Notes under the pieces: model-generated
Told to the model about the DNA's origin: nothing
Database searches by the model: none
The model's input: only the letters and a program-made list of their open reading frames with translations
Shown: positions 1 through 64,000 of the stretch, in pieces
Layout: each line of letters begins with the position of its first letter
How positions within the stretch are numbered: position 1 is the stretch's first letter
NCBI RefSeq assembly: GCF_013367775.1
Contig: NZ_CP055157.1
Span: forward strand, 1,591,001 to 1,655,000
DNA from: Microbulbifer sp. YPW1
GTDB taxonomy: Bacteria; Pseudomonadota; Gammaproteobacteria; Pseudomonadales; Cellvibrionaceae
Direction of reading: 5' to 3'
Length of the DNA stretch: 64,000 nucleotides
Position numbers and translations under genes: made by a program

Positions 1-762
1 CAGGAGAGCCTCGGCGTGGCGCTGCTGGAGGTGCGCGGTCGCAAGGCGGAGCTCACTGATGCCGGTCGCGTCATGCTGAACCGCGCCGCGGGCCTGCTGG
101 ACGAGGCGGAGGCACTGGAATCCGTGGCCGCGAGTCTCGCCGCCGGCACCGAAGCACAGCTACGGCTGGCGGTGGATGTGCTGTTTGACTACGAGGCACT
201 GCTCAATGCGGTGGAGCGTTTTACCGCAGAATATCCCCATACCCGCCTGGAACTCCGCGAGACGGTGCTGTCCGGTGCCGAGGAACTGCTGCTCCAGCAG
301 GAAGTGGACTTCATTATCACCGCGCGGGTACCTCAGGGGTTTGTCGGCGAGCCCATTTCCCGGGTCAAGTTCGTGCCGGTCGCTCACCCGGACCACCCCC
401 TGCACCAGCTGGGACGTCCGGTTAATCGTGAGGACCTCAAGGCGAGCCGCCAGATCGTGATGCGCGACTCGGCGCTCAAGAACCGCCAGGATGCCGGCTG
501 GCTGGGATCGGACCAGCGCATTACCGTCACCAACGTGCACACCTCCATCGAATTGATCGAGCGCGGCCTCGGTTTCGCCTGGCTGCCGCAGACCCGGATC
601 CGCGATTCCCTGTCGGCGGATCGCCTGTTGCCCCTGCGCACCGAGGAGCCCTGGGAGCGGGATGTGAGTGTGTATCTGGTGTATGCGGATCAGGATCGCG
701 CCGGACCGGCGGCCTGTCTGCTGTTGCGGGCGCTGCGCGAGGGGTTGTCCCCGCTGGATTGA
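1..762 (+). CDS. LysR-family transcriptional regulator, 5' end outside the window
   Basis: The reading frame is open from the first base, so the gene is cut by the window edge. The first visible residues (QESLGVALLEVRGRK, then LTDAGRVML) match the end of a LysR winged helix-turn-helix and the start of the linker helix. The remaining roughly 210 residues look like the periplasmic-binding-protein-like effector domain that senses a small molecule. A GTG at 16 could be mistaken for a start but falls inside the DNA-binding domain, so it is rejected. LysR proteins usually act as tetramers and often control a neighbour. The next gene, an oxidoreductase, is on the same strand 58 bases away and could be co-transcribed. 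The effector cannot be read from sequence. Confidence 0.88.
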   Translation, partial: QESLGVALLEVRGRKAELTDAGRVMLNRAAGLLDEAEALESVAASLAAGTEAQLRLAVDVLFDYEALLNAVERFTAEYPHTRLELRETVLSGAEELLLQQEVDFIITARVPQGFVGEPISRVKFVPVAHPDHPLHQLGRPVNREDLKASRQIVMRDSALKNRQDAGWLGSDQRITVTNVHTSIELIERGLGFAWLPQTRIRDSLSADRLLPLRTEEPWERDVSVYLVYADQDRAGPAACLLLRALREGLSPLD

Positions 763-820
763 TCGCCGCAGGTATTTTCCCCAGGCTAAACCAACACGAA
801 ATTAAAACAGGATGTATGCA

Positions 821-1807
821 ATGGATCCGCTGGACACCGAAATCAACTGGGGGATCATCGGCTGTGGCGATGTCACCGAAGTAAAAAGTGGCCCCGCATT
901 CAACAAGGTGGCCGGCTCCCGGTTGCTGGCGGTGATGCGTCGGGATCGGGAAAAGCTGCTGGACTACGCCGAGCGCCACGGTGTCCCCCGGACCCATGTG
1001 AGTGCCGACGACCTGATTCACGACCCCGAGATCGACGCCATCTATGTGGCCACGCCGCCGGGCAGCCATCGGGAGTACGCCCTCAAGATAGCGAGTGCTA
1101 ACAAACACTGCTGTCTGGAAAAGCCGATGGCGCTCAATTTTGCCGAGTGCGAGGAAATTGCCGCGGCGTTCGCGGGCAAGGAGGCGCAGCTGTTTGTCGC
1201 CTATTACCGTCGTTCCCTGCCCCGCTTCAATCAGGTGAAAGCGTGGATCGATAGCGGCGAGATCGGTGCCATTCGCCACATCAACTGGAGTTACTTTCGC
1301 CCGCCCTCCGCCGCGGACCTGTCGCCAGAATACGACTGGCGCACCGATCCGGCGGTTTCTGGCGGCGGTCATTTTGTCGATCTGGCCTGTCACGGCCTGG
1401 ATCTGTTTATTCATCTCGCCGGTGATATCCGCGATGCCAGGGGGATCGCCGTCAATCAGCAGGCCCTGTACGACGCCGAAGATGCGGTTTCCGCCTGCTG
1501 GGTATTTGACAGCGGCGCCACCGGTGCCGGCTTCTGGAATTTCGGCGCCAGTGAATACGGTGACGAGGTAGTGATCTACGGCAGCCGCGGCTGCATCCGT
1601 TTTTCGGTGTTTGCGGATAGACCGCTGGTGCTGGAAGGCAGTGACAGATCTGAAACCGTGGAAATTCCGCACCCGGAAAATATTCAGTACTTCCACATCG
1701 AGAACATGGTCAAACACCTGACGGGCAACGGCCAGCACCCGGTATCCGGCGCCGAGGGCGGCAAGGCGTCACGGATAATGGACCAGATTCTGGCGGGGCC
1801 CGGTTGA
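821..1807 (+). CDS. Gfo/Idh/MocA-family NAD(P)-dependent oxidoreductase
   Basis: A cytoplasmic dehydrogenase of about 328 residues. The N-terminal Rossmann motif GIIGCGDV lies near residues 11-18, and the family signature EKPMALN lies near 100-106, where the lysine is the usual catalytic residue. The C-terminal half is the alpha/beta substrate domain. Family members oxidise or reduce sugars, inositols and related compounds; the substrate here is unknown. An ATG at 812 is in frame, but the AGG at 808-810 sits directly against it. The ATG at 821 has that AGG ten bases upstream and is preferred. A terminator follows at once, so this gene probably ends a unit with the LysR gene. Confidence 0.88.
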   Translation: MDPLDTEINWGIIGCGDVTEVKSGPAFNKVAGSRLLAVMRRDREKLLDYAERHGVPRTHVSADDLIHDPEIDAIYVATPPGSHREYALKIASANKHCCLEKPMALNFAECEEIAAAFAGKEAQLFVAYYRRSLPRFNQVKAWIDSGEIGAIRHINWSYFRPPSAADLSPEYDWRTDPAVSGGGHFVDLACHGLDLFIHLAGDIRDARGIAVNQQALYDAEDAVSACWVFDSGATGAGFWNFGASEYGDEVVIYGSRGCIRFSVFADRPLVLEGSDRSETVEIPHPENIQYFHIENMVKHLTGNGQHPVSGAEGGKASRIMDQILAGPG

Positions 1808-1815
1808 GTCCCCGC

Positions 1816-1839
1816 AGCGCCTGTTTAAGGCGCTCTTTT
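1816..1839 (+). terminator. Rho-independent terminator after the Gfo/Idh/MocA gene
   Basis: A perfect 7-bp stem (AGCGCCT/AGGCGCT) with loop GTTTA is followed by CTTTTG. It lies eight bases after the stop codon. The T run is short, so efficiency may be modest. Confidence 0.6.
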
Positions 1840-1982
1840 GCCGTTAATGGGCGCTTCCCTCCTAAAAAATCGACGTTTTCCGTCGAAAATCTGCAATTTT
1901 TGTTTCGAAAACTCGAATTACACTGAACAGCGTTGTCACTCCATACACTTAGCTCTCTGTTAGTCCATTAGAGGGCTCGAGT

Positions 1983-2387
1983 ATGAGTAACGGTGTTATG
2001 TGTGACTTCACCAAGCTGGTGGCGCGTATTCTGATGTCGGTGATGTTTATCGTTGCCGGTTACAGCAAGATCGGCGCCTATGCCGGTACCCAGGAGTATA
2101 TGGCCTCGGCCGGTGTGCCCGGGTTGCTGTTGCCACTGGTGATTCTGCTGGAGCTGGGTGGCGGTCTCGCGATCCTGTTCGGTTTTTTTACCCGCTGGAT
2201 CGCGCTGGCGTTTGCCGCCTTCTGCCTGATCAGCGCGTGGATGTTTCACAACGTTCCCGGGGATCAGATGCAGCAGATCATGTTTATGAAAAATGTCACC
2301 ATCGCTGGCGGTTTCCTGATACTCGCCTGCGCCGGTGCCGGTAAATTCAGTTTTGATCACGCCATGGCGCGGGTCAAAAGCAGCTGA
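1983..2387 (+). CDS. DoxX-family membrane protein (YqjF-like)
   Basis: A 134-residue protein with four predicted membrane helices and the DoxX pattern: an N-terminal helix ending MFIVAGYSKIG, a central LELGGGLAILFGF segment and a C-terminal helix near residues 100-120. A GAGGG at about 1972-1976 fits the ATG at 1983. DoxX proteins are linked to redox and thiol stress, but their reaction is mostly unknown. The gene is 13 bases upstream of a glutathionyl-hydroquinone reductase. The same pairing (yqjF-yqjG) exists in Escherichia coli, which supports a shared role in handling quinones or thiol stress. Confidence 0.85.
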   Translation: MSNGVMCDFTKLVARILMSVMFIVAGYSKIGAYAGTQEYMASAGVPGLLLPLVILLELGGGLAILFGFFTRWIALAFAAFCLISAWMFHNVPGDQMQQIMFMKNVTIAGGFLILACAGAGKFSFDHAMARVKSS

Positions 2388-2400
2388 CAGGAGCAAGTAA

Positions 2401-3375
2401 ATGGGACTGCTGGTCAACGGAGAGTGGAAAGACCAATGGTACGACACCGAAAAGCACGGTGGCGCCTTTGAGCGTGAGGCGGCCCAGCTGCGCAACTGGG
2501 TCACTGAGGACGGCAGCGCCGGACCCAGTGGCGAGGGCGGATTTCCCGCCGAGAAAGGCCGCTACCACCTGTATGTGTCCCTCGCCTGCCCCTGGGCACA
2601 CCGCACGCTGATTTTCCGGCAATTGAAACAGCTGCAGGACTACATCAGTGTGTCGGTGGTCAGTCCCTACATGATGGAGAATGGCTGGACCTTCGATCAG
2701 GATGAGGGCAGCACCGGCGACGCACTGTATGGCAGCGAATTCATGCACCAGATCTACACCCGCAACCGCAAGGACTATTCCGGCCGGGTTACGGTGCCGG
2801 TGCTGTGGGACAAGGATCAGGAACGCATCGTCAGCAATGAATCGGCGGAAATCATTCGTATGTTCAACACCGCGTTCAACCAGCTGACCGGGGATACGCA
2901 GGACTTCTACCCCGAAGACCTGCGCGGGGATATCGATGCCACCAACGACCTGGTGTATCAAAACATCAACAACGGCGTGTACCGCGCGGGCTTTGCCACC
3001 AGCAAAGAAGCGTATGAGGCCGCGTATCACCAGCTGTTTACAGCGCTGGAACAGCTGGAGCAGCGACTTGCGGACAATCGCTACCTGACCGGTGCGCGGA
3101 TCACCGAGGCGGACTGGCGACTGTTCACCACCCTGATCCGGTTTGACGCGGTGTATCACGGCCACTTCAAGTGCAACAAGCAGCGGCTGGCGGACTACCC
3201 CAACCTGTGGGGCTATGTGCGCGAGCTGTACCAGTGGCCGGCGGTGGCCGATACGGTGGATTTCCACCATATCAAAACCCACTACTACGCCAGCCACCGC
3301 AACATCAATCCCACCGGTATCGTGCCGGCGGGACCGGAGCTGGATTACTCGGCGCCCCACGGCCGCGGTGCCTGA
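2401..3375 (+). CDS. yqjG: Glutathionyl-hydroquinone reductase (xi-class GST)
   Basis: A 324-residue cytoplasmic enzyme of the ECM4/YqjG family, which reduces glutathionyl-hydroquinones to hydroquinones with glutathione. The active-site motif SLACPWAHRTL places the catalytic cysteine at about residue 63. The thioredoxin-like part continues through VTVPVLWDKD and SNESAEIIRMFN, which contacts glutathione. The helical C-terminal domain follows from about residue 175. Length matches the family (about 320-330). AGGAG just before the ATG is the ribosome site. Probable two-gene operon with the upstream DoxX gene. Confidence 0.92.
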   Translation: MGLLVNGEWKDQWYDTEKHGGAFEREAAQLRNWVTEDGSAGPSGEGGFPAEKGRYHLYVSLACPWAHRTLIFRQLKQLQDYISVSVVSPYMMENGWTFDQDEGSTGDALYGSEFMHQIYTRNRKDYSGRVTVPVLWDKDQERIVSNESAEIIRMFNTAFNQLTGDTQDFYPEDLRGDIDATNDLVYQNINNGVYRAGFATSKEAYEAAYHQLFTALEQLEQRLADNRYLTGARITEADWRLFTTLIRFDAVYHGHFKCNKQRLADYPNLWGYVRELYQWPAVADTVDFHHIKTHYYASHRNINPTGIVPAGPELDYSAPHGRGA

Positions 3376-3576
3376 TCAGGCCGTAACCGACCTGGAACAT
3401 TTTCCGCAGGTGGCGTTAAGCCATCAACCGCGACCGCGTCGGTAGATAAGCGCGGTGCGGTCAGCGTATTATCTGGCAGATTTTTTTGCCCGAGAGTGAG
3501 TACTCACGTCCGAATGCCCGGTTTCAGGGAGCTCGGGTGGGGCCACCGGGGAACTTCATTGCTGTAAGAGATCAAT

Positions 3577-4188
3577 ATGCGGATTTTTGTATTAACGACG
3601 GGGCGTTCCGGGTCAACGACTTTCGCCGAGGCCTGTACCCACATCGAGGGCATGACCTCCGGTCATGAGATTCATGCGGGCATGATCAACGGACGCCTGG
3701 AATATCCGGACAACCATATTGAATCAGATAACCGGCTGGTGTGGTTTCTGGGCACCCTGGATCAAATGTATGACGATGAGAATACCTTCTACGTCCACCT
3801 GACCCGCGATCACGAGAAGATAGCGCGCAGCTATCGCGACCGCTGGCAGGGGGCCATCTGCGTGGCGCGGCACTTCTACCACGGCATTTTGATGTGTCGC
3901 AAGAAACCGGATATGGAGAGCGCGCTGGATGCCTGTCGACTGCTTGTGGACACGGTGCATGACAATGTCACCTTCTTTCTGAGCCGTCGCCAGAACTGGG
4001 TAACCGTGCGCATGGAGTCCCTGGAAGAGGATTTCTTCAAGTTTATGGATGCCGCCGGTGTGCAAGGTGATCGGGATAAAATCCTGGGCGCACTGCGCAC
4101 CGTGAAAAGCGGTAACAAGTACGCCCGCAAGAAAAAGGGCCTCCTTTACAAGCTGCGTTCGCTCTATTCCTCACGCTTTCTGCGGTGA
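3577..4188 (+). CDS. Small sulfotransferase-family protein
   Basis: A 203-residue protein opening with MRIFVLTTGRSGSTTFAEA, the 5'-phosphosulfate-binding loop of PAPS-dependent sulfotransferases. A second element, HLTRDHEKIARSYRDRW near residue 70, resembles the 3'-phosphate-binding segment. The end is basic (KKKGLLYKLRSLYSSRF). At about 200 residues it is shorter than typical sulfotransferases, so the fold may be minimal or the protein may only bind a nucleotide. The acceptor is unknown. No operon partner: about 200 bases of non-coding sequence precede it, including a perfect 12-base palindrome at 3496-3507. Confidence 0.7.
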   Translation: MRIFVLTTGRSGSTTFAEACTHIEGMTSGHEIHAGMINGRLEYPDNHIESDNRLVWFLGTLDQMYDDENTFYVHLTRDHEKIARSYRDRWQGAICVARHFYHGILMCRKKPDMESALDACRLLVDTVHDNVTFFLSRRQNWVTVRMESLEEDFFKFMDAAGVQGDRDKILGALRTVKSGNKYARKKKGLLYKLRSLYSSRFLR

Positions 4189-4200
4189 TCGATCTGGAGT

Positions 4201-4252
4201 GAAGGTTGCCCGCTGATTCGCTTCCGTCGCGGCTATACTCGAGGCAACCTTC
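4201..4252. repeat. Inverted repeat around the gstA promoter region
   Basis: GAAGGTTGCC at 4201-4210 is the exact reverse complement of GGCAACCTTC at 4243-4252. The 32 bases between include TATACT at 4234-4239, which could be a -10 box. The second arm lies 17 bases before the gstA start. This could be a regulator site or a leader stem; neither is proven. Confidence 0.5.
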
Positions 4253-4269
4253 CGAACCCGGAGTTCCCG

Positions 4270-4869
4270 ATGAAACTGTTTTACGCCCCCGGTGCCTGTT
4301 CCCTGTCTCCACATATTGTCGCCTGCGAGGCGGGTATCGACCTGGAGCTGTGCAAGGTCGACCTGAAAGCCAAGGAAACCGAGACCGGCGGCGACTACAC
4401 GCAGGTCAACCCGAAAGGCTATGTGCCGGCGCTGCAGCTGGAAGGTGGCGAAGTGCTCACCGAGGGGCCGGCGATTGTGCAGTTCCTGGCGGAGCAGAAG
4501 CCGGAGAAGAAGCTGGCGCCGGAGTACGGCTCGCTGGATCACTACCGGGTGTTGGAATGGCTGAATTACATTTCCACCGAGGTACACAAGTCCTTTGTGC
4601 CCCTGTTCTGGGACGGCAGCGATGACGAGAAGTCGGCGGCGAAGGAAAAGGTCGGCAAGGCCTTCCAGTTTGTGGAGGACCGCCTCGGTGGTGACTACCT
4701 GCTGGGGGACAACTTCTGTATTGCCGACGCCTACCTGTTTACCGTGTACAACTGGTGTGACAAGGTCGGTGTGGACACCGATAGCTGGCCGAAACTCAAG
4801 GCCTTCGCCGAGCGCATGTCCCAGCGCGACGGTGTGCAGAAAGCGATGAAGGCGGAAGGGCTAATCTGA
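4270..4869 (+). CDS. gstA: Beta-class glutathione S-transferase
   Basis: A 199-residue enzyme that conjugates or reduces substrates with glutathione. It begins MKLFYAPGACSLSPH. Cys10 and His106 sit at the positions of the two active-site residues of E. coli GstA. The glutathione-binding QVNPKGYVPAL and EGPAIVQFLA motifs lie near residues 45-75, and the helical domain follows. Length equals the family norm. It is preceded by an inverted repeat (4201-4252) and faces the exporter gene on the other strand with seven bases between stops. It is the second GST-fold gene in 2 kb. Confidence 0.92.
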   Translation: MKLFYAPGACSLSPHIVACEAGIDLELCKVDLKAKETETGGDYTQVNPKGYVPALQLEGGEVLTEGPAIVQFLAEQKPEKKLAPEYGSLDHYRVLEWLNYISTEVHKSFVPLFWDGSDDEKSAAKEKVGKAFQFVEDRLGGDYLLGDNFCIADAYLFTVYNWCDKVGVDTDSWPKLKAFAERMSQRDGVQKAMKAEGLI

Positions 4870-4876
4870 CCTTTTC

Positions 4877-6124
4877 CTACTTCACCCGCTCTTCAATCCC
4901 GATCGGCTGCCGCGCCCTGGCCACAAACAGTACCAGGCACAGTGCGGCCGCCGAACAGCACAGCATTCCCACCGCGATCGGCACCAGCGTGCCGGTATGG
5001 ACCGCGTTCACCGCGCCGCCCAGGACCCCGCCAAAAATAAACAGGGATGCGCCGTAGAGCGCATTCGCGGTGCCGCTGATATTGGGGAAAAACTCCAGAT
5101 AACAGGCGGCGGAATTGGGCGTGATGATACCGATCGCACCCATCGCCATCACCAGTGGAATCATCCACGCCAGCAGTGGCTGTTCACCCCCGAAATACAG
5201 GGTGCTGGCCAGCAGCAGTAAACAGGACACCGCCTGCAGGCTAATCCCCACGAGCAGAATCTGCCGCGGCTCGAACACTTTCAGCAGGCGGATGTTCAGC
5301 TGCACCAGAATCACCAGCCCCAGCACGCAACTGCCGAACAGTATGGGGAAGTTCTGCGAACTGACGCCGAAATGCTCCATAAACACAAAGGGTGCGGTGG
5401 TGATGTAGATAAACATGCAGCCACTCACAAACGCCTGCCCGAACAGGAAGCCCAGGGCGCGCCGGCAGCGGAAAATCTGTGCGTAACCCTGCAGCATACT
5501 GCGCCGGGACTGGCGCTGGCGCTTGGCGCGGCGGAAGCGGGAAACCGTCTCCGGCAGAATTCCGCGCACCAGCACCATCATCAGCAGGCCGTACACCACC
5601 AGGAAGATGAAGATCGCGTGCCAGTCGCCGAAGGTCAGCAGGGTGGCGCCGATCACCGGTGCCACCATGGGGGCAATCAGCATCATGGTGGCGATCATCG
5701 ACATGATCCGCGCGGCCTCGCGCCCGTGGTACAGGTCGCGCACGATGGCGCCGCAGATCACCGTGGCAAAACCACCACCCACCGCCTGGCAGAAGCGCAG
5801 GGCCACCAGGGCTTCCACATTATTGGTAAACAGAATCAGCATGGAACTGACGATAAAGATGCTGAGGCCGATGGTACCCACCAGAATCCGCCCCCAGCGA
5901 TCCGACAGCGGCCCACCGAAGATCTGCCCCACCGCAAACCCCAGCAGATAACTGGACACCGAATGCTGCACCTGCGCCACTTCCACGCCCAGCGCCACGG
6001 CCATGGCGGGGATTGCCGGTAGATAGGTATCGATGGCAAAGGGGGTCAGCGCCACCAGTGCGGCGAGACAGGGGGCGAGCCAGCGTGGCGGCTTGCCATC
6101 GGCGTCGAAGAAATTCGGCGGCAT
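4877..6124 (-). CDS. Bcr/CflA-family MFS drug exporter
   Basis: A 415-residue inner-membrane protein with about 12 helices and the MFS loop motif GGPLSDRWGRILVG near residues 70-84. The stretch AIDTYLPAIPAMA is typical of the Bcr/CflA (DHA1) branch, which exports bicyclomycin, sulfonamides, dipeptides or other compounds by proton antiport. The actual substrate cannot be told. Convergent with gstA and separated by about 150 bases from the DUF4153 gene upstream on the same strand. No neighbouring TetR- or MarR-type regulator is visible. Confidence 0.87.
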   Translation of the reverse strand: MPPNFFDADGKPPRWLAPCLAALVALTPFAIDTYLPAIPAMAVALGVEVAQVQHSVSSYLLGFAVGQIFGGPLSDRWGRILVGTIGLSIFIVSSMLILFTNNVEALVALRFCQAVGGGFATVICGAIVRDLYHGREAARIMSMIATMMLIAPMVAPVIGATLLTFGDWHAIFIFLVVYGLLMMVLVRGILPETVSRFRRAKRQRQSRRSMLQGYAQIFRCRRALGFLFGQAFVSGCMFIYITTAPFVFMEHFGVSSQNFPILFGSCVLGLVILVQLNIRLLKVFEPRQILLVGISLQAVSCLLLLASTLYFGGEQPLLAWMIPLVMAMGAIGIITPNSAACYLEFFPNISGTANALYGASLFIFGGVLGGAVNAVHTGTLVPIAVGMLCCSAAALCLVLFVARARQPIGIEERVK

Positions 6125-6278
6125 AACAACTCGTATAAGGGGTAATTCGGGTACGGCAGCGGATAAGTTTGCAGAGAGGTCGGCACAGGGCTGTCTGGGC
6201 AGCCAGTGCCGTGCGCCGGCATGTTAACGGGGGCAGTCCGCGGTTTCCATCACCGGCGGCCAGATTTCGCTCAAATGA

Positions 6279-8072
6279 TTACTGGGTGGGATCGAACAGT
6301 AGCTCGTCGTTGAGATAAAGACCCTGCCAGCGCGATGGGCGCAGACTGATCTGGCCGGTGGCGAGTCGCTGTTTCAGCGCGTCGAAGGGCTCTTCGGTCT
6401 CGCGGCTGTTGTTGCCGACTACCTGCCAGCCGCTGTCACCGGCGGCATAGGCTATTACTTGCAGCCAGTGCCGATCCTTGTTGCCGCTGGCGCTGTGGAC
6501 GAACAGCAGGTACTCCAGGGTGCCGTCGCCGTCCAGGTCCTGCGCCAGCCACAGGCAGGCGCGCTCTTGCCGCTCGCAGTCCTTGCCTTCAACCTGCAGC
6601 GCGGCGCTGTGCGGCGGCAGTTCAGCACCTTCGGGGAAAATCGGGATTTCGCGCAGGCGTTGCGCGCGCGCTGTCGCCTGCAGCGGATTTTCCCGCAGCG
6701 CCCAGTCCGGGCGCCCCGGCACCAGCAGCGCATCCAGATGGTCGGCCAGCTCTTTATCCTGCTGGATCTGCGGCATCTCCCGGAGCTCTTCGAGGGCATC
6801 GAGCCCCGCCCGCCCCAGTTTCTGGCGCAGGAAAAAGAAGTCGAAATCCGCCAGCGCCACGCGTCCGTCGCGCAGTCGTTCCACCTGGCTGTCGGCGCTG
6901 ATGCGCGCGAAGTTCAGCAGCGGCGACTGGGTGACAACACACACTGCCAGCACCCAAAGAGCCAGCCCGGTATTGATCCGCCGCAAGCCGTCGGCCCAGT
7001 GGGCGCCGCGGCGCAGGATCGAAATGCTGTAGCTGAGCGCCAGCAGCGACAGGGTCAGCGCCACCACACATCCCCACAGCCGCTCCGGGGTCCAGCCGTA
7101 CTGGTCCACCCGCAGGTACACCCCGTAGAGCCCGAACGCCGCGTAAAACGGCGCTATTGCGAGGGCGAGCAGCAATACCCGGTTGATCCACGTGGGATAG
7201 CGGGAGAACGGGAACTCGTCCTGGATCACGCCGTTGGTAAAGAACAGCAGTAACGCCACCAGCCACAGCAGCAGGGCACTGCCGTGGCCGGTATCCCAGA
7301 TCGGCTGCAGGCCGGTAAACGGCAGGGTGGCGAGAAACACAATGGTGAGTACCGCCAGCAGCGGCAGCAGTGCCAGCAGCATGGTGCGCAGCAGGCGCTT
7401 CAGGGTGAGCACGAAACTCTGCTGGGAGCGGAACAGGATGGCGCCGCAGCCCGCCACCAACCAGGTCACCGGAAAGATAAACCACTCTTCGCGGAACAGG
7501 TCGTGGAAGAAGTCTACGCCGACCAGTTTGAACAGTGCCTGCCACAGCTGCAGGATCAGCCAGAAGATACCGGCGAAGACCAGGGTCAGTGCTGCGGTCA
7601 GTGCGTTGTCCCAGGAGTAGTGGAAAAGACCGCTGTATTCGGGCTTCTTCAGGCGCTGTACGCCGGTGGCGCTGGCGCGCAGCATAAACGCGAGGATAAA
7701 CGTGGCGATCGCCATGGTGATGGAGAATTCCACCGGCCAGTCGCAGCGGATCTGGTCTGCAGGTGTGCACTGGTAACCCTGGTACAGCCCGAGCAGTGCC
7801 AGCAGGAGTGCGTATCCGCCGATAATCCACCAGTAGCTGTGGGTCAGGCGCGGGGCAATGCTGATGATGACCAGTGGCGGGATGGCGAGGGTGATGGTGT
7901 AACACAGGAATTGCCACACCGGTGACCAGGCTTCGACCGCAGCCGAGGATTTCAGTGCGTAGAGCACCAGCCCCTGCAGCAGTGCGGCAATCAGGATCAG
8001 GCGCTTTTCGCTGAAGCCAAGATCGGAATCATTCCGCTCGTTTTCTGTCACTTCGCTGCTGCTTCCCTGCAT
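6279..8072 (-). CDS. DUF4153-type polytopic membrane protein
   Basis: A 597-residue protein of unknown function. A short acidic N-terminus is followed by about ten to twelve predicted membrane helices up to roughly residue 400. A soluble C-terminal region of about 190 residues follows, containing aspartate-rich LAQDLDGDGTLEYLL, which resembles an EF-hand-like or FG-GAP calcium loop. The membrane part matches my memory of the DUF4153 family. The start is 12 bases after the stop of hexR on the same strand, so the two are probably co-transcribed. No experimentally defined role is known to me. Confidence 0.7.
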   Translation of the reverse strand: MQGSSSEVTENERNDSDLGFSEKRLILIAALLQGLVLYALKSSAAVEAWSPVWQFLCYTITLAIPPLVIISIAPRLTHSYWWIIGGYALLLALLGLYQGYQCTPADQIRCDWPVEFSITMAIATFILAFMLRASATGVQRLKKPEYSGLFHYSWDNALTAALTLVFAGIFWLILQLWQALFKLVGVDFFHDLFREEWFIFPVTWLVAGCGAILFRSQQSFVLTLKRLLRTMLLALLPLLAVLTIVFLATLPFTGLQPIWDTGHGSALLLWLVALLLFFTNGVIQDEFPFSRYPTWINRVLLLALAIAPFYAAFGLYGVYLRVDQYGWTPERLWGCVVALTLSLLALSYSISILRRGAHWADGLRRINTGLALWVLAVCVVTQSPLLNFARISADSQVERLRDGRVALADFDFFFLRQKLGRAGLDALEELREMPQIQQDKELADHLDALLVPGRPDWALRENPLQATARAQRLREIPIFPEGAELPPHSAALQVEGKDCERQERACLWLAQDLDGDGTLEYLLFVHSASGNKDRHWLQVIAYAAGDSGWQVVGNNSRETEEPFDALKQRLATGQISLRPSRWQGLYLNDELLFDPTQ

Positions 8073-8084
8073 TTCGCGTCCCGG

Positions 8085-8939
8085 TCAGTGCTTTTCCTCA
8101 CGCAAGTTATACAGGCCCTTTTTCAGCTTGAGCAGGTGTTCCTGCAGCTGGGGGCCCTTGCGCTGGGCGACGCCGATGGCAAGTACGTCGATCACTACCA
8201 GGTGGGCGATGCGGGAGGAAAGCGGGGTGTACAGCTCGATATCCTCTTCCACATCCACTTCCAGGGGGATACTGGCCTGGCGGGTCATGGGGGAGCCGCT
8301 GGGGCCGAGGCCGATAACGGTGGCGCCCTGCTGTTTGGCCATTTCCATGGAACGCAGCAGGGAGGAGGTGCGACCGCTCTGGGAGATAGCGACCACCACA
8401 TCGCCGGGCTGCATGCTCATGGCGGACATGCTCTGCATGTGGTGGTCGGAGTGGGCGGCGGTGGCCATCTGCAGGCGGAAAAATTTGTGCTGGGCGTCGG
8501 CAGCGACCGCACCGGAGGCGCCAAAGCCGAAGAACTCCACCCGCTTGGAGGCGGCGATGGCGGACACGGCCGCTTCCAGGGCGCGCCCGTCGATCTTGTC
8601 GCGCACGTTCAACAGGGTGTCGACGGTGGAGTCGAAGACCTTGCGCTTGTATTCGGCGATGGTGTCGGTTTCGGTAACGGCGATCTGGCCGAAGCTGGGG
8701 CTGGAGGCCAGTTGCTGTGCCAGGTTGAGCTTGAATTCCTGGAAGCCGGAACAGCCGACGGCGCGGCAGAAGCGCACCACGGTGGGCTCACTCACCTGGG
8801 CTTCGGTGGCGAGATCCACTATCCGCATATGAATGATTTCGCCGGGATTGGCGAGGATGTATTCGGCGACCTTGCGCTCCGATTTCCGCATGGCGCTCAG
8901 CTGTTCGCTGATCCGCTGCGTGACTTCCGCTGGCTTCAC
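8085..8939 (-). CDS. hexR: RpiR/MurR-family regulator, HexR-like
   Basis: A 284-residue cytoplasmic repressor. Residues 1-75 are the RpiR helix-turn-helix (SERKVAEYILANPGEIIHM, VSEPTVVRFCRAVGC). Residues about 125-260 are a SIS sugar-phosphate-binding domain (VEFFGFGASGAVAADAQHKFF, AISQSGRTSSLL). Length and sequence fit HexR, which senses 2-keto-3-deoxy-6-phosphogluconate and controls central carbon genes in gammaproteobacteria. No hexose-catabolism gene adjoins it here, so its targets must lie elsewhere and the exact orthology is inferred. It is divergent from uvrD across 455 bases that hold two structured repeats. Confidence 0.83.
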   Translation of the reverse strand: MKPAEVTQRISEQLSAMRKSERKVAEYILANPGEIIHMRIVDLATEAQVSEPTVVRFCRAVGCSGFQEFKLNLAQQLASSPSFGQIAVTETDTIAEYKRKVFDSTVDTLLNVRDKIDGRALEAAVSAIAASKRVEFFGFGASGAVAADAQHKFFRLQMATAAHSDHHMQSMSAMSMQPGDVVVAISQSGRTSSLLRSMEMAKQQGATVIGLGPSGSPMTRQASIPLEVDVEEDIELYTPLSSRIAHLVVIDVLAIGVAQRKGPQLQEHLLKLKKGLYNLREEKH

Positions 8940-9024
8940 GACACTACCTTCTATGGTTCAAGCTGTGCAGTTTAGCGGCATGGCGGGGTGCTGGCGAGCC
9001 TTGGCTTGTTTTGGCGTTGGTGGC

Positions 9025-9136
9025 GGTAGTGATGCCGGTGGGCCTATGCGGGACACGCCGTGAACCCATCCCTGGGGGCTCTTCCGCGAGGTCCCTCTCG
9101 CGGAAGGTCCCGCATAGGCCCACCGGCACCACCACC
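9025..9136 (-). repeat. Structured intergenic element A1 (GGA-loop hairpin family)
   Basis: Perfect 22-bp outer arms lie at 9033-9054 and 9107-9128. Pairing continues outward for eight more positions with two A/C mismatches in the given strand, which become U-G wobbles in minus-strand RNA. Inside are a conserved 27-base core (9055-9081, centred on CCCATCCCTGGG) and a perfect 9-bp hairpin (9082-9105, loop GTCCCT). On the minus strand the two loops read AGGGAT and AGGGAC. The element lies 94 bases upstream of hexR, with the GGA strand sense to hexR. Confidence 0.85.
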
Positions 9137-9205
9137 TTCGCTTCGGGTCTCTGAGTTTTGGGCAAATTTTGCGAGTCAGACAGGACTCGAATGCTAAGGG
9201 GCTGA

Positions 9206-9304
9206 TACCGGATATAGCTTTGCGGGACCGTCTGCGGCCAGGACGGCCGCAGCCGAGCCCCCAGGGATGGGTTCACGGCGTGTCCCGCAAAGCTATATCC
9301 GGTA
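9206..9304 (+). repeat. Structured intergenic element A2, inverted copy
   Basis: Perfect 23-bp outer arms (9206-9228, 9282-9304) differ from those of A1 apart from the inner GCGGGAC end. The same 27-base core appears in opposite orientation at 9255-9281, and an 8-bp hairpin lies at 9232-9252 with loop AGGAC. Here the GGA-loop strand is plus, sense to uvrD. The element ends 43 bases before the uvrD LexA box, so it probably lies upstream of the main uvrD transcript unless another promoter reads through it. Confidence 0.85.
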
Positions 9305-9346
9305 GCAGGCCCGCCACCGAACCTTATTCGGGCGCACCACAAAACC

Positions 9347-9362
9347 CTGTTTATATACCCAG
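9347..9362 (+). promoter_or_regulatory. LexA (SOS) box of uvrD
   Basis: CTGTTTATATACCCAG has the CTG-N10-CAG form of a gammaproteobacterial LexA site. It differs by one base from the E. coli uvrD box as I recall it (CTGTATATATACCCAG). It ends 32 bases before the uvrD start, as expected for an operator over the promoter. Confidence 0.85.
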
Positions 9363-9394
9363 TTATCCCAAAACCCCTGATACAATCCGCCCCC

Positions 9395-11620
9395 ATGGAC
9401 GTATCTGAACTCTTAGACCCCCTCAACGACCCCCAGCGCGAAGCCGTCGCGGCGCCGCCGGGCAATCAACTGGTTCTGGCTGGCGCCGGCTCGGGCAAGA
9501 CCCGCGTGCTGGTGCACCGTATCGCCTGGCTGATGCAGGTGGAGGGGGCATCGCCCTACTCCATTATGGCAGTGACCTTCACCAACAAGGCCGCACGCGA
9601 GATGCGCGGGCGCATCGAGGAGCTGCTGGGGGTAAATACCTTCGGCATGTGGGTGGGCACTTTCCACGGGCTCGCCCACCGCCTGCTGCGCGCCCACTGG
9701 CAGGAAGCGAAGCTGCCACAGAACTTCCAGATCCTCGACAGCGACGACCAGCTGCGTCTGATCAAGCGGGTGCAGAACGAACTGGGGTTGGACGACAAGA
9801 AGTGGTCCCCGCGGGAGACCCAGTGGTGGATCGGCGCCCAGAAAGATGAGGGCATCCGCCCGCAGTATATCCAGCTGACCGGCGATCCCTGGCTGCAGAC
9901 CATGGTGCGGATTTACAGCGCCTACGAAGAGGCCTGCCAGCGCGCCGGGGTGGTGGATTTTGGCGAGCTACTGTTGCGCGCACACGAGCTGTTGCTCAAC
10001 AACGACAGCATTCTCGCCCACTATCGCCGCCGCTTCCCGTTCATCCTGGTGGACGAGTTCCAGGATACCAACACCATTCAATACGCCTGGCTGCGCCTGC
10101 TCGCCGGCGATCAGTGCTGTATCACCGCGGTGGGCGACGACGACCAGTCCATTTACGGCTGGCGCGGCGCCAAGATCGAGAATATCCAGCACTTCGAGGC
10201 CGACCTGAAAGGTGTGCAGACGGTGCGCCTGGAGCAGAACTACCGCTCCACCAGCACCATCCTCAACGCCGCCAACGCGGTCATCGCGCACAACTCCGGC
10301 CGTCTCGGCAAGGAGTTGTGGACCGAGGGTGACAAGGGCGAACCTATCTCGCTCTACTCCGCCTACAACGAACAGGACGAGGCGCGCTTTATTGTCGAGC
10401 GTATCCAGGACTGGGTGCGCGACGGTAATCGCCATGACAGCGTGGCAATCCTGTATCGCTCTAACGCCCAGTCTCGGGTTTTAGAAAGCGCTCTGCGCGA
10501 TGTTTTGCCTTACCGTATTTATGGTGGACTAAGTTTCTACCAGCGCAAAGAAGTAAAAGATGCGCTTTCTTACATGCGCCTGATCACTAACCGTCACGAC
10601 GATACCTCCTTCGAGCGGGTGGTGAATACCCCCACCCGCGGGATCGGCGTGCGCACCGTGGATCTGGTGCGCGAGTTCGCTCGCGAGCACGGCAGTTCCA
10701 TGTGGGATGCCGCGGCCAAGATGTTGCAGCAGAAGGTGCTCGCCGCCCGCGCTGGCAACGCGCTGGCCAATTTTCTCAGTCTGATCGACGCCTTGGACGA
10801 AGAGAGCACCGACAAAACCCTCGACCATATCGCTGAGCTGGTGGTGGAGCAATCTGGCCTGATCGAATTTCATAGTAAGGAAAAAGGCGAGAAGGGTCAG
10901 ACCCGGGTGGAAAACCTGCAGGAGCTGGTCAGCGCTTGTCGAGAGTATACTGGTGAGCCTACCGTCGACCCTGATGGCGAAGCGATGGACGAGGAAGAGA
11001 TTCCACTGATTAACCAGTTTCTCGATGGTGCGGCACTTGATTCTGGCGAAGGTCAGGCAGACGAGTTCGTTGACGCGGTGCAGCTGATGACCCTGCACTC
11101 CGCCAAAGGCCTCGAGTTCCCGCTGGTATTTATGGCCGGGGTGGAGGAAAACCTGTTCCCGCACAAGATGTCCGCCCAGGAACCCGGGCGCATGGAGGAA
11201 GAGCGCCGCCTGTGTTACGTGGGTATCACCCGCGCGATGCAGAAGCTGTATATCACCTACGCCGAGAGCCGGCGTCTGTTTGGCAGTGAGACCTACAACA
11301 AGCCGTCGCGCTTTGTGAGTGAGATTCCCGTGGAATACATTCACGAGGTGCGCCTGAAGACGGAAGTTTCCAAGCCATTGTTCCAGCCGAATTATGGAAA
11401 GTTCGGCGGTGGGGTTAACCCCTACTCCGATGCCGCCCCGGAATTTGACGACGACCTGCCACCGCTGGCGCTGGGGGGGCGCGTCGACCACGCCAAGTTT
11501 GGCGAGGGTACCGTGGTCCAGTTCGAGGGCAGCGGTCCGCGTGCGCGGGTACAGGTAAACTTCGATGATGCCGGGAGCAAATGGCTGGTAGTATCCATGG
11601 CCAAGTTGCAGCCCCTCTGA
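9395..11620 (+). CDS. uvrD: DNA helicase II UvrD
   Basis: A 741-residue SF1A 3'-5' helicase of nucleotide-excision and mismatch repair; it removes UvrC and the damaged oligonucleotide and unwinds nicked DNA after MutL. The N-terminus (MDVSELLDPLNDPQREAV) is close to E. coli UvrD. Walker A GAGSGKT is at residues 30-36; motif II VDEFQDTN, motif III GDDDQSIYGWRGA and motif IV QNYRS follow in order, and LHSAKGLEF with VGITRAM forms the C-terminal motifs. The last 50 residues form the Tudor-like domain. A LexA box lies 32 bases upstream, so SOS control is predicted. Confidence 0.97.
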   Translation: MDVSELLDPLNDPQREAVAAPPGNQLVLAGAGSGKTRVLVHRIAWLMQVEGASPYSIMAVTFTNKAAREMRGRIEELLGVNTFGMWVGTFHGLAHRLLRAHWQEAKLPQNFQILDSDDQLRLIKRVQNELGLDDKKWSPRETQWWIGAQKDEGIRPQYIQLTGDPWLQTMVRIYSAYEEACQRAGVVDFGELLLRAHELLLNNDSILAHYRRRFPFILVDEFQDTNTIQYAWLRLLAGDQCCITAVGDDDQSIYGWRGAKIENIQHFEADLKGVQTVRLEQNYRSTSTILNAANAVIAHNSGRLGKELWTEGDKGEPISLYSAYNEQDEARFIVERIQDWVRDGNRHDSVAILYRSNAQSRVLESALRDVLPYRIYGGLSFYQRKEVKDALSYMRLITNRHDDTSFERVVNTPTRGIGVRTVDLVREFAREHGSSMWDAAAKMLQQKVLAARAGNALANFLSLIDALDEESTDKTLDHIAELVVEQSGLIEFHSKEKGEKGQTRVENLQELVSACREYTGEPTVDPDGEAMDEEEIPLINQFLDGAALDSGEGQADEFVDAVQLMTLHSAKGLEFPLVFMAGVEENLFPHKMSAQEPGRMEEERRLCYVGITRAMQKLYITYAESRRLFGSETYNKPSRFVSEIPVEYIHEVRLKTEVSKPLFQPNYGKFGGGVNPYSDAAPEFDDDLPPLALGGRVDHAKFGEGTVVQFEGSGPRARVQVNFDDAGSKWLVVSMAKLQPL

Positions 11621-11687
11621 AGGTATCCCGGAACGGTTCCGGGTTACCGCGACAAAAATAAGACAAACAATAAAAATTCAAACGGAT

Positions 11688-12881
11688 ATGAAAACAATAA
11701 ACTGGTATCCCCCTGTAATCCTGGGGCTGCTCGCGCTGCTGGTACTTACCTTCGGTGCCCTGGTGGTGTCCCGCTCGGATCAGGAGCAGACGGTCACCGA
11801 GATAAAGAGTGCAGCCCTGAAAAATGCCGGCCAGCAGATTTTCGAGTGGAAGCTCGTTACCACATGGCCGAAAAATTTTCCTGGCCTCGGCAGTGCGCCG
11901 GAGCGTTTCGCCAGGAAGGTCGAAGCCATGTCCAATGGCCGCCTGAAGATCAAGGTGTTCGGGGCCGGCGAGCTGGTGCCGGCGATGGGCGTATTTGGTG
12001 CGGTATCCAGTGGTGCCGCCCAGGTCGGGCACGGCGCTGCCTATTACTGGAAGGGCAAGGTGCCCGCCGCGCAGTTTTTTACCGCAGTGCCGTTCGGTTT
12101 GAATGCCCAGGAAATGAATGGCTGGCTGCATTACGGCGGTGGCCTGGAATTGTGGGAAGAACTCTACGCGCCTTTCGATCTGCTCCCCATGGCTGGCGGC
12201 TCCACCGGTGTGCAGATGGCGGGCTGGTTCAACAAGGAAATCAATTCCGTTGAGGACCTGAAAGGTCTCAAGATGCGTATCCCCGGCCTCGGCGGCGAAG
12301 TGCTGAATCGCGCCGGTGGTACCGCCGTCACCATTCCCGGTGGTGAACTCTATACTGCGCTACAGACCGGCGTGATCGACGCTACCGAATGGGTCGGCCC
12401 CTACAACGACCTCGCCTTCGGCTTTCACCAGATTGCCAAATACTATTACTACCCGGGTTGGCATGAGCCGGGTTCCATCCTCGAAATCATCGTCAACAAA
12501 ACCGCTTTCGAAAAACTCCCCGCAGATCTGCAGGCCATCGTGCGCACCGCTGCCCGCGACGCCAACCAGGATATGCTCGACGAATATACCGCGCGCAATA
12601 ACCGCGCGCTGAAAGAGCTGGTAGAAGAACACGGTGTGGAGCTTCGCAAATTACCCGACGATGTCATTGCACATCTGAAGGCAATCAACTCCCAGATCAT
12701 GCAACAGACCGCCGCGAGAGATCCCCAGTTCAATCGCGTCTACAAAGCCTTCCGGGAATTTGAGTCCCAGGTGATTCCGTATCACCGGATTAGTGAAGAG
12801 GCGTATTACAAGACGCGAAATATTGGCGAAAGAACAAATGAATGCGGGTCAATATTAACTGAGTTAAATCAAAAAAACTGA
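11688..12881 (+). CDS. TRAP transporter solute-binding protein (DctP family, mannitol/chloroaromatic-type)
   Basis: A 397-residue binding protein held by an N-terminal membrane helix (about residues 8-30), probably a signal peptide or anchor. The mature part starts FEWKLVTTWPKNFPG and contains the DctP signatures GRLKIKVFGAGELVPAMG, DLKGLKMRIPGLGGEVL and YTALQTGVIDATEWVGPYND; the conserved arginine in MRIPG normally grips the ligand carboxylate. It delivers a carboxylate (2-oxoacid-like is usual for this branch) to a DctQM permease. No permease gene adjoins it, but a DctQ/DctM pair lies 15 kb away at 27855-29845 and is the likely partner. Confidence 0.88.
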   Translation: MKTINWYPPVILGLLALLVLTFGALVVSRSDQEQTVTEIKSAALKNAGQQIFEWKLVTTWPKNFPGLGSAPERFARKVEAMSNGRLKIKVFGAGELVPAMGVFGAVSSGAAQVGHGAAYYWKGKVPAAQFFTAVPFGLNAQEMNGWLHYGGGLELWEELYAPFDLLPMAGGSTGVQMAGWFNKEINSVEDLKGLKMRIPGLGGEVLNRAGGTAVTIPGGELYTALQTGVIDATEWVGPYNDLAFGFHQIAKYYYYPGWHEPGSILEIIVNKTAFEKLPADLQAIVRTAARDANQDMLDEYTARNNRALKELVEEHGVELRKLPDDVIAHLKAINSQIMQQTAARDPQFNRVYKAFREFESQVIPYHRISEEAYYKTRNIGERTNECGSILTELNQKN

Positions 12882-13044
12882 CCGGAGTGTCCCCGATAGT
12901 AATATCTTCATATTGGATGGTGCGTTCGAACAATATTACGGCTTCCCCACTTTAATGCGCGCTAAATATCGATAATAATGTCTTTGTCAGTGAATTCAGC
13001 TGATCAAATGCCAATATTAAAAATATTTCCATTGGGGACTAATA

Positions 13045-13752
13045 ATGAAGTTGAAGTTTTTTGGGGTTCTGGCCCTTGGGGTAGCTCTGTTGTCCGGTTG
13101 TGCGGGCGCACCGCAAATGCCAGTTACGCCGGATGCGGTGTTCTGGGAGCAGCCAAGCAAGCGCATTGGAGTGGTTGTATCGGAAGTGCCGAGCCCGGAC
13201 GTTTACCTGCCTGGTGCCAGCTGCCTGCTGTGTCTCGCGGCGGCTGAAATGGCCAATTCATCCCTGAGCAAACACACCGAAACTCTGTCTACCGACGACG
13301 CAAAAACCCTGAAGGCTGACCTGGAAAAACTGCTGCAAGCCAAAGATGTTGAAGTTGTCGAAGTGACCGAGCCGCTGGTTGTAAACAAGCTGCCGAAGTT
13401 CAAATCCGAGGTGCCCAACACCGCCAAACGTGACTTCACTGCGTTCAAGAATCGCTACAATATCAGTCATCTTCTGGTAATGGATATCAATGCAGTGGGT
13501 ATGCAGCGCCCTTATTCCAGCTACATTCCCACCAGCGACCCCAAGGGTTACTTCAACGCTCTGGGATTCCTGGTTGACCTCTCCGACAATACCTACAAAT
13601 GGTACAAGCCGGTAGTCGTCACCAAGGCCGTCACCGAAGAGTGGGACGAGGCTCCCACCTTCCCAGCGCTGACCAACGCTTATTACCAGGCGATTGCGGA
13701 AGGTAAGGAAATTATTATTTCTTCACTGGACAGCAAAGCTGTAGAGAACTGA
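13045..13752 (+). CDS. Predicted lipoprotein of unknown function
   Basis: A 235-residue protein. The signal peptide ends in lipobox LLSGC (cysteine near residue 19) followed by AGAPQ, so an outer-membrane anchor is likely. The mature part alternates beta-strand-like and helical segments and contains FKNRYNISHLLVMDI, reminiscent of lipoproteins with an anticodon-binding-like alpha/beta fold; I do not recognise the family. GGGGA before ATG 13045 decides the start over a longer frame opening at 12978. A strong terminator follows. It neighbours a second lipoprotein gene with no evident sequence similarity. Confidence 0.75.
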   Translation: MKLKFFGVLALGVALLSGCAGAPQMPVTPDAVFWEQPSKRIGVVVSEVPSPDVYLPGASCLLCLAAAEMANSSLSKHTETLSTDDAKTLKADLEKLLQAKDVEVVEVTEPLVVNKLPKFKSEVPNTAKRDFTAFKNRYNISHLLVMDINAVGMQRPYSSYIPTSDPKGYFNALGFLVDLSDNTYKWYKPVVVTKAVTEEWDEAPTFPALTNAYYQAIAEGKEIIISSLDSKAVEN

Positions 13753-13770
13753 GTTCAAAGTACTCTCCAA

Positions 13771-13807
13771 AAAGGTACAACCAAGTAATTGGCTGTACCT
13801 TTTTTTA
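13771..13807 (+). terminator. Rho-independent terminator
   Basis: The stem AAAGGTACAACCA/TGGCTGTACCTTT has one mismatch and a short loop, and is followed by seven T residues. It separates the two lipoprotein genes into independent units. Confidence 0.85.
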
Positions 13808-13872
13808 TTCAGAAATTTAACTGAATGCGGGTTTAACTTTTCCATTTTCAAACAATAAATACAAAAGTAAAA

Positions 13873-14757
13873 ATGAATAAATTCATAACTATAGTGTTGG
13901 TCATATTTTTGGCTGCCTGTGCCAGCTCAAAAAATCAGAATTATGTAGAACATGTAAAGCGTACTTCGGAGGTGACTCCGGGATCGATATTGCTGGTCAA
14001 GATGACCCCGGATCAAAAAGTAGATTTCTACGGCGAAGTAGATCTTGACGACGTGAACGCCGATCACGGTTCGATGATGTACGTCGCGAATACCCCGGGT
14101 GTATTTGCCGCATCGGTTCTTGCGCACGCCGTTATTGCGGGATCGGCCAACGATAATCAGAAGGCGAAAGCGCAGGAAGAAGCAAACAAGGTGCTTTTGC
14201 CATACGCCGATACCATCGATTCTCTGACCGAGGCAAGCTTGATACAGGGTGCTTTGGACAGTCGCGAATTCTCCACCTATGAATTCTCCCCGTGGAGTGA
14301 GTCTTCCCAGAGCGGCTGGTCTGTGGTGGTGAAACCGGTTTTCCTTTTATCCCAGGACCAGCGCACTATGACGTTGAAGAATGCGGTCACCTTGATTGCA
14401 AATGACAACGAAAAGACGCCAGCTTATCAGAACCTTATAGAAGTGGTGTCTATTCCTGGGGATGTTGAAGGCGTGCTTGCGCAGGAGGAAATACCCTTCG
14501 TGGCAGGTGAGCTGATCTCTATCTCGCTTGCTATTCTGGAAGAAGAGCTACAAGGCAAGCATGTGGATAAGACCAAGCAGAAAACCCTGAGTTACCAACA
14601 AGGTGGAAAAAAGAAATTCGAGCGCGGCGTAATCTTGTCGGAACAGTGTGATCGAGTAACTTTCCGCTCTTTGCGCGGATGGGTTAAATCGGTGCCTGGC
14701 GGCACTGGTGAGTGTGAAGTGCAGGCTCGGACCGACGCGGCTGCAGTGCAGATTTAG
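13873..14757 (+). CDS. Predicted lipoprotein of unknown function
   Basis: A 294-residue protein with signal peptide MNKFITIVLVIFLAACASS; the lipobox LAAC puts the lipidated cysteine at about residue 16. The mature region is soluble and acidic, with a helical stretch near residues 75-130 and beta-rich remainder. No family is recognised. Its 5' part is more AT-rich than the neighbouring genes, and the upstream region is AT-rich too, which may indicate later acquisition. A terminator stands on each side, so it is transcribed alone. Confidence 0.7.
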   Translation: MNKFITIVLVIFLAACASSKNQNYVEHVKRTSEVTPGSILLVKMTPDQKVDFYGEVDLDDVNADHGSMMYVANTPGVFAASVLAHAVIAGSANDNQKAKAQEEANKVLLPYADTIDSLTEASLIQGALDSREFSTYEFSPWSESSQSGWSVVVKPVFLLSQDQRTMTLKNAVTLIANDNEKTPAYQNLIEVVSIPGDVEGVLAQEEIPFVAGELISISLAILEEELQGKHVDKTKQKTLSYQQGGKKKFERGVILSEQCDRVTFRSLRGWVKSVPGGTGECEVQARTDAAAVQI

Positions 14758-14782
14758 TCAGTGTCAAAGTTAACGTCAGAGG

Positions 14783-14815
14783 AGGCCCATTAAAGTATTG
14801 ATGGGCCCTTTTTTT
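14783..14815 (+). terminator. Rho-independent terminator
   Basis: The 7-bp stem GGCCCAT/ATGGGCC encloses a ten-base loop and is followed by CTTTTTTT. It lies 26 bases after the second lipoprotein gene. Confidence 0.85.
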
Positions 14816-14993
14816 CGTTTTAAGCCGGATAAACAATGATTCGGACGGTAATAGAGTGGACCACCTCTGATTCAATCGTGTTTGCCCCGTGGCAGCATAG
14901 GGAATATCGGAAAATCTCCATTCAAACAAGGCTAAAAATTCGAGCTGCGCGATGTTATCAGTAAGTGCGATGGATCATTCAGAAGGAAAAGGT

Positions 14994-16334
14994 ATGAGGA
15001 AGCCTGGGAATCACGTCCTAATTTGGATCTTTAGCCTTTTTCTTTTCAACACCGCATTGCCGGTGTCCGCAAATACCGAACAATTAAGTACTTTTCCGTT
15101 ATTACGACCGGCCATTTCGGCGGAAAGTGCCGGATTCTCCGCAGAGAAACTGAAAGAGCTTGACGGGTTGATTTCCAGAGATATCGCTGCCGGTTTCCCG
15201 GGGGCGGTCTTGTTGATTATCCGTGACGGAAAAATCGTCAAGAATACCAGTTATGGTTATCGCCAGAAATTTGACGGGGCGGAGCCACTGGAAGACTTCC
15301 TGCCAATGACCACCGATACGCTCTTTGACCTGGCCTCTAATACAAAAATGTATGCAACGAATTTCGCGCTGCAGAAACTGGTCAGTGAGGGTAGGCTGGA
15401 TTTAAAGGCGAGAGTGCGCGATTACCTGCCGGAATTCCGCGATCTGGACAGCGATTCTATCCGTGGCAAAGATGAACTGACCGTAGAAGATGTGTTGCGC
15501 CACCGCGCTGGCTTTATGCCCGACCCGCAATACCACAATCAGGAGGTGGCAAAAAGTCTTTACTCACAGGCAAAAGACCTTACTCACCAACAGATTGCAC
15601 TGACTCCACTGGTCTACCCGCCGCGCACAGACACTGTGTACAGTGATGTAGATTATATGTTGCTCGGCCTGATTATTGAGCGGATTACCGGCCAAAAACT
15701 GGATGAGCATGTGGAGGGCTCGATCTATACGCCTCTGGGATTAACGCATACCCGCTTCAATCCATTGCAAAAAGGTTTTGATCGTTCGAAGTTTGCGGCT
15801 ACTGAGCTTCAGGGTAATACCCGGGGCGGTACCGTCTCCTTTCCCAATATCCGGACTGCTACGCTGCAGGGGCAGGTTCACGATGAAAAGGCTTACTATG
15901 CGATGGCGGGTGTTGCTGGCCACGCTGGTCTGTTCTCCACCTCGGGGGATCTCGCGGTACTTCTGCAGGTGATGCTCAATGGCGGCGGCTATGATCAGGT
16001 TGCACTGTTCGACGCCGATACTATTCGGCTATTCACGCAACCTTCCGAGCGCGACCCGACCTTTGCATTGGGTTGGCGCATCAATGGCAATGAAGACATG
16101 CAATGGATGTTCGGCGAACATGCGAGCAACCAGGCCTACGGTCATACCGGATGGACCGGTACGCTCACCATCATTGATCCGGTTTACGATCTCGGGATTG
16201 TGCTACTTACCAATAAAAAACACTCACCCGTAATTACCCGGGGACGCGGCACCGGCAGATTTATCGGGGATTACTTTGCGGTTGGACGTTACGGAGAGGT
16301 GGTATCGGCGATATATCGGGCGATGATAATGTAG
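14994..16334 (+). CDS. Exported serine beta-lactamase-fold hydrolase (YfeW/PBP4B-like)
   Basis: A 446-residue periplasmic hydrolase of the class C beta-lactamase/DD-peptidase fold. In-frame ATGs at 14952 and 14970 exist, but AGAAGGAAAAGG lies just before ATG 14994 and that start gives a clean signal peptide ending near ALPVSA. Motif 1 is SNTK (SxxK), motif 2 YSD in place of YxN, and motif 3 HTG in place of KTG (AYGHTGWTG). These variants are usual in the YfeW/esterase branch rather than in true beta-lactamases. A role in trimming peptidoglycan peptides or D-amino-acid compounds is possible; resistance to beta-lactams should not be assumed. Confidence 0.85.
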   Translation: MRKPGNHVLIWIFSLFLFNTALPVSANTEQLSTFPLLRPAISAESAGFSAEKLKELDGLISRDIAAGFPGAVLLIIRDGKIVKNTSYGYRQKFDGAEPLEDFLPMTTDTLFDLASNTKMYATNFALQKLVSEGRLDLKARVRDYLPEFRDLDSDSIRGKDELTVEDVLRHRAGFMPDPQYHNQEVAKSLYSQAKDLTHQQIALTPLVYPPRTDTVYSDVDYMLLGLIIERITGQKLDEHVEGSIYTPLGLTHTRFNPLQKGFDRSKFAATELQGNTRGGTVSFPNIRTATLQGQVHDEKAYYAMAGVAGHAGLFSTSGDLAVLLQVMLNGGGYDQVALFDADTIRLFTQPSERDPTFALGWRINGNEDMQWMFGEHASNQAYGHTGWTGTLTIIDPVYDLGIVLLTNKKHSPVITRGRGTGRFIGDYFAVGRYGEVVSAIYRAMIM

Positions 16335-16361
16335 TGTCAAATCGACCATCTTCGCCCGTGT

Positions 16362-16385
16362 AAAAAAAGGGGGCCTTGCGGCCCC
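16362..16385 (-). terminator. Terminator of the groESL operon
   Basis: Read on the minus strand, GGGGCC-GCAA-GGCCCC is followed by a C and seven T residues. It begins about 30 bases after the groL stop. Confidence 0.85.
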
Positions 16386-16415
16386 AAATAATACAAAGCA
16401 CTGGGGGTTGGAAGA

Positions 16416-18373
<1,958 letters not shown>

Positions 18374-18457
18374 CGGATTTCCTCCCAATAAGCATTTGGA
18401 TGTTTCAATGGTTAAAGGGTTTGCCGGGCAGGATCTGGGTTCCTCCCGACAATCGCG

Positions 18458-18486
18458 AAAATAGGATTCAAACAATGATTTTCAAG
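18458..18486 (-). promoter_or_regulatory. Sigma32-like heat-shock promoter of groESL
   Basis: On the minus strand CTTGAAA (18486-18480) is an exact match to the sigma32 -35 box. After 14 bases comes CCTATTTT (18465-18458), close to the CCCCATnT -10 box. Transcription would begin about 90 bases before groS. Confidence 0.65.
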
Positions 18487-18500
18487 GGGGTAAAAACGGA

Positions 18501-18527
18501 TTTTTTATAAAAAATTTTTATAAAAAT
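18501..18527. repeat. Two abutting AT-only palindromes between groS and the next gene
   Basis: TTTTTTATAAAAAA (18501-18514) and ATTTTTATAAAAAT (18514-18527) are each perfect 14-base palindromes that share one base. They lie just upstream of the groESL promoter and could act as an UP element or nucleoid-protein site. Confidence 0.55.
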
Positions 18528-18599
18528 ACGAGGTCAAAAAATAGAAGGGGGATAAGGGTGGATTTATAGTTGTAGTGATGGAAAGAGAAGGAGGAGCTG

Positions 18600-19196
18600 A
18601 TGCCATCCGTATCACAAGCCACCTTTGAGCGAACCCTGGCGGATTTTTTTCGCGAGCGACTGCAGGCCGGAGCCAATGAGCTGGATCCGCGCCCCCAGGA
18701 GGACACCCTGTGGTATCTGGGCAGCCTGCTCGCGCGCTTCGGCGATAGTGGCCAGGTCTTTAGCTACGACGAAGGCGAAGTGTCAGTTCGTCCACTGGCG
18801 CTACTGTACCGGGACGCGGTGGAGGTGGATAACCACTACCACCGCTGTCTGATCCTGCGCCAGCTGGGGGACCTGGCGCTGTTTATGGGCGCACTTTTTC
18901 CGGAAAGCTACCGTCGCCGTGGGATCAGTCGGGATTACTTTATCGGTATGGGCGGTGGCGCCTACGACTACCTGGGGGAAAACGCACGGCACAACCGGCG
19001 TGTATTCAGCGAGCTCGCAGAACACTTTGCCCGATTGTTGGAGCTGGTGGCGGCGGTGTGCGGGCGCGGGCGGGGGATGGACGCCACGGATATTCTGCAA
19101 TTGTTCCAGCGCTGGCGAGAAACCAATGACCCGAAACTGGCGATACAGTTGCGCGGCCTCGGCGTCGTGCTACCGGAGGTTGGCGGGCTGCATTGA
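18600..19196 (+). CDS. Conserved-looking hypothetical protein
   Basis: A 198-residue soluble, helix-rich protein that I do not recognise. AGGAGG ends eight bases before the ATG, a near-ideal ribosome site. Features seen: tryptophan/tyrosine-rich DTLWYLGSLLARFGDS near residue 37, HYHRCLILRQLGDLALFMGALFPES near 80, and a glycine-rich GMGGGAYDYLG near 118. No signal peptide or membrane helix. It is divergent from groES and followed 85 bases later by a COQ7-family gene on the same strand, so the two may be functionally linked. Confidence 0.75.
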   Translation: MPSVSQATFERTLADFFRERLQAGANELDPRPQEDTLWYLGSLLARFGDSGQVFSYDEGEVSVRPLALLYRDAVEVDNHYHRCLILRQLGDLALFMGALFPESYRRRGISRDYFIGMGGGAYDYLGENARHNRRVFSELAEHFARLLELVAAVCGRGRGMDATDILQLFQRWRETNDPKLAIQLRGLGVVLPEVGGLH

Positions 19197-19281
19197 GGCG
19201 GTGGTCCCGGCTCCAAAAAATACTGACAGTGGTAGGCTATATTTCGCTGACTTGGGGTAAAGACAAGGGAGTGTCTATACC

Positions 19282-19818
19282 GTGGAAACAACTGCCGCAC
19301 CCGCGGTTACCCGCGAAGTCGAACGCATACTCAGGGTCGACCATGCCGGCGAGTATGGCGCCATCCACATTTATCGTGCCCAACGATTTATTGCCCGCCG
19401 GTTCTATCCCGACATCGTATCCGAGTTTGACGAAATGCTGGCCCATGAACGCGGGCATTTCCGCCGGTTTGATGAGATCCTCAGGCGGCGATCCATCCGT
19501 CATTGTTATGCGCTGAAACTGTGGGCACTGGGTGGATTACTGCTCGGTAGCTTTGCGGCGTTGCTGGGACGCAATGCCATCTGGGTCTGCACCTATTCCA
19601 TTGAATCCACGGTGTTGCACCATCTGGGATGGCAGCTGGAATTTCTCGATCTTCACGATCGCGAAGTCTTCGATGCGGTGCAGAGTATTCAGGCGGATGA
19701 AGAGGAGCACCGGGACAAGGGGCTCAAGTACGGCACCAGCCCGGATGCGCACCGGTGTATTTTCTGGGTGGTGCGCCGGGCTACGGAGTTTGCAATCTGG
19801 CTGTCCACCAAGCTCTGA
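19282..19818 (+). CDS. COQ7-family di-iron protein (demethoxyubiquinone hydroxylase family)
   Basis: A 178-residue peripheral membrane protein of the ferritin-like di-iron family that hydroxylates demethoxyubiquinol in ubiquinone synthesis. Iron ligands are visible: Glu24 in DHAGEYGA, Glu56 and His59 in AHERGHF, a glutamate in YSIESTVLHH and the DEEEH motif near residue 138. A hydrophobic stretch at about 77-92 fits membrane docking. The start is GTG with GGGAG eleven bases before it. Shorter than many CoqF/Coq7 proteins, so the exact substrate is uncertain. ubiA and ubiC lie elsewhere in the window. Confidence 0.88.
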   Translation: METTAAPAVTREVERILRVDHAGEYGAIHIYRAQRFIARRFYPDIVSEFDEMLAHERGHFRRFDEILRRRSIRHCYALKLWALGGLLLGSFAALLGRNAIWVCTYSIESTVLHHLGWQLEFLDLHDREVFDAVQSIQADEEEHRDKGLKYGTSPDAHRCIFWVVRRATEFAIWLSTKL

Positions 19819-19822
19819 AAAT

Positions 19823-19855
19823 GCGATTGCCGGTTCCGGTCCGGCAATCGCTTTA
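19823..19855 (+). terminator. Probable terminator after the COQ7-family gene
   Basis: A perfect 11-bp stem (GCGATTGCCGG/CCGGCAATCGC) with a seven-base loop is followed by TTTA. The stem is strong but the T tract is short. Confidence 0.6.
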
Positions 19856-19875
19856 GACGGTGGTTAGTTGATGAA

Positions 19876-20166
19876 TCAGCGTTCGGCCCGCTCTGAAGGC
19901 AGTGGAATAAACCGCACCAGTAGTAGTTTGTAAATCAGTGCTCCGCCGATCAGCATGAAAAGCAGGTAGCGACCGGCCAGCTCGGTCGTTGCCAGGCTGA
20001 CCTCCAGTATGGATGGAACAACACCGGCCGCAGTAATCGTTACCAGCACCGCGCCGATGCGGATCAGCGAGCGATAGAGCGTGCGCTGGGTCCTCCTGGC
20101 AATCGCCAGTCCCGCATAAAAAATAATGGTACATGTGGCTGCGATTATTAATGCGCTTACGATCAT
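19876..20166 (-). CDS. Small hypothetical membrane protein
   Basis: A 96-residue protein with three hydrophobic segments: residues 3-22, about 37-57 and about 65-85. A basic stretch (RRTQRTLYRSLIR) lies between the first two, and it ends in charged PLPSERAER. No family recognised. About 235 bases without a gene separate it from yciA upstream on the same strand. Codon use resembles its neighbours, so it is probably a real gene rather than chance. Confidence 0.6.
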   Translation of the reverse strand: MIVSALIIAATCTIIFYAGLAIARRTQRTLYRSLIRIGAVLVTITAAGVVPSILEVSLATTELAGRYLLFMLIGGALIYKLLLVRFIPLPSERAER

Positions 20167-20401
20167 CGACTTCTCCCTGTTTGAAAATATCCCTTGATGT
20201 CGGCGCGTATTGTTCTGCTGAACTTCGCCACCGTCAAACTGGTACGTATTTTCAAACTGGGCTGTTGCCGGCTGTTCGCTAAAAGTATTCGCGGAAAGGC
20301 GCGGGAGAAGGCAGGGAAAGGGGAAATGCAGGAGATGGCGACCGGCTGCATAGCGGCCGCCTCACATTCAGTCGGGCGAGATGCTTTGGTAAACGACAGG
20401 C

Positions 20402-20791
20402 TCAGGGCAGCGGTCGTGTGCGTCCGCGGTCGTCTATGGCGACGAAGACAAATTCGCCCTCGGTCACTTTCACCTGTTCGCCGGTGTCTACCCGGGTGAG
20501 CCACACTTCCACCATGGTTTTTATGGAGGAGCGCCCGACTTCCACGGCCTCGGCATAACAGCTCACGGTGGAGCCTACCGGTACCGGGCGCAGGAACACC
20601 ATGCTGCCGACGGCGACGGTGGTCACGCGACCGCGGGCGATGCCCTGGGCGAGGATGGCACCGGCCACGTCCATCTGTGACATCAGCCAGCCGGCAAATA
20701 CGTCACCCTGAGGATTGGTATCCCGGGGCATGGACTGGGTTTGCAGGGTCAGGGTACCGCTGGGTTGCGGCTCTTCATCTATGGCGGACAT
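20402..20791 (-). CDS. yciA: Acyl-CoA thioesterase YciA
   Basis: A 129-residue hotdog-fold thioesterase that hydrolyses a broad range of acyl-CoAs in the cytoplasm. The pattern DTNPQGDVFAGWLMSQMDVAGAI (residues 25-47) contains the catalytic-site asparagine and aspartate of the family, and VGSMVFLRPVPVGSTVSCYAE follows. Length is normal for YciA. Transcribed alone, divergent from the copper gene cluster. Confidence 0.9.
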   Translation of the reverse strand: MSAIDEEPQPSGTLTLQTQSMPRDTNPQGDVFAGWLMSQMDVAGAILAQGIARGRVTTVAVGSMVFLRPVPVGSTVSCYAEAVEVGRSSIKTMVEVWLTRVDTGEQVKVTEGEFVFVAIDDRGRTRPLP

Positions 20792-20987
20792 CGCAGGTGC
20801 TCACATTCTTAGATTTATTGATCCCCCGGAATGGCGCTTGGGCCTCCGTCGGGGTGGCGCATTCTAGCACAAACTGGGCACTAATTAGCCAGTACCCGTC
20901 GTGCAAATTCTTGCGAAACTTTTCAGAAACCGCAGCATAATCTGCGCCAGCTTGTCTGATTTTCCAACATCTCCTAGACTCCGCTCC

Positions 20988-21368
20988 ATGCGTGCACTGA
21001 TTTTGACCCTGATCCTGTGGTGTTTTGCCGCCCAGAGCCTGGCTCTGGCGGTTGCGCCTGCCTGCGATCCGGGTGCCGATGCCCACGGCGATCACGCCGC
21101 CATGATGGCCGGCACCGGTGTGCATCCGGCCAGCGACATGCACGCCGATGACCACCACAGTATGCCCTGCTGTGATGAGGCCGAGGACAGCTCTGCCGCT
21201 GAACTCTGCCTGATGACCTGCGCCGTTGGCGGCTGTGGTGCCGCCGCGCCCCTGGCGCAGGAATGGCAGCACGCGGCACTGCCCGGTGTTGCCCTGTTCC
21301 AGCCGATCTCCCCTTCCCCCCTCGCTGCTTCGCAGCGCAACCTGTTGCGCCCACCCATAAGCGCCTGA
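20988..21368 (+). CDS. Small exported His/Cys/Met-rich protein (CopL-like)
   Basis: A 126-residue protein. A longer frame opens at 20901, but ATG 20988 begins a clear signal peptide (MRALILTLILWCFAAQSLALA). The mature part holds clusters of metal ligands: DAHGDHAAMMAGTGVH, DMHADDHHSMPCCDEAED and LCLMTCAVGGCG. Together with its place directly upstream of a cusCBA-like operon this suggests a periplasmic copper- or silver-binding protein. It resembles CopL-type regulators of copper resistance, but assignment rests on composition and context rather than a diagnostic motif. Confidence 0.7.
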   Translation: MRALILTLILWCFAAQSLALAVAPACDPGADAHGDHAAMMAGTGVHPASDMHADDHHSMPCCDEAEDSSAAELCLMTCAVGGCGAAAPLAQEWQHAALPGVALFQPISPSPLAASQRNLLRPPISA

Positions 21369-21449
21369 TGCTTCCCGCTCAACGTCTCACCAGGCGTTGA
21401 ATTCAACGATCGAGCCATCGATCAGGTATCAGACAGACAGGATTTATCC

Positions 21450-22739
21450 ATGGGATATGCATTGCGCGCCCTGGGCCCACTGGTCCCGGCGCTGCTGATT
21501 TGTGCGATTGCCCTGCCCGCACAGGCGCAGCTGAGCCTCGAGAGTGCGGTACAGCTGGCCCGGGAACAGGACCCACAGACCGCAGCGGCCATTGCCGCGG
21601 CGGAGGCGACCGCGGAAACCGCTGTGGCCGACAGTCAGTGGGAGGACCCCAAGCTGAAACTCGGCATCGCCAACTTGCCCACCGATAGTTTCGCCTTCGA
21701 CGACCAGCCGATGACCCAGAAAGTGATCGGCATCAGCCAGAAACTGCCTCGCGGCGACTCGGCTGCGCTGGCCGGCGAGCGCGGTGGACATGCGGCCGAG
21801 GCGGGTTTCGCCGGTGCCGCGGATATGGCGCTGGTGCTGGAGCGGGAAGTGGGCCTCGCGTTTCTCACTCTGTCGGAGCAGCTGCGCGTGCGTGAACTGC
21901 TGATGGAAAACCGCGGCTGGATGCAGGAGCTGGTGGGCTACAACCGCGCGCGCCTCGCCAGTGCCCAGATCCAGTCCCAGCAGTTGCTGCAGTCGCAGCT
22001 GGCGCTGGCGCGCCTGGATGACCGTATCGCCGCGGTGGACGGGGAGATCAATCGCGCCCGCGGCACCCTGAGCCGCTGGATCGGTGGTGCCGCCTGGGGC
22101 GCGCTGGACGCAACCCCACCGGCCTGGCGGGATACCCGCGACTGGTTGGCGGGGCAGTCACTGCCGGTGCCGATGGCGCTGCTGGAGCAGCACCCCGCGG
22201 TGGCTGCCAGCAGTGCCCGCGTCGCTGCGGAGCGGGCCAATGTGGCGCTGGCGCAGGAGGCCTACAAGCCGCAGTTCGGTGTCGACTTCAGCTATGGCCA
22301 GCGCGACAGAACCCCGATGAGCGACGGTTCGGACTTTGCCAGCGTCATGGTGTCCTTCGACCTGCCGCTGTTCCGCCAGAACCGCCAGGACCGGCGCCTC
22401 GCCGCCAGCCGCGCGCGCGAGAGTGCCGGTATCCTGCAGCACCAGAACCTGTTGCAGCAATTGCACGCCGAGCTGAATAGCGCCGTGGCCATGGCTCAGA
22501 CCCTCGATCGCCGCCGCGCGGAGTATCGCGAGTATCTGTTGCCGCAGGCGGAGGCTACCGCCGATGCGGTCCTGCGGGGCTACGCCAGCAATACCGCGGA
22601 TCTGGAAGCGGCGATCGCCGCGCGCATGGACGATATCGAGACCCAGATCAGCGCCGCGCGCCTCACCTACGGCTACTTCCGCGCCCTCGCGCGCATCCGT
22701 TACTTCCGCGCCGTCGAGCCCGACGCCAACATCAAATAA
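21450..22739 (+). CDS. cusC: TolC-family outer-membrane channel of the metal efflux pump
   Basis: A 429-residue outer-membrane factor. A signal peptide (to about ALPAQAQ) is followed by two OEP repeats with long helices; the second begins near residue 230 (LLEQHPAVAASSARVAAERANVALAQ). FGVDFSYGQRDRTPMSDGSDFASVMVSFDLPLFR is the strand-turn signature of the CzcC/CusC group. It forms the exit duct joined to the CusB adaptor and CusA pump. The stop is 18 bases before cusB. The symbol is by analogy; substrate choice (Cu/Ag versus other metals) is read from cusA and cusB. Confidence 0.87.
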   Translation: MGYALRALGPLVPALLICAIALPAQAQLSLESAVQLAREQDPQTAAAIAAAEATAETAVADSQWEDPKLKLGIANLPTDSFAFDDQPMTQKVIGISQKLPRGDSAALAGERGGHAAEAGFAGAADMALVLEREVGLAFLTLSEQLRVRELLMENRGWMQELVGYNRARLASAQIQSQQLLQSQLALARLDDRIAAVDGEINRARGTLSRWIGGAAWGALDATPPAWRDTRDWLAGQSLPVPMALLEQHPAVAASSARVAAERANVALAQEAYKPQFGVDFSYGQRDRTPMSDGSDFASVMVSFDLPLFRQNRQDRRLAASRARESAGILQHQNLLQQLHAELNSAVAMAQTLDRRRAEYREYLLPQAEATADAVLRGYASNTADLEAAIAARMDDIETQISAARLTYGYFRALARIRYFRAVEPDANIK

Positions 22740-22757
22740 CCAGCGGTCTGCCAAGTT

Positions 22758-24392
22758 ATGAACAGAATTCTGATTGTCGTTTTCGCCATCATCGCCCTGG
22801 TGGTGGGCGTTCTTGTGGGGCGCAGCCTGCCCGGTGGTGACGACACCGCACCGAGCGCCAGTGGCGAAAAGAAAATCCTCTACTGGGTCGCCCCCATGGA
22901 TCCCAACTACCGCCGCGATGGACCCGGCAAGTCGCCCATGGGCATGGACCTGGTGCCGGTGTACGAGGGCGAAGAGGGTGAAGCAAAGCCGGGTACCGTC
23001 TCCATTGCCCCCCAGGTGGAAAACAACCTGGGCGTGCGCACTGCGGTCGCCGAGAAAGGCCCGGTGCAGATCGAGGTGGATACCGTGGGCCTGGTGCAGC
23101 TGGATGAAGATAAGCTGCACCACGTGCACACCCGCCTGAGCGGCTGGGTGCACAAGAGCTGGGTCAAGGCGGTGGGTGATCGTGTGCGCAACGGGCAGCC
23201 ACTGGTGGCTATCTACTCGCCGGAGCTGGTCAAGGCGCAGAGCGAACTGGTGGCGGCCCTGGAGAGCGGCAACCGCACCCTGATCGAGGCCACCCGCGAG
23301 CGCCTGGACAGCCTCGGGGTGCCCGCAGAGCAAGTGCGCGCGCTGGTCAAATCCCGAAAGGTAAGCCAGACCATCACCCTCTATTCGCCCACCGATGGCT
23401 ATGTGAACGAATTTGCCGCCCGCGATGGTATGTATATCACTCCCGCAACCACGCTGATGAGCATTGGCCCGCTGGACACCGTGTGGGTGGAAGGCGAGCT
23501 GTTCCCGAAACAGGGCGCCCAGGTACAGGTGGGCGACACCGCCACCCTGCACGGCGAATTCGCCCCCGGCCGCAGCTGGACCGGCGAACTGGTGCACATA
23601 CTGCCCGATCTCGATCCCAAGACCCGCACCCTGCGCGTGCGGGTGCTGGTGGACAACGCCGACAAATCCCTGCGCCCGGGCATGTTTGTGCGCCTGCAAT
23701 TGGAGGGACCGAAGGTGGACACATTGACGGTACCGCGCAGCGCCCTGATCCGCACCGGTGACATGGACCGGCTGGTGATCGCCGAGGGCGGCGGCCGCTA
23801 TCGCTCCGTGCGGGTGCGGGTGGGCCGGGAGCTGGGCAAGCGGGTGGAGATTCTCGCCGGCATCGAGCCCGGTACCGAGGTGGTCACCTCGGCCCAGTTC
23901 CTGCTGGACTCCGAGTCCAGTATCAGCGCCGATCTGCAGCGTATCGAAGGTGAAGGAGCCGCGAACAGCAGCGAAAAGTCGGTAAAAGCCGAGACTGCCT
24001 GGGCCGAAGCGACAGTGCTCAGTATGCCCGATGACAATCATTACGCGCGCCTGGAGCACGGCCCGGTACCCGAATGGGACTGGCCCGGCATGGTGATGGG
24101 TTTCCATGTGGCGGAAGCCGCGCAACAGGCGTTGCGCGAGGCGCTGGAAAGCGGAGCGCCGCTGCGGGTGCAGATGCGCCAGCGCGACGACGGCAAATAC
24201 GAGGTGATCGCTACCCGCGCGGTGGCCGGTGCTTCCCTGGTGCCCGGGCATGAAGGCCACCAGCCGATGGACCACTCGCAGATGGGGCACGGCGACATGA
24301 ACCACGATGATGTGGATCATTCGCAGATGGATCATGGCGACATGGATCATGGAGAAAGGGATCACGATGGGCACCAGGAGCCGCAGAAATGA
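22758..24392 (+). CDS. cusB: RND periplasmic adaptor CusB with fused CusF-like domain and metal-ligand tail
   Basis: A 544-residue adaptor, longer than CusB (about 410). Order: N-terminal membrane helix (1-22); heavy-metal-binding segment [19 protein letters not shown] and MGMDLVPVY (about 35-65); barrel-sandwich hybrid and beta-barrel domains to about 400; a CusF-like copper-binding domain (about 415-495: [36 protein letters not shown]) with the tryptophan and methionines expected for Cu(I)/Ag(I); then a tail of repeated [19 protein letters not shown] units. The fusion ties the metallochaperone to the pump. ATGA overlap with cusA indicates translational coupling. Confidence 0.92.
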
Positions 24393-27300
24393 TCGCGCGT
24401 ATCATCCAATGGTCCCTGCACAACCGCGCGCTGGTGCTGATCGGCGCGGTGGCCCTGACGATTGCCGGCCTCTACAGTCTGCGCAATACGCCGGTGGATG
24501 CCCTGCCGGACCTTTCCGACGTGCAGGTGATCGTCAAGACCAGCTACCCGGGCCAGGCACCGCAGGTGGTGGAAGACCAGGTCACCTACCCCCTTACCAC
24601 CGCCATGTTGAGCGTGCCCGGTGCACATACGGTGCGCGGTTACTCATTTTTTGGCGATTCCTACGTTTACGTCATTTTCGACGACGATGTCGACCTCTAC
24701 TGGGCCAGATCCCGGGTACTCGAATACCTGAGCCAGGTGGCCCCGCGCCTGCCCAGTGCCGCGCGCTCGGAGCTGGGGCCGGATGCCACCGGCGTGGGCT
24801 GGATCTACAGCTACACCCTGGTGGACCCCACCGGCAAATACGACCTGGCGCAGCTGCGCTCACTGCAGGACTGGTTTCTGAAATACGAGCTGCAGACCCT
24901 GCCCGGGGTGTCCGAGGTGGCGACCGTGGGCGGCATGGTGCGCCAGTATCAGGTGCAGGTGGATCCCCTGCGCCTGCGCGCCTACGACCTCACCCTGGCC
25001 CAGGTGCAGGCGGCGATCGAGCGCGGCAACCGCGAGTCCGGCGCCTCGGTGGTGGAAATGGCGGAAGCCGAATACATGGTGCGCGCCAGCGGCTACATCC
25101 AGAGCGTGGAAGACCTGCGTCAGCTGCCGCTGCTGGTCAATGCCGCCGGCACCCCGCTGCTGCTGCGGGATGTGGCGGACGTACACCTGGGGCCGCAGAT
25201 GCGGCGCGGTCTTTCCGAGCTGGATGGCGAAGGCGAGGCCGTGGGTGGCGTGATCGTGATGCGCTTCGGTGAGAACGCGCGCGCGGTGATCGACCGCGTG
25301 CGTGAGCGACTGGAAGAATTGCAGCGCAGCCTGCCGGCGGGTGTGGAAATCGTGCCCACCTACGACCGCAGCGAGCTGATCGACAGCGCGGTGGACAACC
25401 TGTGGCACAAGCTGCTGCAGGAATTCTTCGTGGTGGCACTGGTGTGCGCCCTGTTCCTGTTCCACCTGCGCTCGTCGCTGGTGATTGCCATCAGCCTGCC
25501 CCTGGGGATTATCGGTGCCTTTATCGTGATGCGCCTGCAGGGTATCAACGCCAACATCATGAGCCTGGGCGGCATTGCCATCGCCATCGGTGCCATGGTG
25601 GACGGCGCCATCGTGATGATCGAGAACCTGCACAAGCATTTGGAGCGCACCCCGCTCACCGAAAAAAACCGCTGGCAGGTGGTGGGTGAAGCGGCCAGTG
25701 AGGTGGGGCCGCCGCTGTTCTTCAGCCTGCTGATCATCACCCTGAGTTTCCTGCCGGTATTCGCGCTGGAAGGCCAGGAGGGGCGGCTGTTTGCGCCGCT
25801 GGCCTACACCAAGACCTACGCCATGGCAGTGGCCGCCGGTCTCGCCATCACCCTGGTGCCGGTGCTGATGGGCTATCTGGTGCGCGGCGAAGTGAAGCCG
25901 GAACAGGCCAACCCAATCAATCGCGCTTTTACTGCCGCCTACCGCCCGGCGCTGGAGCTGGCGATCCGCCATCCGCTGTTCGTCGTCATTACCGCTCTGT
26001 TGTTGCTCGCCAGCAGCCTGTATCCCCTGTCGCGCACCGGCAGTGAATTCATGCCGCCGCTGGACGAAGGCGACCTGATGTATATGCCCAGCACCCATCC
26101 CGGCATTTCCATCGGCAAGGCCCGCGAGCTGCTGCAGCAGACCGACAAGATGATCATGCAGGTACCGGAAGTGGCGCAGGTGTGGGGCAAGATGGGCCGT
26201 GCCGAGACCGCAACCGATCCGGCGCCGCTGACCATGGTGGAGACGATTATCCGCTTCAAGCCCCGCGACCAGTGGCGGCCGGGGATGACCCCGGAAAAAC
26301 TGCGCGCGGAACTGGATGCCGCGGTGCAGTTGCCCGGCGTCACCAACGCCTGGGTGATGCCGATCAAGACCCGTATCGACATGCTCGCAACCGGCATCAA
26401 GACCCCGGTGGGTATCAAGGTGGCCGGTGCCGACCTGCACCAGATCGAGCAGATCGGCACTCAGCTGGAATCCCTGCTCAAGAATGTGCCAGGTACCGCG
26501 TCGGTATTTGCCGAGCGCGTCGAGGGCGGCCGCTATATCGATATCGACATCGACCGCAGTGCCGCGGCGCGCTATGGCCTGAATATCCAGGACGTGCAGA
26601 CGGTGATCGACACCGCGGTGGGCGGCAAGAAGGTGGGCGAGACCACCGAAGGCCTGGAGCGCTACCCGATCAATGTGCGTTATCCACAGGCCTGGCGCGA
26701 CTCGCCGGAAAGCCTGCGCGGCCTGCCGCTGGTGGCCCCCAACGGTACCCACCTGAGCCTGGGGGATGTGGCGACCATTGAGGTGCAGAGCGGTCCGCCG
26801 ATGATCAAGACCGAGAACGCGCGCCCCAATGGCTGGATCTATATCGATATCGCCAACCGCGATCTGGGTTCCTGGGTGGCGGAGGCACAGCAACTGGTGG
26901 CAGACCAACTGGAGCTGCCGCCGGGCTATTCCCTGGCGTGGTCCGGGCAGTACGAATACATGGAGCGCGCCCGCGAGCGCCTGGGTCTGCTGTTGCCGGT
27001 GACCTTGGGCATCATCGTTTTGTTGCTGTACTTCAGCTTCCGCCACTGGGGTGAGGTGCTGGTGATCATGGGCACCCTGCCACTGGCGCTGATCGGCGGT
27101 CTGTGGCTGTTGTACTCGCTCGATTACAACCTGTCGGTGGCGGTGGGCGTGGGCTTTATCGCGCTCGCCGGCGTGGCGGTGGAGATCGGCGTGATCATGC
27201 TGGTGTACCTCAACCAGGCCTGGAAACAGGTGCTGGCAGATTGCGCGGCTGCTGACCGTAAACCTGAGCTTGATGACCTGCGCGATGCGATCCGCCGCGG

Positions 27301-27517
27301 TGCCGGTCAGCGTATGCGCCCGGTACTCATGACCACGGCCACGGTGTTTATCGGTCTGGTGCCGGTGATGATTGGTTCCGGGGTTGGCTCGGAAGTGATG
27401 CAGCGGATTGCGGCGCCGATGGTCGGGGGCATGGTCAGCGCGATGCTTCTGACTCTGATGGTTTTGCCTGCGGTTTATCGACTGTGGAAAGGGCGGGGTC
27501 TGCAGGGGGCTTCGTAG
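24389..27517 (+). CDS. cusA: Heavy-metal RND efflux pump CusA
   Basis: A 1042-residue inner-membrane proton antiporter of the HME-RND family with 12 helices and two large periplasmic loops. Family motifs: [17 protein letters not shown] near the start, [19 protein letters not shown] (helix 4, proton relay region), VALEIGV-type [18 protein letters not shown] near residue 930. Periplasmic methionines in [19 protein letters not shown] and [17 protein letters not shown] correspond to the Cu(I)/Ag(I) relay of CusA. The monovalent-metal type is therefore favoured over CzcA. It ends the operon; two structured repeats follow. Confidence 0.95.
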
Positions 27518-27531
27518 CGAAGTGCTGTGGC

Positions 27532-27643
27532 GGCGGGGCACCGGGTGCAGGTTTTCAGGACCGCTGCGAGTACATCCATGTACGCTGCGTCGCAAACGTC
27601 CCTGTTTGCGACGCTCCTGAAAACCTGCACCCGGCACCCCGCC
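27532..27643 (-). repeat. Structured intergenic element B1 (GGA-loop hairpin family)
   Basis: Perfect 20-bp arms (27541-27560 and 27615-27634) are extended by a further 7 bp (27532-27538 with 27637-27643) across two CA/CA positions, which become tandem U-G/G-U wobbles on the minus strand. Inside are GTAC-ATCCAT-GTAC (27570-27583) and a perfect 11-bp hairpin (27587-27614, loop GTCCCT). On the minus strand the loops read ATGGAT and AGGGAC. The GGA strand is sense to the TRAP permease genes, on their 3' side. Confidence 0.85.
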
Positions 27644-27712
27644 TTCGCTTCGTGTTGCACACTCCGTAGCCGCGGCTGTAACTGCTCACGAAGTATGAAA
27701 GTTCAATGCGAA

Positions 27713-27824
27713 GGTAGAGTGCCGGGTAGGCGTTTTTGAAAGCGTCGGAAACAGGGATGTTTCCGACGCAGGCTACAGGGACGTATTCATGCCGGTTTCA
27801 AAAACGCCTACCCGGTGCGCTACC
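27713..27824 (+). repeat. Structured intergenic element B2, inverted relative to B1
   Basis: Perfect 20-bp arms (27722-27741 and 27796-27815) share only their outer CCGGGT end with those of B1. Flanks GGTAGAGTG and TGCGCTACC extend the stem with tandem G-U/U-G pairs and one A/G mismatch. Inside are a perfect 11-bp hairpin (27742-27769, loop AGGGAT) and TAC-AGGGAC-GTA (27774-27785). The GGA strand is plus, sense to cusA on its 3' side. B1 and B2 fill most of the 337-base gap between the convergent operons; no ordinary terminator was seen there. Confidence 0.85.
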
Positions 27825-27854
27825 GCCACCGGGCCAGCGCAGAAACCACGCAAC

Positions 27855-29213
27855 CTACCCGGCTACGAAGCCAGGTAACCAGGTCGCCAATGAAGGCCAA
27901 ATCGCGAGCAACAACATCACCAGCAACTGGATGGCAATAAACGGCACCACCCCGCTGTAAATGGCCCCGGTGGCCACTTCCGCAGGGGCCACACCGCGCA
28001 GGTAGAACAGCGCAAAACCAAACGGTGGGGTGAGGAAGGAAGTCTGCAGGTTCAGGGCAATCATCACGCCCAGCCACACCGGATCCAGCCCCATAGCCAG
28101 CAGTACCGGGCCGACAATGGGCACCACCACAAAGGTGATCTCGATAAAGTCGAGGATAAAGCCCAGCAGGAAGATCACCAGCATCACCAGCAGGGTCGCG
28201 CCGACCACGCCGCCCGGCAGGCTTTCGAACAGGTGGGTAACCACTTCCTCACCGCCAAATCCACGGAATACCAGAGAGAACAACGACGCACCGATCAGGA
28301 TCGCGAACACCATCGCCGTGACCTGCAGCGTGCTCTGCCCCACTTCGCCAGCGCGCGCCCAGTTCAGTGCACCGCGGCTCCAGGCCAGGATGCCCGCACC
28401 CAGCGCGCCTACCGCCGCGGCCTCTGTGGGCGTGGCGGCACCGGTGATGATCGAACCCAGCACCAACAGCATCAGCGCAATGGGGGGAAACAGGCTCTTC
28501 AGGGTCTGCAGTAGATCCACGTCTTCCGCAGCGCGTTCCGTGGCGGGTTCGCGGCGGGCGATAAACAGCAGGTAGAGGATATACGCCGCTACCAGCAGCA
28601 GGCCGGGAATGATCGCGCCCATAAACAGGTCGCCGACGCTCACCGGTTTCGGGTTGAAAATACCCTGGCTGAGCTGGGCCTGCTGGTAGGCGTTGGACAG
28701 GGTATCGCCCAGCAATACCAGTGCGATGGACGGGGGAATGATCTGGCCCAGGGTGCCGGTGGCGCAGATGGTGCCGGTGGCGAGTTTGGGTGAGTAGCCC
28801 CGCTTCAGCATGGTCGGCAGGGACATCAATCCCATGGTTACCACCGTCGCGCCGACGATACCGGTACTGGCGGCGAGCAGAGCGCCTACCACCACCACGG
28901 AAACCGCCATCCCCGCGGGAATCCCGGAGAAGACGCGGGCGAGATTGACCAGCAACTCTTCGGCGATCCGCGCCCTTTCTAGCATTACGCCCATCAGCAC
29001 AAACAGCGGCACCGCCATCAGGGTGCCGTTCTGCATGATGCCGTAGAGGCGGTCGGGGAAGGCGCGCAGCAGCTCCGCATCGAATATTCCGGTGACGATA
29101 CCGAGGCCGGCGGCAATCAGCGCGGTACCGCCCAGGGTGAAGGCGACCGGATAGCCGAACATCAGTGCTGCGCACACAGCGACAAACATCAGCAGGGGGA
29201 TCAGTTCCATCAT
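27855..29213 (-). CDS. dctM: TRAP transporter large permease (DctM family)
   Basis: A 452-residue inner-membrane protein with about 12-13 helices that forms the sodium-driven transport channel of a TRAP system. Typical DctM features: GYPVAFTLGGTALIAAGLG at the start, AVPLFVLMGVMLERARIAEELL, GAIIPGLLLVAAYI, and LNLQTSFLTPPFGFALFYLRGVAP near the end. The branch resembles the mannitol/chloroaromatic permeases (FcbT3-like), which pair with binding proteins like the one at 11688. Start overlaps the dctQ stop as ATGA. No binding-protein gene adjoins it. Confidence 0.92.
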   Translation of the reverse strand: MMELIPLLMFVAVCAALMFGYPVAFTLGGTALIAAGLGIVTGIFDAELLRAFPDRLYGIMQNGTLMAVPLFVLMGVMLERARIAEELLVNLARVFSGIPAGMAVSVVVVGALLAASTGIVGATVVTMGLMSLPTMLKRGYSPKLATGTICATGTLGQIIPPSIALVLLGDTLSNAYQQAQLSQGIFNPKPVSVGDLFMGAIIPGLLLVAAYILYLLFIARREPATERAAEDVDLLQTLKSLFPPIALMLLVLGSIITGAATPTEAAAVGALGAGILAWSRGALNWARAGEVGQSTLQVTAMVFAILIGASLFSLVFRGFGGEEVVTHLFESLPGGVVGATLLVMLVIFLLGFILDFIEITFVVVPIVGPVLLAMGLDPVWLGVMIALNLQTSFLTPPFGFALFYLRGVAPAEVATGAIYSGVVPFIAIQLLVMLLLAIWPSLATWLPGFVAG

Positions 29214-29845
29214 GCGCTTGCCTCCCCAGCCGCTTCCCGCACCAGCGGGCGGGGTTTCTCCGCGGCCTTTTCCGCAGCCTGGGTGGACTCCGTATTGAAG
29301 GGGGTGGTGCTGCCGGCGCGGCTTTCAACCTGCATCAGGGTATGCAGTGCGCGCGTAAACTGGGCAATCCCCTGCAGGGCCAGGGTCGCGGCGGCGAGGG
29401 GCATCAGGCTTTTCAGCAGGAACACACCGCCGAGACCGTCAGCGCTGGCGCTGGATTCCAGCACCGCCCAGCTGCTGGCGGCAAACTGCCAGCTGCCCAC
29501 TGCAATGAAGATGCAAACCGGGAGCAGGAAAATAAGGCAGCCCACCGCATCGACCCACGCCTTGCCGCGAGCGGACATGGTCCGGTAGAACACGTCCACC
29601 CGCACATGGGCCCCCGCCTGCAGCGCATAGGCCAGGCCGAGCATAAAGGCCGCGCCGTGCAGGTAGACCACGGTGTCCTGCAGGGCGGTGGAACCGCCGT
29701 CGAACCCGTAGCGCAGGGCCACCACCAGGCTCTGGATCAGCACCATCGCCAGGGTAAACCAGCCCAGTACGCGGCCGCTCAGGCCGGCGAAACGGTCCAG
29801 AGCACCGGCCGTACCGAGGAGCAGATTTCGTGGGGAAGACTTCAT
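29210..29845 (-). CDS. dctQ: TRAP transporter small permease (DctQ family)
   Basis: A 211-residue inner-membrane protein with four predicted helices (about 25-45, 65-83, 100-125, 145-165), the normal DctQ arrangement. AGAHVRVDVFYRTMSARGKAWVD is the conserved loop between helices 2 and 3. The C-terminal 35 residues are charged and beyond the usual family end. It assists the large permease downstream, with which it overlaps by four bases. The start faces pstS across 264 bases that contain a Pho box on the other side. Confidence 0.9.
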   Translation of the reverse strand: MKSSPRNLLLGTAGALDRFAGLSGRVLGWFTLAMVLIQSLVVALRYGFDGGSTALQDTVVYLHGAAFMLGLAYALQAGAHVRVDVFYRTMSARGKAWVDAVGCLIFLLPVCIFIAVGSWQFAASSWAVLESSASADGLGGVFLLKSLMPLAAATLALQGIAQFTRALHTLMQVESRAGSTTPFNTESTQAAEKAAEKPRPLVREAAGEASA

Positions 29846-30001
29846 GGGGAATGTCTCACATCATCTTTATTGTTCTGTTATGTAGGGCAGAGACTACCTG
29901 CTGGTCAAAGTTTGCGCCAGTTCTGCCGGGGCTGCCGCCAGCCGTGCCCTGAGCGCGAAATGACGCATCCGTGGCTGTTTGGTCACGTAATGAGTCGACC
30001 A

Positions 30002-30035
30002 CTGTAATCTTTTTGTAACTTTTCATTCATAGAAT
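30002..30035 (+). promoter_or_regulatory. Pho box and -10 of pstS
   Basis: CTGTAAT (30002-30008) and TTGTAAC (30013-30019) are two direct PhoB half-sites 11 bases apart. TAGAAT at 30030-30035 is a -10 box ten bases further on, the spacing expected when the Pho box replaces the -35. The leader to pstS would be about 70 bases. Confidence 0.85.
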
Positions 30036-30109
30036 CGTCACCGGTTCGACATAGCATGCGCCGCGTGCAGAGATTTTGAGCAAATAAGCGACCACTTTTG
30101 GAGATATCC

Positions 30110-31177
30110 ATGAACAACCGTTCTGCGAGTAAGAAAGTCCTGGCCTCGGCCCTGGCCGCCCTGACTGTTGCCGCCTCCAGCGCTGCCCTCGCCGCGCGCG
30201 ATCACATCAGCATTGTCGGCTCTTCCACCGTATACCCGTTCACCACCGTGGTTGCCGAGCGCTTTAGCCGCGCTACCCAGTTCAAGACCCCGGTTGTCGA
30301 GTCCACCGGTACCGGTGGCGGCATGAAGCTGTTCTGCCAGGGCGTGGGTGAAAACACCGCGGACATCACCGGTGCTTCCCGCCGCATCAAGCAGTCCGAA
30401 CTGGACATGTGTAACGACAACGGCGTCGACGTTGTGGAAGTGCAGATCGGTTACGACGGCATCGTTCTGGCCAACGCCAAGACTGCCGAGCCGTTTGAGC
30501 TGTCCCGCAAGGACATCTTCCTGGCCCTGGCCAAAGACGTGCCCAACCCGGACGGTTCCGAGTCACTGGTGGCCAACCCCTACAAAACCTGGAAAGACGT
30601 GAATCCGTCCCTGCCCGCGCACGACATCGAAGTTCTGGGCCCGCCCCCGACATCCGGTACCCGCGACGCCTTTGCCGAGCTGGCGATGGAAGGTGGCTGT
30701 AAAAAATTCGACTGGATTGCGGCCAAGAAAAAATCTGACAAGAACGGCTACAAGGCCATCTGTCATAACATCCGCGAAGACGGCGCCTACGTGGAAGCCG
30801 GTGAGAACGACAACCTGATCGTGAACAAGCTGGCGGCGAACCCGAATGCGCTGGGTATCTTCGGCTTCAGCTTCCTGGACCAGAACGCAGACAAGGTGCA
30901 GGGCTCTCTGATCGAAGGCCAGGAGCCGACGTTCGACTCCATCGCCGACCAGAGCTACCCGGTTTCCCGTCCGCTGTTCATCTATGTGAAAAAAGCACAT
31001 GTGGACGTTGTGCCCGGCATCAAGCAGTTCCTGAGCGAGTTCACCAACGCGCGCGCCTGGGGTGAAGAAGGTTACCTGGCGGACAAGGGCATGATTCCCC
31101 TGCCCAACGCCAAGCGCCAGCAGGTTGCCAGCGATGTGCGCAAGCTGAATGCCCTGACCAACCTCGCGGCAAAATAA
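30110..31177 (+). CDS. pstS: Phosphate ABC transporter binding protein PstS
   Basis: A 355-residue periplasmic protein that captures inorganic phosphate and delivers it to PstCAB. A signal peptide ends near SSAALA; the mature chain begins ARDHISIVGSSTVYPF, the conserved phosphate-binding first strand, and STGTGGGMKLFCQG and PPPTSGTRDAFAEL supply the other anion-binding loops. An in-frame TTG lies 12 bases upstream, but GGAG at 30100-30103 fits ATG 30110. A terminator-like stem after the gene would raise PstS above the membrane subunits. PhoB activation is predicted from the upstream box. Confidence 0.95.
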   Translation: MNNRSASKKVLASALAALTVAASSAALAARDHISIVGSSTVYPFTTVVAERFSRATQFKTPVVESTGTGGGMKLFCQGVGENTADITGASRRIKQSELDMCNDNGVDVVEVQIGYDGIVLANAKTAEPFELSRKDIFLALAKDVPNPDGSESLVANPYKTWKDVNPSLPAHDIEVLGPPPTSGTRDAFAELAMEGGCKKFDWIAAKKKSDKNGYKAICHNIREDGAYVEAGENDNLIVNKLAANPNALGIFGFSFLDQNADKVQGSLIEGQEPTFDSIADQSYPVSRPLFIYVKKAHVDVVPGIKQFLSEFTNARAWGEEGYLADKGMIPLPNAKRQQVASDVRKLNALTNLAAK

Positions 31178-31209
31178 CCATCTCGCAGTAACTGGTAGAT
31201 GGAATTACC

Positions 31210-31241
31210 GGCCAAGCCCCATAAGAAGGGCTTGGCCTTTT
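31210..31241 (+). terminator. Intra-operon terminator or attenuator after pstS
   Basis: A perfect 10-bp stem GGCCAAGCCC/GGGCTTGGCC is followed by TTTTA. It probably lets part of transcription continue into pstC, since the nearest clear Pho box is upstream of pstS. Confidence 0.75.
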
Positions 31242-31332
31242 ACGTATAAAAGAGGCACAGGTTTTATCGCCTCATGCAATTGCGGCCACAAGCACCGATA
31301 ATGGCCGACAAATTTTTTAACCGAGTGAATCG

Positions 31333-32712
31333 ATGCAGACTCCCACTCTATTTGCCCTGCTGTTGCTGCTGATACTGGTGGCCTACGGTACCGGTTTCAG
31401 CCGCGCCATTGGCGCTGCCCGCAGCCGCGGCGGAATCCGCAGCCTGGCTTCCCTGCCCAGCTATTACGGTGTGCACACCGCACTCTGGTGTGGCCTGCCG
31501 GCGTTGATCATCCTGGGCCTGTGGCTGGTATTTGACGACGCCATTATCCGCACGCTGGTGATGGGCGGAATTGCGGACAAGCCCGAATCCCTGTCCGGCC
31601 AGAACCTGCTGTACGCGCAGATCCAGAATATGGCATCGGGCAATCTGGTGGGCGAGGCTACGCCACAGCTGGAGGCAGCGTCGGCACATCTGAACAGCCT
31701 GCGCCAGAGTGGCCAGTGGCTGCAGACTGCATTGATCCTGATTCTGTCCGTTGGTCTCGGTGCATATGCGCTGCTGAAGGTTTCCCCGGAGATGCGCGCG
31801 CGGGAAAAAGTCGAGAAGGTGCTGCGGGCGATTCTGTTGATGTGTGCCTGTGCGGCCATCTTTACCACCGTTGGCATCCTGTTGTCGGTATTGTTCGAGT
31901 CCGTGCGCTTCTTCCAGGCGGTCCCGGTCACCGAGTTCCTGTTCGGTTTGCACTGGAGCCCGCAGATGGCGATGCGCGAGGACCAGGTAGGTTCCAGCGG
32001 CGCTTTCGGTGCGGTGCCCCTGTTTACCGGTACGCTGATGGTGTCTGCCATCGCCATGCTGGTCGCCGTACCCGTAGGCCTAATGTCTGCGATTTACCTG
32101 GCCGAATATGCGGGCAACAAGGTGCGCGCCTTCGCCAAGCCGCTGATCGAAATTCTCGCTGGCGTGCCCACTGTGGTTTACGGCTTCTTCGCTGCGCTTA
32201 CCGTGGCGCCGTTTGTGCGCGAGTTGGCGCAGTCCGTGGGCCTCGAAGCTTCCAGTGAAAGCGCCCTGGCCGCGGGTCTGGTGATGGGGGTGATGATCAT
32301 CCCGTTCGTATCCTCCCTGTCCGACGATGTGATCAACGCGGTACCCCAGTCCCTGCGCGACGGTGCGCTCGGCCTCGGTTCCACCAAATCCGAAACCGTG
32401 CGCAAGGTGGTGATCCCCGCGGCTCTGCCCGGCATTGTCGGCGGCGTGCTGCTGGCAGTTTCCCGTGCGATCGGCGAGACCATGATTGTGGTGATGGCCG
32501 CCGGCCTCGCCGCCAACCTCACCGCCAATCCACTGGAGTCGGTCACTACCGTGACGGTACAGATCGTCACCCTGCTGGTGGGCGACCAGGAATTCGACAG
32601 CCCGAAAACCCTGGCTGCCTTCGCCCTCGGTCTGATGCTGTTTATCAGCACCCTGATTCTGAACTTTATCGCCCTGCACGTAGTGAAAAAATACCGGGAA
32701 CAGTATGACTGA
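31333..32712 (+). CDS. pstC: Phosphate ABC transporter permease PstC
   Basis: A 459-residue inner-membrane permease, longer than E. coli PstC (319) because of an extra N-terminal region of about 140 residues with its own membrane helices. The permease core starts near MVSAIAMLVAVPVGLMSAIYLAEYA, and the EAA loop that contacts PstB is visible in VPQSLRDGALGLGSTKSETVRKV. It forms the channel with PstA, whose start codon lies eight bases inside the pstC end. Confidence 0.93.
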   Translation: MQTPTLFALLLLLILVAYGTGFSRAIGAARSRGGIRSLASLPSYYGVHTALWCGLPALIILGLWLVFDDAIIRTLVMGGIADKPESLSGQNLLYAQIQNMASGNLVGEATPQLEAASAHLNSLRQSGQWLQTALILILSVGLGAYALLKVSPEMRAREKVEKVLRAILLMCACAAIFTTVGILLSVLFESVRFFQAVPVTEFLFGLHWSPQMAMREDQVGSSGAFGAVPLFTGTLMVSAIAMLVAVPVGLMSAIYLAEYAGNKVRAFAKPLIEILAGVPTVVYGFFAALTVAPFVRELAQSVGLEASSESALAAGLVMGVMIIPFVSSLSDDVINAVPQSLRDGALGLGSTKSETVRKVVIPAALPGIVGGVLLAVSRAIGETMIVVMAAGLAANLTANPLESVTTVTVQIVTLLVGDQEFDSPKTLAAFALGLMLFISTLILNFIALHVVKKYREQYD

Positions 32713-33991
32713 TCTTACTCAAACCCAGGTGCGCGAGCGTATTGCCGCGCGCCTCGCCAGCCGTCACCGCAAGGAAAAGCTTTTCCGCGGTCTGGGTATT
32801 GCGAGTATCGCGTTCGGCGTACTGGCGGTACTGGTGCTGTTCACCGATATCATCAGCAAGGGCGCCAGTGCTTTCGTGCAGACGGATATCCAGCTGCAGG
32901 TGACCTACGACCCGGCCGAGCTCGGTATTGAACAGGTGGATGAAGAGAGCCTGGCCTGGGCCAATTTTGACGGCGTTATTCGCGCGGCCCTGCGCGAGCG
33001 TTTTCCCGATGTCAGCGGCCGCCGCGACAAGCGCGAGCTGTATTCGCTGGTATCCAACGGTGCCGGCTTCGAGTTGCGCGAGCGCTTGCAGAACCATCCC
33101 GAGTTGCTCGGCAAGTCCGAAACCCTGTGGTTCAACGCTGACGACGATGTGGATACCTATGTAAAAAGCCTGTCGAAATCCGAAAACGGTTTCCTTGGCC
33201 GCACCTCCGAGCAGAAAGCGCAGTGGATCCTGACCCTGCGCGAATCCGGCGAGCTGAAAAAGCGCTTCAATACCACCTTCTTTACCAACGGCGACTCGCG
33301 CGAGCCGGAGCAGGCGGGTATTCGCGCGGCGCTGGTGGGCTCCCTGTTCACCCTGCTGGTAACCCTGGTGCTGTCCTTCCCTATTGGCGTGGCCGCGGCG
33401 ATTTACCTGGAAGAATTCGCGCCCAAGAACCGCTGGACCGACCTGATCGAGGTGAATATCAACAACCTTGCGGCGGTGCCGTCCATCGTGTTCGGTCTGC
33501 TGGGCCTGGCCATTTTCATCAACTTTTTCGAGCTGCCGCGCTCCGCGCCGCTGGTTGGGGGCTTGGTGCTGACCCTGATGACCCTGCCGACGATCATCAT
33601 TTCCAGCCGCGCATCGCTCAAGTCCGTGCCGCCTTCCATCCGTGAAGCGGCGATGGGCATGGGCGCTTCGCGCATGCAGGTGGTGCTGCACCATGTACTG
33701 CCGCTGGCAATGCCCGGCATGCTGACCGGCGCCATCATCGGTATGGCGCAGGCACTGGGCGAAACCGCGCCGCTGCTGATGATCGGTATGGTGGCGTTTA
33801 TCGTCGATGTGCCCCACGGGGTTACCGACCCCTCCACGGTGCTGCCGGTACAGATTTTCCTGTGGGCCGACAGCCCGGAGCGCGCCTTTGTCGAGCGCAC
33901 TTCCGCCGCGATCATGGTACTGCTGGCAGTCCTGATCACCATGAACACCTGTGCAGTGTGGCTGCGCAAGAAACTCGAGCGCCGCTGGTAA
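32705..33991 (+). CDS. pstA: Phosphate ABC transporter permease PstA
   Basis: A 428-residue permease, also longer than E. coli PstA (296). After a first helix (about 27-50) a periplasmic insertion of about 150 residues runs to near residue 205. The core then has TLVLSFPIGVAAAIYLEEFAP, the EAA loop SIREAAMGMGASRMQVVLHHVLP and GMAQALGETAPLLMIG. Enlarged PstC and PstA of this type occur together in many marine gammaproteobacteria. Overlap with pstC implies coupled translation. Confidence 0.93.
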   Translation: MTDLTQTQVRERIAARLASRHRKEKLFRGLGIASIAFGVLAVLVLFTDIISKGASAFVQTDIQLQVTYDPAELGIEQVDEESLAWANFDGVIRAALRERFPDVSGRRDKRELYSLVSNGAGFELRERLQNHPELLGKSETLWFNADDDVDTYVKSLSKSENGFLGRTSEQKAQWILTLRESGELKKRFNTTFFTNGDSREPEQAGIRAALVGSLFTLLVTLVLSFPIGVAAAIYLEEFAPKNRWTDLIEVNINNLAAVPSIVFGLLGLAIFINFFELPRSAPLVGGLVLTLMTLPTIIISSRASLKSVPPSIREAAMGMGASRMQVVLHHVLPLAMPGMLTGAIIGMAQALGETAPLLMIGMVAFIVDVPHGVTDPSTVLPVQIFLWADSPERAFVERTSAAIMVLLAVLITMNTCAVWLRKKLERRW

Positions 33992-34039
33992 CGCGCTGCG
34001 CTGCCAACGAATGCTAAGATTGCGAACCGAGATAGATCC

Positions 34040-34954
34040 ATGACCACCATGACACTGAAAGCCGGCGAAGCAGGTCCGGCTGAAGATCAGACCGCCAACC
34101 CAGCCAGCGAATCTGCTGTGGAGCAAAGTGCAGTGAAAGCCAGAGCGGCCAATACCAATATCGAAGTTACCGGCACCGTCGGCAGTCCTTTTTGCGACGA
34201 CGCCAAACTCAGTATGCGCAACGTCAACGTTTTCTACGGCGAGGCCCAGGCCATTCACGACGTGAGCCTGGATATCGGCCGCAACCAGGTGGTGGCGATG
34301 ATCGGCCCGTCCGGTTGCGGTAAATCCACGTTCCTGCGCAGCCTCAACCGTATGAATGACACCATTGAGGGGTGTCGTGTCGAGGGCGAGCTGACGCTGG
34401 ATGGCGAAGCGATTTACGGACCCAAGGTAGACGTGGTGCCGCTGCGCGCGCGCGTGGGTATGGTGTTCCAGAAGCCCAACCCCTTCCCCAAGTCCATTTA
34501 CGACAACGTCGCCTACGGCCCCAAGATTCACGGCATCGCCAGCCGCCGCGCGGAACTGGATGAGATCGTGGAAAACAGCCTGCGCCGCGCCGGCCTGTGG
34601 AACGAAGTGAAGGATCGCCTGGACAAGCCGGGTACTGGTCTCTCCGGCGGCCAGCAGCAGCGCCTGTGTATCGCCCGCGCCATCGCCGTGAGCCCGGAAG
34701 TGATCCTGATGGATGAGCCCTGCTCGGCCCTGGATCCCATCGCCACCGCGCGTATCGAAGAGCTGATCGACGAGCTGCGCCAGAACTACACCATCGCCAT
34801 CGTGACCCACTCCATGCAGCAGGCCGCGCGGGTAAGCCAGCGCACCGCCTACTTCCACCTGGGCAAGCTGGTAGAGGTCAATGACACCGAGACCGTGTTC
34901 ACCAATCCGGAGCACGAACTCACAGAAGCGTACATCACCGGCCGTTTCGGCTAA
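34040..34954 (+). CDS. pstB: Phosphate ABC transporter ATPase PstB
   Basis: A 304-residue ATPase that powers phosphate import. Walker [10 protein letters not shown] lies near residues 93-101; Q-loop [13 protein letters not shown] signature [16 protein letters not shown] and Walker [14 protein letters not shown] follow, with the switch histidine in IVTHSMQQA. The first roughly 55 residues (alanine/glutamate-rich, low complexity) are an extension absent from E. coli PstB (257). A later start cannot be excluded, but none has a better ribosome site than GAGAT before ATG 34040. Confidence 0.95.
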
Positions 34955-34979
34955 GGTTGGGGGGAGCCCGCAAAAGATT

Positions 34980-35675
34980 ATGGAAATGCATTTCGATCAA
35001 CACATCTCCCGCCAGTTCAACGAAGATCTTGAGTCCCTCAAGACGGAAATGCTGGAAATGGGTGGCATGGTCACCCGCCAGGTAGCGGACGCCGTGGAAG
35101 CCCTGGCCAACGCCGACAGTGAGCTGGCAGAGAAAGTTCTCAAGGTGGAAGAGGAAATCGACCGCTGCGAAATGGAGCTGGACGAGCACGCGACCCTGAT
35201 TATTGCCAAGCGCCAGCCGGCGGCATCGGACCTGCGCATGGTGATGTCCGTGATTCGCATCGCACGCGATCTGGAGCGCGTGGGTGACGAGGCCAGCAAG
35301 GTAGCGAAGATGGCCATCGCCCTCACTGACGAAGGCACCGCACCGCGGGGTTACACGGAGATCCGCCACATCGCCAATGCGGTGCGCAAGATGCTCAATG
35401 ACGCCCTCGATGCCTACACCCGTTTTGACGTCGCCTCCGCCATGGAAACCCTCGCCGAAGACGAACAGGTGGATATGGACTACCGCAGTGCGGTGCGCGA
35501 AATGATCACCTACATGATGGAAGATCCACGCAGTATTTCCCGGGTGATGAATGTGCTGTGGACCCTGCGTTCACTGGAGCGCATCGGCGACCACGCAAAG
35601 AATATCTGCGAGCAGGTGGTGTATCTGGTGAAAGGTGCGGATATCCGCCATGGCAACGAACAGAACCTACGATAA
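34980..35675 (+). CDS. phoU: Phosphate signalling protein PhoU
   Basis: A 231-residue cytoplasmic protein made of two three-helix bundles that bind metal and connect the PstB transporter to the PhoR kinase, keeping PhoR silent when phosphate is plentiful. Repeated motifs RDLERVGDEASKVAKMA (about 95-111) and RSLERIGDHAKNICEQV (about 198-214) are the E(X)3D metal motifs. A longer frame opens at 34881 inside pstB; ATG 34980 begins the conserved MEMHFDQHISRQFNEDLESL. GGGGGAG lies 13 bases upstream. Confidence 0.95.
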   Translation: MEMHFDQHISRQFNEDLESLKTEMLEMGGMVTRQVADAVEALANADSELAEKVLKVEEEIDRCEMELDEHATLIIAKRQPAASDLRMVMSVIRIARDLERVGDEASKVAKMAIALTDEGTAPRGYTEIRHIANAVRKMLNDALDAYTRFDVASAMETLAEDEQVDMDYRSAVREMITYMMEDPRSISRVMNVLWTLRSLERIGDHAKNICEQVVYLVKGADIRHGNEQNLR

Positions 35676-35717
35676 AAGCTAGGGTGGTAGCTATAGCTAC
35701 CGAAAAGCTATTTCAAG

Positions 35718-35742
35718 AAGGCCGCCGTTGCGGCCTTTTTTA
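35718..35742 (+). terminator. Terminator of the pst-phoU operon
   Basis: Stem AAGGCCGC/GCGGCCTT with loop CGTT is followed by TTTTTTATAT. The 240 bases after it, up to the next gene, are AT-rich and show no further gene. Confidence 0.88.
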
Positions 35743-35984
35743 TATTTATCGAAAGTGGGAACTATTCATTGCAGTTGCTGCCATAGAGTGCGCAGTGCGA
35801 GCTGGGCCAAGACTCTATAACCAAAAGCTTGCGTTGGTACGTTGGTTACCTGAGAGTTTGGGTCCGGTATATTTATTATTATTCGCAAGCCATTTTTTGG
35901 ATAATTTTTTTGCCCGTATATTTCATCAAAGAGATATTGGGGATCGTCGTTATATGCGCATAGTTTAAAACAAGGAACACTTAT

Positions 35985-36845
35985 ATGAAGTTTAAATTTT
36001 GCACGCTTACATTAATACTTACCTCTAGTGCAGCCATTGCAGATGAATACCAGTCCTTTACCGATGCCAATTATCGCCTAAGTGATTATGGAATCGCTGA
36101 GTCCAATGATTATTTGATTTCATCTCAATACTATTTTGGCTCCTTGAATACTCTCGGTCCCCGTAAAGAATTTTCGTATATTCTTCCTGTTTCAAATGTT
36201 TACGGAAGTTATTACCGTAGTAAACGGAAGTATGATAGTGGTTTCTCTGGGTACAATAGCACGGACGAAAGCTTTTCTGTTGGGGGGGAGTACTTTGCAC
36301 GACAATTGAAACTTTTTGGTGGAGTTAGTGATTCTAATTCTAGAAGTTACCATGCAGGAATTGGTTACCTTTTCACCTCAAATTTTCTCGCGGAGGTTGA
36401 AGTAGATAAGCAAGAATGGGACGTTGAGTACGAGTCTTCAATTATAGAATATGACGAAACTACGACTTGGCTGCGAGGCAAGTACAATCATCAAATAAGT
36501 GATACCGATTACATTGGATTTTCCGCGCAGGTTAATGATGATTTTGATAGCCGTAGTATTTCCTCAAAATATTTCACCGCTTTATCTTCTGGGCGTTATT
36601 TGACTGCGGGGCTGAGTCTCATCGACAGGGATCGTGTTGACCTCTATTGGGGAGGCGAAGTAGAGTTTTTCTTTAATCAGGATACTTCCATTGGTGCTCG
36701 ATATGATGAATTTGATAACTTTGAGCTGAATGCTACTCATTTCTTTAACCGTAATGTTGCGGCAAGCTTTTCATATGGATCATCAACCGAATCTTTGTTA
36801 GATAATTTGGATATTTTTAGTTTAGGGGTGACCGTACAGCTTTGA
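35985..36845 (+). CDS. Putative outer-membrane beta-barrel protein (porin-like), AT-rich copy
   Basis: A 286-residue exported protein. The signal peptide MKFKFCTLTLILTSSAAIA is followed by alternating amphipathic strands and ends in the aromatic/hydrophobic pattern DIFSLGVTVQL typical of outer-membrane barrels. It is clearly paralogous to the gene at 37299: LGPRKEF, YILPVSN, SSKYFTAL, LYWGG and NATHFFNRNVA are shared. Unlike its paralog it uses many AT-ending codons and the surrounding DNA is AT-rich, so one copy may have come from another genome. AAGGAACACTT precedes the ATG, as in the paralog. Confidence 0.8.
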   Translation: MKFKFCTLTLILTSSAAIADEYQSFTDANYRLSDYGIAESNDYLISSQYYFGSLNTLGPRKEFSYILPVSNVYGSYYRSKRKYDSGFSGYNSTDESFSVGGEYFARQLKLFGGVSDSNSRSYHAGIGYLFTSNFLAEVEVDKQEWDVEYESSIIEYDETTTWLRGKYNHQISDTDYIGFSAQVNDDFDSRSISSKYFTALSSGRYLTAGLSLIDRDRVDLYWGGEVEFFFNQDTSIGARYDEFDNFELNATHFFNRNVAASFSYGSSTESLLDNLDIFSLGVTVQL

Positions 36846-36915
36846 TCCCATCTTAAAAGGTCTCTAGCTATAAAGTTGCATCGATCTAATGGCGTTTAGA
36901 AGTTATTTCTGCAAT

Positions 36916-36937
36916 GGCCGCCGCTGCGGCCTTTTTT
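36916..36937 (+). terminator. Rho-independent terminator
   Basis: Stem GGCCGC/GCGGCC with loop CGCT is followed by six T residues. It resembles the terminator after phoU at 35718-35742 in sequence and spacing. Confidence 0.85.
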
Positions 36938-37298
36938 ATTAGTACCAGTTTTAATTGAGAATTAGTTACAGGAATTAAATGATTTTTTGGTATGGCCAAA
37001 AAATTTATTTTCCTGCGTCTGTCTGGCCGAAGCGCTGGCAACACCGCGTTTTATATCGCGCAGACTGCATTCAGCTTTGATTCAGCTACACCACTCCACA
37101 ATGCCCCCGCGACTGTAGTTAAGCTACCGAAATTAATGCGTAATTGAGACGTCCGTCGCAATTAATTCTTTTCGTTGCACAACCATTTTCTTGCGCTTAG
37201 AATCCGCGCCGAATTTGCCCCCAGGGCAAAAAAAGTGGGTACGGGTGCGAAAGCACAGTCATAAACGTACAGATGTAAATTAAACAGGGAACACTTCC
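36938..37298. other. Intergenic region between the porin-like paralogs
   Basis: No gene was found in these 361 bases. The first part is AT-rich. AATTAATGCG (37131-37140) and CGCAATTAATT (37157-37167) form an inverted repeat with a one-base bulge. The leader just before the second paralog (AGGGAACACTT) matches that of the first, which suggests the duplicated unit included the ribosome site. Confidence 0.55.
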
Positions 37299-38099
37299 AT
37301 GAAGTTCAAGTTTGCCGCACTTCCTCTTATGCTGGCCTCTGCCGTTGTTTCTGCAGAGCAGTACAATTCTTTCACCGACGCTGATTACACCTCAGAAGAT
37401 TACGGCTTTGCCGAAATCGATACCCTGAGTTTTCAATCTCAGTATTACTTCGGTGCCCTGGAAACTCTGGGTCCGCGCAAGGAATTCAACTACATCCTGC
37501 CGGTTTCCAACATCTACGGTGGCTTTGATTATATCGATTACACCGGCGGTGACAGCGACATCGTACAGATCGGTGGCGAGTACTTCACCGGTCAGTGGAA
37601 GTTTTTCGGTGAGCTGAATGACTTCGACGCAGGCAATTCTTACCGCGCCGGTGCAGGCTTCCTGTTTACCCCGAACTTCCTCGGAGAAGTTGAAGCAACA
37701 AAAGCGGAAGGTAACGATACCGAACTGTGGGTGCGCGGTACCTATAACCACCAGCTGAGCGGTTCTGATTACATCGGTTTCACCGCGCAGGTGGACGATG
37801 ACTTCGACTACCGCTCCGTTTCCTCCAAGTACTTCACCGCACTGTCCGGTGGCCAGTACCTGACCGCCGAGCTTAGCCTGATTGATACCGATTTCAGCGA
37901 CCTGTACTGGGGCGGTGCCGTTGAGTTCTACTTCAACGAAAACACTTCCATCGGTGCTGCTTACGACGAAGCGGAAAGCTACGAGTTCAACGCTACCCAC
38001 TTCTTCAATCGCAACGTTGCCGGCAAGGTAGCCTACGGCTCCAGCCGCGATTTCGACGATCTGGATGTATTCAGCCTGGGCGTAACCGTGCAGCTGTAA
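37299..38099 (+). CDS. Putative outer-membrane beta-barrel protein (porin-like), GC-typical copy
   Basis: A 266-residue exported protein, signal peptide ending near AVVSA. By eye more than half of aligned positions are identical to the 35985 gene, with two internal deletions, and both end LGVTVQL. Beta-strand alternation and the C-terminal aromatic/hydrophobic pattern support an outer-membrane barrel. Codon use matches the rest of the window. The position just after the phosphate operon hints at a pore for phosphate or a phosphorylated nutrient, but no Pho box was found upstream, so this stays a guess. Confidence 0.82.
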   Translation: MKFKFAALPLMLASAVVSAEQYNSFTDADYTSEDYGFAEIDTLSFQSQYYFGALETLGPRKEFNYILPVSNIYGGFDYIDYTGGDSDIVQIGGEYFTGQWKFFGELNDFDAGNSYRAGAGFLFTPNFLGEVEATKAEGNDTELWVRGTYNHQLSGSDYIGFTAQVDDDFDYRSVSSKYFTALSGGQYLTAELSLIDTDFSDLYWGGAVEFYFNENTSIGAAYDEAESYEFNATHFFNRNVAGKVAYGSSRDFDDLDVFSLGVTVQL

Positions 38100-38123
38100 T
38101 TTCCAAATCGGAAATACACAGAC

Positions 38124-38159
38124 AAAAAAAGCGGGTGAATCTCTTCACCCGCTTTTTTT
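38124..38159. terminator. Bidirectional terminator
   Basis: AAAGCGGGTGAA-TCTC-TTCACCCGCTTT is flanked by A7 on the left and T7 on the right, so it can end both the porin-like gene (plus) and the M48 protease gene (minus). Confidence 0.9.
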
Positions 38160-38184
38160 ATGCCCGCGTTTTTTGCGCGAGATA

Positions 38185-39477
38185 CTAGCCTTTATTGCTC
38201 AACGCCTGCACTCGCGCCTGTGCCTTGGTAGCGATATCACCGGAAGATTTGGCGGCAATCTGGTACTGGCTGAGGGCGTTCTGGGTGTTGCCCTGCTGCT
38301 CGTATACCTGCCCCAGGTAATAGTGCGCGTGTGGTGTGTCGAGATAGCGGGTGGAGCGCTGCAGGTCCCGCTCCGCTGCCGTGTAGTTTTTCAGTTCCGC
38401 ATTCAGCATGCCGCGCATCAACCAGTTGGAAAACAGCGTCGGGTTCTTCTGCACTGCGGTTTCATAGGAATTGAGTGCGGACTGGTACTGTTTTTTGTGT
38501 GCCAGCAGGTCACCTTCGAGTGCGTAGAAGGCCGCCTCCTTGGGCTGTTGCTGCTGCGCCTTGCGAGTCAGGGTCAGCGCACGGTCGTACTGCTTGTTCT
38601 TCACTGCGGCCAGCGCATCGTCATAGCTTTTGTAGGCGTCCGCATCGCGCTTCAGCTGTCCGATGGCCTGTTGGTACTGGCTGCGGTTTGCGGTACCGCC
38701 TGGTAGTTTTTTGGCGTGCTTGATATTCGCGTCTACCCGCGCCTGTGACGGCGGGTGGCTGGCGAACAGCGCTTCCAGGCCACCGGCCTGTTTGCCCTTG
38801 GAAAGTTCGACAAACTTTTTCTGCAGGCGCACCGCACCGTAGGGGTCGTAGCCCGCGGCAACCATATACTTCATGCCGTACTGATCGGATTCCAGCTCAT
38901 TGTCGCGGCCGTACTTGGCGATATATGCGGAGCCGCCGAACTGGCTGCCGAGGGAGATCAGGTCACCGTAACCGGTGTTCTGGGTGGTGGCGCCGAGAAT
39001 GGCCATGCCCGCGCCTAGGATCTGCTGCTGGGACATGGCTGCGGCGGAATGGCGCGCGGCGGCGTGCACAATCTCGTGACCCAGTACCGCGGCCAGCTCG
39101 GCCTCGTCTTCCAGCAGTACCAGCAGGCCGCGGTTGACCGCAATCTTGCCGCCGGGCAGTGCCCAGGCGTTCGGGGTGGAGTTGTTCAACACCACAAATT
39201 CGTAGGGCAGCTGCGGCTGGTCGGAGACCTTCGCCAGCTTCTGGCCCACGCGGCTCACATAGCTCTGCAGGGACGGGTCGATCAGGTATTCGCCGCCCTG
39301 GGTCTGCTGGGCCTGGGGATATTGCTGTTCCCCCAGGGCCACTTCCTGGCCCTGGGACATCAGCGACAACTCTTTCTTGCCGGTGACCGGGTTGACCGCA
39401 CAGCCGGCGATGCCCGCGGTCACAGAAGCGGCCACAGCCGCGGCCAGCAGGCGGTTGGAGATTGAACGCGGAATCAT
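38185..39477 (-). CDS. M48-family metalloprotease lipoprotein with TPR repeats
   Basis: A 430-residue periplasmic zinc protease. The signal peptide ends in lipobox AGIAGC (cysteine near 26). The zinc motif HEIVH (in VLGHEIVHAAARHSA, near residue 135) and the third ligand in ELESDQYGMKYM are intact. From about residue 285 the chain has tetratricopeptide-like repeats (YDRALTLTRKAQQQQPKEAAFYALEGD, YQSALNSYETAVQKNP). This resembles BepA, which degrades misassembled outer-membrane proteins, although BepA itself is not always lipidated. Convergent with the porin-like gene. Confidence 0.88.
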   Translation of the reverse strand: MIPRSISNRLLAAAVAASVTAGIAGCAVNPVTGKKELSLMSQGQEVALGEQQYPQAQQTQGGEYLIDPSLQSYVSRVGQKLAKVSDQPQLPYEFVVLNNSTPNAWALPGGKIAVNRGLLVLLEDEAELAAVLGHEIVHAAARHSAAAMSQQQILGAGMAILGATTQNTGYGDLISLGSQFGGSAYIAKYGRDNELESDQYGMKYMVAAGYDPYGAVRLQKKFVELSKGKQAGGLEALFASHPPSQARVDANIKHAKKLPGGTANRSQYQQAIGQLKRDADAYKSYDDALAAVKNKQYDRALTLTRKAQQQQPKEAAFYALEGDLLAHKKQYQSALNSYETAVQKNPTLFSNWLMRGMLNAELKNYTAAERDLQRSTRYLDTPHAHYYLGQVYEQQGNTQNALSQYQIAAKSSGDIATKAQARVQALSNKG

Positions 39478-39575
39478 AGATCACTCCCTGTATAATGTTC
39501 GATTCAAAGCTGCTGTAGCGGTGGCTTTGGCAGCATTTAAATGAAGCTATTGTACACAGTCCGGAGACCGAGGTT

Positions 39576-40067
39576 ATGACGACCGCACTGCAGATTATCG
39601 AACTATTCGCTGGCACCAACCCCGATGGCGAGCCGGTGGTGGAGCGGATGCAGGTTCGGGTCAATGAGGACGACAGCGTACAGCTGGTGCGCTCACCCGC
39701 GTTTATCAAGGGCATTGCCAGCGGCGATACCATCAAGGTCAATCGCGAAGACCCGGAGAAGCCCAGTTTCGAACTGGTAAAGCGCTCGGGCAACCTCGCC
39801 GTGCGGGTTTTCTGCCGCAGCGATAGCACCAAGCTCTCCGACCAGCTCACCCCGCAGCTGGAAAAACTCGGTGGCGAACTGGATATGGAGAGCCCGCGCC
39901 TGCTGGTATACAGCATCCACGTGAGCTGCGGCTTTGGCGAAATCGAGCAGATCCTGAACAGCGTGTGCGATGGGGCCAACAGTGTCTGGTATTACGGCAA
40001 TGTCTACGACCCGGTGGATGGGCAGACGCCGCTGAATTGGTGGCAGGACATTTTAAAGCCCGAGTAA
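39576..40067 (+). CDS. DUF4265-like hypothetical protein
   Basis: A 163-residue soluble protein of unknown function. The N-terminal half reads as beta-rich with the pattern FIKGIASGDTIKVNREDPEKPSFELVKRSGNLAVRVF, which resembles DUF4265 proteins as I recall them. The C-terminal half (LVYSIHVSCGFGEIEQILN) looks ferredoxin-like. No signal peptide. It is divergent from the M48 protease gene and 56 bases upstream of yaaA on the same strand. Confidence 0.6.
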   Translation: MTTALQIIELFAGTNPDGEPVVERMQVRVNEDDSVQLVRSPAFIKGIASGDTIKVNREDPEKPSFELVKRSGNLAVRVFCRSDSTKLSDQLTPQLEKLGGELDMESPRLLVYSIHVSCGFGEIEQILNSVCDGANSVWYYGNVYDPVDGQTPLNWWQDILKPE

Positions 40068-40123
40068 GTCCAAACTGCGTATAACACTCGCTGCATACCG
40101 TTAAAGACCGAGAAGTTGTTGTC

Positions 40124-40903
40124 ATGTTGATAGTCATCTCCCCCGCAAAAACCCTCGACTACGAGAGCGAGATTCCACAGCTGGAAACCACCCAGCCGGA
40201 TTTCCTCAAGGAATCCGCGGCACTGATCAAGGAGCTGAAGGCGCTCAGCCCGCAGGATATCTCCAGCCTGATGAAGATCTCCGACAAGCTGGGCGTGCTC
40301 AATTACGACCGCTTCCACAGCTGGAAGCGTCCGTTCACCGATGACAATGCCCGTCCGGCCCTGCTGGCTTTCAAGGGTGACGTCTACACCGGGCTCGCGG
40401 CGGAATCCATGGGCAAGCGGGATTTTGCATTTGCGCAAAAGCACCTGCGCATGCTGTCCGGTCTCTACGGCCTGCTGCGCCCGCTGGACCTGATGCAGCC
40501 CTACCGCCTGGAAATGGGCACCAGGTTTGCCAATGCGCGCGGCAAGAACCTGTACGAGTTCTGGGATGGCAAGATCACCGACGCCCTCAACCAGCAGCTG
40601 CAGGCGCTCAAAAGCCGCGAGCTGGTGAACCTGGCCTCCAACGAGTACTTCAAGTCGGTACAGCCAAAGAACCTGGATGCGGAGATCATCACTCCCCACT
40701 TCAAGGACTGGAAAAACGGCCAGTACAAAATGATCAGCTTCTTCGCCAAAAAGGCCCGCGGCATGATGAGCCGCTGGGCCATCGACAACCGCGTCAAGAA
40801 AGCAGAGCAGCTAAAAGACTTCGACAGTGCGGGCTACTACTTCAGCGCCGAGCACTCCAGCGATCGCGACTGGGTATTCCTGCGCGACGAACAGCCGGCC
40901 TGA
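40124..40903 (+). CDS. yaaA: Peroxide stress protein YaaA
   Basis: A 259-residue cytoplasmic protein of the YaaA/DUF328 family. In E. coli it lowers free iron and DNA damage during hydrogen peroxide stress and belongs to the OxyR regulon. Signatures: [15 protein letters not shown] at the start, [38 protein letters not shown] and [13 protein letters not shown]. Length matches (258 in E. coli). Six bases separate it from the methyltransferase gene, so they are probably co-transcribed. oxyR is also in this window, 12.8 kb away. Confidence 0.95.
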
Positions 40904-40909
40904 TCGACC

Positions 40910-41506
40910 GTGACGGATCAGGCACTGCCCGACGCCCCCTCTACCGGGCGCAACCGGGAACCCATCCTGGAGCAACTGCAGAGACTGCTGGCCAACCGCC
41001 GCCGTGTGCTGGAAGTCGGCAGTGGAACCGGCCAGCATGCCGTGTATTTCGCCCCGCGTCTGCCGCAGGTGCTGTGGCAGACCTCGGAGCGCCGGGTAAA
41101 CCTGCACGAGGTGCAGCGCTGGCTGGCCCACGCTCCCGCGGACAACCTGCCGGCGCCACTGGAGCTGGATGTTACCGGTTCCTGGCCGGCGATCTCGGTC
41201 GATACCGTATTCACCGCCAATACCCTGCATATCATGCCCGCGAAGGTGGTGGAAACCCTGTTCCAGCGCTTGCCGGAGGTGCTCACCGCCGATGGCCAGT
41301 TTATCGCCTACGGCCCGGTGAAGATCGACGGTGCCTATATCGGCCCGGGCAATGCGGGCTTTGATGAGTGGCTGAAAGAAGAGGATCCGGCACGTGGTAT
41401 CCGCGACCTGGAGTGGCTGGATCAACTGGCCGAATCCCAGGGCCTGCGCCGGACCGAAATCAATTACCTGCCCGCCAACAACCAGTTGCTGGTGTGGCGA
41501 CGTTAA
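40910..41506 (+). CDS. DUF938 class I SAM-dependent methyltransferase
   Basis: A 198-residue cytoplasmic enzyme. The SAM-binding glycine loop VLEVGSGTGQHAVYFA is at about residues 35-50, and the acidic second strand and FTANTLHIM post-motif follow. The pattern NREPILEQL and YGPVKIDGAYIGPGNAGFDEWL is that of the DUF938/UPF0585 family, whose substrate is unknown to me. The start is GTG, six bases after the yaaA stop; the ribosome site is weak, suggesting coupled translation. Confidence 0.85.
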   Translation: MTDQALPDAPSTGRNREPILEQLQRLLANRRRVLEVGSGTGQHAVYFAPRLPQVLWQTSERRVNLHEVQRWLAHAPADNLPAPLELDVTGSWPAISVDTVFTANTLHIMPAKVVETLFQRLPEVLTADGQFIAYGPVKIDGAYIGPGNAGFDEWLKEEDPARGIRDLEWLDQLAESQGLRRTEINYLPANNQLLVWRR

Positions 41507-41526
41507 CCCGATAACAGGAGTGCACT

Positions 41527-41886
41527 ATGCCCCCGTGGTTTGAAACTACCCTCGCCATTGTTGCCGCTATTGCCGCGGTTTTTTTCTTTGGCAAATACCG
41601 TGAGGCCGCTGCCGCGCTGCACGAGTCCGAGCGGATGAAGCGCAAGCTGTCCAAGGACCTGGACCGCTATCGCGATGTGCCCCAGCTGCGCGCCCTGCGC
41701 GACGGTCTGATCGGCGAGCGCAACCTGCCGGTGGATGACGAAGGCCGCGAGCACCTGTTGATCCGCAACAGTGCGCGCAAGCTGGTGCATGTCACCGTGC
41801 AGAGAAGCGCTGCACCGGTGGCCAAGGAAGAGGTGGTGCATTACCGCGTGGGTGGCGAGGAGCGCCCCCTGCAGGAGCTGGAGTAA
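41527..41886 (+). CDS. Small hypothetical protein with one membrane helix
   Basis: A 119-residue protein. Residues about 5-22 form a membrane helix (TTLAIVAAIAAVFFFG), then a charged coiled-coil-like stretch (YREAAAALHESERMKRKLSKDLDRYRD), then a soluble end of about 65 residues. AGGAG lies eight bases before the ATG. Same strand as, and 20 bases after, the methyltransferase; a terminator follows. No family recognised. Confidence 0.7.
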   Translation: MPPWFETTLAIVAAIAAVFFFGKYREAAAALHESERMKRKLSKDLDRYRDVPQLRALRDGLIGERNLPVDDEGREHLLIRNSARKLVHVTVQRSAAPVAKEEVVHYRVGGEERPLQELE

Positions 41887-41936
41887 CGCTCCACACCGGC
41901 TTTTCGCCGCTTATATTTTTTTCCGCTACTTCTTTT

Positions 41937-41959
41937 AAAGCCCCGTTCGCGGGGCTTTT
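41937..41959 (+). terminator. Rho-independent terminator
   Basis: AGCCCCG-TTCG-CGGGGCT followed by TTTC. It closes the yaaA unit. Confidence 0.85.
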
Positions 41960-42156
41960 CTGTTCCAGTTGCCACCTCTCCGAGCCGTTTCCGGTGCGTC
42001 TCCGTCACGATTTTTATGCGACAAGTTCACCAAAATGATCAAAAAGGGCCATTGCTGCCTCCACTCATAATGATTATTTTGGCGCCGCCGATAATTCTAA
42101 TTACATGCGCATATACAAAATATTCTGAATCAATAGTACATAGGACATGGTTGATC

Positions 42157-43317
42157 ATGTGGACCAAGAACCAAATCGCCGGCATGGTAGCTGCGGGGGC
42201 AATTCTGGGGGCGGCGCCGGTAGCCGCGGAAGTTTTTTCTGGACGTGGCAGCGCCATGGCTGGCGCCGGCGTGGCCGGCGGTGACTACACCTACAGTGCG
42301 CTGGTGAATCCGGCGACCGCGACCAACTTCGAAGAAAACGACGATTTTGCAGTGACCTTCGATTTCGGCCTGCTTGCCAGCGACAGGAACGACTTCCTCG
42401 ATACCGGTGAGGACCTGAGTGATTTCCTGGACGCAATCGACGGCACCAGCGCGGGCCAGGAAGACGCCGACTACATACTCGAGCAGCTGCAGCTGCTGGA
42501 TGAGGGCAGCCTCACCGCTGAGGCCGGCGCACAGCTCACCATCGCCATTCCCAACAGCCTGGCTTCCGGTTTACTGTTCGTGCGTCAGTCCGCCTTTGTC
42601 GCCACGGATGTTCAGCTGGCGGACGCCGATGTGGAACTGCTGGAGGATTTCGGCTCGCAGATTTTTGACGAGAGCGACCTGCAGACCGCCGCCGGCGCTT
42701 TCGGCTACACCATGCAGGAAATCGGCTTTGCCGCCGCCCGCGACTTTAACTTCGCCGGCTACCAGCTGTCCCTCGGCGCCACGCCCAAGTATCAGCGTGT
42801 CGAGACCATCGAATATATCGAGACCATTGCCGAATTCGACAACGACGATTTCGAAGCCGACGACTTCATGCTCGAGCACACCAACTTCAATATCGACTTG
42901 GGTGCCACCATCGACTGGGGGGAATTGCAGGCCGGTGTTTCCCTGCGCAACGCCCTCTCCCAGGAGTATGAAACGGTGCAACAGGGTGTGGAGATCCAGC
43001 TCGAACCGCAGTTGACCGCAGGTCTCGGCTATACCGGTGAGGTCTTTACCCTGCTTGCCGATCTCGATCTGAATTCCGTCGAGCTGTTTGACGGCGCGGG
43101 CGAAATGCAGATCGCCCGCGTGGGCGCGGAAGCGGATCTGTTCGACTGGGCTCAGCTGCGTATTGGCTATCGCCACGACCTCAAGGGTACCTACGACGGT
43201 GCGATTACCGCCGGTATCGGCTTTTCGCCGTTCAACGTGGTGCAGTTCCACCTGTCGGCGATCAAGTCGTCTGACGACACCCTGGGTGCCGCGCTACAGT
43301 TCGGGCTGGATCTGTAA
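42157..43317 (+). CDS. TraF-like outer-membrane beta-barrel protein
   Basis: A 386-residue exported protein. A longer frame opens at 42016, but AGGA at 42142-42145 and a normal signal peptide (ending PVAAE) favour ATG 42157. The mature start VFSGRGSAMAGAGVAGGDYTYSALVNPA and the end GAALQFGLDL, with many alternating strands between, match the family annotated as conjugal transfer protein TraF (PF13729 type), related to FadL-like barrels. No conjugation genes are present, so that label should not be read as function. Residues about 60-100 are rich in aspartate and glutamate. Confidence 0.75.
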   Translation: MWTKNQIAGMVAAGAILGAAPVAAEVFSGRGSAMAGAGVAGGDYTYSALVNPATATNFEENDDFAVTFDFGLLASDRNDFLDTGEDLSDFLDAIDGTSAGQEDADYILEQLQLLDEGSLTAEAGAQLTIAIPNSLASGLLFVRQSAFVATDVQLADADVELLEDFGSQIFDESDLQTAAGAFGYTMQEIGFAAARDFNFAGYQLSLGATPKYQRVETIEYIETIAEFDNDDFEADDFMLEHTNFNIDLGATIDWGELQAGVSLRNALSQEYETVQQGVEIQLEPQLTAGLGYTGEVFTLLADLDLNSVELFDGAGEMQIARVGAEADLFDWAQLRIGYRHDLKGTYDGAITAGIGFSPFNVVQFHLSAIKSSDDTLGAALQFGLDL

Positions 43318-43339
43318 AGACACCGATCCGCTTGCCAAT

Positions 43340-43368
43340 AAAAAAGGGGCCTGTTGGCCCCATTTTTA
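43340..43368. terminator. Bidirectional terminator
   Basis: GGGGCC-TGTT-GGCCCC has A5 on the left and an ATTTTTAT tract on the right. It serves the TraF-like gene (plus) and phoR (minus). Confidence 0.88.
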
Positions 43369-43393
43369 TCTGCTGTGTTTTATCCCTGCGTGA

Positions 43394-44707
43394 TCAGGCG
43401 GAACTGGCGAGAGTCAGCTTCTGCTTGGGAAAATTCAGGGTAAAGGTACTGCCGCGGCCGGGAACGCTGGTTACGCTCATATTCGCGCTGTGGCGCAGCA
43501 GCACGTGCTTGACGATGGCGAGACCGAGCCCGGTGCCACCGCTCTCGCGGGAGCGGCCGGCATCTACCCGGTAGAAGCGCTCGGTCAGGCGCGGGATATG
43601 CAACGGGTCTATCCCGATACCGGAATCCTTCACCGAAAAATGGCCGCCCGCGGAATCCACTTTCCAGCGCAGCTCGATGGGCCCGCCATCGGGGCTGTAC
43701 TTCACCGCGTTGAATGCCAGATTGGCAAAGGCACTGTGCAGCTCGCCGGCGTCGCCGGTAATCGTGCAGTCCTCGTCGCAGTGCACCGAAATTTCATGGC
43801 GCTCACCACTCAGCGAGCGCGCCTCACTCGCCACCCGCTCCATCAGCTCCCGCGGCGACACCCGGTCGCGACCGCTGTCGCGCTCCGAAGTCTCCAGCCG
43901 CGCCAGCAGCAACAGATCGTTCACCAGGCTGGTCATGCGCACCGTCTGTTCACTCATCTGCCCCAGCGGCCGCTCCCAGTTGCGCGGCGCCTGGCCACTG
44001 GCCTGCAGGGTCTCCAGGTAACCCGCGATCACCGTCAGCGGCGTGCGCAACTCGTGGGAAACATTCGCCACAAAATCCCGCCGCATCTGCTCGAGATTGT
44101 GTAGCCGGGTCACGTCGCGCACGATCACTAGCGCCTCGTCCTGGCCGAAGCGGGTGACTTCCATTTGCAGGATTCGGGAGTCATCCCCCGGTGCCGGCAG
44201 TGTGATCGGCTCCTGGGTCTTGTTGTTCTGTTCCAGCATGCGCTGGTACATGTGCTCCACAAAACGCGGATCGCGGACAAAGTTGACCAGCGGCTGTCCG
44301 GCATCGTCCCCCTGCAGACGCAGCATCTCGCCCGCCGCCGGGTTCCACCAGGCCAGGTTGCCCTCGTCCTCGAGCGCCACAATGCCCTCGCGCAGTGCAC
44401 TGGTACTGTCCTGTACCCGGCGCAGCATCGAGTGCAGCTTCTGCTTTTCTTTGCGATGGCGGCGTTGCAGCCGGTAGAAATCGTCGGAGATATCGCCCCA
44501 CACACCGAAACTGGTGGGCGCGGGGCCGCGTCGTCCGTTGGACAGCCAGCGGTCGAACTGGCTCTGCTGCCACAGTAGCCAGAACAGGTAGACAGAGAGG
44601 CCGGCACAGAGCGCCAGCCACCAGTGGCCGGTAGAAAAACCGAAAATGGTGGTGCCGAGGGCGATGACGATAAAACGCGAGAACTCGCCAATACTGCGAT
44701 CGAGCAT
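43394..44707 (-). CDS. phoR: Phosphate regulon sensor kinase PhoR
   Basis: A 437-residue membrane-bound histidine kinase. Two N-terminal helices (about 10-47), a PAS domain (about 95-200: ALREGIVALEDEGNLAWWNPAAGEML), the phospho-accepting His218 in FVANVSHELRTPLT, and ATPase boxes NLAFNAVKYSPDG, DSGIGID and GGTGLGLAIVKHV. The frame stays open upstream to 44905, but that stretch is translated repeat B3; ATG 44707 begins the family's conserved first helix. It phosphorylates PhoB when phosphate is low. The repeat separates it from phoB by 235 bases. Confidence 0.95.
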   Translation of the reverse strand: MLDRSIGEFSRFIVIALGTTIFGFSTGHWWLALCAGLSVYLFWLLWQQSQFDRWLSNGRRGPAPTSFGVWGDISDDFYRLQRRHRKEKQKLHSMLRRVQDSTSALREGIVALEDEGNLAWWNPAAGEMLRLQGDDAGQPLVNFVRDPRFVEHMYQRMLEQNNKTQEPITLPAPGDDSRILQMEVTRFGQDEALVIVRDVTRLHNLEQMRRDFVANVSHELRTPLTVIAGYLETLQASGQAPRNWERPLGQMSEQTVRMTSLVNDLLLLARLETSERDSGRDRVSPRELMERVASEARSLSGERHEISVHCDEDCTITGDAGELHSAFANLAFNAVKYSPDGGPIELRWKVDSAGGHFSVKDSGIGIDPLHIPRLTERFYRVDAGRSRESGGTGLGLAIVKHVLLRHSANMSVTSVPGRGSTFTLNFPKQKLTLASSA

Positions 44708-44781
44708 GATGGTTGGGCCATCTTTTTGAGTGAGGAGTCGGGGCAATACTGAAATCGGTAATGCGCAGGACTCTAAGCGAA

Positions 44782-44893
44782 GGCGGAGTGCCGGGTGCGG
44801 GTTTTCAGGATCGCCGGCGACACGGATGTCGCCGACGAAGCGTACAGGGATGTATTCACTGCGGTCCTGAAAACCCGCACCCGGTGCTCCGCC
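44782..44893 (+). repeat. Structured intergenic element B3, between phoB and phoR
   Basis: Perfect 20-bp arms (44791-44810 and 44865-44884) are extended nine positions by GGCGGAGTG/TGCTCCGCC with tandem G-U/U-G pairs. Inside are an 11-bp hairpin with one C/A mismatch (44811-44838, loop ACGGAT) and TAC-AGGGAT-GTA (44843-44854). Bases 44842-44853 read GUACAGGGAUGU as RNA, a full match to the CsrA SELEX consensus. The GGA strand is plus, antisense to phoB-phoR, unlike the other copies. Confidence 0.85.
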
Positions 44894-44942
44894 GCCACCG
44901 GGCATTCACATTGGAAACCCAAATTTTTCAAGGACGGTAGGA

Positions 44943-45647
44943 TTACACCCTTTCCACGGTCTGTACAGAAAAGCGGTAGCCGGTGCCGCGCACAGTCTGG
45001 ATATAGCGCTCGTGGCCATCGATGGTGAGTGCCTTGCGCAGGCGGCGGATGTGTACGTCCACGGTGCGCTCCTCTACATACACGTTGCCACCCCACACGT
45101 GGTCCAGCAACTGGGTGCGGGTATAGGCGCGCTCCTGATGAGACAGGAAGAAGGTCAGCAGGCGAAACTCCGTCGGCCCCATGTCCACCGGGTTGCCATT
45201 GATCGTCACCCGGTGACTGATCGGGTCCAGCACCAGGCCGCCGGCGGTCAGCGGCTCTTCCGGCGTACTCGGACCCGCCCGGCGCAACACCGCCTTCAGG
45301 CGCGCCACCAGTTCGCGGGGAGAAAACGGCTTGGTGATGTAATCATCTGCACCCGTCTCCAGCGCCTTGATCTTGTGATCCTCCTCGCCCTTCGCCGTCA
45401 GCATGATGATCGGCAGCGAAGACGTCAGTTCATCCCGCTTCAGGCGCCGCGCCAGTTCCACCCCGGAAACATCCGGCAGCATCCAGTCGAGCAGGATCAG
45501 GTCCGGCTTCTCATCGATTACCAGCGCGTGTGCCGCCTGGGCATTTTCTGCCTCGAGACAGCGGTAATCCGCCATCTCCAGGGCAATTCGCAACATGTCC
45601 CGTACCGGGGCCTCGTCGTCGACTATGAGAATCGTCTTGTTGTGCAT
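44943..45647 (-). CDS. phoB: Phosphate regulon response regulator PhoB
   Basis: A 234-residue OmpR-family activator. The receiver domain has acidic residues DDE at 10-12, phospho-acceptor Asp54 (LILLDWMLPDV), and the KPF motif near 105. The winged-helix domain (about 135-230) contains GPTEFRLLTFFLSHQERAYTRTQLLDHVWG and VDVHIRRLRKAL. When phosphorylated by PhoR it binds Pho boxes such as those at 30002 and 45723. Its own promoter carries one, so autoactivation is predicted. Confidence 0.97.
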   Translation of the reverse strand: MHNKTILIVDDEAPVRDMLRIALEMADYRCLEAENAQAAHALVIDEKPDLILLDWMLPDVSGVELARRLKRDELTSSLPIIMLTAKGEEDHKIKALETGADDYITKPFSPRELVARLKAVLRRAGPSTPEEPLTAGGLVLDPISHRVTINGNPVDMGPTEFRLLTFFLSHQERAYTRTQLLDHVWGGNVYVEERTVDVHIRRLRKALTIDGHERYIQTVRGTGYRFSVQTVERV

Positions 45648-45706
45648 CTGCCTGCCGTACCCTAACTGGTGAGTGTGTCATCCAACTGACATTCCTTAGA
45701 GTGGCC

Positions 45707-45740
45707 ATTTAACGTCACTTTAATGACAAATATATGACAA
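45707..45740 (-). promoter_or_regulatory. Pho box and -10 of phoB
   Basis: On the minus strand TTGTCAT-ATAT-TTGTCAT (45740-45723) gives two PhoB half-sites 11 bases apart. Ten bases further is TTAAAT (45712-45707), a -10 box. The arrangement matches the pstS promoter. Confidence 0.88.
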
Positions 45741-45778
45741 GTGCCCAACGATCACGAATCTGCGGGAAAACACCGGGT

Positions 45779-46660
45779 TCAATTGACGAGAAAGTGGAGG
45801 AAAATCCCGGAAAATACCGCTGCGCCGACCCAGTTGTTGTTCAAAAATGCCTTGAAGCAGTTGCCCCGTTCCCGATTCTGCACCAGCCATTGCTGGTAGC
45901 CGAAGAGTCCCGCCGCCGCTGCCACTCCGCAGTAGTACAGTGCACCCAATTCCGCCCGGCTACCCAGCATCACCAGAGCCAGCACCACCATCACCTGCAG
46001 GCTGGCGGTCATCACCTTGTCCATATCGCCGAACAGGATCGCCGTGGATTTCACCCCGATCTTGAGGTCATCGTCCCGGTCCACCATGGCGTAAAACGTA
46101 TCGTAGGCAACCGTCCACAGCAGGTTGGCGGTGAAGAGCAGCCAGGCGACCGCCGGTACCTTATTGGTAGCGGCGGCAAACGCCATCGGAATGCCCATAC
46201 TGAACGCCGCCCCCAGCACCACCTGCGGCAGGTGGGTATAGCGCTTGGCAAACGGATAGCAGAACGCCAGCGCGAGTGCAGGTAATGACAGCAAAATGGT
46301 GAGCTTGTTGGTGGTGAGTACCAGCAGGAAGGCCAGTAGCATCAGGCCGGCAAACAGCAGCAGCGCCCCTTTGGGCGTCGCAGCCCCGGTGGCCAGGGGG
46401 CGCTGATTGGTGCGCTTTACATGACCGTCGATGTTGCGGTCTGCAAAGTCGTTGACCGCGCATCCCGCCGCGCGGGTAAGAATGACCCCGAGGGTGAACA
46501 CCGCAAACAGATGGATACCGGGCCAGCCGCCGGCGGCAATCCACAGTGCCCACCAGGTGGGCCACAGAAGCAGCAGGGAGCCGATGGGCCTGTCCAGGCG
46601 GGCGAGCTGCCAGTACGGGAGGGCGGCGGGCCAGCGCTGCTGGATCTGTTGGCTGATCAT
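45779..46660 (-). CDS. ubiA: 4-hydroxybenzoate polyprenyltransferase UbiA
   Basis: A 293-residue inner-membrane enzyme with about eight or nine helices that attaches the polyprenyl chain to 4-hydroxybenzoate, the second step of ubiquinone synthesis. First aspartate-rich motif [15 protein letters not shown] at residues 70-84; second, [19 protein letters not shown], near 190-208; both bind Mg-diphosphate. It lies 18 bases downstream of ubiC, which makes its substrate. The same ubiC-ubiA-phoB-phoR order is known in Pseudomonas. Confidence 0.96.
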
Positions 46661-46678
46661 GGGTTTCTCGTCCGTTAT

Positions 46679-47254
46679 TCAGGTCATGGGCGGTTTGTGG
46701 GGATTGAAACTGCTCAGGAAAGTCTCTGCAACCAGCAGGGGTTTATCGTGCAGCCAAAAGGTGGAGCGGCGGCCCCAGGCGGTGTTCTCCAGTGAGTCCA
46801 GCTCGGGCTGCTGGCTGCGCGGGTTGCGCGCCAGACGGTTGAGTACGATGGGACCGCGGCGAATGTCCGGTTGGCTGAACAGGAGTTCCCCCAGGGGGCG
46901 GTTGTCCAGGCTGCGTAGGTAGCGGGATTTGCCCGCCAGGGTGCGTTCGGGGAGCACACTGCGGGCGTATACCCAAGGCTGCTCGTCGCTGCCGTAGAGC
47001 AGGACTTCGCGCACCAGGGCACGGGTCCTCTCGCGCAGATTGAGGGCGCGGCGCTCCTCCAGTTGTGGCTGCTGCCAGCCCTGACTCAGGATCTGCACGC
47101 TAAACTCACCGTTGCTCAACTGCTTGAGCGCAGCGGTGAGTGAGCCGGGGTGCAGCAGCCACGGCAGCAGGTGCTCCGGAGGCGTGTGTCCGTGCAGGCT
47201 CTCGAGGGGCTGTGGGTGCCAGTCACCGACGGCTTCAAAGGGGGAGTGGAACAA
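46679..47254 (-). CDS. ubiC: Chorismate pyruvate-lyase UbiC
   Basis: A 191-residue cytoplasmic enzyme that splits chorismate into 4-hydroxybenzoate and pyruvate, the first committed step to ubiquinone. Visible family features: WLLHPGSLTAALKQL, VREVLLYGSDEQPWVYARSVLP (substrate-binding arginines), LDNRPLGELLF with the catalytic-site glutamate near 124, and AWGRRSTFWLHDKPLLVAETFL near the end. Operon with ubiA. Confidence 0.93.
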   Translation of the reverse strand: MFHSPFEAVGDWHPQPLESLHGHTPPEHLLPWLLHPGSLTAALKQLSNGEFSVQILSQGWQQPQLEERRALNLRERTRALVREVLLYGSDEQPWVYARSVLPERTLAGKSRYLRSLDNRPLGELLFSQPDIRRGPIVLNRLARNPRSQQPELDSLENTAWGRRSTFWLHDKPLLVAETFLSSFNPHKPPMT

Positions 47255-47439
47255 CGCTGACTCCGCGCAAGCTCAAAAGCGCCATTGTAACCGACCGACG
47301 GCCTGGGGAAATGGTCCAGATTTTGCTCCGCTTTCAGCCTGCCGATATAGTGGCGGTCTGTTTGCCGCACTTTGTATGAGTGCGCTGAGTTTTTATCGAC
47401 AATAAATAATCGGCGATCGCCGAAGTAACAGGACGGACC

Positions 47440-48750
47440 ATGGGGCTTACCAAAAAAATCGTTCTGGCCATGATTGCGGGGATCGCGGTTGGCCTGATAA
47501 GCAATCTTCTCAATACCAGCCAGGTGCTGGGGCCCGGGATAACCGGTTTTATCAACAACTACCTGACCAATGGCCTGTTCGATATCGTCGGACGGATTTT
47601 CATCGCTTCGCTGAAGCTGATGGTGGTGCCGCTGGTTCTGGTTTCCCTGATCTGCGGTGCCTGTGCGCTGTCTGAAGGCAGCCGTGTGGGTGTGCTCGCC
47701 GGCAAAACCCTGTTGCTGTATCTGCTCACTACCGCAGCAGCGATCACCCTCGCGCTGGTGCTGGCGCTGGCGATCCAGCCGGGGGTTGGCATGGAACACC
47801 TGGCCGGGGATGCGAGCTTTGAACCCAAGGCGTCGCCGTCGCTGTCTGAAGTGATCGTCAACATCTTCCCGACCAACCCGGTGGATGCGATGGCCAAAGG
47901 CAATATGCTGCAGATCATCGTGTTTGCCCTGCTTATGGGTTACGCGATTTCCCGCAGCGGCAAGCCGGGACAGCGTATCGCCGGCTTCTTCAATGACCTC
48001 AACGAAGTCATCCTGCGCATGGTCGGGGTGCTGATGGTGTTTGCGCCTTACGGGGTGTTTGCCCTGCTGGCGACCAAGATTGCGCAGCTCGGCTTTGATG
48101 CGATTCCACAGCTGGCGAAATACTTCGGCGTGGTGTTGCTGGCGCTGTTGCTGCATGCGCTCGGGGTCTATCCATTGCTGCTGAAGCTGCTTTCGGGCCT
48201 GAGTCCGCTGAAGCTGATCAAGAAAATGCGCCCGGCGATGGTGTTTGCCTTCAGTACCGCATCTTCCGCGGCCACTATCCCGGTTACCCTGCAGACGGTG
48301 GAAAAGCGTCTGGGTGTGGATAACAAGGTGGCCTCGTTTACCGTACCTCTTGGCGCAACCATCAATATGGATGGCACTGCGATCATGCAGGGGGTGGCGA
48401 CGGTATTTATTTCCCAGCTGTACGGGATCGATATCGGCCTGATGGGCTACCTGACGGTCATCCTGACCGCCACCCTCGCCTCCATCGGCACCGCCGGTGT
48501 GCCCGGAGTTGGCCTGATCATGCTGGCAATGGTGCTGCAGCAGGTTGGCCTGCCGCTTGAGGGTATTGCCATTGTGATGGGTGTGGATCGGCTGCTGGAC
48601 ATGGTGCGCACGGCGGTGAACATCACCGGTGATTCCGTGGTGAGTACCATTGTGGCGAAGAGTGAGGGCGCGCTGAATGAGAGCACCTTCAACGATGACA
48701 ACTACAACAGTGTGGTCGCGGACGGGCGGGACGGCACCGCGACGTCTTGA
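47440..48750 (+). CDS. DAACS-family dicarboxylate/amino-acid:cation symporter
   Basis: A 436-residue inner-membrane carrier of the glutamate/aspartate transporter fold. The serine-rich re-entrant loop AFSTASSAATIPVTLQT (HP1), the NMDGTA motif (ATINMDGTAIMQG, helix 7) and HP2 SIGTAGVPGVGLIML are intact; VDRLLDMVRTAVNITGDS in helix 8 supplies substrate-binding residues including the arginine that selects acidic substrates. Uptake of glutamate, aspartate or C4-dicarboxylates with sodium or protons is predicted. Transcribed alone, with divergent ubiC upstream. Confidence 0.93.
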   Translation: MGLTKKIVLAMIAGIAVGLISNLLNTSQVLGPGITGFINNYLTNGLFDIVGRIFIASLKLMVVPLVLVSLICGACALSEGSRVGVLAGKTLLLYLLTTAAAITLALVLALAIQPGVGMEHLAGDASFEPKASPSLSEVIVNIFPTNPVDAMAKGNMLQIIVFALLMGYAISRSGKPGQRIAGFFNDLNEVILRMVGVLMVFAPYGVFALLATKIAQLGFDAIPQLAKYFGVVLLALLLHALGVYPLLLKLLSGLSPLKLIKKMRPAMVFAFSTASSAATIPVTLQTVEKRLGVDNKVASFTVPLGATINMDGTAIMQGVATVFISQLYGIDIGLMGYLTVILTATLASIGTAGVPGVGLIMLAMVLQQVGLPLEGIAIVMGVDRLLDMVRTAVNITGDSVVSTIVAKSEGALNESTFNDDNYNSVVADGRDGTATS

Positions 48751-48783
48751 GGCCACTCGCGAATAGTTCACCCGGGCTTAAAT

Positions 48784-48817
48784 AAAAAGGGCGAGTCGCG
48801 GTGCGGCTCGCCCTTTC
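48784..48817. terminator. Probable bidirectional terminator
   Basis: AAAGGGCGAG and CTCGCCCTTT form a 10-bp stem. On the minus strand it is followed by TTTTTATT; on the plus strand the T run is short (TTTCT). It lies between the convergent symporter and secreted-protein genes. Confidence 0.75.
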
Positions 48818-48842
48818 TGTTTGTGGCCTGGAAAATCGGGGA

Positions 48843-49523
48843 TTAAAGCGCTGCCATATCCCGCAGTTCATCTGCCTCCAGGTTGTCCTCCATGGATTCC
48901 ACCAGTTCTTCCGCCAGTTCGCTGAGGGCGTCCTTGATGGCTTCCTCGGTACTGTCTTCTCCTGCGCGTCCGTCGTGGTATGTGCGCACCATGTATTTGC
49001 TGGATATGTCGAGCTCATCGATGTCGATGCGCTGCTCGCGCAAAGCGGTGCCGTTGCGGTTTTTCAGGGTGTAGCGAAACTCACCGGAGAGGGCCATATT
49101 GCCCTTCTCAAGGTCGTAATCTTTTTTCGGCGTCATGGCACTGAGATGCTTGATGACCCGCAGATTCAGGGAGTTTTGCAGGCTCAACACGCCCTCTTCC
49201 ACAACCAGTGGGACTTCTTCGTCCTCGAGGTACTCGTACAGCTCGCGCGCGAGTTCGCTGTGCAGGTGCTGGGTGTATTTGCGTACCGCCTGTTGTTTTA
49301 GCTCGGCAAGACCGCCGCCTTTACCGGCCTGGGCCAGCATTAGCTGCAGGTCGCCACTGGAGCCTGGCATGGGCACATCTATCCGGATATCCGTGGGGGC
49401 AATGGCCAGGCTGGGCGTGGTTGTGTCTCCGCCCCAGAAGCCATTCTGGGCGGCGGCCGGCGTGGACAGGCCAATAGTGAACAGACTGGCGAGCGCCAAC
49501 CTGCGGAGTCCTTGGGTTCTCAT
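48843..49523 (-). CDS. Secreted hypothetical protein, paralog 1
   Basis: A 226-residue exported protein with signal peptide ending TPAAAQ. The mature chain starts NGFWGGDTTTPSLAIAPTDIRIDVPMP, has a helical middle (LKQQAVRKYTQHLHSELARELYEYLEDEEV), a beta-rich region with GEFRYTLKNRNGTALREQRIDI, and an acidic helix at the end (EDNLEADELRDMAAL). The neighbouring gene at 49793 has the same layout and end motif, so the two are tandem paralogs. No family recognised; the location is presumably periplasm or outside the cell. Confidence 0.78.
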   Translation of the reverse strand: MRTQGLRRLALASLFTIGLSTPAAAQNGFWGGDTTTPSLAIAPTDIRIDVPMPGSSGDLQLMLAQAGKGGGLAELKQQAVRKYTQHLHSELARELYEYLEDEEVPLVVEEGVLSLQNSLNLRVIKHLSAMTPKKDYDLEKGNMALSGEFRYTLKNRNGTALREQRIDIDELDISSKYMVRTYHDGRAGEDSTEEAIKDALSELAEELVESMEDNLEADELRDMAAL

Positions 49524-49792
49524 GCATCTCTCCCTGTTTTGATTTTTATGCCGGGAAGCTGTTTGCTATTTGTAAATTGGCGAATGGATTCGCTCTTTAT
49601 TTATGCGATAACCGTCACAGGCTGCCACTTATCGGTGCAGAGAGCAAAAAATTTCCGTGACTTGTGCGTCAGTAGTAGTCGGTTTTGTGATTTGGATCTC
49701 GGCGGGAATTTGCAGGCTGCAGTAAGAAGGGTTAGGTGAAAGGGATCGGGGAGCAGGCGGAGAGATGGCGGGTAAATGAAGTGGGGGCTTGA

Positions 49793-50476
49793 TCAGCCCC
49801 CCTTGGCGAGTTCGCGCAGGCTGTCTGCTTCCAGATCGTCCTCGATACGGTCGATGATACGTGCCACCAGTACGTCGACCATTTTCTGCAGCTGTTCCTC
49901 GGTGTTGTCTTCGGCTTCACCGCTTCCCAATGGTGTCTTGATTTCGTATTTGCCTTTCAGGTTGAGATCCGCGATATCCAGCCGCTTTTGTTTCAGCACC
50001 AGGCCACTCGGCGTATTCAGGCTGAAGTGGTAGTCGCCGCTTGCACTCAGGTTGCCCTTCTCCACCTCGAAGTCGCCGCGGTTTTTGAGGCCGCTCAGCT
50101 GCTTGACCACGGAGATGTCGATGCTGTTGTGCAGGGTGAGGGAATTATTGTCGGTAATCAGCGCTACTTCTTCATCGGCAAAGAATTCGCGCAGCGCAGA
50201 ATCCAGTTTGAAACGCAGTTGTTCGCTGAAGACACCAATGGCTTTTTCGCGCACGTCGCTGAGGCCTTCGCCGGAGGTGGCCTGGGCGAGCAGCGCATCG
50301 AAATCATTGCCTTGCAGCGGAGTGGGAATTTCCGCGGCGACCTTGGTGTGGGCAATGGTGATATGCGGGGTGGGCTCGTCGCCGCCGCCAAAAAAACCTT
50401 GGCCCCACGCGGGGCTGCCAAGCAGCAGGGCGATCGCGGCTACAGAGCGCTTCATGTATGTGTGCAAGTGGATCAT
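49793..50476 (-). CDS. Secreted hypothetical protein, paralog 2
   Basis: A 227-residue exported protein; signal peptide MIHLHTYMKRSVAAIALLLG then SPAWGQ. The frame is open to 50938, but upstream codons lack a signal and a ribosome site. ATG 50476 has GGGAAAT upstream and is preferred to ATG 50453-50455, which has none. Shared with paralog 1: GFFGGGDEPTPHITIAHT near the mature start, YHFSLNTPSGLVLKQKRLDI in the beta region, and the acidic end EDDLEADSLRELAKGG. Separated from paralog 1 by 270 bases, so each probably has its own promoter. Confidence 0.75.
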   Translation of the reverse strand: MIHLHTYMKRSVAAIALLLGSPAWGQGFFGGGDEPTPHITIAHTKVAAEIPTPLQGNDFDALLAQATSGEGLSDVREKAIGVFSEQLRFKLDSALREFFADEEVALITDNNSLTLHNSIDISVVKQLSGLKNRGDFEVEKGNLSASGDYHFSLNTPSGLVLKQKRLDIADLNLKGKYEIKTPLGSGEAEDNTEEQLQKMVDVLVARIIDRIEDDLEADSLRELAKGG

Positions 50477-50678
50477 CCGGTATTTCCCGTACTGGTGGTC
50501 GGGAGTTGACGGGCTCGATAAGCCCTTTTTATTGAGGCTGCCACTGCTGGCACGGGAGTGCAAAATTATTGGTGACCAGAAATGACTAATCGGTCTGGCT
50601 ATCGAGTGGCGCACGGGCAGAGCGAGCGCTAGTTCGCATTTTGTGCGTTGGATTCCACGGATGGGGTGTGCGAGTCGC

Positions 50679-52772
50679 TCAGGCCTCGGCGAAGCGGGGT
50701 TTGTTGTGCAGCCAGCGGCGCACGAGAGCGGCGCGGGCGTCGGCGCCCAGCTGTGGCGCTGCAGCGATTTTCTGTACCTGCGGCAACAGGTGCGCATCCC
50801 GTTGCAGGTCGGCGATGCGGTGCTGGATCTCACCGGTCTGACGGGTGCCCAGAATCTCACCTGGCCCCCGCAGGCGCAGGTCCTCCTCGGCGATGGCAAA
50901 GCCATCTGCATGGCTGCGCAGCGCCTGCAGCCGCGCACGACCGTTGACAGACAGCGGCGTGCTGTACATCAGCACACAGTGGCTGGCGATACTGCCTCTG
51001 CCGACGCGCCCTCTTAACTGATGCAGCTGGGCGAGGCCGAGCCGTTCGGGGTTCTCGATGATCATCAGGCTGGCGTTGGGGACATCGACCCCCACCTCGA
51101 TCACCGTGGTGGCCACCAGCAGGTCGACCTCGCCGGCCTTGAAAGCTTTCATTACCAGGTCCTTGGCGTCGGGCTTCATGCGCCCGTGCACCAGTGCCAC
51201 ACGCACACCCTCGAGGGATTCCGCCAGTTCCTCGGCAGTGGATTCCGCGGCCTGTGCCTGCAGGGTTTCCGACTCCTCGATCAGGGTGCACACCCAGTAG
51301 GCCTGGCGCCCTTCGGCCACGGCCCCCTGTACCCGCTCCATCACATCGAAACGGCGCTCGTTGGAGATGGCCACGGTATTGATGGGTTGACGCCCGGGAG
51401 GCAATTCGTCGATTACCGAACAGTCCAGGTCAGCGAACGCAGACATGGCCAGAGTGCGCGGGATCGGGGTCGCGGTCATGATCAGCTGGTGTGGCTGGGT
51501 ACGGATGCTTCCCTCCGCCGCGCCTTTCTCGCGCAGCTGCAGTCGCTGGCGCACACCGAAACGGTGCTGTTCGTCGATGATCACCAGCGCCAGCCGGTGG
51601 AAGGTCACGCCTTCCTGGAACAGTGCGTGCGTGCCCACTACCAGCTGGGCGTCGCCGCTTTCAATCGCCGCCAGCTGCGCGCGGCGCTCCGCGGCCTTCA
51701 TGCTGCCGGTGAGCCAGGCCACGGTGATACCGAGGGGCTCCAGCCAGCCGCAGAAATTGATGCGGTGTTGTTCGGCGAGGATTTCCGTGGGGGCCATGAC
51801 CGCGCACTGGTATCCGGCGCCGATGGCCTGCAGCGCTGCCCGCGCCGCGACCAGAGTTTTGCCTGCACCCACATCACCCTGCAAAAGACGCATCATCGGG
51901 CGGGACCCCGCGAGATCTGTCGCGATCTCCTTACCCACTCTCTGCTGTGCATTGGTGGGGCTGAATGGCAGGCGGGCGCTAAAGTCCCGCTCCAGTGCAG
52001 CGTTGGGCGCAAGCGGTGGAGCCGCGACACGGGAGGCGGTACGCCGCAGTTCCAGCAGGCTAAGATGGTGGGCGAGCAGCTCCTCCAGCGCCAGGCGTTG
52101 CTGGGCCGGATGCTGGCCCTCTCCCAGTTGTTCCAGGTCCGCGTCGGCGGGTGGCTGGTGCAGGTACATCAGTGCGCCCGCCAGAGGCATCTGCAGGGCG
52201 CTCGGCAGCAGCTCCGCGGGCAGCAATTCGGTCACTGTGCCCTGTGCCAGCCAATCGAGGCCTTGGCCGATCAGTGCGCGCAGGCGGCCCTGGCCCAGGC
52301 CTTCGGTAAGCGGGTAAATAGGCGTCAGGGTTTCCGCGGTGGGAGAAATATCCTCCCCCAGAATCTCGGTTTCCGGGTGATAAAGTTCCACGCCCGCACT
52401 GCCCCGGCGGGCCTCGCCGTAACAGCGCACCCGGGTGCCCGGCGCCAGGCGACTTTTCTGCGCGGCGGTGAAGTGGAAAAAGCGCAGCATGACGCTGCCG
52501 GTGGTGTCTTGCAGGCGCACCGCGAGGCTGCGGCGGCGCCCGAATACCACGTCGGCGGCGCGTACCTCGCCCTCGATTACCGCATCCATACCGGGACGCA
52601 GTCCCGCCAGGGGCACCACGCGGGTGCGGTCCTGGTAGCGGGCGGGCAGGTGGAACAGCAGATCCTGGAGGGAGCTGATGTGCAGTTTGGCGAGGGTTTC
52701 CGCCAGCTTGGCGCCCACCCCTTTGAGGGCAGTCACCGGAATTTCGGCCAGCGGTTTCTGCGGTCGATTCAC
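50679..52772 (-). CDS. recG: ATP-dependent DNA helicase RecG
   Basis: A 697-residue branch-migration helicase that remodels stalled replication forks and Holliday junctions. The N-terminal wedge (OB-fold) domain spans about 50-180. Motif I GDVGAGKTLVAARA, DEQH box VIIDEQHRFGVRQR, motif III MTATPIPRTLAM, and motif VI QLRGRVGRG follow. The frame extends to a GTG at 52790, but GTG 52772 overlaps the oxyR stop as GTGA, has GAAGAG upstream, and gives the usual length (693 in E. coli). Placed with the spoT-rpoZ region as in E. coli, though not directly adjacent. Confidence 0.96.
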   Translation of the reverse strand: MNRPQKPLAEIPVTALKGVGAKLAETLAKLHISSLQDLLFHLPARYQDRTRVVPLAGLRPGMDAVIEGEVRAADVVFGRRRSLAVRLQDTTGSVMLRFFHFTAAQKSRLAPGTRVRCYGEARRGSAGVELYHPETEILGEDISPTAETLTPIYPLTEGLGQGRLRALIGQGLDWLAQGTVTELLPAELLPSALQMPLAGALMYLHQPPADADLEQLGEGQHPAQQRLALEELLAHHLSLLELRRTASRVAAPPLAPNAALERDFSARLPFSPTNAQQRVGKEIATDLAGSRPMMRLLQGDVGAGKTLVAARAALQAIGAGYQCAVMAPTEILAEQHRINFCGWLEPLGITVAWLTGSMKAAERRAQLAAIESGDAQLVVGTHALFQEGVTFHRLALVIIDEQHRFGVRQRLQLREKGAAEGSIRTQPHQLIMTATPIPRTLAMSAFADLDCSVIDELPPGRQPINTVAISNERRFDVMERVQGAVAEGRQAYWVCTLIEESETLQAQAAESTAEELAESLEGVRVALVHGRMKPDAKDLVMKAFKAGEVDLLVATTVIEVGVDVPNASLMIIENPERLGLAQLHQLRGRVGRGSIASHCVLMYSTPLSVNGRARLQALRSHADGFAIAEEDLRLRGPGEILGTRQTGEIQHRIADLQRDAHLLPQVQKIAAAPQLGADARAALVRRWLHNKPRFAEA

Positions 52773-53692
52773 GGACTCTTCAATTGGCACTGGTTGATGG
52801 CGTCGCGCAGCATATCGATGGCGCGGTGTCGCGGAAAGCTGGCGCGCCAGGCCAGGGCCACGGTGCGTTGCGGGGCCGGCGCCACAAACGGGCGGGTTAC
52901 CAGTACACCGGTAGCGTACTGGGACGCGGCCGCCGCAGACAGCGGCAATACAGTGATGCCGAGGCGCGAGGCCACCATATGGCGCAGGGTTTCGAGTGAG
53001 CTGCCATCGGCGGCGGTGCGGATATGTCCGTTGCCGGACTCCTTCTCGATCGACTGTTGCAGCTGCGGGCAGGCTTCCAGAACCTGGTCGCGGAAACAGT
53101 GGCCTTCACCGAGCAGCAGCACATTGTCCTCGCACAGCTGCTCCGGGGACAGGGCGTCGAATTTGGCCAGGGGGTGGTCGGATGGCATCAGCACCACAAA
53201 GGGCTCATCGTACAGCGGCTGGGTGACCACATCCGGTTCGGTAAACGGCAGTGCGATAATCACCGCGTCCAGTTCGCCCTTGCGCAGGCGGGCGCGCAAC
53301 GTGGAGGTGTAGCCTTCTTCAACAAACAGCGGCATCTGTGGTGCCAGCTGCTGCAGCTGCGGGATGAAGTGCGGAAACAGATAGGGGCCGATGGTGAAAA
53401 TTGCACCCACCGACAGCGGACTGCTGAGCTGGTCCTTGCCGGCGCTGGCGATGTCCTTGATCGCCGCCGACTGTTCCAGCACCAGCTGCGCCTGGGCCAC
53501 GATGCGTTCCCCCAGCGGCGTGGCCTGAACCCGGGTTTTGGAACGCTCGAACAGCGCCACGCCGAGTTCTTTTTCCAGTTTCTTGACGGCGATGGACAAC
53601 GTCGGCTGACTTACAAAGCAGCGCTCAGCGGCGCGCCCGAAATGCTGCTCCTGGGCCAGGGTGACGATGTAGCGCAATTCATTCAATGTCAT
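52769..53692 (-). CDS. oxyR: Peroxide-sensing regulator OxyR
   Basis: A 307-residue LysR-family activator of the hydrogen peroxide response. The N-terminal helix-turn-helix (AAERCFVSQPTLSIAVKKLE) is typical. Redox cysteines fall at Cys199 and Cys208 (GHCFRDQVLEAC), the same numbers as the disulfide-forming pair of E. coli OxyR. Coupled to recG by a four-base overlap. Likely targets in the window include yaaA, but I could not define a convincing OxyR site at its own promoter. Confidence 0.96.
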   Translation of the reverse strand: MTLNELRYIVTLAQEQHFGRAAERCFVSQPTLSIAVKKLEKELGVALFERSKTRVQATPLGERIVAQAQLVLEQSAAIKDIASAGKDQLSSPLSVGAIFTIGPYLFPHFIPQLQQLAPQMPLFVEEGYTSTLRARLRKGELDAVIIALPFTEPDVVTQPLYDEPFVVLMPSDHPLAKFDALSPEQLCEDNVLLLGEGHCFRDQVLEACPQLQQSIEKESGNGHIRTAADGSSLETLRHMVASRLGITVLPLSAAAASQYATGVLVTRPFVAPAPQRTVALAWRASFPRHRAIDMLRDAINQCQLKSP

Positions 53693-53928
53693 GGTAAACG
53701 CAATCAGATAAAACTTTGCGATAGAGTTTATTCATAAATGCCCCCGCGCGGCCAGCAAATCTGCAGATGAGGTGGGTAAATGTCTCAATCTAGAAAAAAA
53801 TGCTATTAACGGGTCTTATGGTTAGTAAAAGTTGCTATTACCATGCTGTCTTGTTCGGTGGCGTGGCGCTTTTTTTGCTATACGTGTAAGGGCAAGTGTT
53901 CAATACACACAAAGCGGAGAAACGCTCT

Positions 53929-54180
53929 ATGGGAATCTTGTCTTGGATTATCTTGGGCCTGATCGCAGGCGCCCTGGCCAAATGGATCATGCCCGGCCCG
54001 GATCCGGGTGGCTGGATTGTCACCATGGTGATCGGCATTATCGGCGCTTTCATCGGCGGCTGGGTCGGCAGCTTTGTCGGCCTCGGTACAACCGGTGGCC
54101 TGTCTCTGGGCAGTATTATTACCGCGGTGGTGGGGGCAATCATTTTGCTGTTCATTTTCCGCATGGTGAAGTCCCGCTGA
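53929..54180 (+). CDS. GlsB/YeaQ/YmgE-family stress membrane protein
   Basis: An 83-residue inner-membrane protein with three glycine-rich helices: GILSWIILGLIAGALAKWIM, GWIVTMVIGIIGAFIGGWVG, and SIITAVVGAIILLFIF. This is the transglycosylase-associated family, induced by general stress in several bacteria, with no known enzyme activity. A frame opens 11 codons earlier at 53896, but GGAG at 53915-53918 places the start at 53929. Divergent from oxyR across 236 bases. Confidence 0.9.
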   Translation: MGILSWIILGLIAGALAKWIMPGPDPGGWIVTMVIGIIGAFIGGWVGSFVGLGTTGGLSLGSIITAVVGAIILLFIFRMVKSR

Positions 54181-54212
54181 CGTCGCCCGATCACATTCAT
54201 TGAAAATGCGTG

Positions 54213-54240
54213 CAGGGCCCACAGGATGCTGTGGGCCCTG
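54213..54240. terminator. Strong hairpin after the GlsB-family gene, possible terminator
   Basis: A perfect 12-bp stem CAGGGCCCACAG/CTGTGGGCCCTG with a four-base loop. The following TTCACAG is poor in T, so it may act as a transcript stabiliser or weak terminator. Confidence 0.55.
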
Positions 54241-54395
54241 TTCACAGTTTGTCGTTGGCAAACAGGTTATAAAGGCTTTTGCCGACTGATTTATTACGCA
54301 AATTCATAAAAACTATTTAAATGCGGTGCCGCTTCTACTCTGGCATCGTGTATTGTGGGGCCGGAATTCGGTACCGGGGGTTGATTCGAGCGGTT

Positions 54396-55274
54396 ATGGC
54401 AAAGGAAAAAGTCTGGATCTTCGGTTGTGGCGATCTGGGGACTCGTCTGGCATTGAAGTTGGATCGCAAGGCGTACGATGTGTTTGGTGTGCGGCGTAAC
54501 CCGCTGCAGGCACTGGCACGCAAGCGTCGCGCCGATGTGGTCAACTGGCGCCGCGGCGATGCCACCAAGCCTGAAGATATCCGTCGTCACCTGAACAACG
54601 GTGCGGATATTGTTATCGCCACTTTCACTCCGGGCGCGAGCACTCCCCAAGCCTATCAGCGCGCCTATGTGGAAACTGCCACAACCCTGCGCGACGCCCT
54701 CGCCGAAATGGAAAAGCCCCCGCGCCTGGTGCTGTGGATTTCTTCTACCCGGGTTTACGGCCAGAGCGGTGACCACTGGCTGGACGAGCGCTCCCAGCCC
54801 CTGCCCGGCAGCTTCCAGGGAGAAGCCCTGCTCGCCGCGGAAAAAATTGCCCAGACTTCGCCCACCGAAACCTGCGTCGTGCGATTTGCGGGTATTTACG
54901 GCCCCGGCCGGGATCGACTGTTATCCCAGGTGCGCGCCGGTCGCTGCGCACCGCCCTCGCCGCCGCAATTCAGCAACCGTATTCACGTAGACGATGCCGT
55001 GGGATTCCTGGCCCATCTGATCGAGGGGCAGAAAACCGGTATGGCACTGGAGAAACTGTATATCGGTGCCGACTGCACGCCGGTACCCATGTACGAGTTG
55101 CAGAGCTGGCTGGCAAAATCCATGGGATACACCAGCGCACACCTGCGCGAGGAAGTGGCCACCAGCGAACGCCGCTCGAAGAAAATGAGCAACAAGCGCA
55201 TGTTGGATAGTGGCTATGAAATGCTGTATCCCGACTACCGCGCAGGCTACAGCACCCTGCTGGAAAACGACTGA
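54396..55274 (+). CDS. NAD(P)-dependent epimerase/dehydratase-family protein (YeeZ-like)
   Basis: A 292-residue Rossmann-fold protein of the extended SDR type. The cofactor loop is atypical: WIFGCGDLGTRLALKL (GxGxxG) at residues 6-21. SSTRVYG near 112 stands where the YxxxK active-site region would be, and FAGIYGPGR and NRIHVDDAVGFLAHLIE match the C-terminal epimerase pattern. The classic YxxxK lysine is not evident, so catalysis is uncertain. The frame opens at 54321, but the conserved part starts at ATG 54396. Confidence 0.8.
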   Translation: MAKEKVWIFGCGDLGTRLALKLDRKAYDVFGVRRNPLQALARKRRADVVNWRRGDATKPEDIRRHLNNGADIVIATFTPGASTPQAYQRAYVETATTLRDALAEMEKPPRLVLWISSTRVYGQSGDHWLDERSQPLPGSFQGEALLAAEKIAQTSPTETCVVRFAGIYGPGRDRLLSQVRAGRCAPPSPPQFSNRIHVDDAVGFLAHLIEGQKTGMALEKLYIGADCTPVPMYELQSWLAKSMGYTSAHLREEVATSERRSKKMSNKRMLDSGYEMLYPDYRAGYSTLLEND

Positions 55275-55284
55275 ATTCGATAAC

Positions 55285-55309
55285 CGCGCCGCTCGTTCGC
55301 AGCGGCGCG
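55285..55309. terminator. Hairpin between convergent genes
   Basis: A 9-bp stem CGCGCCGCT/AGCGGCGCG with loop CGTTCGC lies between the SDR gene and ridA. Neither side has a strong T run, so termination is possible but unproven. Confidence 0.45.
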
Positions 55310-55327
55310 ATCTCCTTCAAATCGCTG

Positions 55328-55711
55328 TCAGATCACCATTACCGCTTCGGCTTCGAACTGGGCGCCCTTGGGCAGTTCGCTCACGCCCACTGCCGCGCGC
55401 GCGGGGAACGGCTTGGTAAACACCTCTTCCATGACTTCGTTGACGGTAGCGAAGTTGCTGAGGTCGGTGAGGTAAAGGTTCAGCTTCACGATACTGTCGA
55501 GCGTCCCGTTGCCGGCCTCACACACCGCTTTCAGGTTCTTGAACACCTGTACAGCCTGCTCCCTGAAATCGTCAGAGATCAGCTCCATGGTTTCCGGTAC
55601 CAGGGGAATCTGGCCGGACAGGTAGATGGTGTTGTCGACCTTGACGGCTTGCGAATAGCTGCCGATTGCGGCCGGTGCCTTATCTGTTTTTATCACGGCG
55701 CGATTGGGCAT
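55328..55711 (-). CDS. ridA: RidA-family enamine/imine deaminase
   Basis: A 127-residue trimeric enzyme that hydrolyses reactive enamines such as 2-aminoacrylate released by PLP enzymes. It has YSQAVKVDNTIYLSGQIPLVPET near the start and PARAAVGVSELPKGAQFEAEAVMVI at the end, with the carboxylate-binding arginine and catalytic-site glutamate of the RidA subfamily. Downstream of spoT on the same strand, as in many gammaproteobacteria; a long imperfect palindrome lies between them. Confidence 0.95.
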   Translation of the reverse strand: MPNRAVIKTDKAPAAIGSYSQAVKVDNTIYLSGQIPLVPETMELISDDFREQAVQVFKNLKAVCEAGNGTLDSIVKLNLYLTDLSNFATVNEVMEEVFTKPFPARAAVGVSELPKGAQFEAEAVMVI

Positions 55712-55930
55712 TGGTTACTTCTCTCCCGGCCTGATAAGGCCTGCTTGCTGAAAAAGAAAGCGGGAGAATATAGCGCGCTTTATGGGGTTTGGGGAGCGGT
55801 GCCGAAGGCAGATTGACGATATGCGGAACCTGTCCACATTCCGGGAAAATAAGCGCAAAACCCCACCCGTTTTCCGTCTGCTGTCGCAATAACTATCCGC
55901 AGAAACAGAAATACCCGAAGCTGCCTCGGA

Positions 55931-56004
55931 GGCCCAGTGCCGGTACTTGTCCGACAAACGTTCGCCGACGAGGCTGTTTGGCGGATGGGCATCGGCACTG
56001 GGCC
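55931..56004 (+). repeat. Long hairpin element C between spoT and ridA
   Basis: GGCCCAGTGCCG (55931-55942) pairs perfectly with CGGCACTGGGCC (55993-56004). Read as plus-strand RNA, the next 18 positions on each side also pair, using five G-U wobbles and two mismatches, leaving a 14-base loop (55961-55974). On the minus strand the wobbles would be A/C mismatches. Sequence and layout differ from the A and B elements, and there is only one outer stem. Confidence 0.65.
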
Positions 56005-56038
56005 GGCCCCAATCAAACCCGCCAAACGCAAGTGCTAC

Positions 56039-58156
56039 TCAGGGACGCGCGATCTTGATCACTGCAGGCAGGTTGCGCAGCCGTTTCATCACCTGGGCGA
56101 GGTGCACCCGGTTGGCTACTTCCAGGGTCAGCGCAATCACACTGTGCTGAGCATCTTTCTCGTCCACGTGGATCTGCTCGATACTCGCCCCCTCTTCCGT
56201 AATGCGCGTTGCCAAACGGGCGATAATGCCGCGTTCAGACTCTACCTCTACCCGCACATCGCCGAGGAACTCACCCTTCACATCCGGCGACCAGGCCACC
56301 GCCATAATATTCTCCGGGTGCTCGCGCAGTTCTGCTGCATTGCGACAGGTATCCCGGTGCACCACCACGCCCTTGCCGGAACTGATATGACCCATGATCG
56401 TATCGCCCGGAATCGGACGGCAGCAGCGTGCAAAACTGATCATCATGCCCTCCTGGGCATCGATGGTCAGGGGCGAGGAAATGCTGCTGGCTTCGGTTTC
56501 CATGGTGCCCGGCGGAATCAGCAGCTTGGCTGCAGAGAAGGCCGCGCGGTTGCCCAGGCCGATCTCTTCCAGCAGATTGTCGAAACTATCGCACCTCGCC
56601 TCACGCACACCGCGCGCGATGTGTTCCTCGGAAAGATCGGCGATTTTCAGGCGGAACTTCACCAGCGCCTTCTCCAGCAAGCGCCGGCCCAGCTCGATGG
56701 AATCGTGGTGACGCTGATGCTTCAGGTAGTGACGGATGGCACTGCGCGCTTTCGCCGTCACCACAAAATTGAGCCAGTTCGGGTTTGGCTGAACGTTCTT
56801 GCTGGTGAGGATCTCCACCTTCTGGCCGCTTTCCAGCGGTTGCGACAGTGGTGCCAGGCGCTGGTTGATGCGCACCGCCACACAGGAATTACCCACATCG
56901 GTGTGCACCGAGTAAGCGAAATCCACCGCGGTGGCACCGGCGGGCAGATCGATGATCTTGCCCTTGGGAGTAAACACGTAGACCTCGTCCGGGAACAGGT
57001 CGATTTTTACGTTTTCGATAAATTCCAGCGAGTCGCCGGCCCGTTGCTGCATTTCCAGCAGCCCCTGCACCCAGCGGCGCGCGCGCACCTGGCTGGTACC
57101 GCCGGTATTCAGGACCTCGTCACCGGAGGACTTGTACAGCCAGTGTGCGGCGATACCGCTGTTGGCCATCTCGTCCATTTCCTTGGTGCGGATCTGCACC
57201 TCGATGGGCACACCGTGCATGCCCAGCAGAACCGTGTGTAGAGACTGGTAACCGTTGGACTTGGGGATCGCGATGTAGTCCTTGAACTCGCTGATCACCG
57301 GCTTGTACAGGTTGTGGATAACCCCGAAGGTGCGGTAACAGGTGTCCACGCTGTCCACGATGATGCGGAAAGCGTAGACGTCCATGATTTCGCGGAAGGA
57401 TTTCTTCTTCGAGCGCATCTTCTGGTAGATGCTGTACAGGTGCTTTTCGCGGCCGATGACCAGCGCATCGATTTTTTCCCGCTCCAGGCGAAGCTCGATG
57501 GCGTTCTGGATTTTTTCCAGCAGCTCCTTGCGGTTGCCGCGGGCCGCCACCAGCGCCGCGCGCAAACGGCTGGCGCGCAGCGGGTAGATGGCAAAGAAGG
57601 CGCGGTCCTCGAATTCGATTCGCACATCGTTCATGCCCAGGCGGTTGGCGATGGGGGCGTAGATCTCGAGTGTTTCGCGGGCAATACGCGCGCGCTTTTC
57701 CGGCTTCAGGGAGCCGAGGGTGCGCATGTTGTGCAGGCGGTCGGCGAGCTTGACCAGGATGACGCGGATATCCCGCGCCATGGCCAGGGCCATTTTCTGA
57801 AAGTTTTCCGCCTGCTTTTCCGCGGGGCTGTCGGTCTCGAACTGGGTCAGCTTGGAGACCCCGTCCACCAGGTCCGCTATCTCCTCCCCGAACTGCTCCG
57901 CCAGTGCGGCCTTGGGAATGCCGGTGTCCTCGATCACGTCGTGGAGCATGGCCGCGGCCAGGCTCTGGGCATCCATGTGCATGCCTGCCAGGATGGTGGC
58001 AACTGCGAGCGGGTGGGTGATATAGGGTTCGCCGGAACGCCGTTTCTGGCCTTCGTGCGCCTGCTCCGCGTAGAAGTAGGCGCGGCGGACGAACTGAATC
58101 TGGTCGGAGGGAAGGTAGGACGAGAGGCGATGGGCCAGACTGTCTATGGTGTGCAA
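56039..58156 (-). CDS. spoT: Bifunctional (p)ppGpp synthetase/hydrolase SpoT
   Basis: A 705-residue RelA/SpoT enzyme controlling the stringent response. HD-hydrolase domain about 20-180 with HD at 72-73 (AMLHDVIEDTG) and RLHNMRT; synthetase domain about 230-345 (REKHLYSIYQKMRSK, YQSLHTVLLGMHGVPIEVQIRT); TGS domain about 388-450 (VYVFTPKGKIIDLPAGATAVDFAY); zinc-finger-like/helical region; ACT domain about 630-705. Length matches E. coli SpoT (702). Intact hydrolase residues distinguish it from RelA. Co-directional with rpoZ and gmk. Confidence 0.96.
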   Translation of the reverse strand: MHTIDSLAHRLSSYLPSDQIQFVRRAYFYAEQAHEGQKRRSGEPYITHPLAVATILAGMHMDAQSLAAAMLHDVIEDTGIPKAALAEQFGEEIADLVDGVSKLTQFETDSPAEKQAENFQKMALAMARDIRVILVKLADRLHNMRTLGSLKPEKRARIARETLEIYAPIANRLGMNDVRIEFEDRAFFAIYPLRASRLRAALVAARGNRKELLEKIQNAIELRLEREKIDALVIGREKHLYSIYQKMRSKKKSFREIMDVYAFRIIVDSVDTCYRTFGVIHNLYKPVISEFKDYIAIPKSNGYQSLHTVLLGMHGVPIEVQIRTKEMDEMANSGIAAHWLYKSSGDEVLNTGGTSQVRARRWVQGLLEMQQRAGDSLEFIENVKIDLFPDEVYVFTPKGKIIDLPAGATAVDFAYSVHTDVGNSCVAVRINQRLAPLSQPLESGQKVEILTSKNVQPNPNWLNFVVTAKARSAIRHYLKHQRHHDSIELGRRLLEKALVKFRLKIADLSEEHIARGVREARCDSFDNLLEEIGLGNRAAFSAAKLLIPPGTMETEASSISSPLTIDAQEGMMISFARCCRPIPGDTIMGHISSGKGVVVHRDTCRNAAELREHPENIMAVAWSPDVKGEFLGDVRVEVESERGIIARLATRITEEGASIEQIHVDEKDAQHSVIALTLEVANRVHLAQVMKRLRNLPAVIKIARP

Positions 58157-58212
58157 AGCCGCGCTCGCCTCTTAAATTTCCAGCAATTCCTGCATCGGTC
58201 AAAAAATCGGGA

Positions 58213-58476
58213 TTACATATCCTGTTCGGACAGGAATACCGGTGCCGGTGCGGAGTGCTGAACCGGCTCTTCTTCCGGCTCGTCGAGGATGCTGGCGTCT
58301 ACGAAGCCCTCTTCGATTTCGCGCAGGGCGATCACGGTGGGCTTGTCATTCTCTTCTGCAACCATCGGGTCACGGCCGCCGGTAGCGATCTGGCGGGCGC
58401 GCTTGCTGCCAACGATAACCAGCTCAAAGCGGTTGTCTACGTGGTCGAGGCAATCTTCAACGGTAATACGTGCCAT
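58213..58476 (-). CDS. rpoZ: RNA polymerase omega subunit
   Basis: An 87-residue subunit that helps assemble RNA polymerase by holding beta-prime and forms part of a ppGpp site. It starts [34 protein letters not shown], the conserved core, followed by [13 protein letters not shown] and an acidic variable tail. Lies between gmk and spoT as in E. coli; the gap to spoT is 56 bases. Confidence 0.97.
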
Positions 58477-58657
58477 AAAATTTCAGTTCCAGTGTGGGTT
58501 CGCCCGGCCGGGCGAGATGGGCAAATTCTGTTGTCCGACCGGCTGGCCATTGCCGCGGACGGACCTAGTGTGACTATTCTACCGGACCGCGCGGTGTACG
58601 CAAATCGATCAGTGGGCTGATTGCGCACAATCCCCGGTTTTATTGGGTTTCTTGGCG

Positions 58658-58769
58658 GCGCTACTACCGGGTACAGCCTTGTGAGACACGCCGTGAACCC
58701 ATCCCTGGGGGCTCTTCTAAAACATCCCTGTTTTAGAAGGTCTCACAAGGCTGTACCCGGTAGCAGCGC
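58658..58769 (-). repeat. Structured intergenic element A3, between gmk and rpoZ
   Basis: Perfect 24-bp arms (58664-58687 and 58740-58763) extend by 5 bp past one A/C position that becomes a U-G wobble on the minus strand. The 27-base core (58688-58714) is identical to that of A1. A perfect 9-bp hairpin (58715-58738) has loop ATCCCT. On the minus strand both loops read AGGGAT, and 58733-58722 matches the CsrA consensus at 11 of 12 positions. The minus strand is sense to gmk-rpoZ. Confidence 0.87.
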
Positions 58770-58800
58770 TTTCGGGGCAAGCTCAAGTTGCTTGGATGGC

Positions 58801-59466
<666 letters not shown>

Positions 59467-59511
59467 TTATAGCGAAAGCCGGCGGTGACGTGCGAACCGT
59501 AAACAGGCCGT

Positions 59512-59596
59512 CCCCCGACCGGTGCTGGGGGCAAAGTGTTGGGCTTTTCCGGAATATCTGCCGCGGGGCGGCGTGTCTTCCGAAGCCGGTCGGGGG
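59512..59596. repeat. Inverted repeat upstream of gmk
   Basis: CCCCCGACCGG (59512-59522) and CCGGTCGGGGG (59586-59596) are exact reverse complements separated by 63 GC-rich bases. It lies about 90 bases upstream of the gmk start, in a 239-base gap with no gene. The interior lacks the GGA-loop hairpins of the A/B elements. Confidence 0.5.
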
Positions 59597-59660
59597 TGCC
59601 TGCGGAATCTCAACCGCTTCGCCTTTGGGGAAGGCTGGGGGCTACTGCGGATTCCTGTTG

Positions 59661-60911
59661 CTAATTGCGAACGGCAGTGACTGTATCGTCTTTATTGTTA
59701 AAAACCAACCACCACCACACGGCGCCACTGGCAAGGCAGTAGCCGGTCACGGGCAGCCATATTGCCGCCGGCAGCAATGGCAGGCTCGCTGCCAGTAGCG
59801 CCAGCCGGCCCAGCTCCCAGAGTTTGCCGCGCGGCTCGCCATCCAGGATGCGGCCGTTTACCACCAGTCCGATCACCAGCATCCCTACCATCATTGCCGT
59901 TGTGGCGTAATCCAACTGCTGGGCACTGGCCATTAGCGCCAGTGCGGCGCCGGAGTAAACCAGATGCTGTATCAGCGCGTACCAGCGCTGAGCGCGGGGG
60001 ATTTCAGGGTCAAATCGCTGGAAATTTTCCAGATCCCCACTGGGAACCGGCATCGCCGCTTCCGCATCTGCCGGGCGGTAGCCGGTGGCACGGAACCAGA
60101 GGGTGAGTTTTTCCTTCCAGCTTTTGGTGAACACGGCATCCAGCCACATGCGTTTGTAGTGTTGCAGGTTGGCCGCCAGGGGGTCGAAGGTATTCAGCGG
60201 CTTGCGCACTCCGTAGATACAGGGTTCGGTGTCCAGTTCCTCCTGATAGGTGCCGAACAGGCGATCCCAGATAATCAGTACTCCGCCGTAATTGCGGTCC
60301 ACGTAGACCTTGTTCTGGGCGTGGTGCACCCGGTGGTTGGAGGGGGTGACCAGGAACCACTCCATCCAGCGCACCTTGGGGAATTTCTGGGTGTGGACCC
60401 AGAACTGGTAGATCAGGTCGATGGCCCCTGCGGTAACCAGGACTTCCCAGGGCATACCGATGAGCAGCAGCGGCAGGTAGAAGATCCAGCCCAGGGGAAC
60501 CACATCGGTGGACTGGCGCAGAGCCGTGGTCAGGTTGTAGTCCTCGCTCTGGTGATGCACCAGGTGCTCGGCCCAGAAGATATTGATTTCGTGGCTGAAG
60601 CGGTGATTCCAGTAGTAACAGAAGTCGTAAGCGATCACCGCCAGCAGCAGGTGCCAGGGGTTGTCGAGGGACCACTGGATACCGAGGGCCTGGTAAGTGG
60701 GCTCCAGCCACTGGTAGAGCGGAACGTAAATGAGCAGCAGGATGCCCACGCGTATCAACCCGAGGATCCGGCTCATCACGCCGGCGGCGAGGCTGCCAAT
60801 GGCATCGTTCAGGCGGTAAAGACCCCAGCCGCGCCAGCGATCCAGCGCGAGCTCCAGCAGTACAGCGAGCAGAAAGAAGGGGATGGCAGCAGTGACAAGA
60901 CCCACGGGCAC
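59661..60911 (-). CDS. Sterol desaturase/fatty acid hydroxylase-family membrane protein
   Basis: A 416-residue inner-membrane di-iron enzyme. The histidine clusters of the family are all visible: HRFSHE near 103, HLVHHQSED near 117 and NHRVHHAQN near 192. An N-terminal region has three to four helices, and the C-terminal 130 residues add three more. Members hydroxylate or desaturate lipids, sterols or carotenoids; some bacterial members modify ornithine lipids. The substrate is unknown. Divergent from the alcohol dehydrogenase gene. Confidence 0.85.
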   Translation of the reverse strand: MPVGLVTAAIPFFLLAVLLELALDRWRGWGLYRLNDAIGSLAAGVMSRILGLIRVGILLLIYVPLYQWLEPTYQALGIQWSLDNPWHLLLAVIAYDFCYYWNHRFSHEINIFWAEHLVHHQSEDYNLTTALRQSTDVVPLGWIFYLPLLLIGMPWEVLVTAGAIDLIYQFWVHTQKFPKVRWMEWFLVTPSNHRVHHAQNKVYVDRNYGGVLIIWDRLFGTYQEELDTEPCIYGVRKPLNTFDPLAANLQHYKRMWLDAVFTKSWKEKLTLWFRATGYRPADAEAAMPVPSGDLENFQRFDPEIPRAQRWYALIQHLVYSGAALALMASAQQLDYATTAMMVGMLVIGLVVNGRILDGEPRGKLWELGRLALLAASLPLLPAAIWLPVTGYCLASGAVWWWLVFNNKDDTVTAVRN

Positions 60912-61050
60912 CTCGGAAGTTGTCTAACTATTTTTGTTCTAACCTCGAGGGTAATGTTGCCACAGCCGCGAAAGTGAACAATGTCCCCAGAGACCGGATT
61001 CCGAAATCCGTGAGCATTTTTCGTCAATAATCCAATAAACGGGAGCCAAT

Positions 61051-62058
61051 ATGATCAACGCCTATGCTGCCGAGTCCGCCGGCGCGGAACTCAAGCCGTT
61101 CAGTTATGACCCGGGTGCCCTGGAGCACGGGCAGGTAGAGATTGCGGTGGAATACTGTGGCCTCTGCCACAGTGACGTGAGTGTGGTGAACGACGAGTGG
61201 GGTATGACCGCATTTCCGGTGGTCCCCGGGCACGAGGTGGTCGGGCATATCGTCGCCCTGGGCGATGGGGTGACCCACCTGAAACAGGGCCAGCGCGTGG
61301 GGCTGGGTTGGCACTCGGGCTACTGCGGGCACTGCGGCGAATGCGATACCGGCCACCAGAATCTTTGTGCCCAGGCTCAGCCTACCATCATCGGTCATCA
61401 CGGCGGCTTTGCCGACAAGGTGCGGGCGGGCGCGGCGAGCGTGGTGCCGGTGCCAGACGGCCTGGATCCGGCGGTGGTCGGCCCCCTGTTCTGTGCCGGC
61501 ATCACTGTGTACAACCCGCTGGTGCAGTTCGGTATCAAGCCCAGCAGCCGCGTGGCGGTGATCGGCATCGGCGGGCTGGGTCACCTGGCGCTGCAGTTCC
61601 TGAACGCCTGGGGGTGTGATGTCACCGCTTTCACTTCCAGCGATAGCAAGCGCGATGAAGCGCTGGAGCTCGGTGCCCACCACACCCTGAACAGCCGCGA
61701 CCCGGAAGCGCTCAAGGCCGCAGCGGGTCAGTTCGACCTGATCATCTCCACGGTCAACGTCAAGCTGGATTGGAACACTTACCTCACCACCCTCAAACCC
61801 CGTGGTCGCCTGCACTTTGTCGGCGCCACCACCGAGCCACTGGATCTCAATGTGTTCAACCTGCTGATGGCCCAGCGCGAGGTTTCCGGTTCGCCGGTGG
61901 GCAGTCCCGCCACCATCGCCGACATGCTGGAATTTGCCGCGCGCCACAATATCGCGCCGAAAGTGGAGCACTTCCCCATGAGCAAGGTGAATGAAGCGTT
62001 CGCGCGACTCGAGAGCGGCGAAGCGCGCTATCGCATCGTGCTGGAGGCGGGCAAGTAA
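61051..62058 (+). CDS. Zinc-dependent NADP alcohol dehydrogenase (YahK/CAD type)
   Basis: A 335-residue cytoplasmic medium-chain dehydrogenase. Catalytic zinc ligands are in YCGLCHSDV (Cys39) and PGHEVVG (His61/Glu62); structural zinc cysteines are at 92, 95, 98 and 106 ([16 protein letters not shown]). The NADP loop [12 protein letters not shown] follows at about 170-180. The layout matches the cinnamyl-alcohol-dehydrogenase branch (YahK, Ahr), which reduces diverse aldehydes. GGGAG lies just before the ATG. Confidence 0.9.
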
Positions 62059-62087
62059 GCAGACAGGTAAGCGGGAAACACCGCGCA

Positions 62088-62112
62088 CAAAAAAGGCCGG
62101 CGAATGCCGGCC
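62088..62112 (-). terminator. Terminator of the S8 protease gene
   Basis: On the minus strand GGCCGGC-ATTC-GCCGGCC is followed by TTTTTTT. It lies about 43 bases after the protease stop and also just past the dehydrogenase gene on the other strand. Confidence 0.85.
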
Positions 62113-62154
62113 AAGCAAGGTTGGGGTCTTGCGATTTGAGAGAGCGTCGATCGG

Positions 62155-64000
62155 TTAGGGTGCGGCTTCAGCCTGCAGGGTCACGCCCGAGTAACTGTTG
62201 TATCCGCGGATACTGATGTACCAGGTGCCCGCCTGCGGGTTGCTGATACTGCAGCTCTCGTCGTTGCCCCAGCGATACGGGCGGCAGTCATAGCTGCTGG
62301 TAGTGGGCTGTGAGCCGTAGCGCACATACAGATCGCCATCACCGCTGCCGCCGGACATCAGTACTTCCAGGGAAGACATACCGCTGTTCACGTCGAGGGT
62401 AAAGTGCTGCCAGCTGCCGCTGCTGCCGGTCACGTTGGTTTCCGTCCAGCCAGTGGCACCGCCTCCGCTGCTGCCTTCATCAAAGCTGCCGACCAGGCTG
62501 ACGCTGGAGAAGCTGCTGTAGGCGCGCACCATCACGTGATAGGTGCCGGCCTGAACATTGCTGATGGAGCAGGTTTCATTGTTGCCGTTCAGGTAGGGAC
62601 GGCAATCGTAGGTGGAGGTGGTGGGCTGGCTGCCGTAGCGTACGTAGAGGTCTGCATCACCGCTGCCACCGGAAATCTGGAAGCTCAGGTTGGATGCGCC
62701 CGCGGGGACTTCCAGGGTGTAGCGCAATTCACCGCCGGTACTGGCGGAAAGTCCGGTTTCGGTAACCCCGTTGGTCAACACGCCGTCACCGGGCTCCGGG
62801 TCTGGATCAGGGTTGCCGCCGCCATTGGCCGCATTCACCGCCGCTGTCGCATCCACAATGCCGGTACCGCACTGGCTACAGGAGCCGGGGAAGCTGCGGG
62901 CAGTGTTTTTCAGGACAGTTTCCACTTCGGTCGGGGTAATGCCGCTGTCTACCGCGTACAGCAGTGCTGCCGCACCGGCTACGTGAGGTGCCGCCATACT
63001 GGTGCCCTGGTAGAAGGCGTAGTTGTCACTACCCGGTCCCTGGGTGCCGCTGTTGAGAGTCGACAGTACACCGTTGGAATTGGTCGAGGTCTCGCCGCCC
63101 GGGGCTGCCACATCCACCACGCTGCCGTAGTTGGAGTAGTAGGCGCGGCTGCCGGCGCGGTTGGTAGAGGCCACGGTCACAACGCCGGAACAGCTTGCCG
63201 GACTGTAGTTCGCCGCATTGGCGTTGGAGTTACCCGCAGCAACCACCACGGTAGTCCCCAGGCTGCGCGCGGTATTGATCGCGTTCTGGGTGGTGTTATC
63301 ACAGCTGCCGCCGCCACCGAGGCTGAGGTTCAGCACCTGTGCCGGGTTGGGGTTGGACGGTACGCCGCTCACGTTGCCGCCGGCGCCCCAGATGATGCCA
63401 TCGGCAATATCCGAGGTGTAACCGCCACAGCGACCGAGTACACGGATCGGCACGACCTTCGCCTTGTAGGCAACACCGGCCACGCCGCTACCATTGTTGG
63501 TAACCGCAGCGATGGTGCCGGCCACATGGGTGCCGTGCCAGCTGCTGTTGCGCGCCGGCTGGCCTGCGCCACAGGCACCGGCCGGCGACCAGTCGCCAGG
63601 ATCGCTGGCATCGGAGTCGCGACCATTGCCGTCCTGGGCCACGGTGGTGTCCGAGATCATGTCGTAGCCGGGCAGAATATTCGCGTTCAGGTCCGCGTGT
63701 GGGCGGTAACCGGTATCGATCACACCTACCACCACGCCTTCACCCTGGGTGATGTCCCATGCCGAGGGCAGGTTCAGTCCGCCGGTGGATTCAAAGTAAT
63801 GCCACTGCTGGTTGTAATTAGTATCGTTGGGGGTGGCCATGGGCTGCATCAGGCGATCTGGCTCGACGTAGTCCACCTGGGGGTCTTGTTGCAGGCGTGC
63901 AACGATCGCATCGAGTTCTGCTTTGCTCGCGCGCTTTTCCAGCTTCATCAGCTGCGCACCGGTAGCAAGACGGCGCATATGCTTGAAGCGATGACCTGCG
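62155..64000 (-). CDS. Exported subtilisin-family (S8) protease with two PPC domains, N-terminus outside the window
   Basis: At least 614 residues are visible and the frame is open to the edge, so the signal peptide is missing. Visible parts: the end of an inhibitor-I9 propeptide (LDAIVARLQQDPQVDYVEPDR); the catalytic domain with Asp in VVGVIDTG, His in WHGTHVAGT and Ser in GTSMAAPHVAG; a proline/aspartate linker; and two C-terminal pre-peptidase domains that share SGGSGD-DLYVRYGSQPTTS and YDCRPY, clearly a recent tandem duplication. Such proteases are secreted, and PPC domains help binding to insoluble protein or are cut off after export. Likely a nutrient-scavenging enzyme. Confidence 0.94.
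   Translation of the reverse strand, partial: AGHRFKHMRRLATGAQLMKLEKRASKAELDAIVARLQQDPQVDYVEPDRLMQPMATPNDTNYNQQWHYFESTGGLNLPSAWDITQGEGVVVGVIDTGYRPHADLNANILPGYDMISDTTVAQDGNGRDSDASDPGDWSPAGACGAGQPARNSSWHGTHVAGTIAAVTNNGSGVAGVAYKAKVVPIRVLGRCGGYTSDIADGIIWGAGGNVSGVPSNPNPAQVLNLSLGGGGSCDNTTQNAINTARSLGTTVVVAAGNSNANAANYSPASCSGVVTVASTNRAGSRAYYSNYGSVVDVAAPGGETSTNSNGVLSTLNSGTQGPGSDNYAFYQGTSMAAPHVAGAAALLYAVDSGITPTEVETVLKNTARSFPGSCSQCGTGIVDATAAVNAANGGGNPDPDPEPGDGVLTNGVTETGLSASTGGELRYTLEVPAGASNLSFQISGGSGDADLYVRYGSQPTTSTYDCRPYLNGNNETCSISNVQAGTYHVMVRAYSSFSSVSLVGSFDEGSSGGGATGWTETNVTGSSGSWQHFTLDVNSGMSSLEVLMSGGSGDGDLYVRYGSQPTTSSYDCRPYRWGNDESCSISNPQAGTWYISIRGYNSYSGVTLQAEAAP

Follow-up and report, generated by a model that had tools for sequence, protein, structure and literature searches.

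Six copies of a long palindromic element lie in the window, the whole 64,000-nucleotide stretch analysed here from Microbulbifer sp. YPW1. An earlier note on this DNA had listed these copies, and the window sequence bears out all six. It had also claimed that one strand of each copy carries GGA in both loops; by eye, on sequence and folds, GGA is present in 12 of 12. This strand, hereafter the GGA strand, is plus in the copies named by their starts as 9206, 27713 and 44782, and minus in copies 9025, 27532 and 58658. Four of the copies form two inverted pairs. The elements at 9016-9139 (minus) and 9196-9321 (plus), with diverging GGA strands, have an RpiR-type regulator gene on one side and a uvrD-type gene on the other. 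Those at 27523-27646 (minus) and 27710-27833 (plus) separate convergent RND-transporter and DctM genes. The element at 58648-58772 (minus) is 3' of the guanylate kinase gene (58801-59421, minus) and its GGA strand is sense to that gene.

The sixth copy (44779-44902, plus) had been flagged for its match to the CsrA SELEX consensus. It is antisense, between phoB (44943-45647, minus) and phoR, and its arms are at 44782-44814 and 44861-44893. According to the fold, with positions counted on the sequence, hairpin 1 (44813-44837) has the loop ACGGAT at 44822-44827. Hairpin 2 (44840-44863) holds GTACAGGGATGT at 44842-44853, followed by a TTCAC bulge. As the earlier note had it, GTACAGGGATGT fits RUACARGGAUGU at 12 of 12 positions. 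Our gene caller scored the copy 'inside antisense', and the PhoR open frame can be extended across it. If PhoR starts at the methionine of MLDRS, the copy is upstream of phoR. Note that, because the copy is antisense to phoBR, the phoBR mRNA would not contain the perfect CsrA consensus. A cis role at phoBR is unsupported.

Each of the 12 strands of the window copies was folded. The z scores ranged from -9.2 to -13.9, and none of 200 shuffles was equally stable; fold energies of the six GGA strands were -71.4 to -93.1 kcal/mol. The element is about 120 nt long, and a long outer stem closes a three-way junction with two GGA hairpins. Read along the GGA strand, a GAAGG-like lead-in (in this genus) precedes the 5' arm and hairpin 1, with its GGA loop. 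Hairpin 2 follows, again with GGA in its loop and with a 3'-side bulge of the TTCAC type, then the 3' arm and, in this genus, a GCCAC-like tail. No match in the window exceeded the gathering threshold of Rfam release 15; the best weak match was Ysr224 (23.9 bits against a threshold of 70). Across 18 other element-bearing loci, the one Rfam match was RNase P and none was to an element. We did not find the element described or named in the open-licence literature searched.

The repeat was said to be scattered through the genome, and this is the case. We built a covariance model, R1, from 50 aligned copies of the window's own genome, called G000 here; other G and L numbers denote relatives' genomes and fetched loci. 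The 50 copies were picked by a core pattern that included the second GGA and allowed up to three substitutions. With 150 of 2088 first-look candidates scored, R1 gave at least 143 matches in G000 at E <= 0.01. Manual removal of opposite-strand echoes of the palindrome left at least 119 distinct places. Conservation of the loop GGA had been set beforehand as the point on which the idea would stand or fall at the sequence level, and the triplet is conserved both in the genome and across the class. The GGA of either loop is invariant among the 50 aligned G000 copies. Two or more GGA hairpins were found at 108 of the 119 places by a mechanical test and at 2 more on inspection; the remaining 9 are truncated, shortened by the model match or altered in a loop. 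Of 267 terminal hairpin loops on the GGA strand, 223 contain GGA; none of the 273 on the opposite strand does. The distance from GGA to GGA is 22-24 nt in 107 of 119 copies. The loops are kept while the stem sequences differ, with pairing held by compensatory differences.

To describe the fold across the class, we took a single copy from each of 60 loci, most of them in different genomes, and aligned these copies over 43 pairs. In this alignment 91.0% of cells are paired. Covariation is 0.799, compared with 0.185 for shuffled and at most 0.167 for slid controls, and 858 cells changed on both sides compared with 274 in shuffles. The number of pairs with a double change was 36, which is not above shuffles (50 of 500 reach 36). 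The alignment supports the three-way junction, which reads GAC, hairpin 1, A, GCC, hairpin 2 loop, bulge, GGC, GT and GTC. Note that the search pattern imposed hairpin 2 and the GTGTC end, and that hairpin 1 was free of it. The GGA of hairpin 1 is nonetheless kept in 119 of 125 copies from named genomes (108 by a mechanical rule and 11 by inspection).

A few variants (L162, L203, L229 and the G000 copy at 336807) have three or four hairpins, and the extra ones mostly carry GGA. Two long copies in G001 have an insert hairpin: its loop is GATGGA in copy 160237, and in copy 37056 it lacks GGA. An extra hairpin in the G000 copy around 1283903 also lacks it. The extra hairpins without GGA, in G001 37056 and the G000 1283903 region, therefore argue against a strict expansion of valency. 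We also observed that in several G000 copies, 769323, 1076382, 2163590 and 3135633 among them, hairpin 2 is separated from the 3' arm by an additional GGGGGGCGCCTAGCTC-like stretch. A CTTACGAAG-like motif is frequent in the spacers of pairs and in the lead-ins of single copies (for example, G000 1275630/1275834). It is sometimes part of an inverted repeat and also occurs downstream of some copies.

Related genomes also carry the element. With 147 candidates scored in each genome, R1 matched 22 of the 24 genomes from the same genus; the counts, which include echoes, ran from 0 to 145. In the class sample, at least 44 of 274 genomes, G000 among them, were matched at E <= 1e-5. Only 12 candidates were scored per genome, and some of the 230 genomes without a match are likely to be misses. 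A class-wide model, R2, gave between 38 and at least 150 matches, echoes included, in each of six named genomes. In the family to which Pseudomonas sp. WN033 belongs, R2 matched at least 57 of 398 genomes when 9 candidates were scored in each. A pattern scan of named genomes matched at least 120 stretches, from Microbulbifer, Marinobacter, Xanthomonas, Stenotrophomonas, Halopseudomonas, Pseudomonas, Oceanisphaera, Rheinheimera, Haliea, Alcanivorax, Cellvibrio and others. Among the matches listed, all titles are gammaproteobacterial except one, labelled Bacillus subtilis. That locus, L195 (JAHREJ010000009.1, titled Bacillus subtilis SK7B5), holds one copy and probably reflects contamination or a wrongly labelled record. 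The titles of twelve loci in L131-L250 name Microbulbifer; the GAAGG-like lead-in and GCCAC-like tail are common to these named loci and the G000 copies. Two viral contigs fit a core pattern of the element. One of them, IMGVR_UViG_3300001731_000180 (L252, 10649-13101), has two diverging copies 2.4 kb apart, and the single ORF of at least 120 aa between them is a 354-aa frame.

We then asked which strand is constrained. The two arms of each copy were aligned without favouring wobble. Read on the GGA strand, mismatches in 118 of the 119 G000 copies (one short copy was left out) were of the G.U type in 170 cases, of the A.C type in 10, and of other kinds in 100. An A.C mismatch in this count would be G.U on the opposite strand. 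Removal of positions 7-10, which hold a recurrent tandem wobble, left 75 G.U against 9 A.C. In a sign test per copy, 88 copies lean to G.U and 3 to A.C. Named genomes gave 161 G.U, 23 A.C and 148 other mismatches (113 of 125 copies, arms of at least 12). Because copies share ancestry, p-values for this asymmetry overstate independence. The G.U to A.C ratios are 58:2 for copies sense to their neighbours, 66:4 for antisense copies and 35:4 for those in convergent gaps. The asymmetry is thus equal in these three gene contexts, and the structured strand is the GGA strand irrespective of how the neighbours run. We conclude that a one-strand, RNA-like constraint on the element is strongly supported.

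The earlier proposal, in which the family may be a CsrA-binding module, is partly supported. The constraint, in mismatches and covariation alike, fits its RNA-level part. Of the two roles proposed there, that of cis sites is poorly supported. Gene contexts in G000 came from a simple gene caller based on codon usage. The GGA strand is sense to both neighbours for 48 copies and antisense to both for 38, and the flagged copy itself is antisense between phoB and phoR. A role as decoys is possible, provided that the GGA strand is transcribed. The antisense copies (66:4) are as asymmetric as the sense copies (58:2); hence, read-through from neighbours cannot be the whole story. We found no convincing promoter belonging to the element in a scan with sigma-70 boxes; scores were 7.86 and 7.64 on the two sides (p 0.049). 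An intrinsic terminator on the GGA strand was considered and rejected: TTTT occurs within 25 nt after 5 of 119 copies, and 21 of 119 on the other side.

We infer that the element acts at the level of RNA and that its partner is a Csr/Rsm protein. In this reading, the elements are a high-copy, REP-like intergenic family whose working form would be a folded single strand with GGA, most likely RNA. Read-through or antisense transcription would produce the GGA strand as RNA, and its two GGA loops would then be bridged by a CsrA/RsmA dimer. Jointly, the copies would make up a pool of scattered Csr/Rsm sites by which the regulator is titrated or positioned. For the putative core of this reading, a folded GGA strand bound by CsrA/RsmA as a dispersed site pool, we judge the chance to be a little short of even.

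On paper, the features of the element fit published Csr/Rsm sites, and binding, although putative, is plausible. The target of RsmE is a hairpin with an ANGGAN hexaloop, and CsrA selected RUACARGGAUGU in SELEX (PMC7652899). Both CANGGAYG and AUGGAUG are given as Csr/Rsm motifs (PMC7705225). The first of these, a C-G-closed loop of the ANGGAN type, fits 169 of the 248 GGA hairpin loops scored, and some subtypes have five-base loops. The 22-24 nt between the loops falls inside the range over which CsrA is described to bridge sites, 10-63 nt with an optimum above 18 (PMC7652899). In the same source, most SELEX hairpins have four contiguous pairs or fewer and very stable structure is perhaps a disadvantage (PMC7652899); hairpin 1 of the element is longer than this. 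The conserved junction and the TTCAC bulge are not explained by CsrA, and so count against the CsrA reading.

Known Csr/Rsm systems offer comparisons. CsrB/CsrC and RsmX/Y/Z are sRNAs that carry many sites at a single locus. Like the element, these RNAs have several GGA hairpin loops of the ANGGAN type, spaced within the bridging range. Unlike them, the element is repeated across the genome, places its two sites within a long outer stem and has no Rfam match. A further comparison comes from P. putida. There, the described targets of RsmA, RsmE and RsmI include intergenic sequences beside ISPpu8 copies or possible insertion sites, and one is called a 'long palindromic' region; a region downstream of PP_3547 is among the targets named (PMC7937890). 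These ISPpu8-associated targets of strain KT2440 are like the element in being intergenic and, in one case, long and palindromic, and were recovered in vivo with Rsm proteins; the comparison is by description only (PMC7937890).

We also compared the element with the distribution of csrA. From our table, CsrA was matched in 234 of 274 class genomes and in 39 of the 43 element-bearing ones other than G000. Co-occurrence across the class thus shows no enrichment and has no power. In the set of relatives, csrA was matched in 36 of 38 genomes, the exceptions being G000 and G018. In the four relatives whose csrA loci were inspected, a stretch of N, 2500 to 3501 bases long, is at or near csrA. In G008 it stops one base before a truncated csrA match; in the others it is 226, 400 and 790 bases away. 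We therefore rejected the lack of a csrA match in G000, which had looked like a refutation, as evidence in either direction. Most relatives have one CsrA-family match, and several have more (G003, 12; G004, 5; G006, 9; G009, 7; G010, 19; G014, 6). These multiple matches are mostly separate short open frames, with a few partial or containing stops. Element counts are lower in the same-genus genomes that have 5-19 csrA matches (0, 1, 2, 5, 11 and 51) than in the other 18 (Mann-Whitney p 0.011), although the correlation of element and csrA counts is not significant (Spearman p 0.14). Fewer elements where csrA matches are many is the opposite of what simple titration would predict. The comparison is confounded, and shared ancestry could explain it.

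The strongest alternative is that the elements are a REP-like miniature mobile family. The folded GGA strand, whether single-stranded DNA or RNA, would be read by a mobilising enzyme, and its resemblance to CsrA sites would be coincidental. Recognition would be at the two loops and the junction. We consider this a real possibility, somewhat less probable than the CsrA/Rsm reading. The strand asymmetry does not decide the matter. A hairpin of single-stranded DNA would yield the same sign of asymmetry, and G.T pairs are tolerated in single-stranded DNA. Stems of GTAG REPs are described as having GT pairing, which their authors take as a hint of RNA function (PMC3733652). Given these two points, the G.U asymmetry does not single out CsrA. 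The GT pairing in GTAG REPs (PMC3733652) moved our assessment slightly, down for CsrA/Rsm and up for REP-like mobility. In addition, asymmetry in antisense copies suits selection on the element itself.

Placement in the genome is also as expected for such a family. All but one of the 119 copies (118) are not enclosed in a predicted gene, with two overlapping a gene end by approximately 40 bp, and the last is the 'inside antisense' copy. There are 25 copies in convergent gaps and 7 in divergent gaps. Close pairs, within approximately 250 bp, are inverted in 20 of 20 cases in G000 (17 diverging, 3 converging and 0 in the same orientation). At other loci with two close matches, 21 of 23 are inverted (19 diverging, 2 converging, 2 in the same orientation). 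Flanks look conserved inside a lineage by eye. Published REP families agree with this in dimer rules and location, and their stems also contain GT pairs (PMC3733652). More fully, REP/BIME sequences and the element have in common a high copy number, intergenic location with few copies in divergent gaps, frequent inverted dimers, rare or absent same-orientation dimers, GT-paired stems and a suggested RNA role (PMC3733652).

Other features do not suit a REP family. GTAG and CGTC REPs are described as hairpins of 20-40 bp with a GTAG or CGTC tag, and CGTC REPs likewise lack a linked RAYT (PMC3733652). The element differs, being approximately 120 nt rather than 20-40 bp, with a three-way junction and at least two GGA hairpins. 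It has no consistent GTAG/CGTC tag (the lead-in is of the GAAGG type in this genus), and its arms vary between copies yet stay complementary. Nor was a linked RAYT found: G000 has three PF01797 (Y1 transposase) genes, and no element was found within 1.5 kb of them. Among 862 ORFs of at least 90 aa in 82 G000 loci, families recur in at most three further loci, and no transposase-like gene recurs beside the elements. The most recurrent neighbours resemble, by eye, ABC-type ATPases. One query each to a plasmid and a phage collection gave no match. Other repeats were also considered. Integron attC sites, ERIC and NEMIS were dropped, since the arms of the element vary between copies with pairing kept. 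The TwoAYGGAY RNA motif has, as its name says, loops with GGA. In a table of Weinberg et al. 2010, it has a line without an Rfam number (PMC2864571). The window and 18 other loci gave no Rfam match to an element; TwoAYGGAY is perhaps absent from Rfam.

The history of individual copies bears on the same alternative. We infer that the elements spread by copying. Cutting at the second loop was feasible for 107 copies, among which four groups of at least 3 have an identical or near-identical 53-nt core. In these groups (16 copies), the 5' arms have a mean likeness of 0.52, 0.75, 0.52 and 0.71, and are still complementary. Many sites are shared between genomes. Among 215 copies from eight same-genus genomes, both flanks are common to 98 cross-genome copy pairs. 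In four relatives, 53 of 100 copies have a same-site, same-strand copy in G000 (loci were chosen for strong copies). Strand is kept at shared sites: for single copies only, 32 copy pairs have the same orientation and 1 is flipped. That many sites are common to species with strand kept suits function in place rather than a mobile family. Core identity at shared sites averages 0.85, with approximately a third of the 98 pairs above 0.95 and approximately a sixth below 0.75; mean arm identity is 0.79. At L279/L303 the core subtype differs and the arms are nearly the same; in other pairs the whole element differs. We tried 'core swapped, arms kept' as a general rule and rejected it, since arms are on average less alike than cores. 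The sequences are consistent with exchange of the whole element, or of its core, at inherited sites, which may occur by gene conversion or re-insertion.

In a third reading, the element acts as an RNA structure at transcript ends, where it would block 3' exonucleases or offer a site to RNase III, and its loops would serve a different RNA-binding protein. This we regard as improbable. The long stem is stable enough (-71.4 to -93.1 kcal/mol in the six window copies), and 86 copies are between co-directional genes in addition to the 25 between convergent genes. Pairs are enriched in convergent gaps, which by a hand count hold 8 of 20 pairs compared with 9 of 79 single copies (p 0.006), and a diverging pair would give each transcript one GGA copy. 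However, palindromic stems would protect either strand, leaving the strand-specific loops and the wobble asymmetry unexplained, and the 38 antisense copies face against both neighbours. That the element is a palindromic repeat without function is very improbable: most class genomes (230 of 274, with 12 candidates scored in each) lack a match, but class-wide covariation, kept loops and strand asymmetry all argue otherwise.

Returning to CsrA/Rsm, the broadest form of the reading is a distributed Csr/Rsm buffer in Gammaproteobacteria. Genomes would carry up to 100 or more dual-site GGA modules, acting as folded RNA valves exposed by transcription in one direction, both spread and maintained as a REP-like repeat and gaining valency by added hairpins. 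We think this full picture rather unlikely. If it is true, global transcription activity would help to set the level of free CsrA with no dedicated sRNA. Should the elements bind CsrA/Rsm, they would rank among the most numerous classes of Csr site in many Gammaproteobacteria, environmental, plant-associated and opportunistic, and CsrA titration models built on a few sRNAs would have to be revised. If the ligand is another, the fold is still a class-wide structured family without an Rfam match. On either reading, there is a testable link between REP-like repeats and post-transcriptional regulation.
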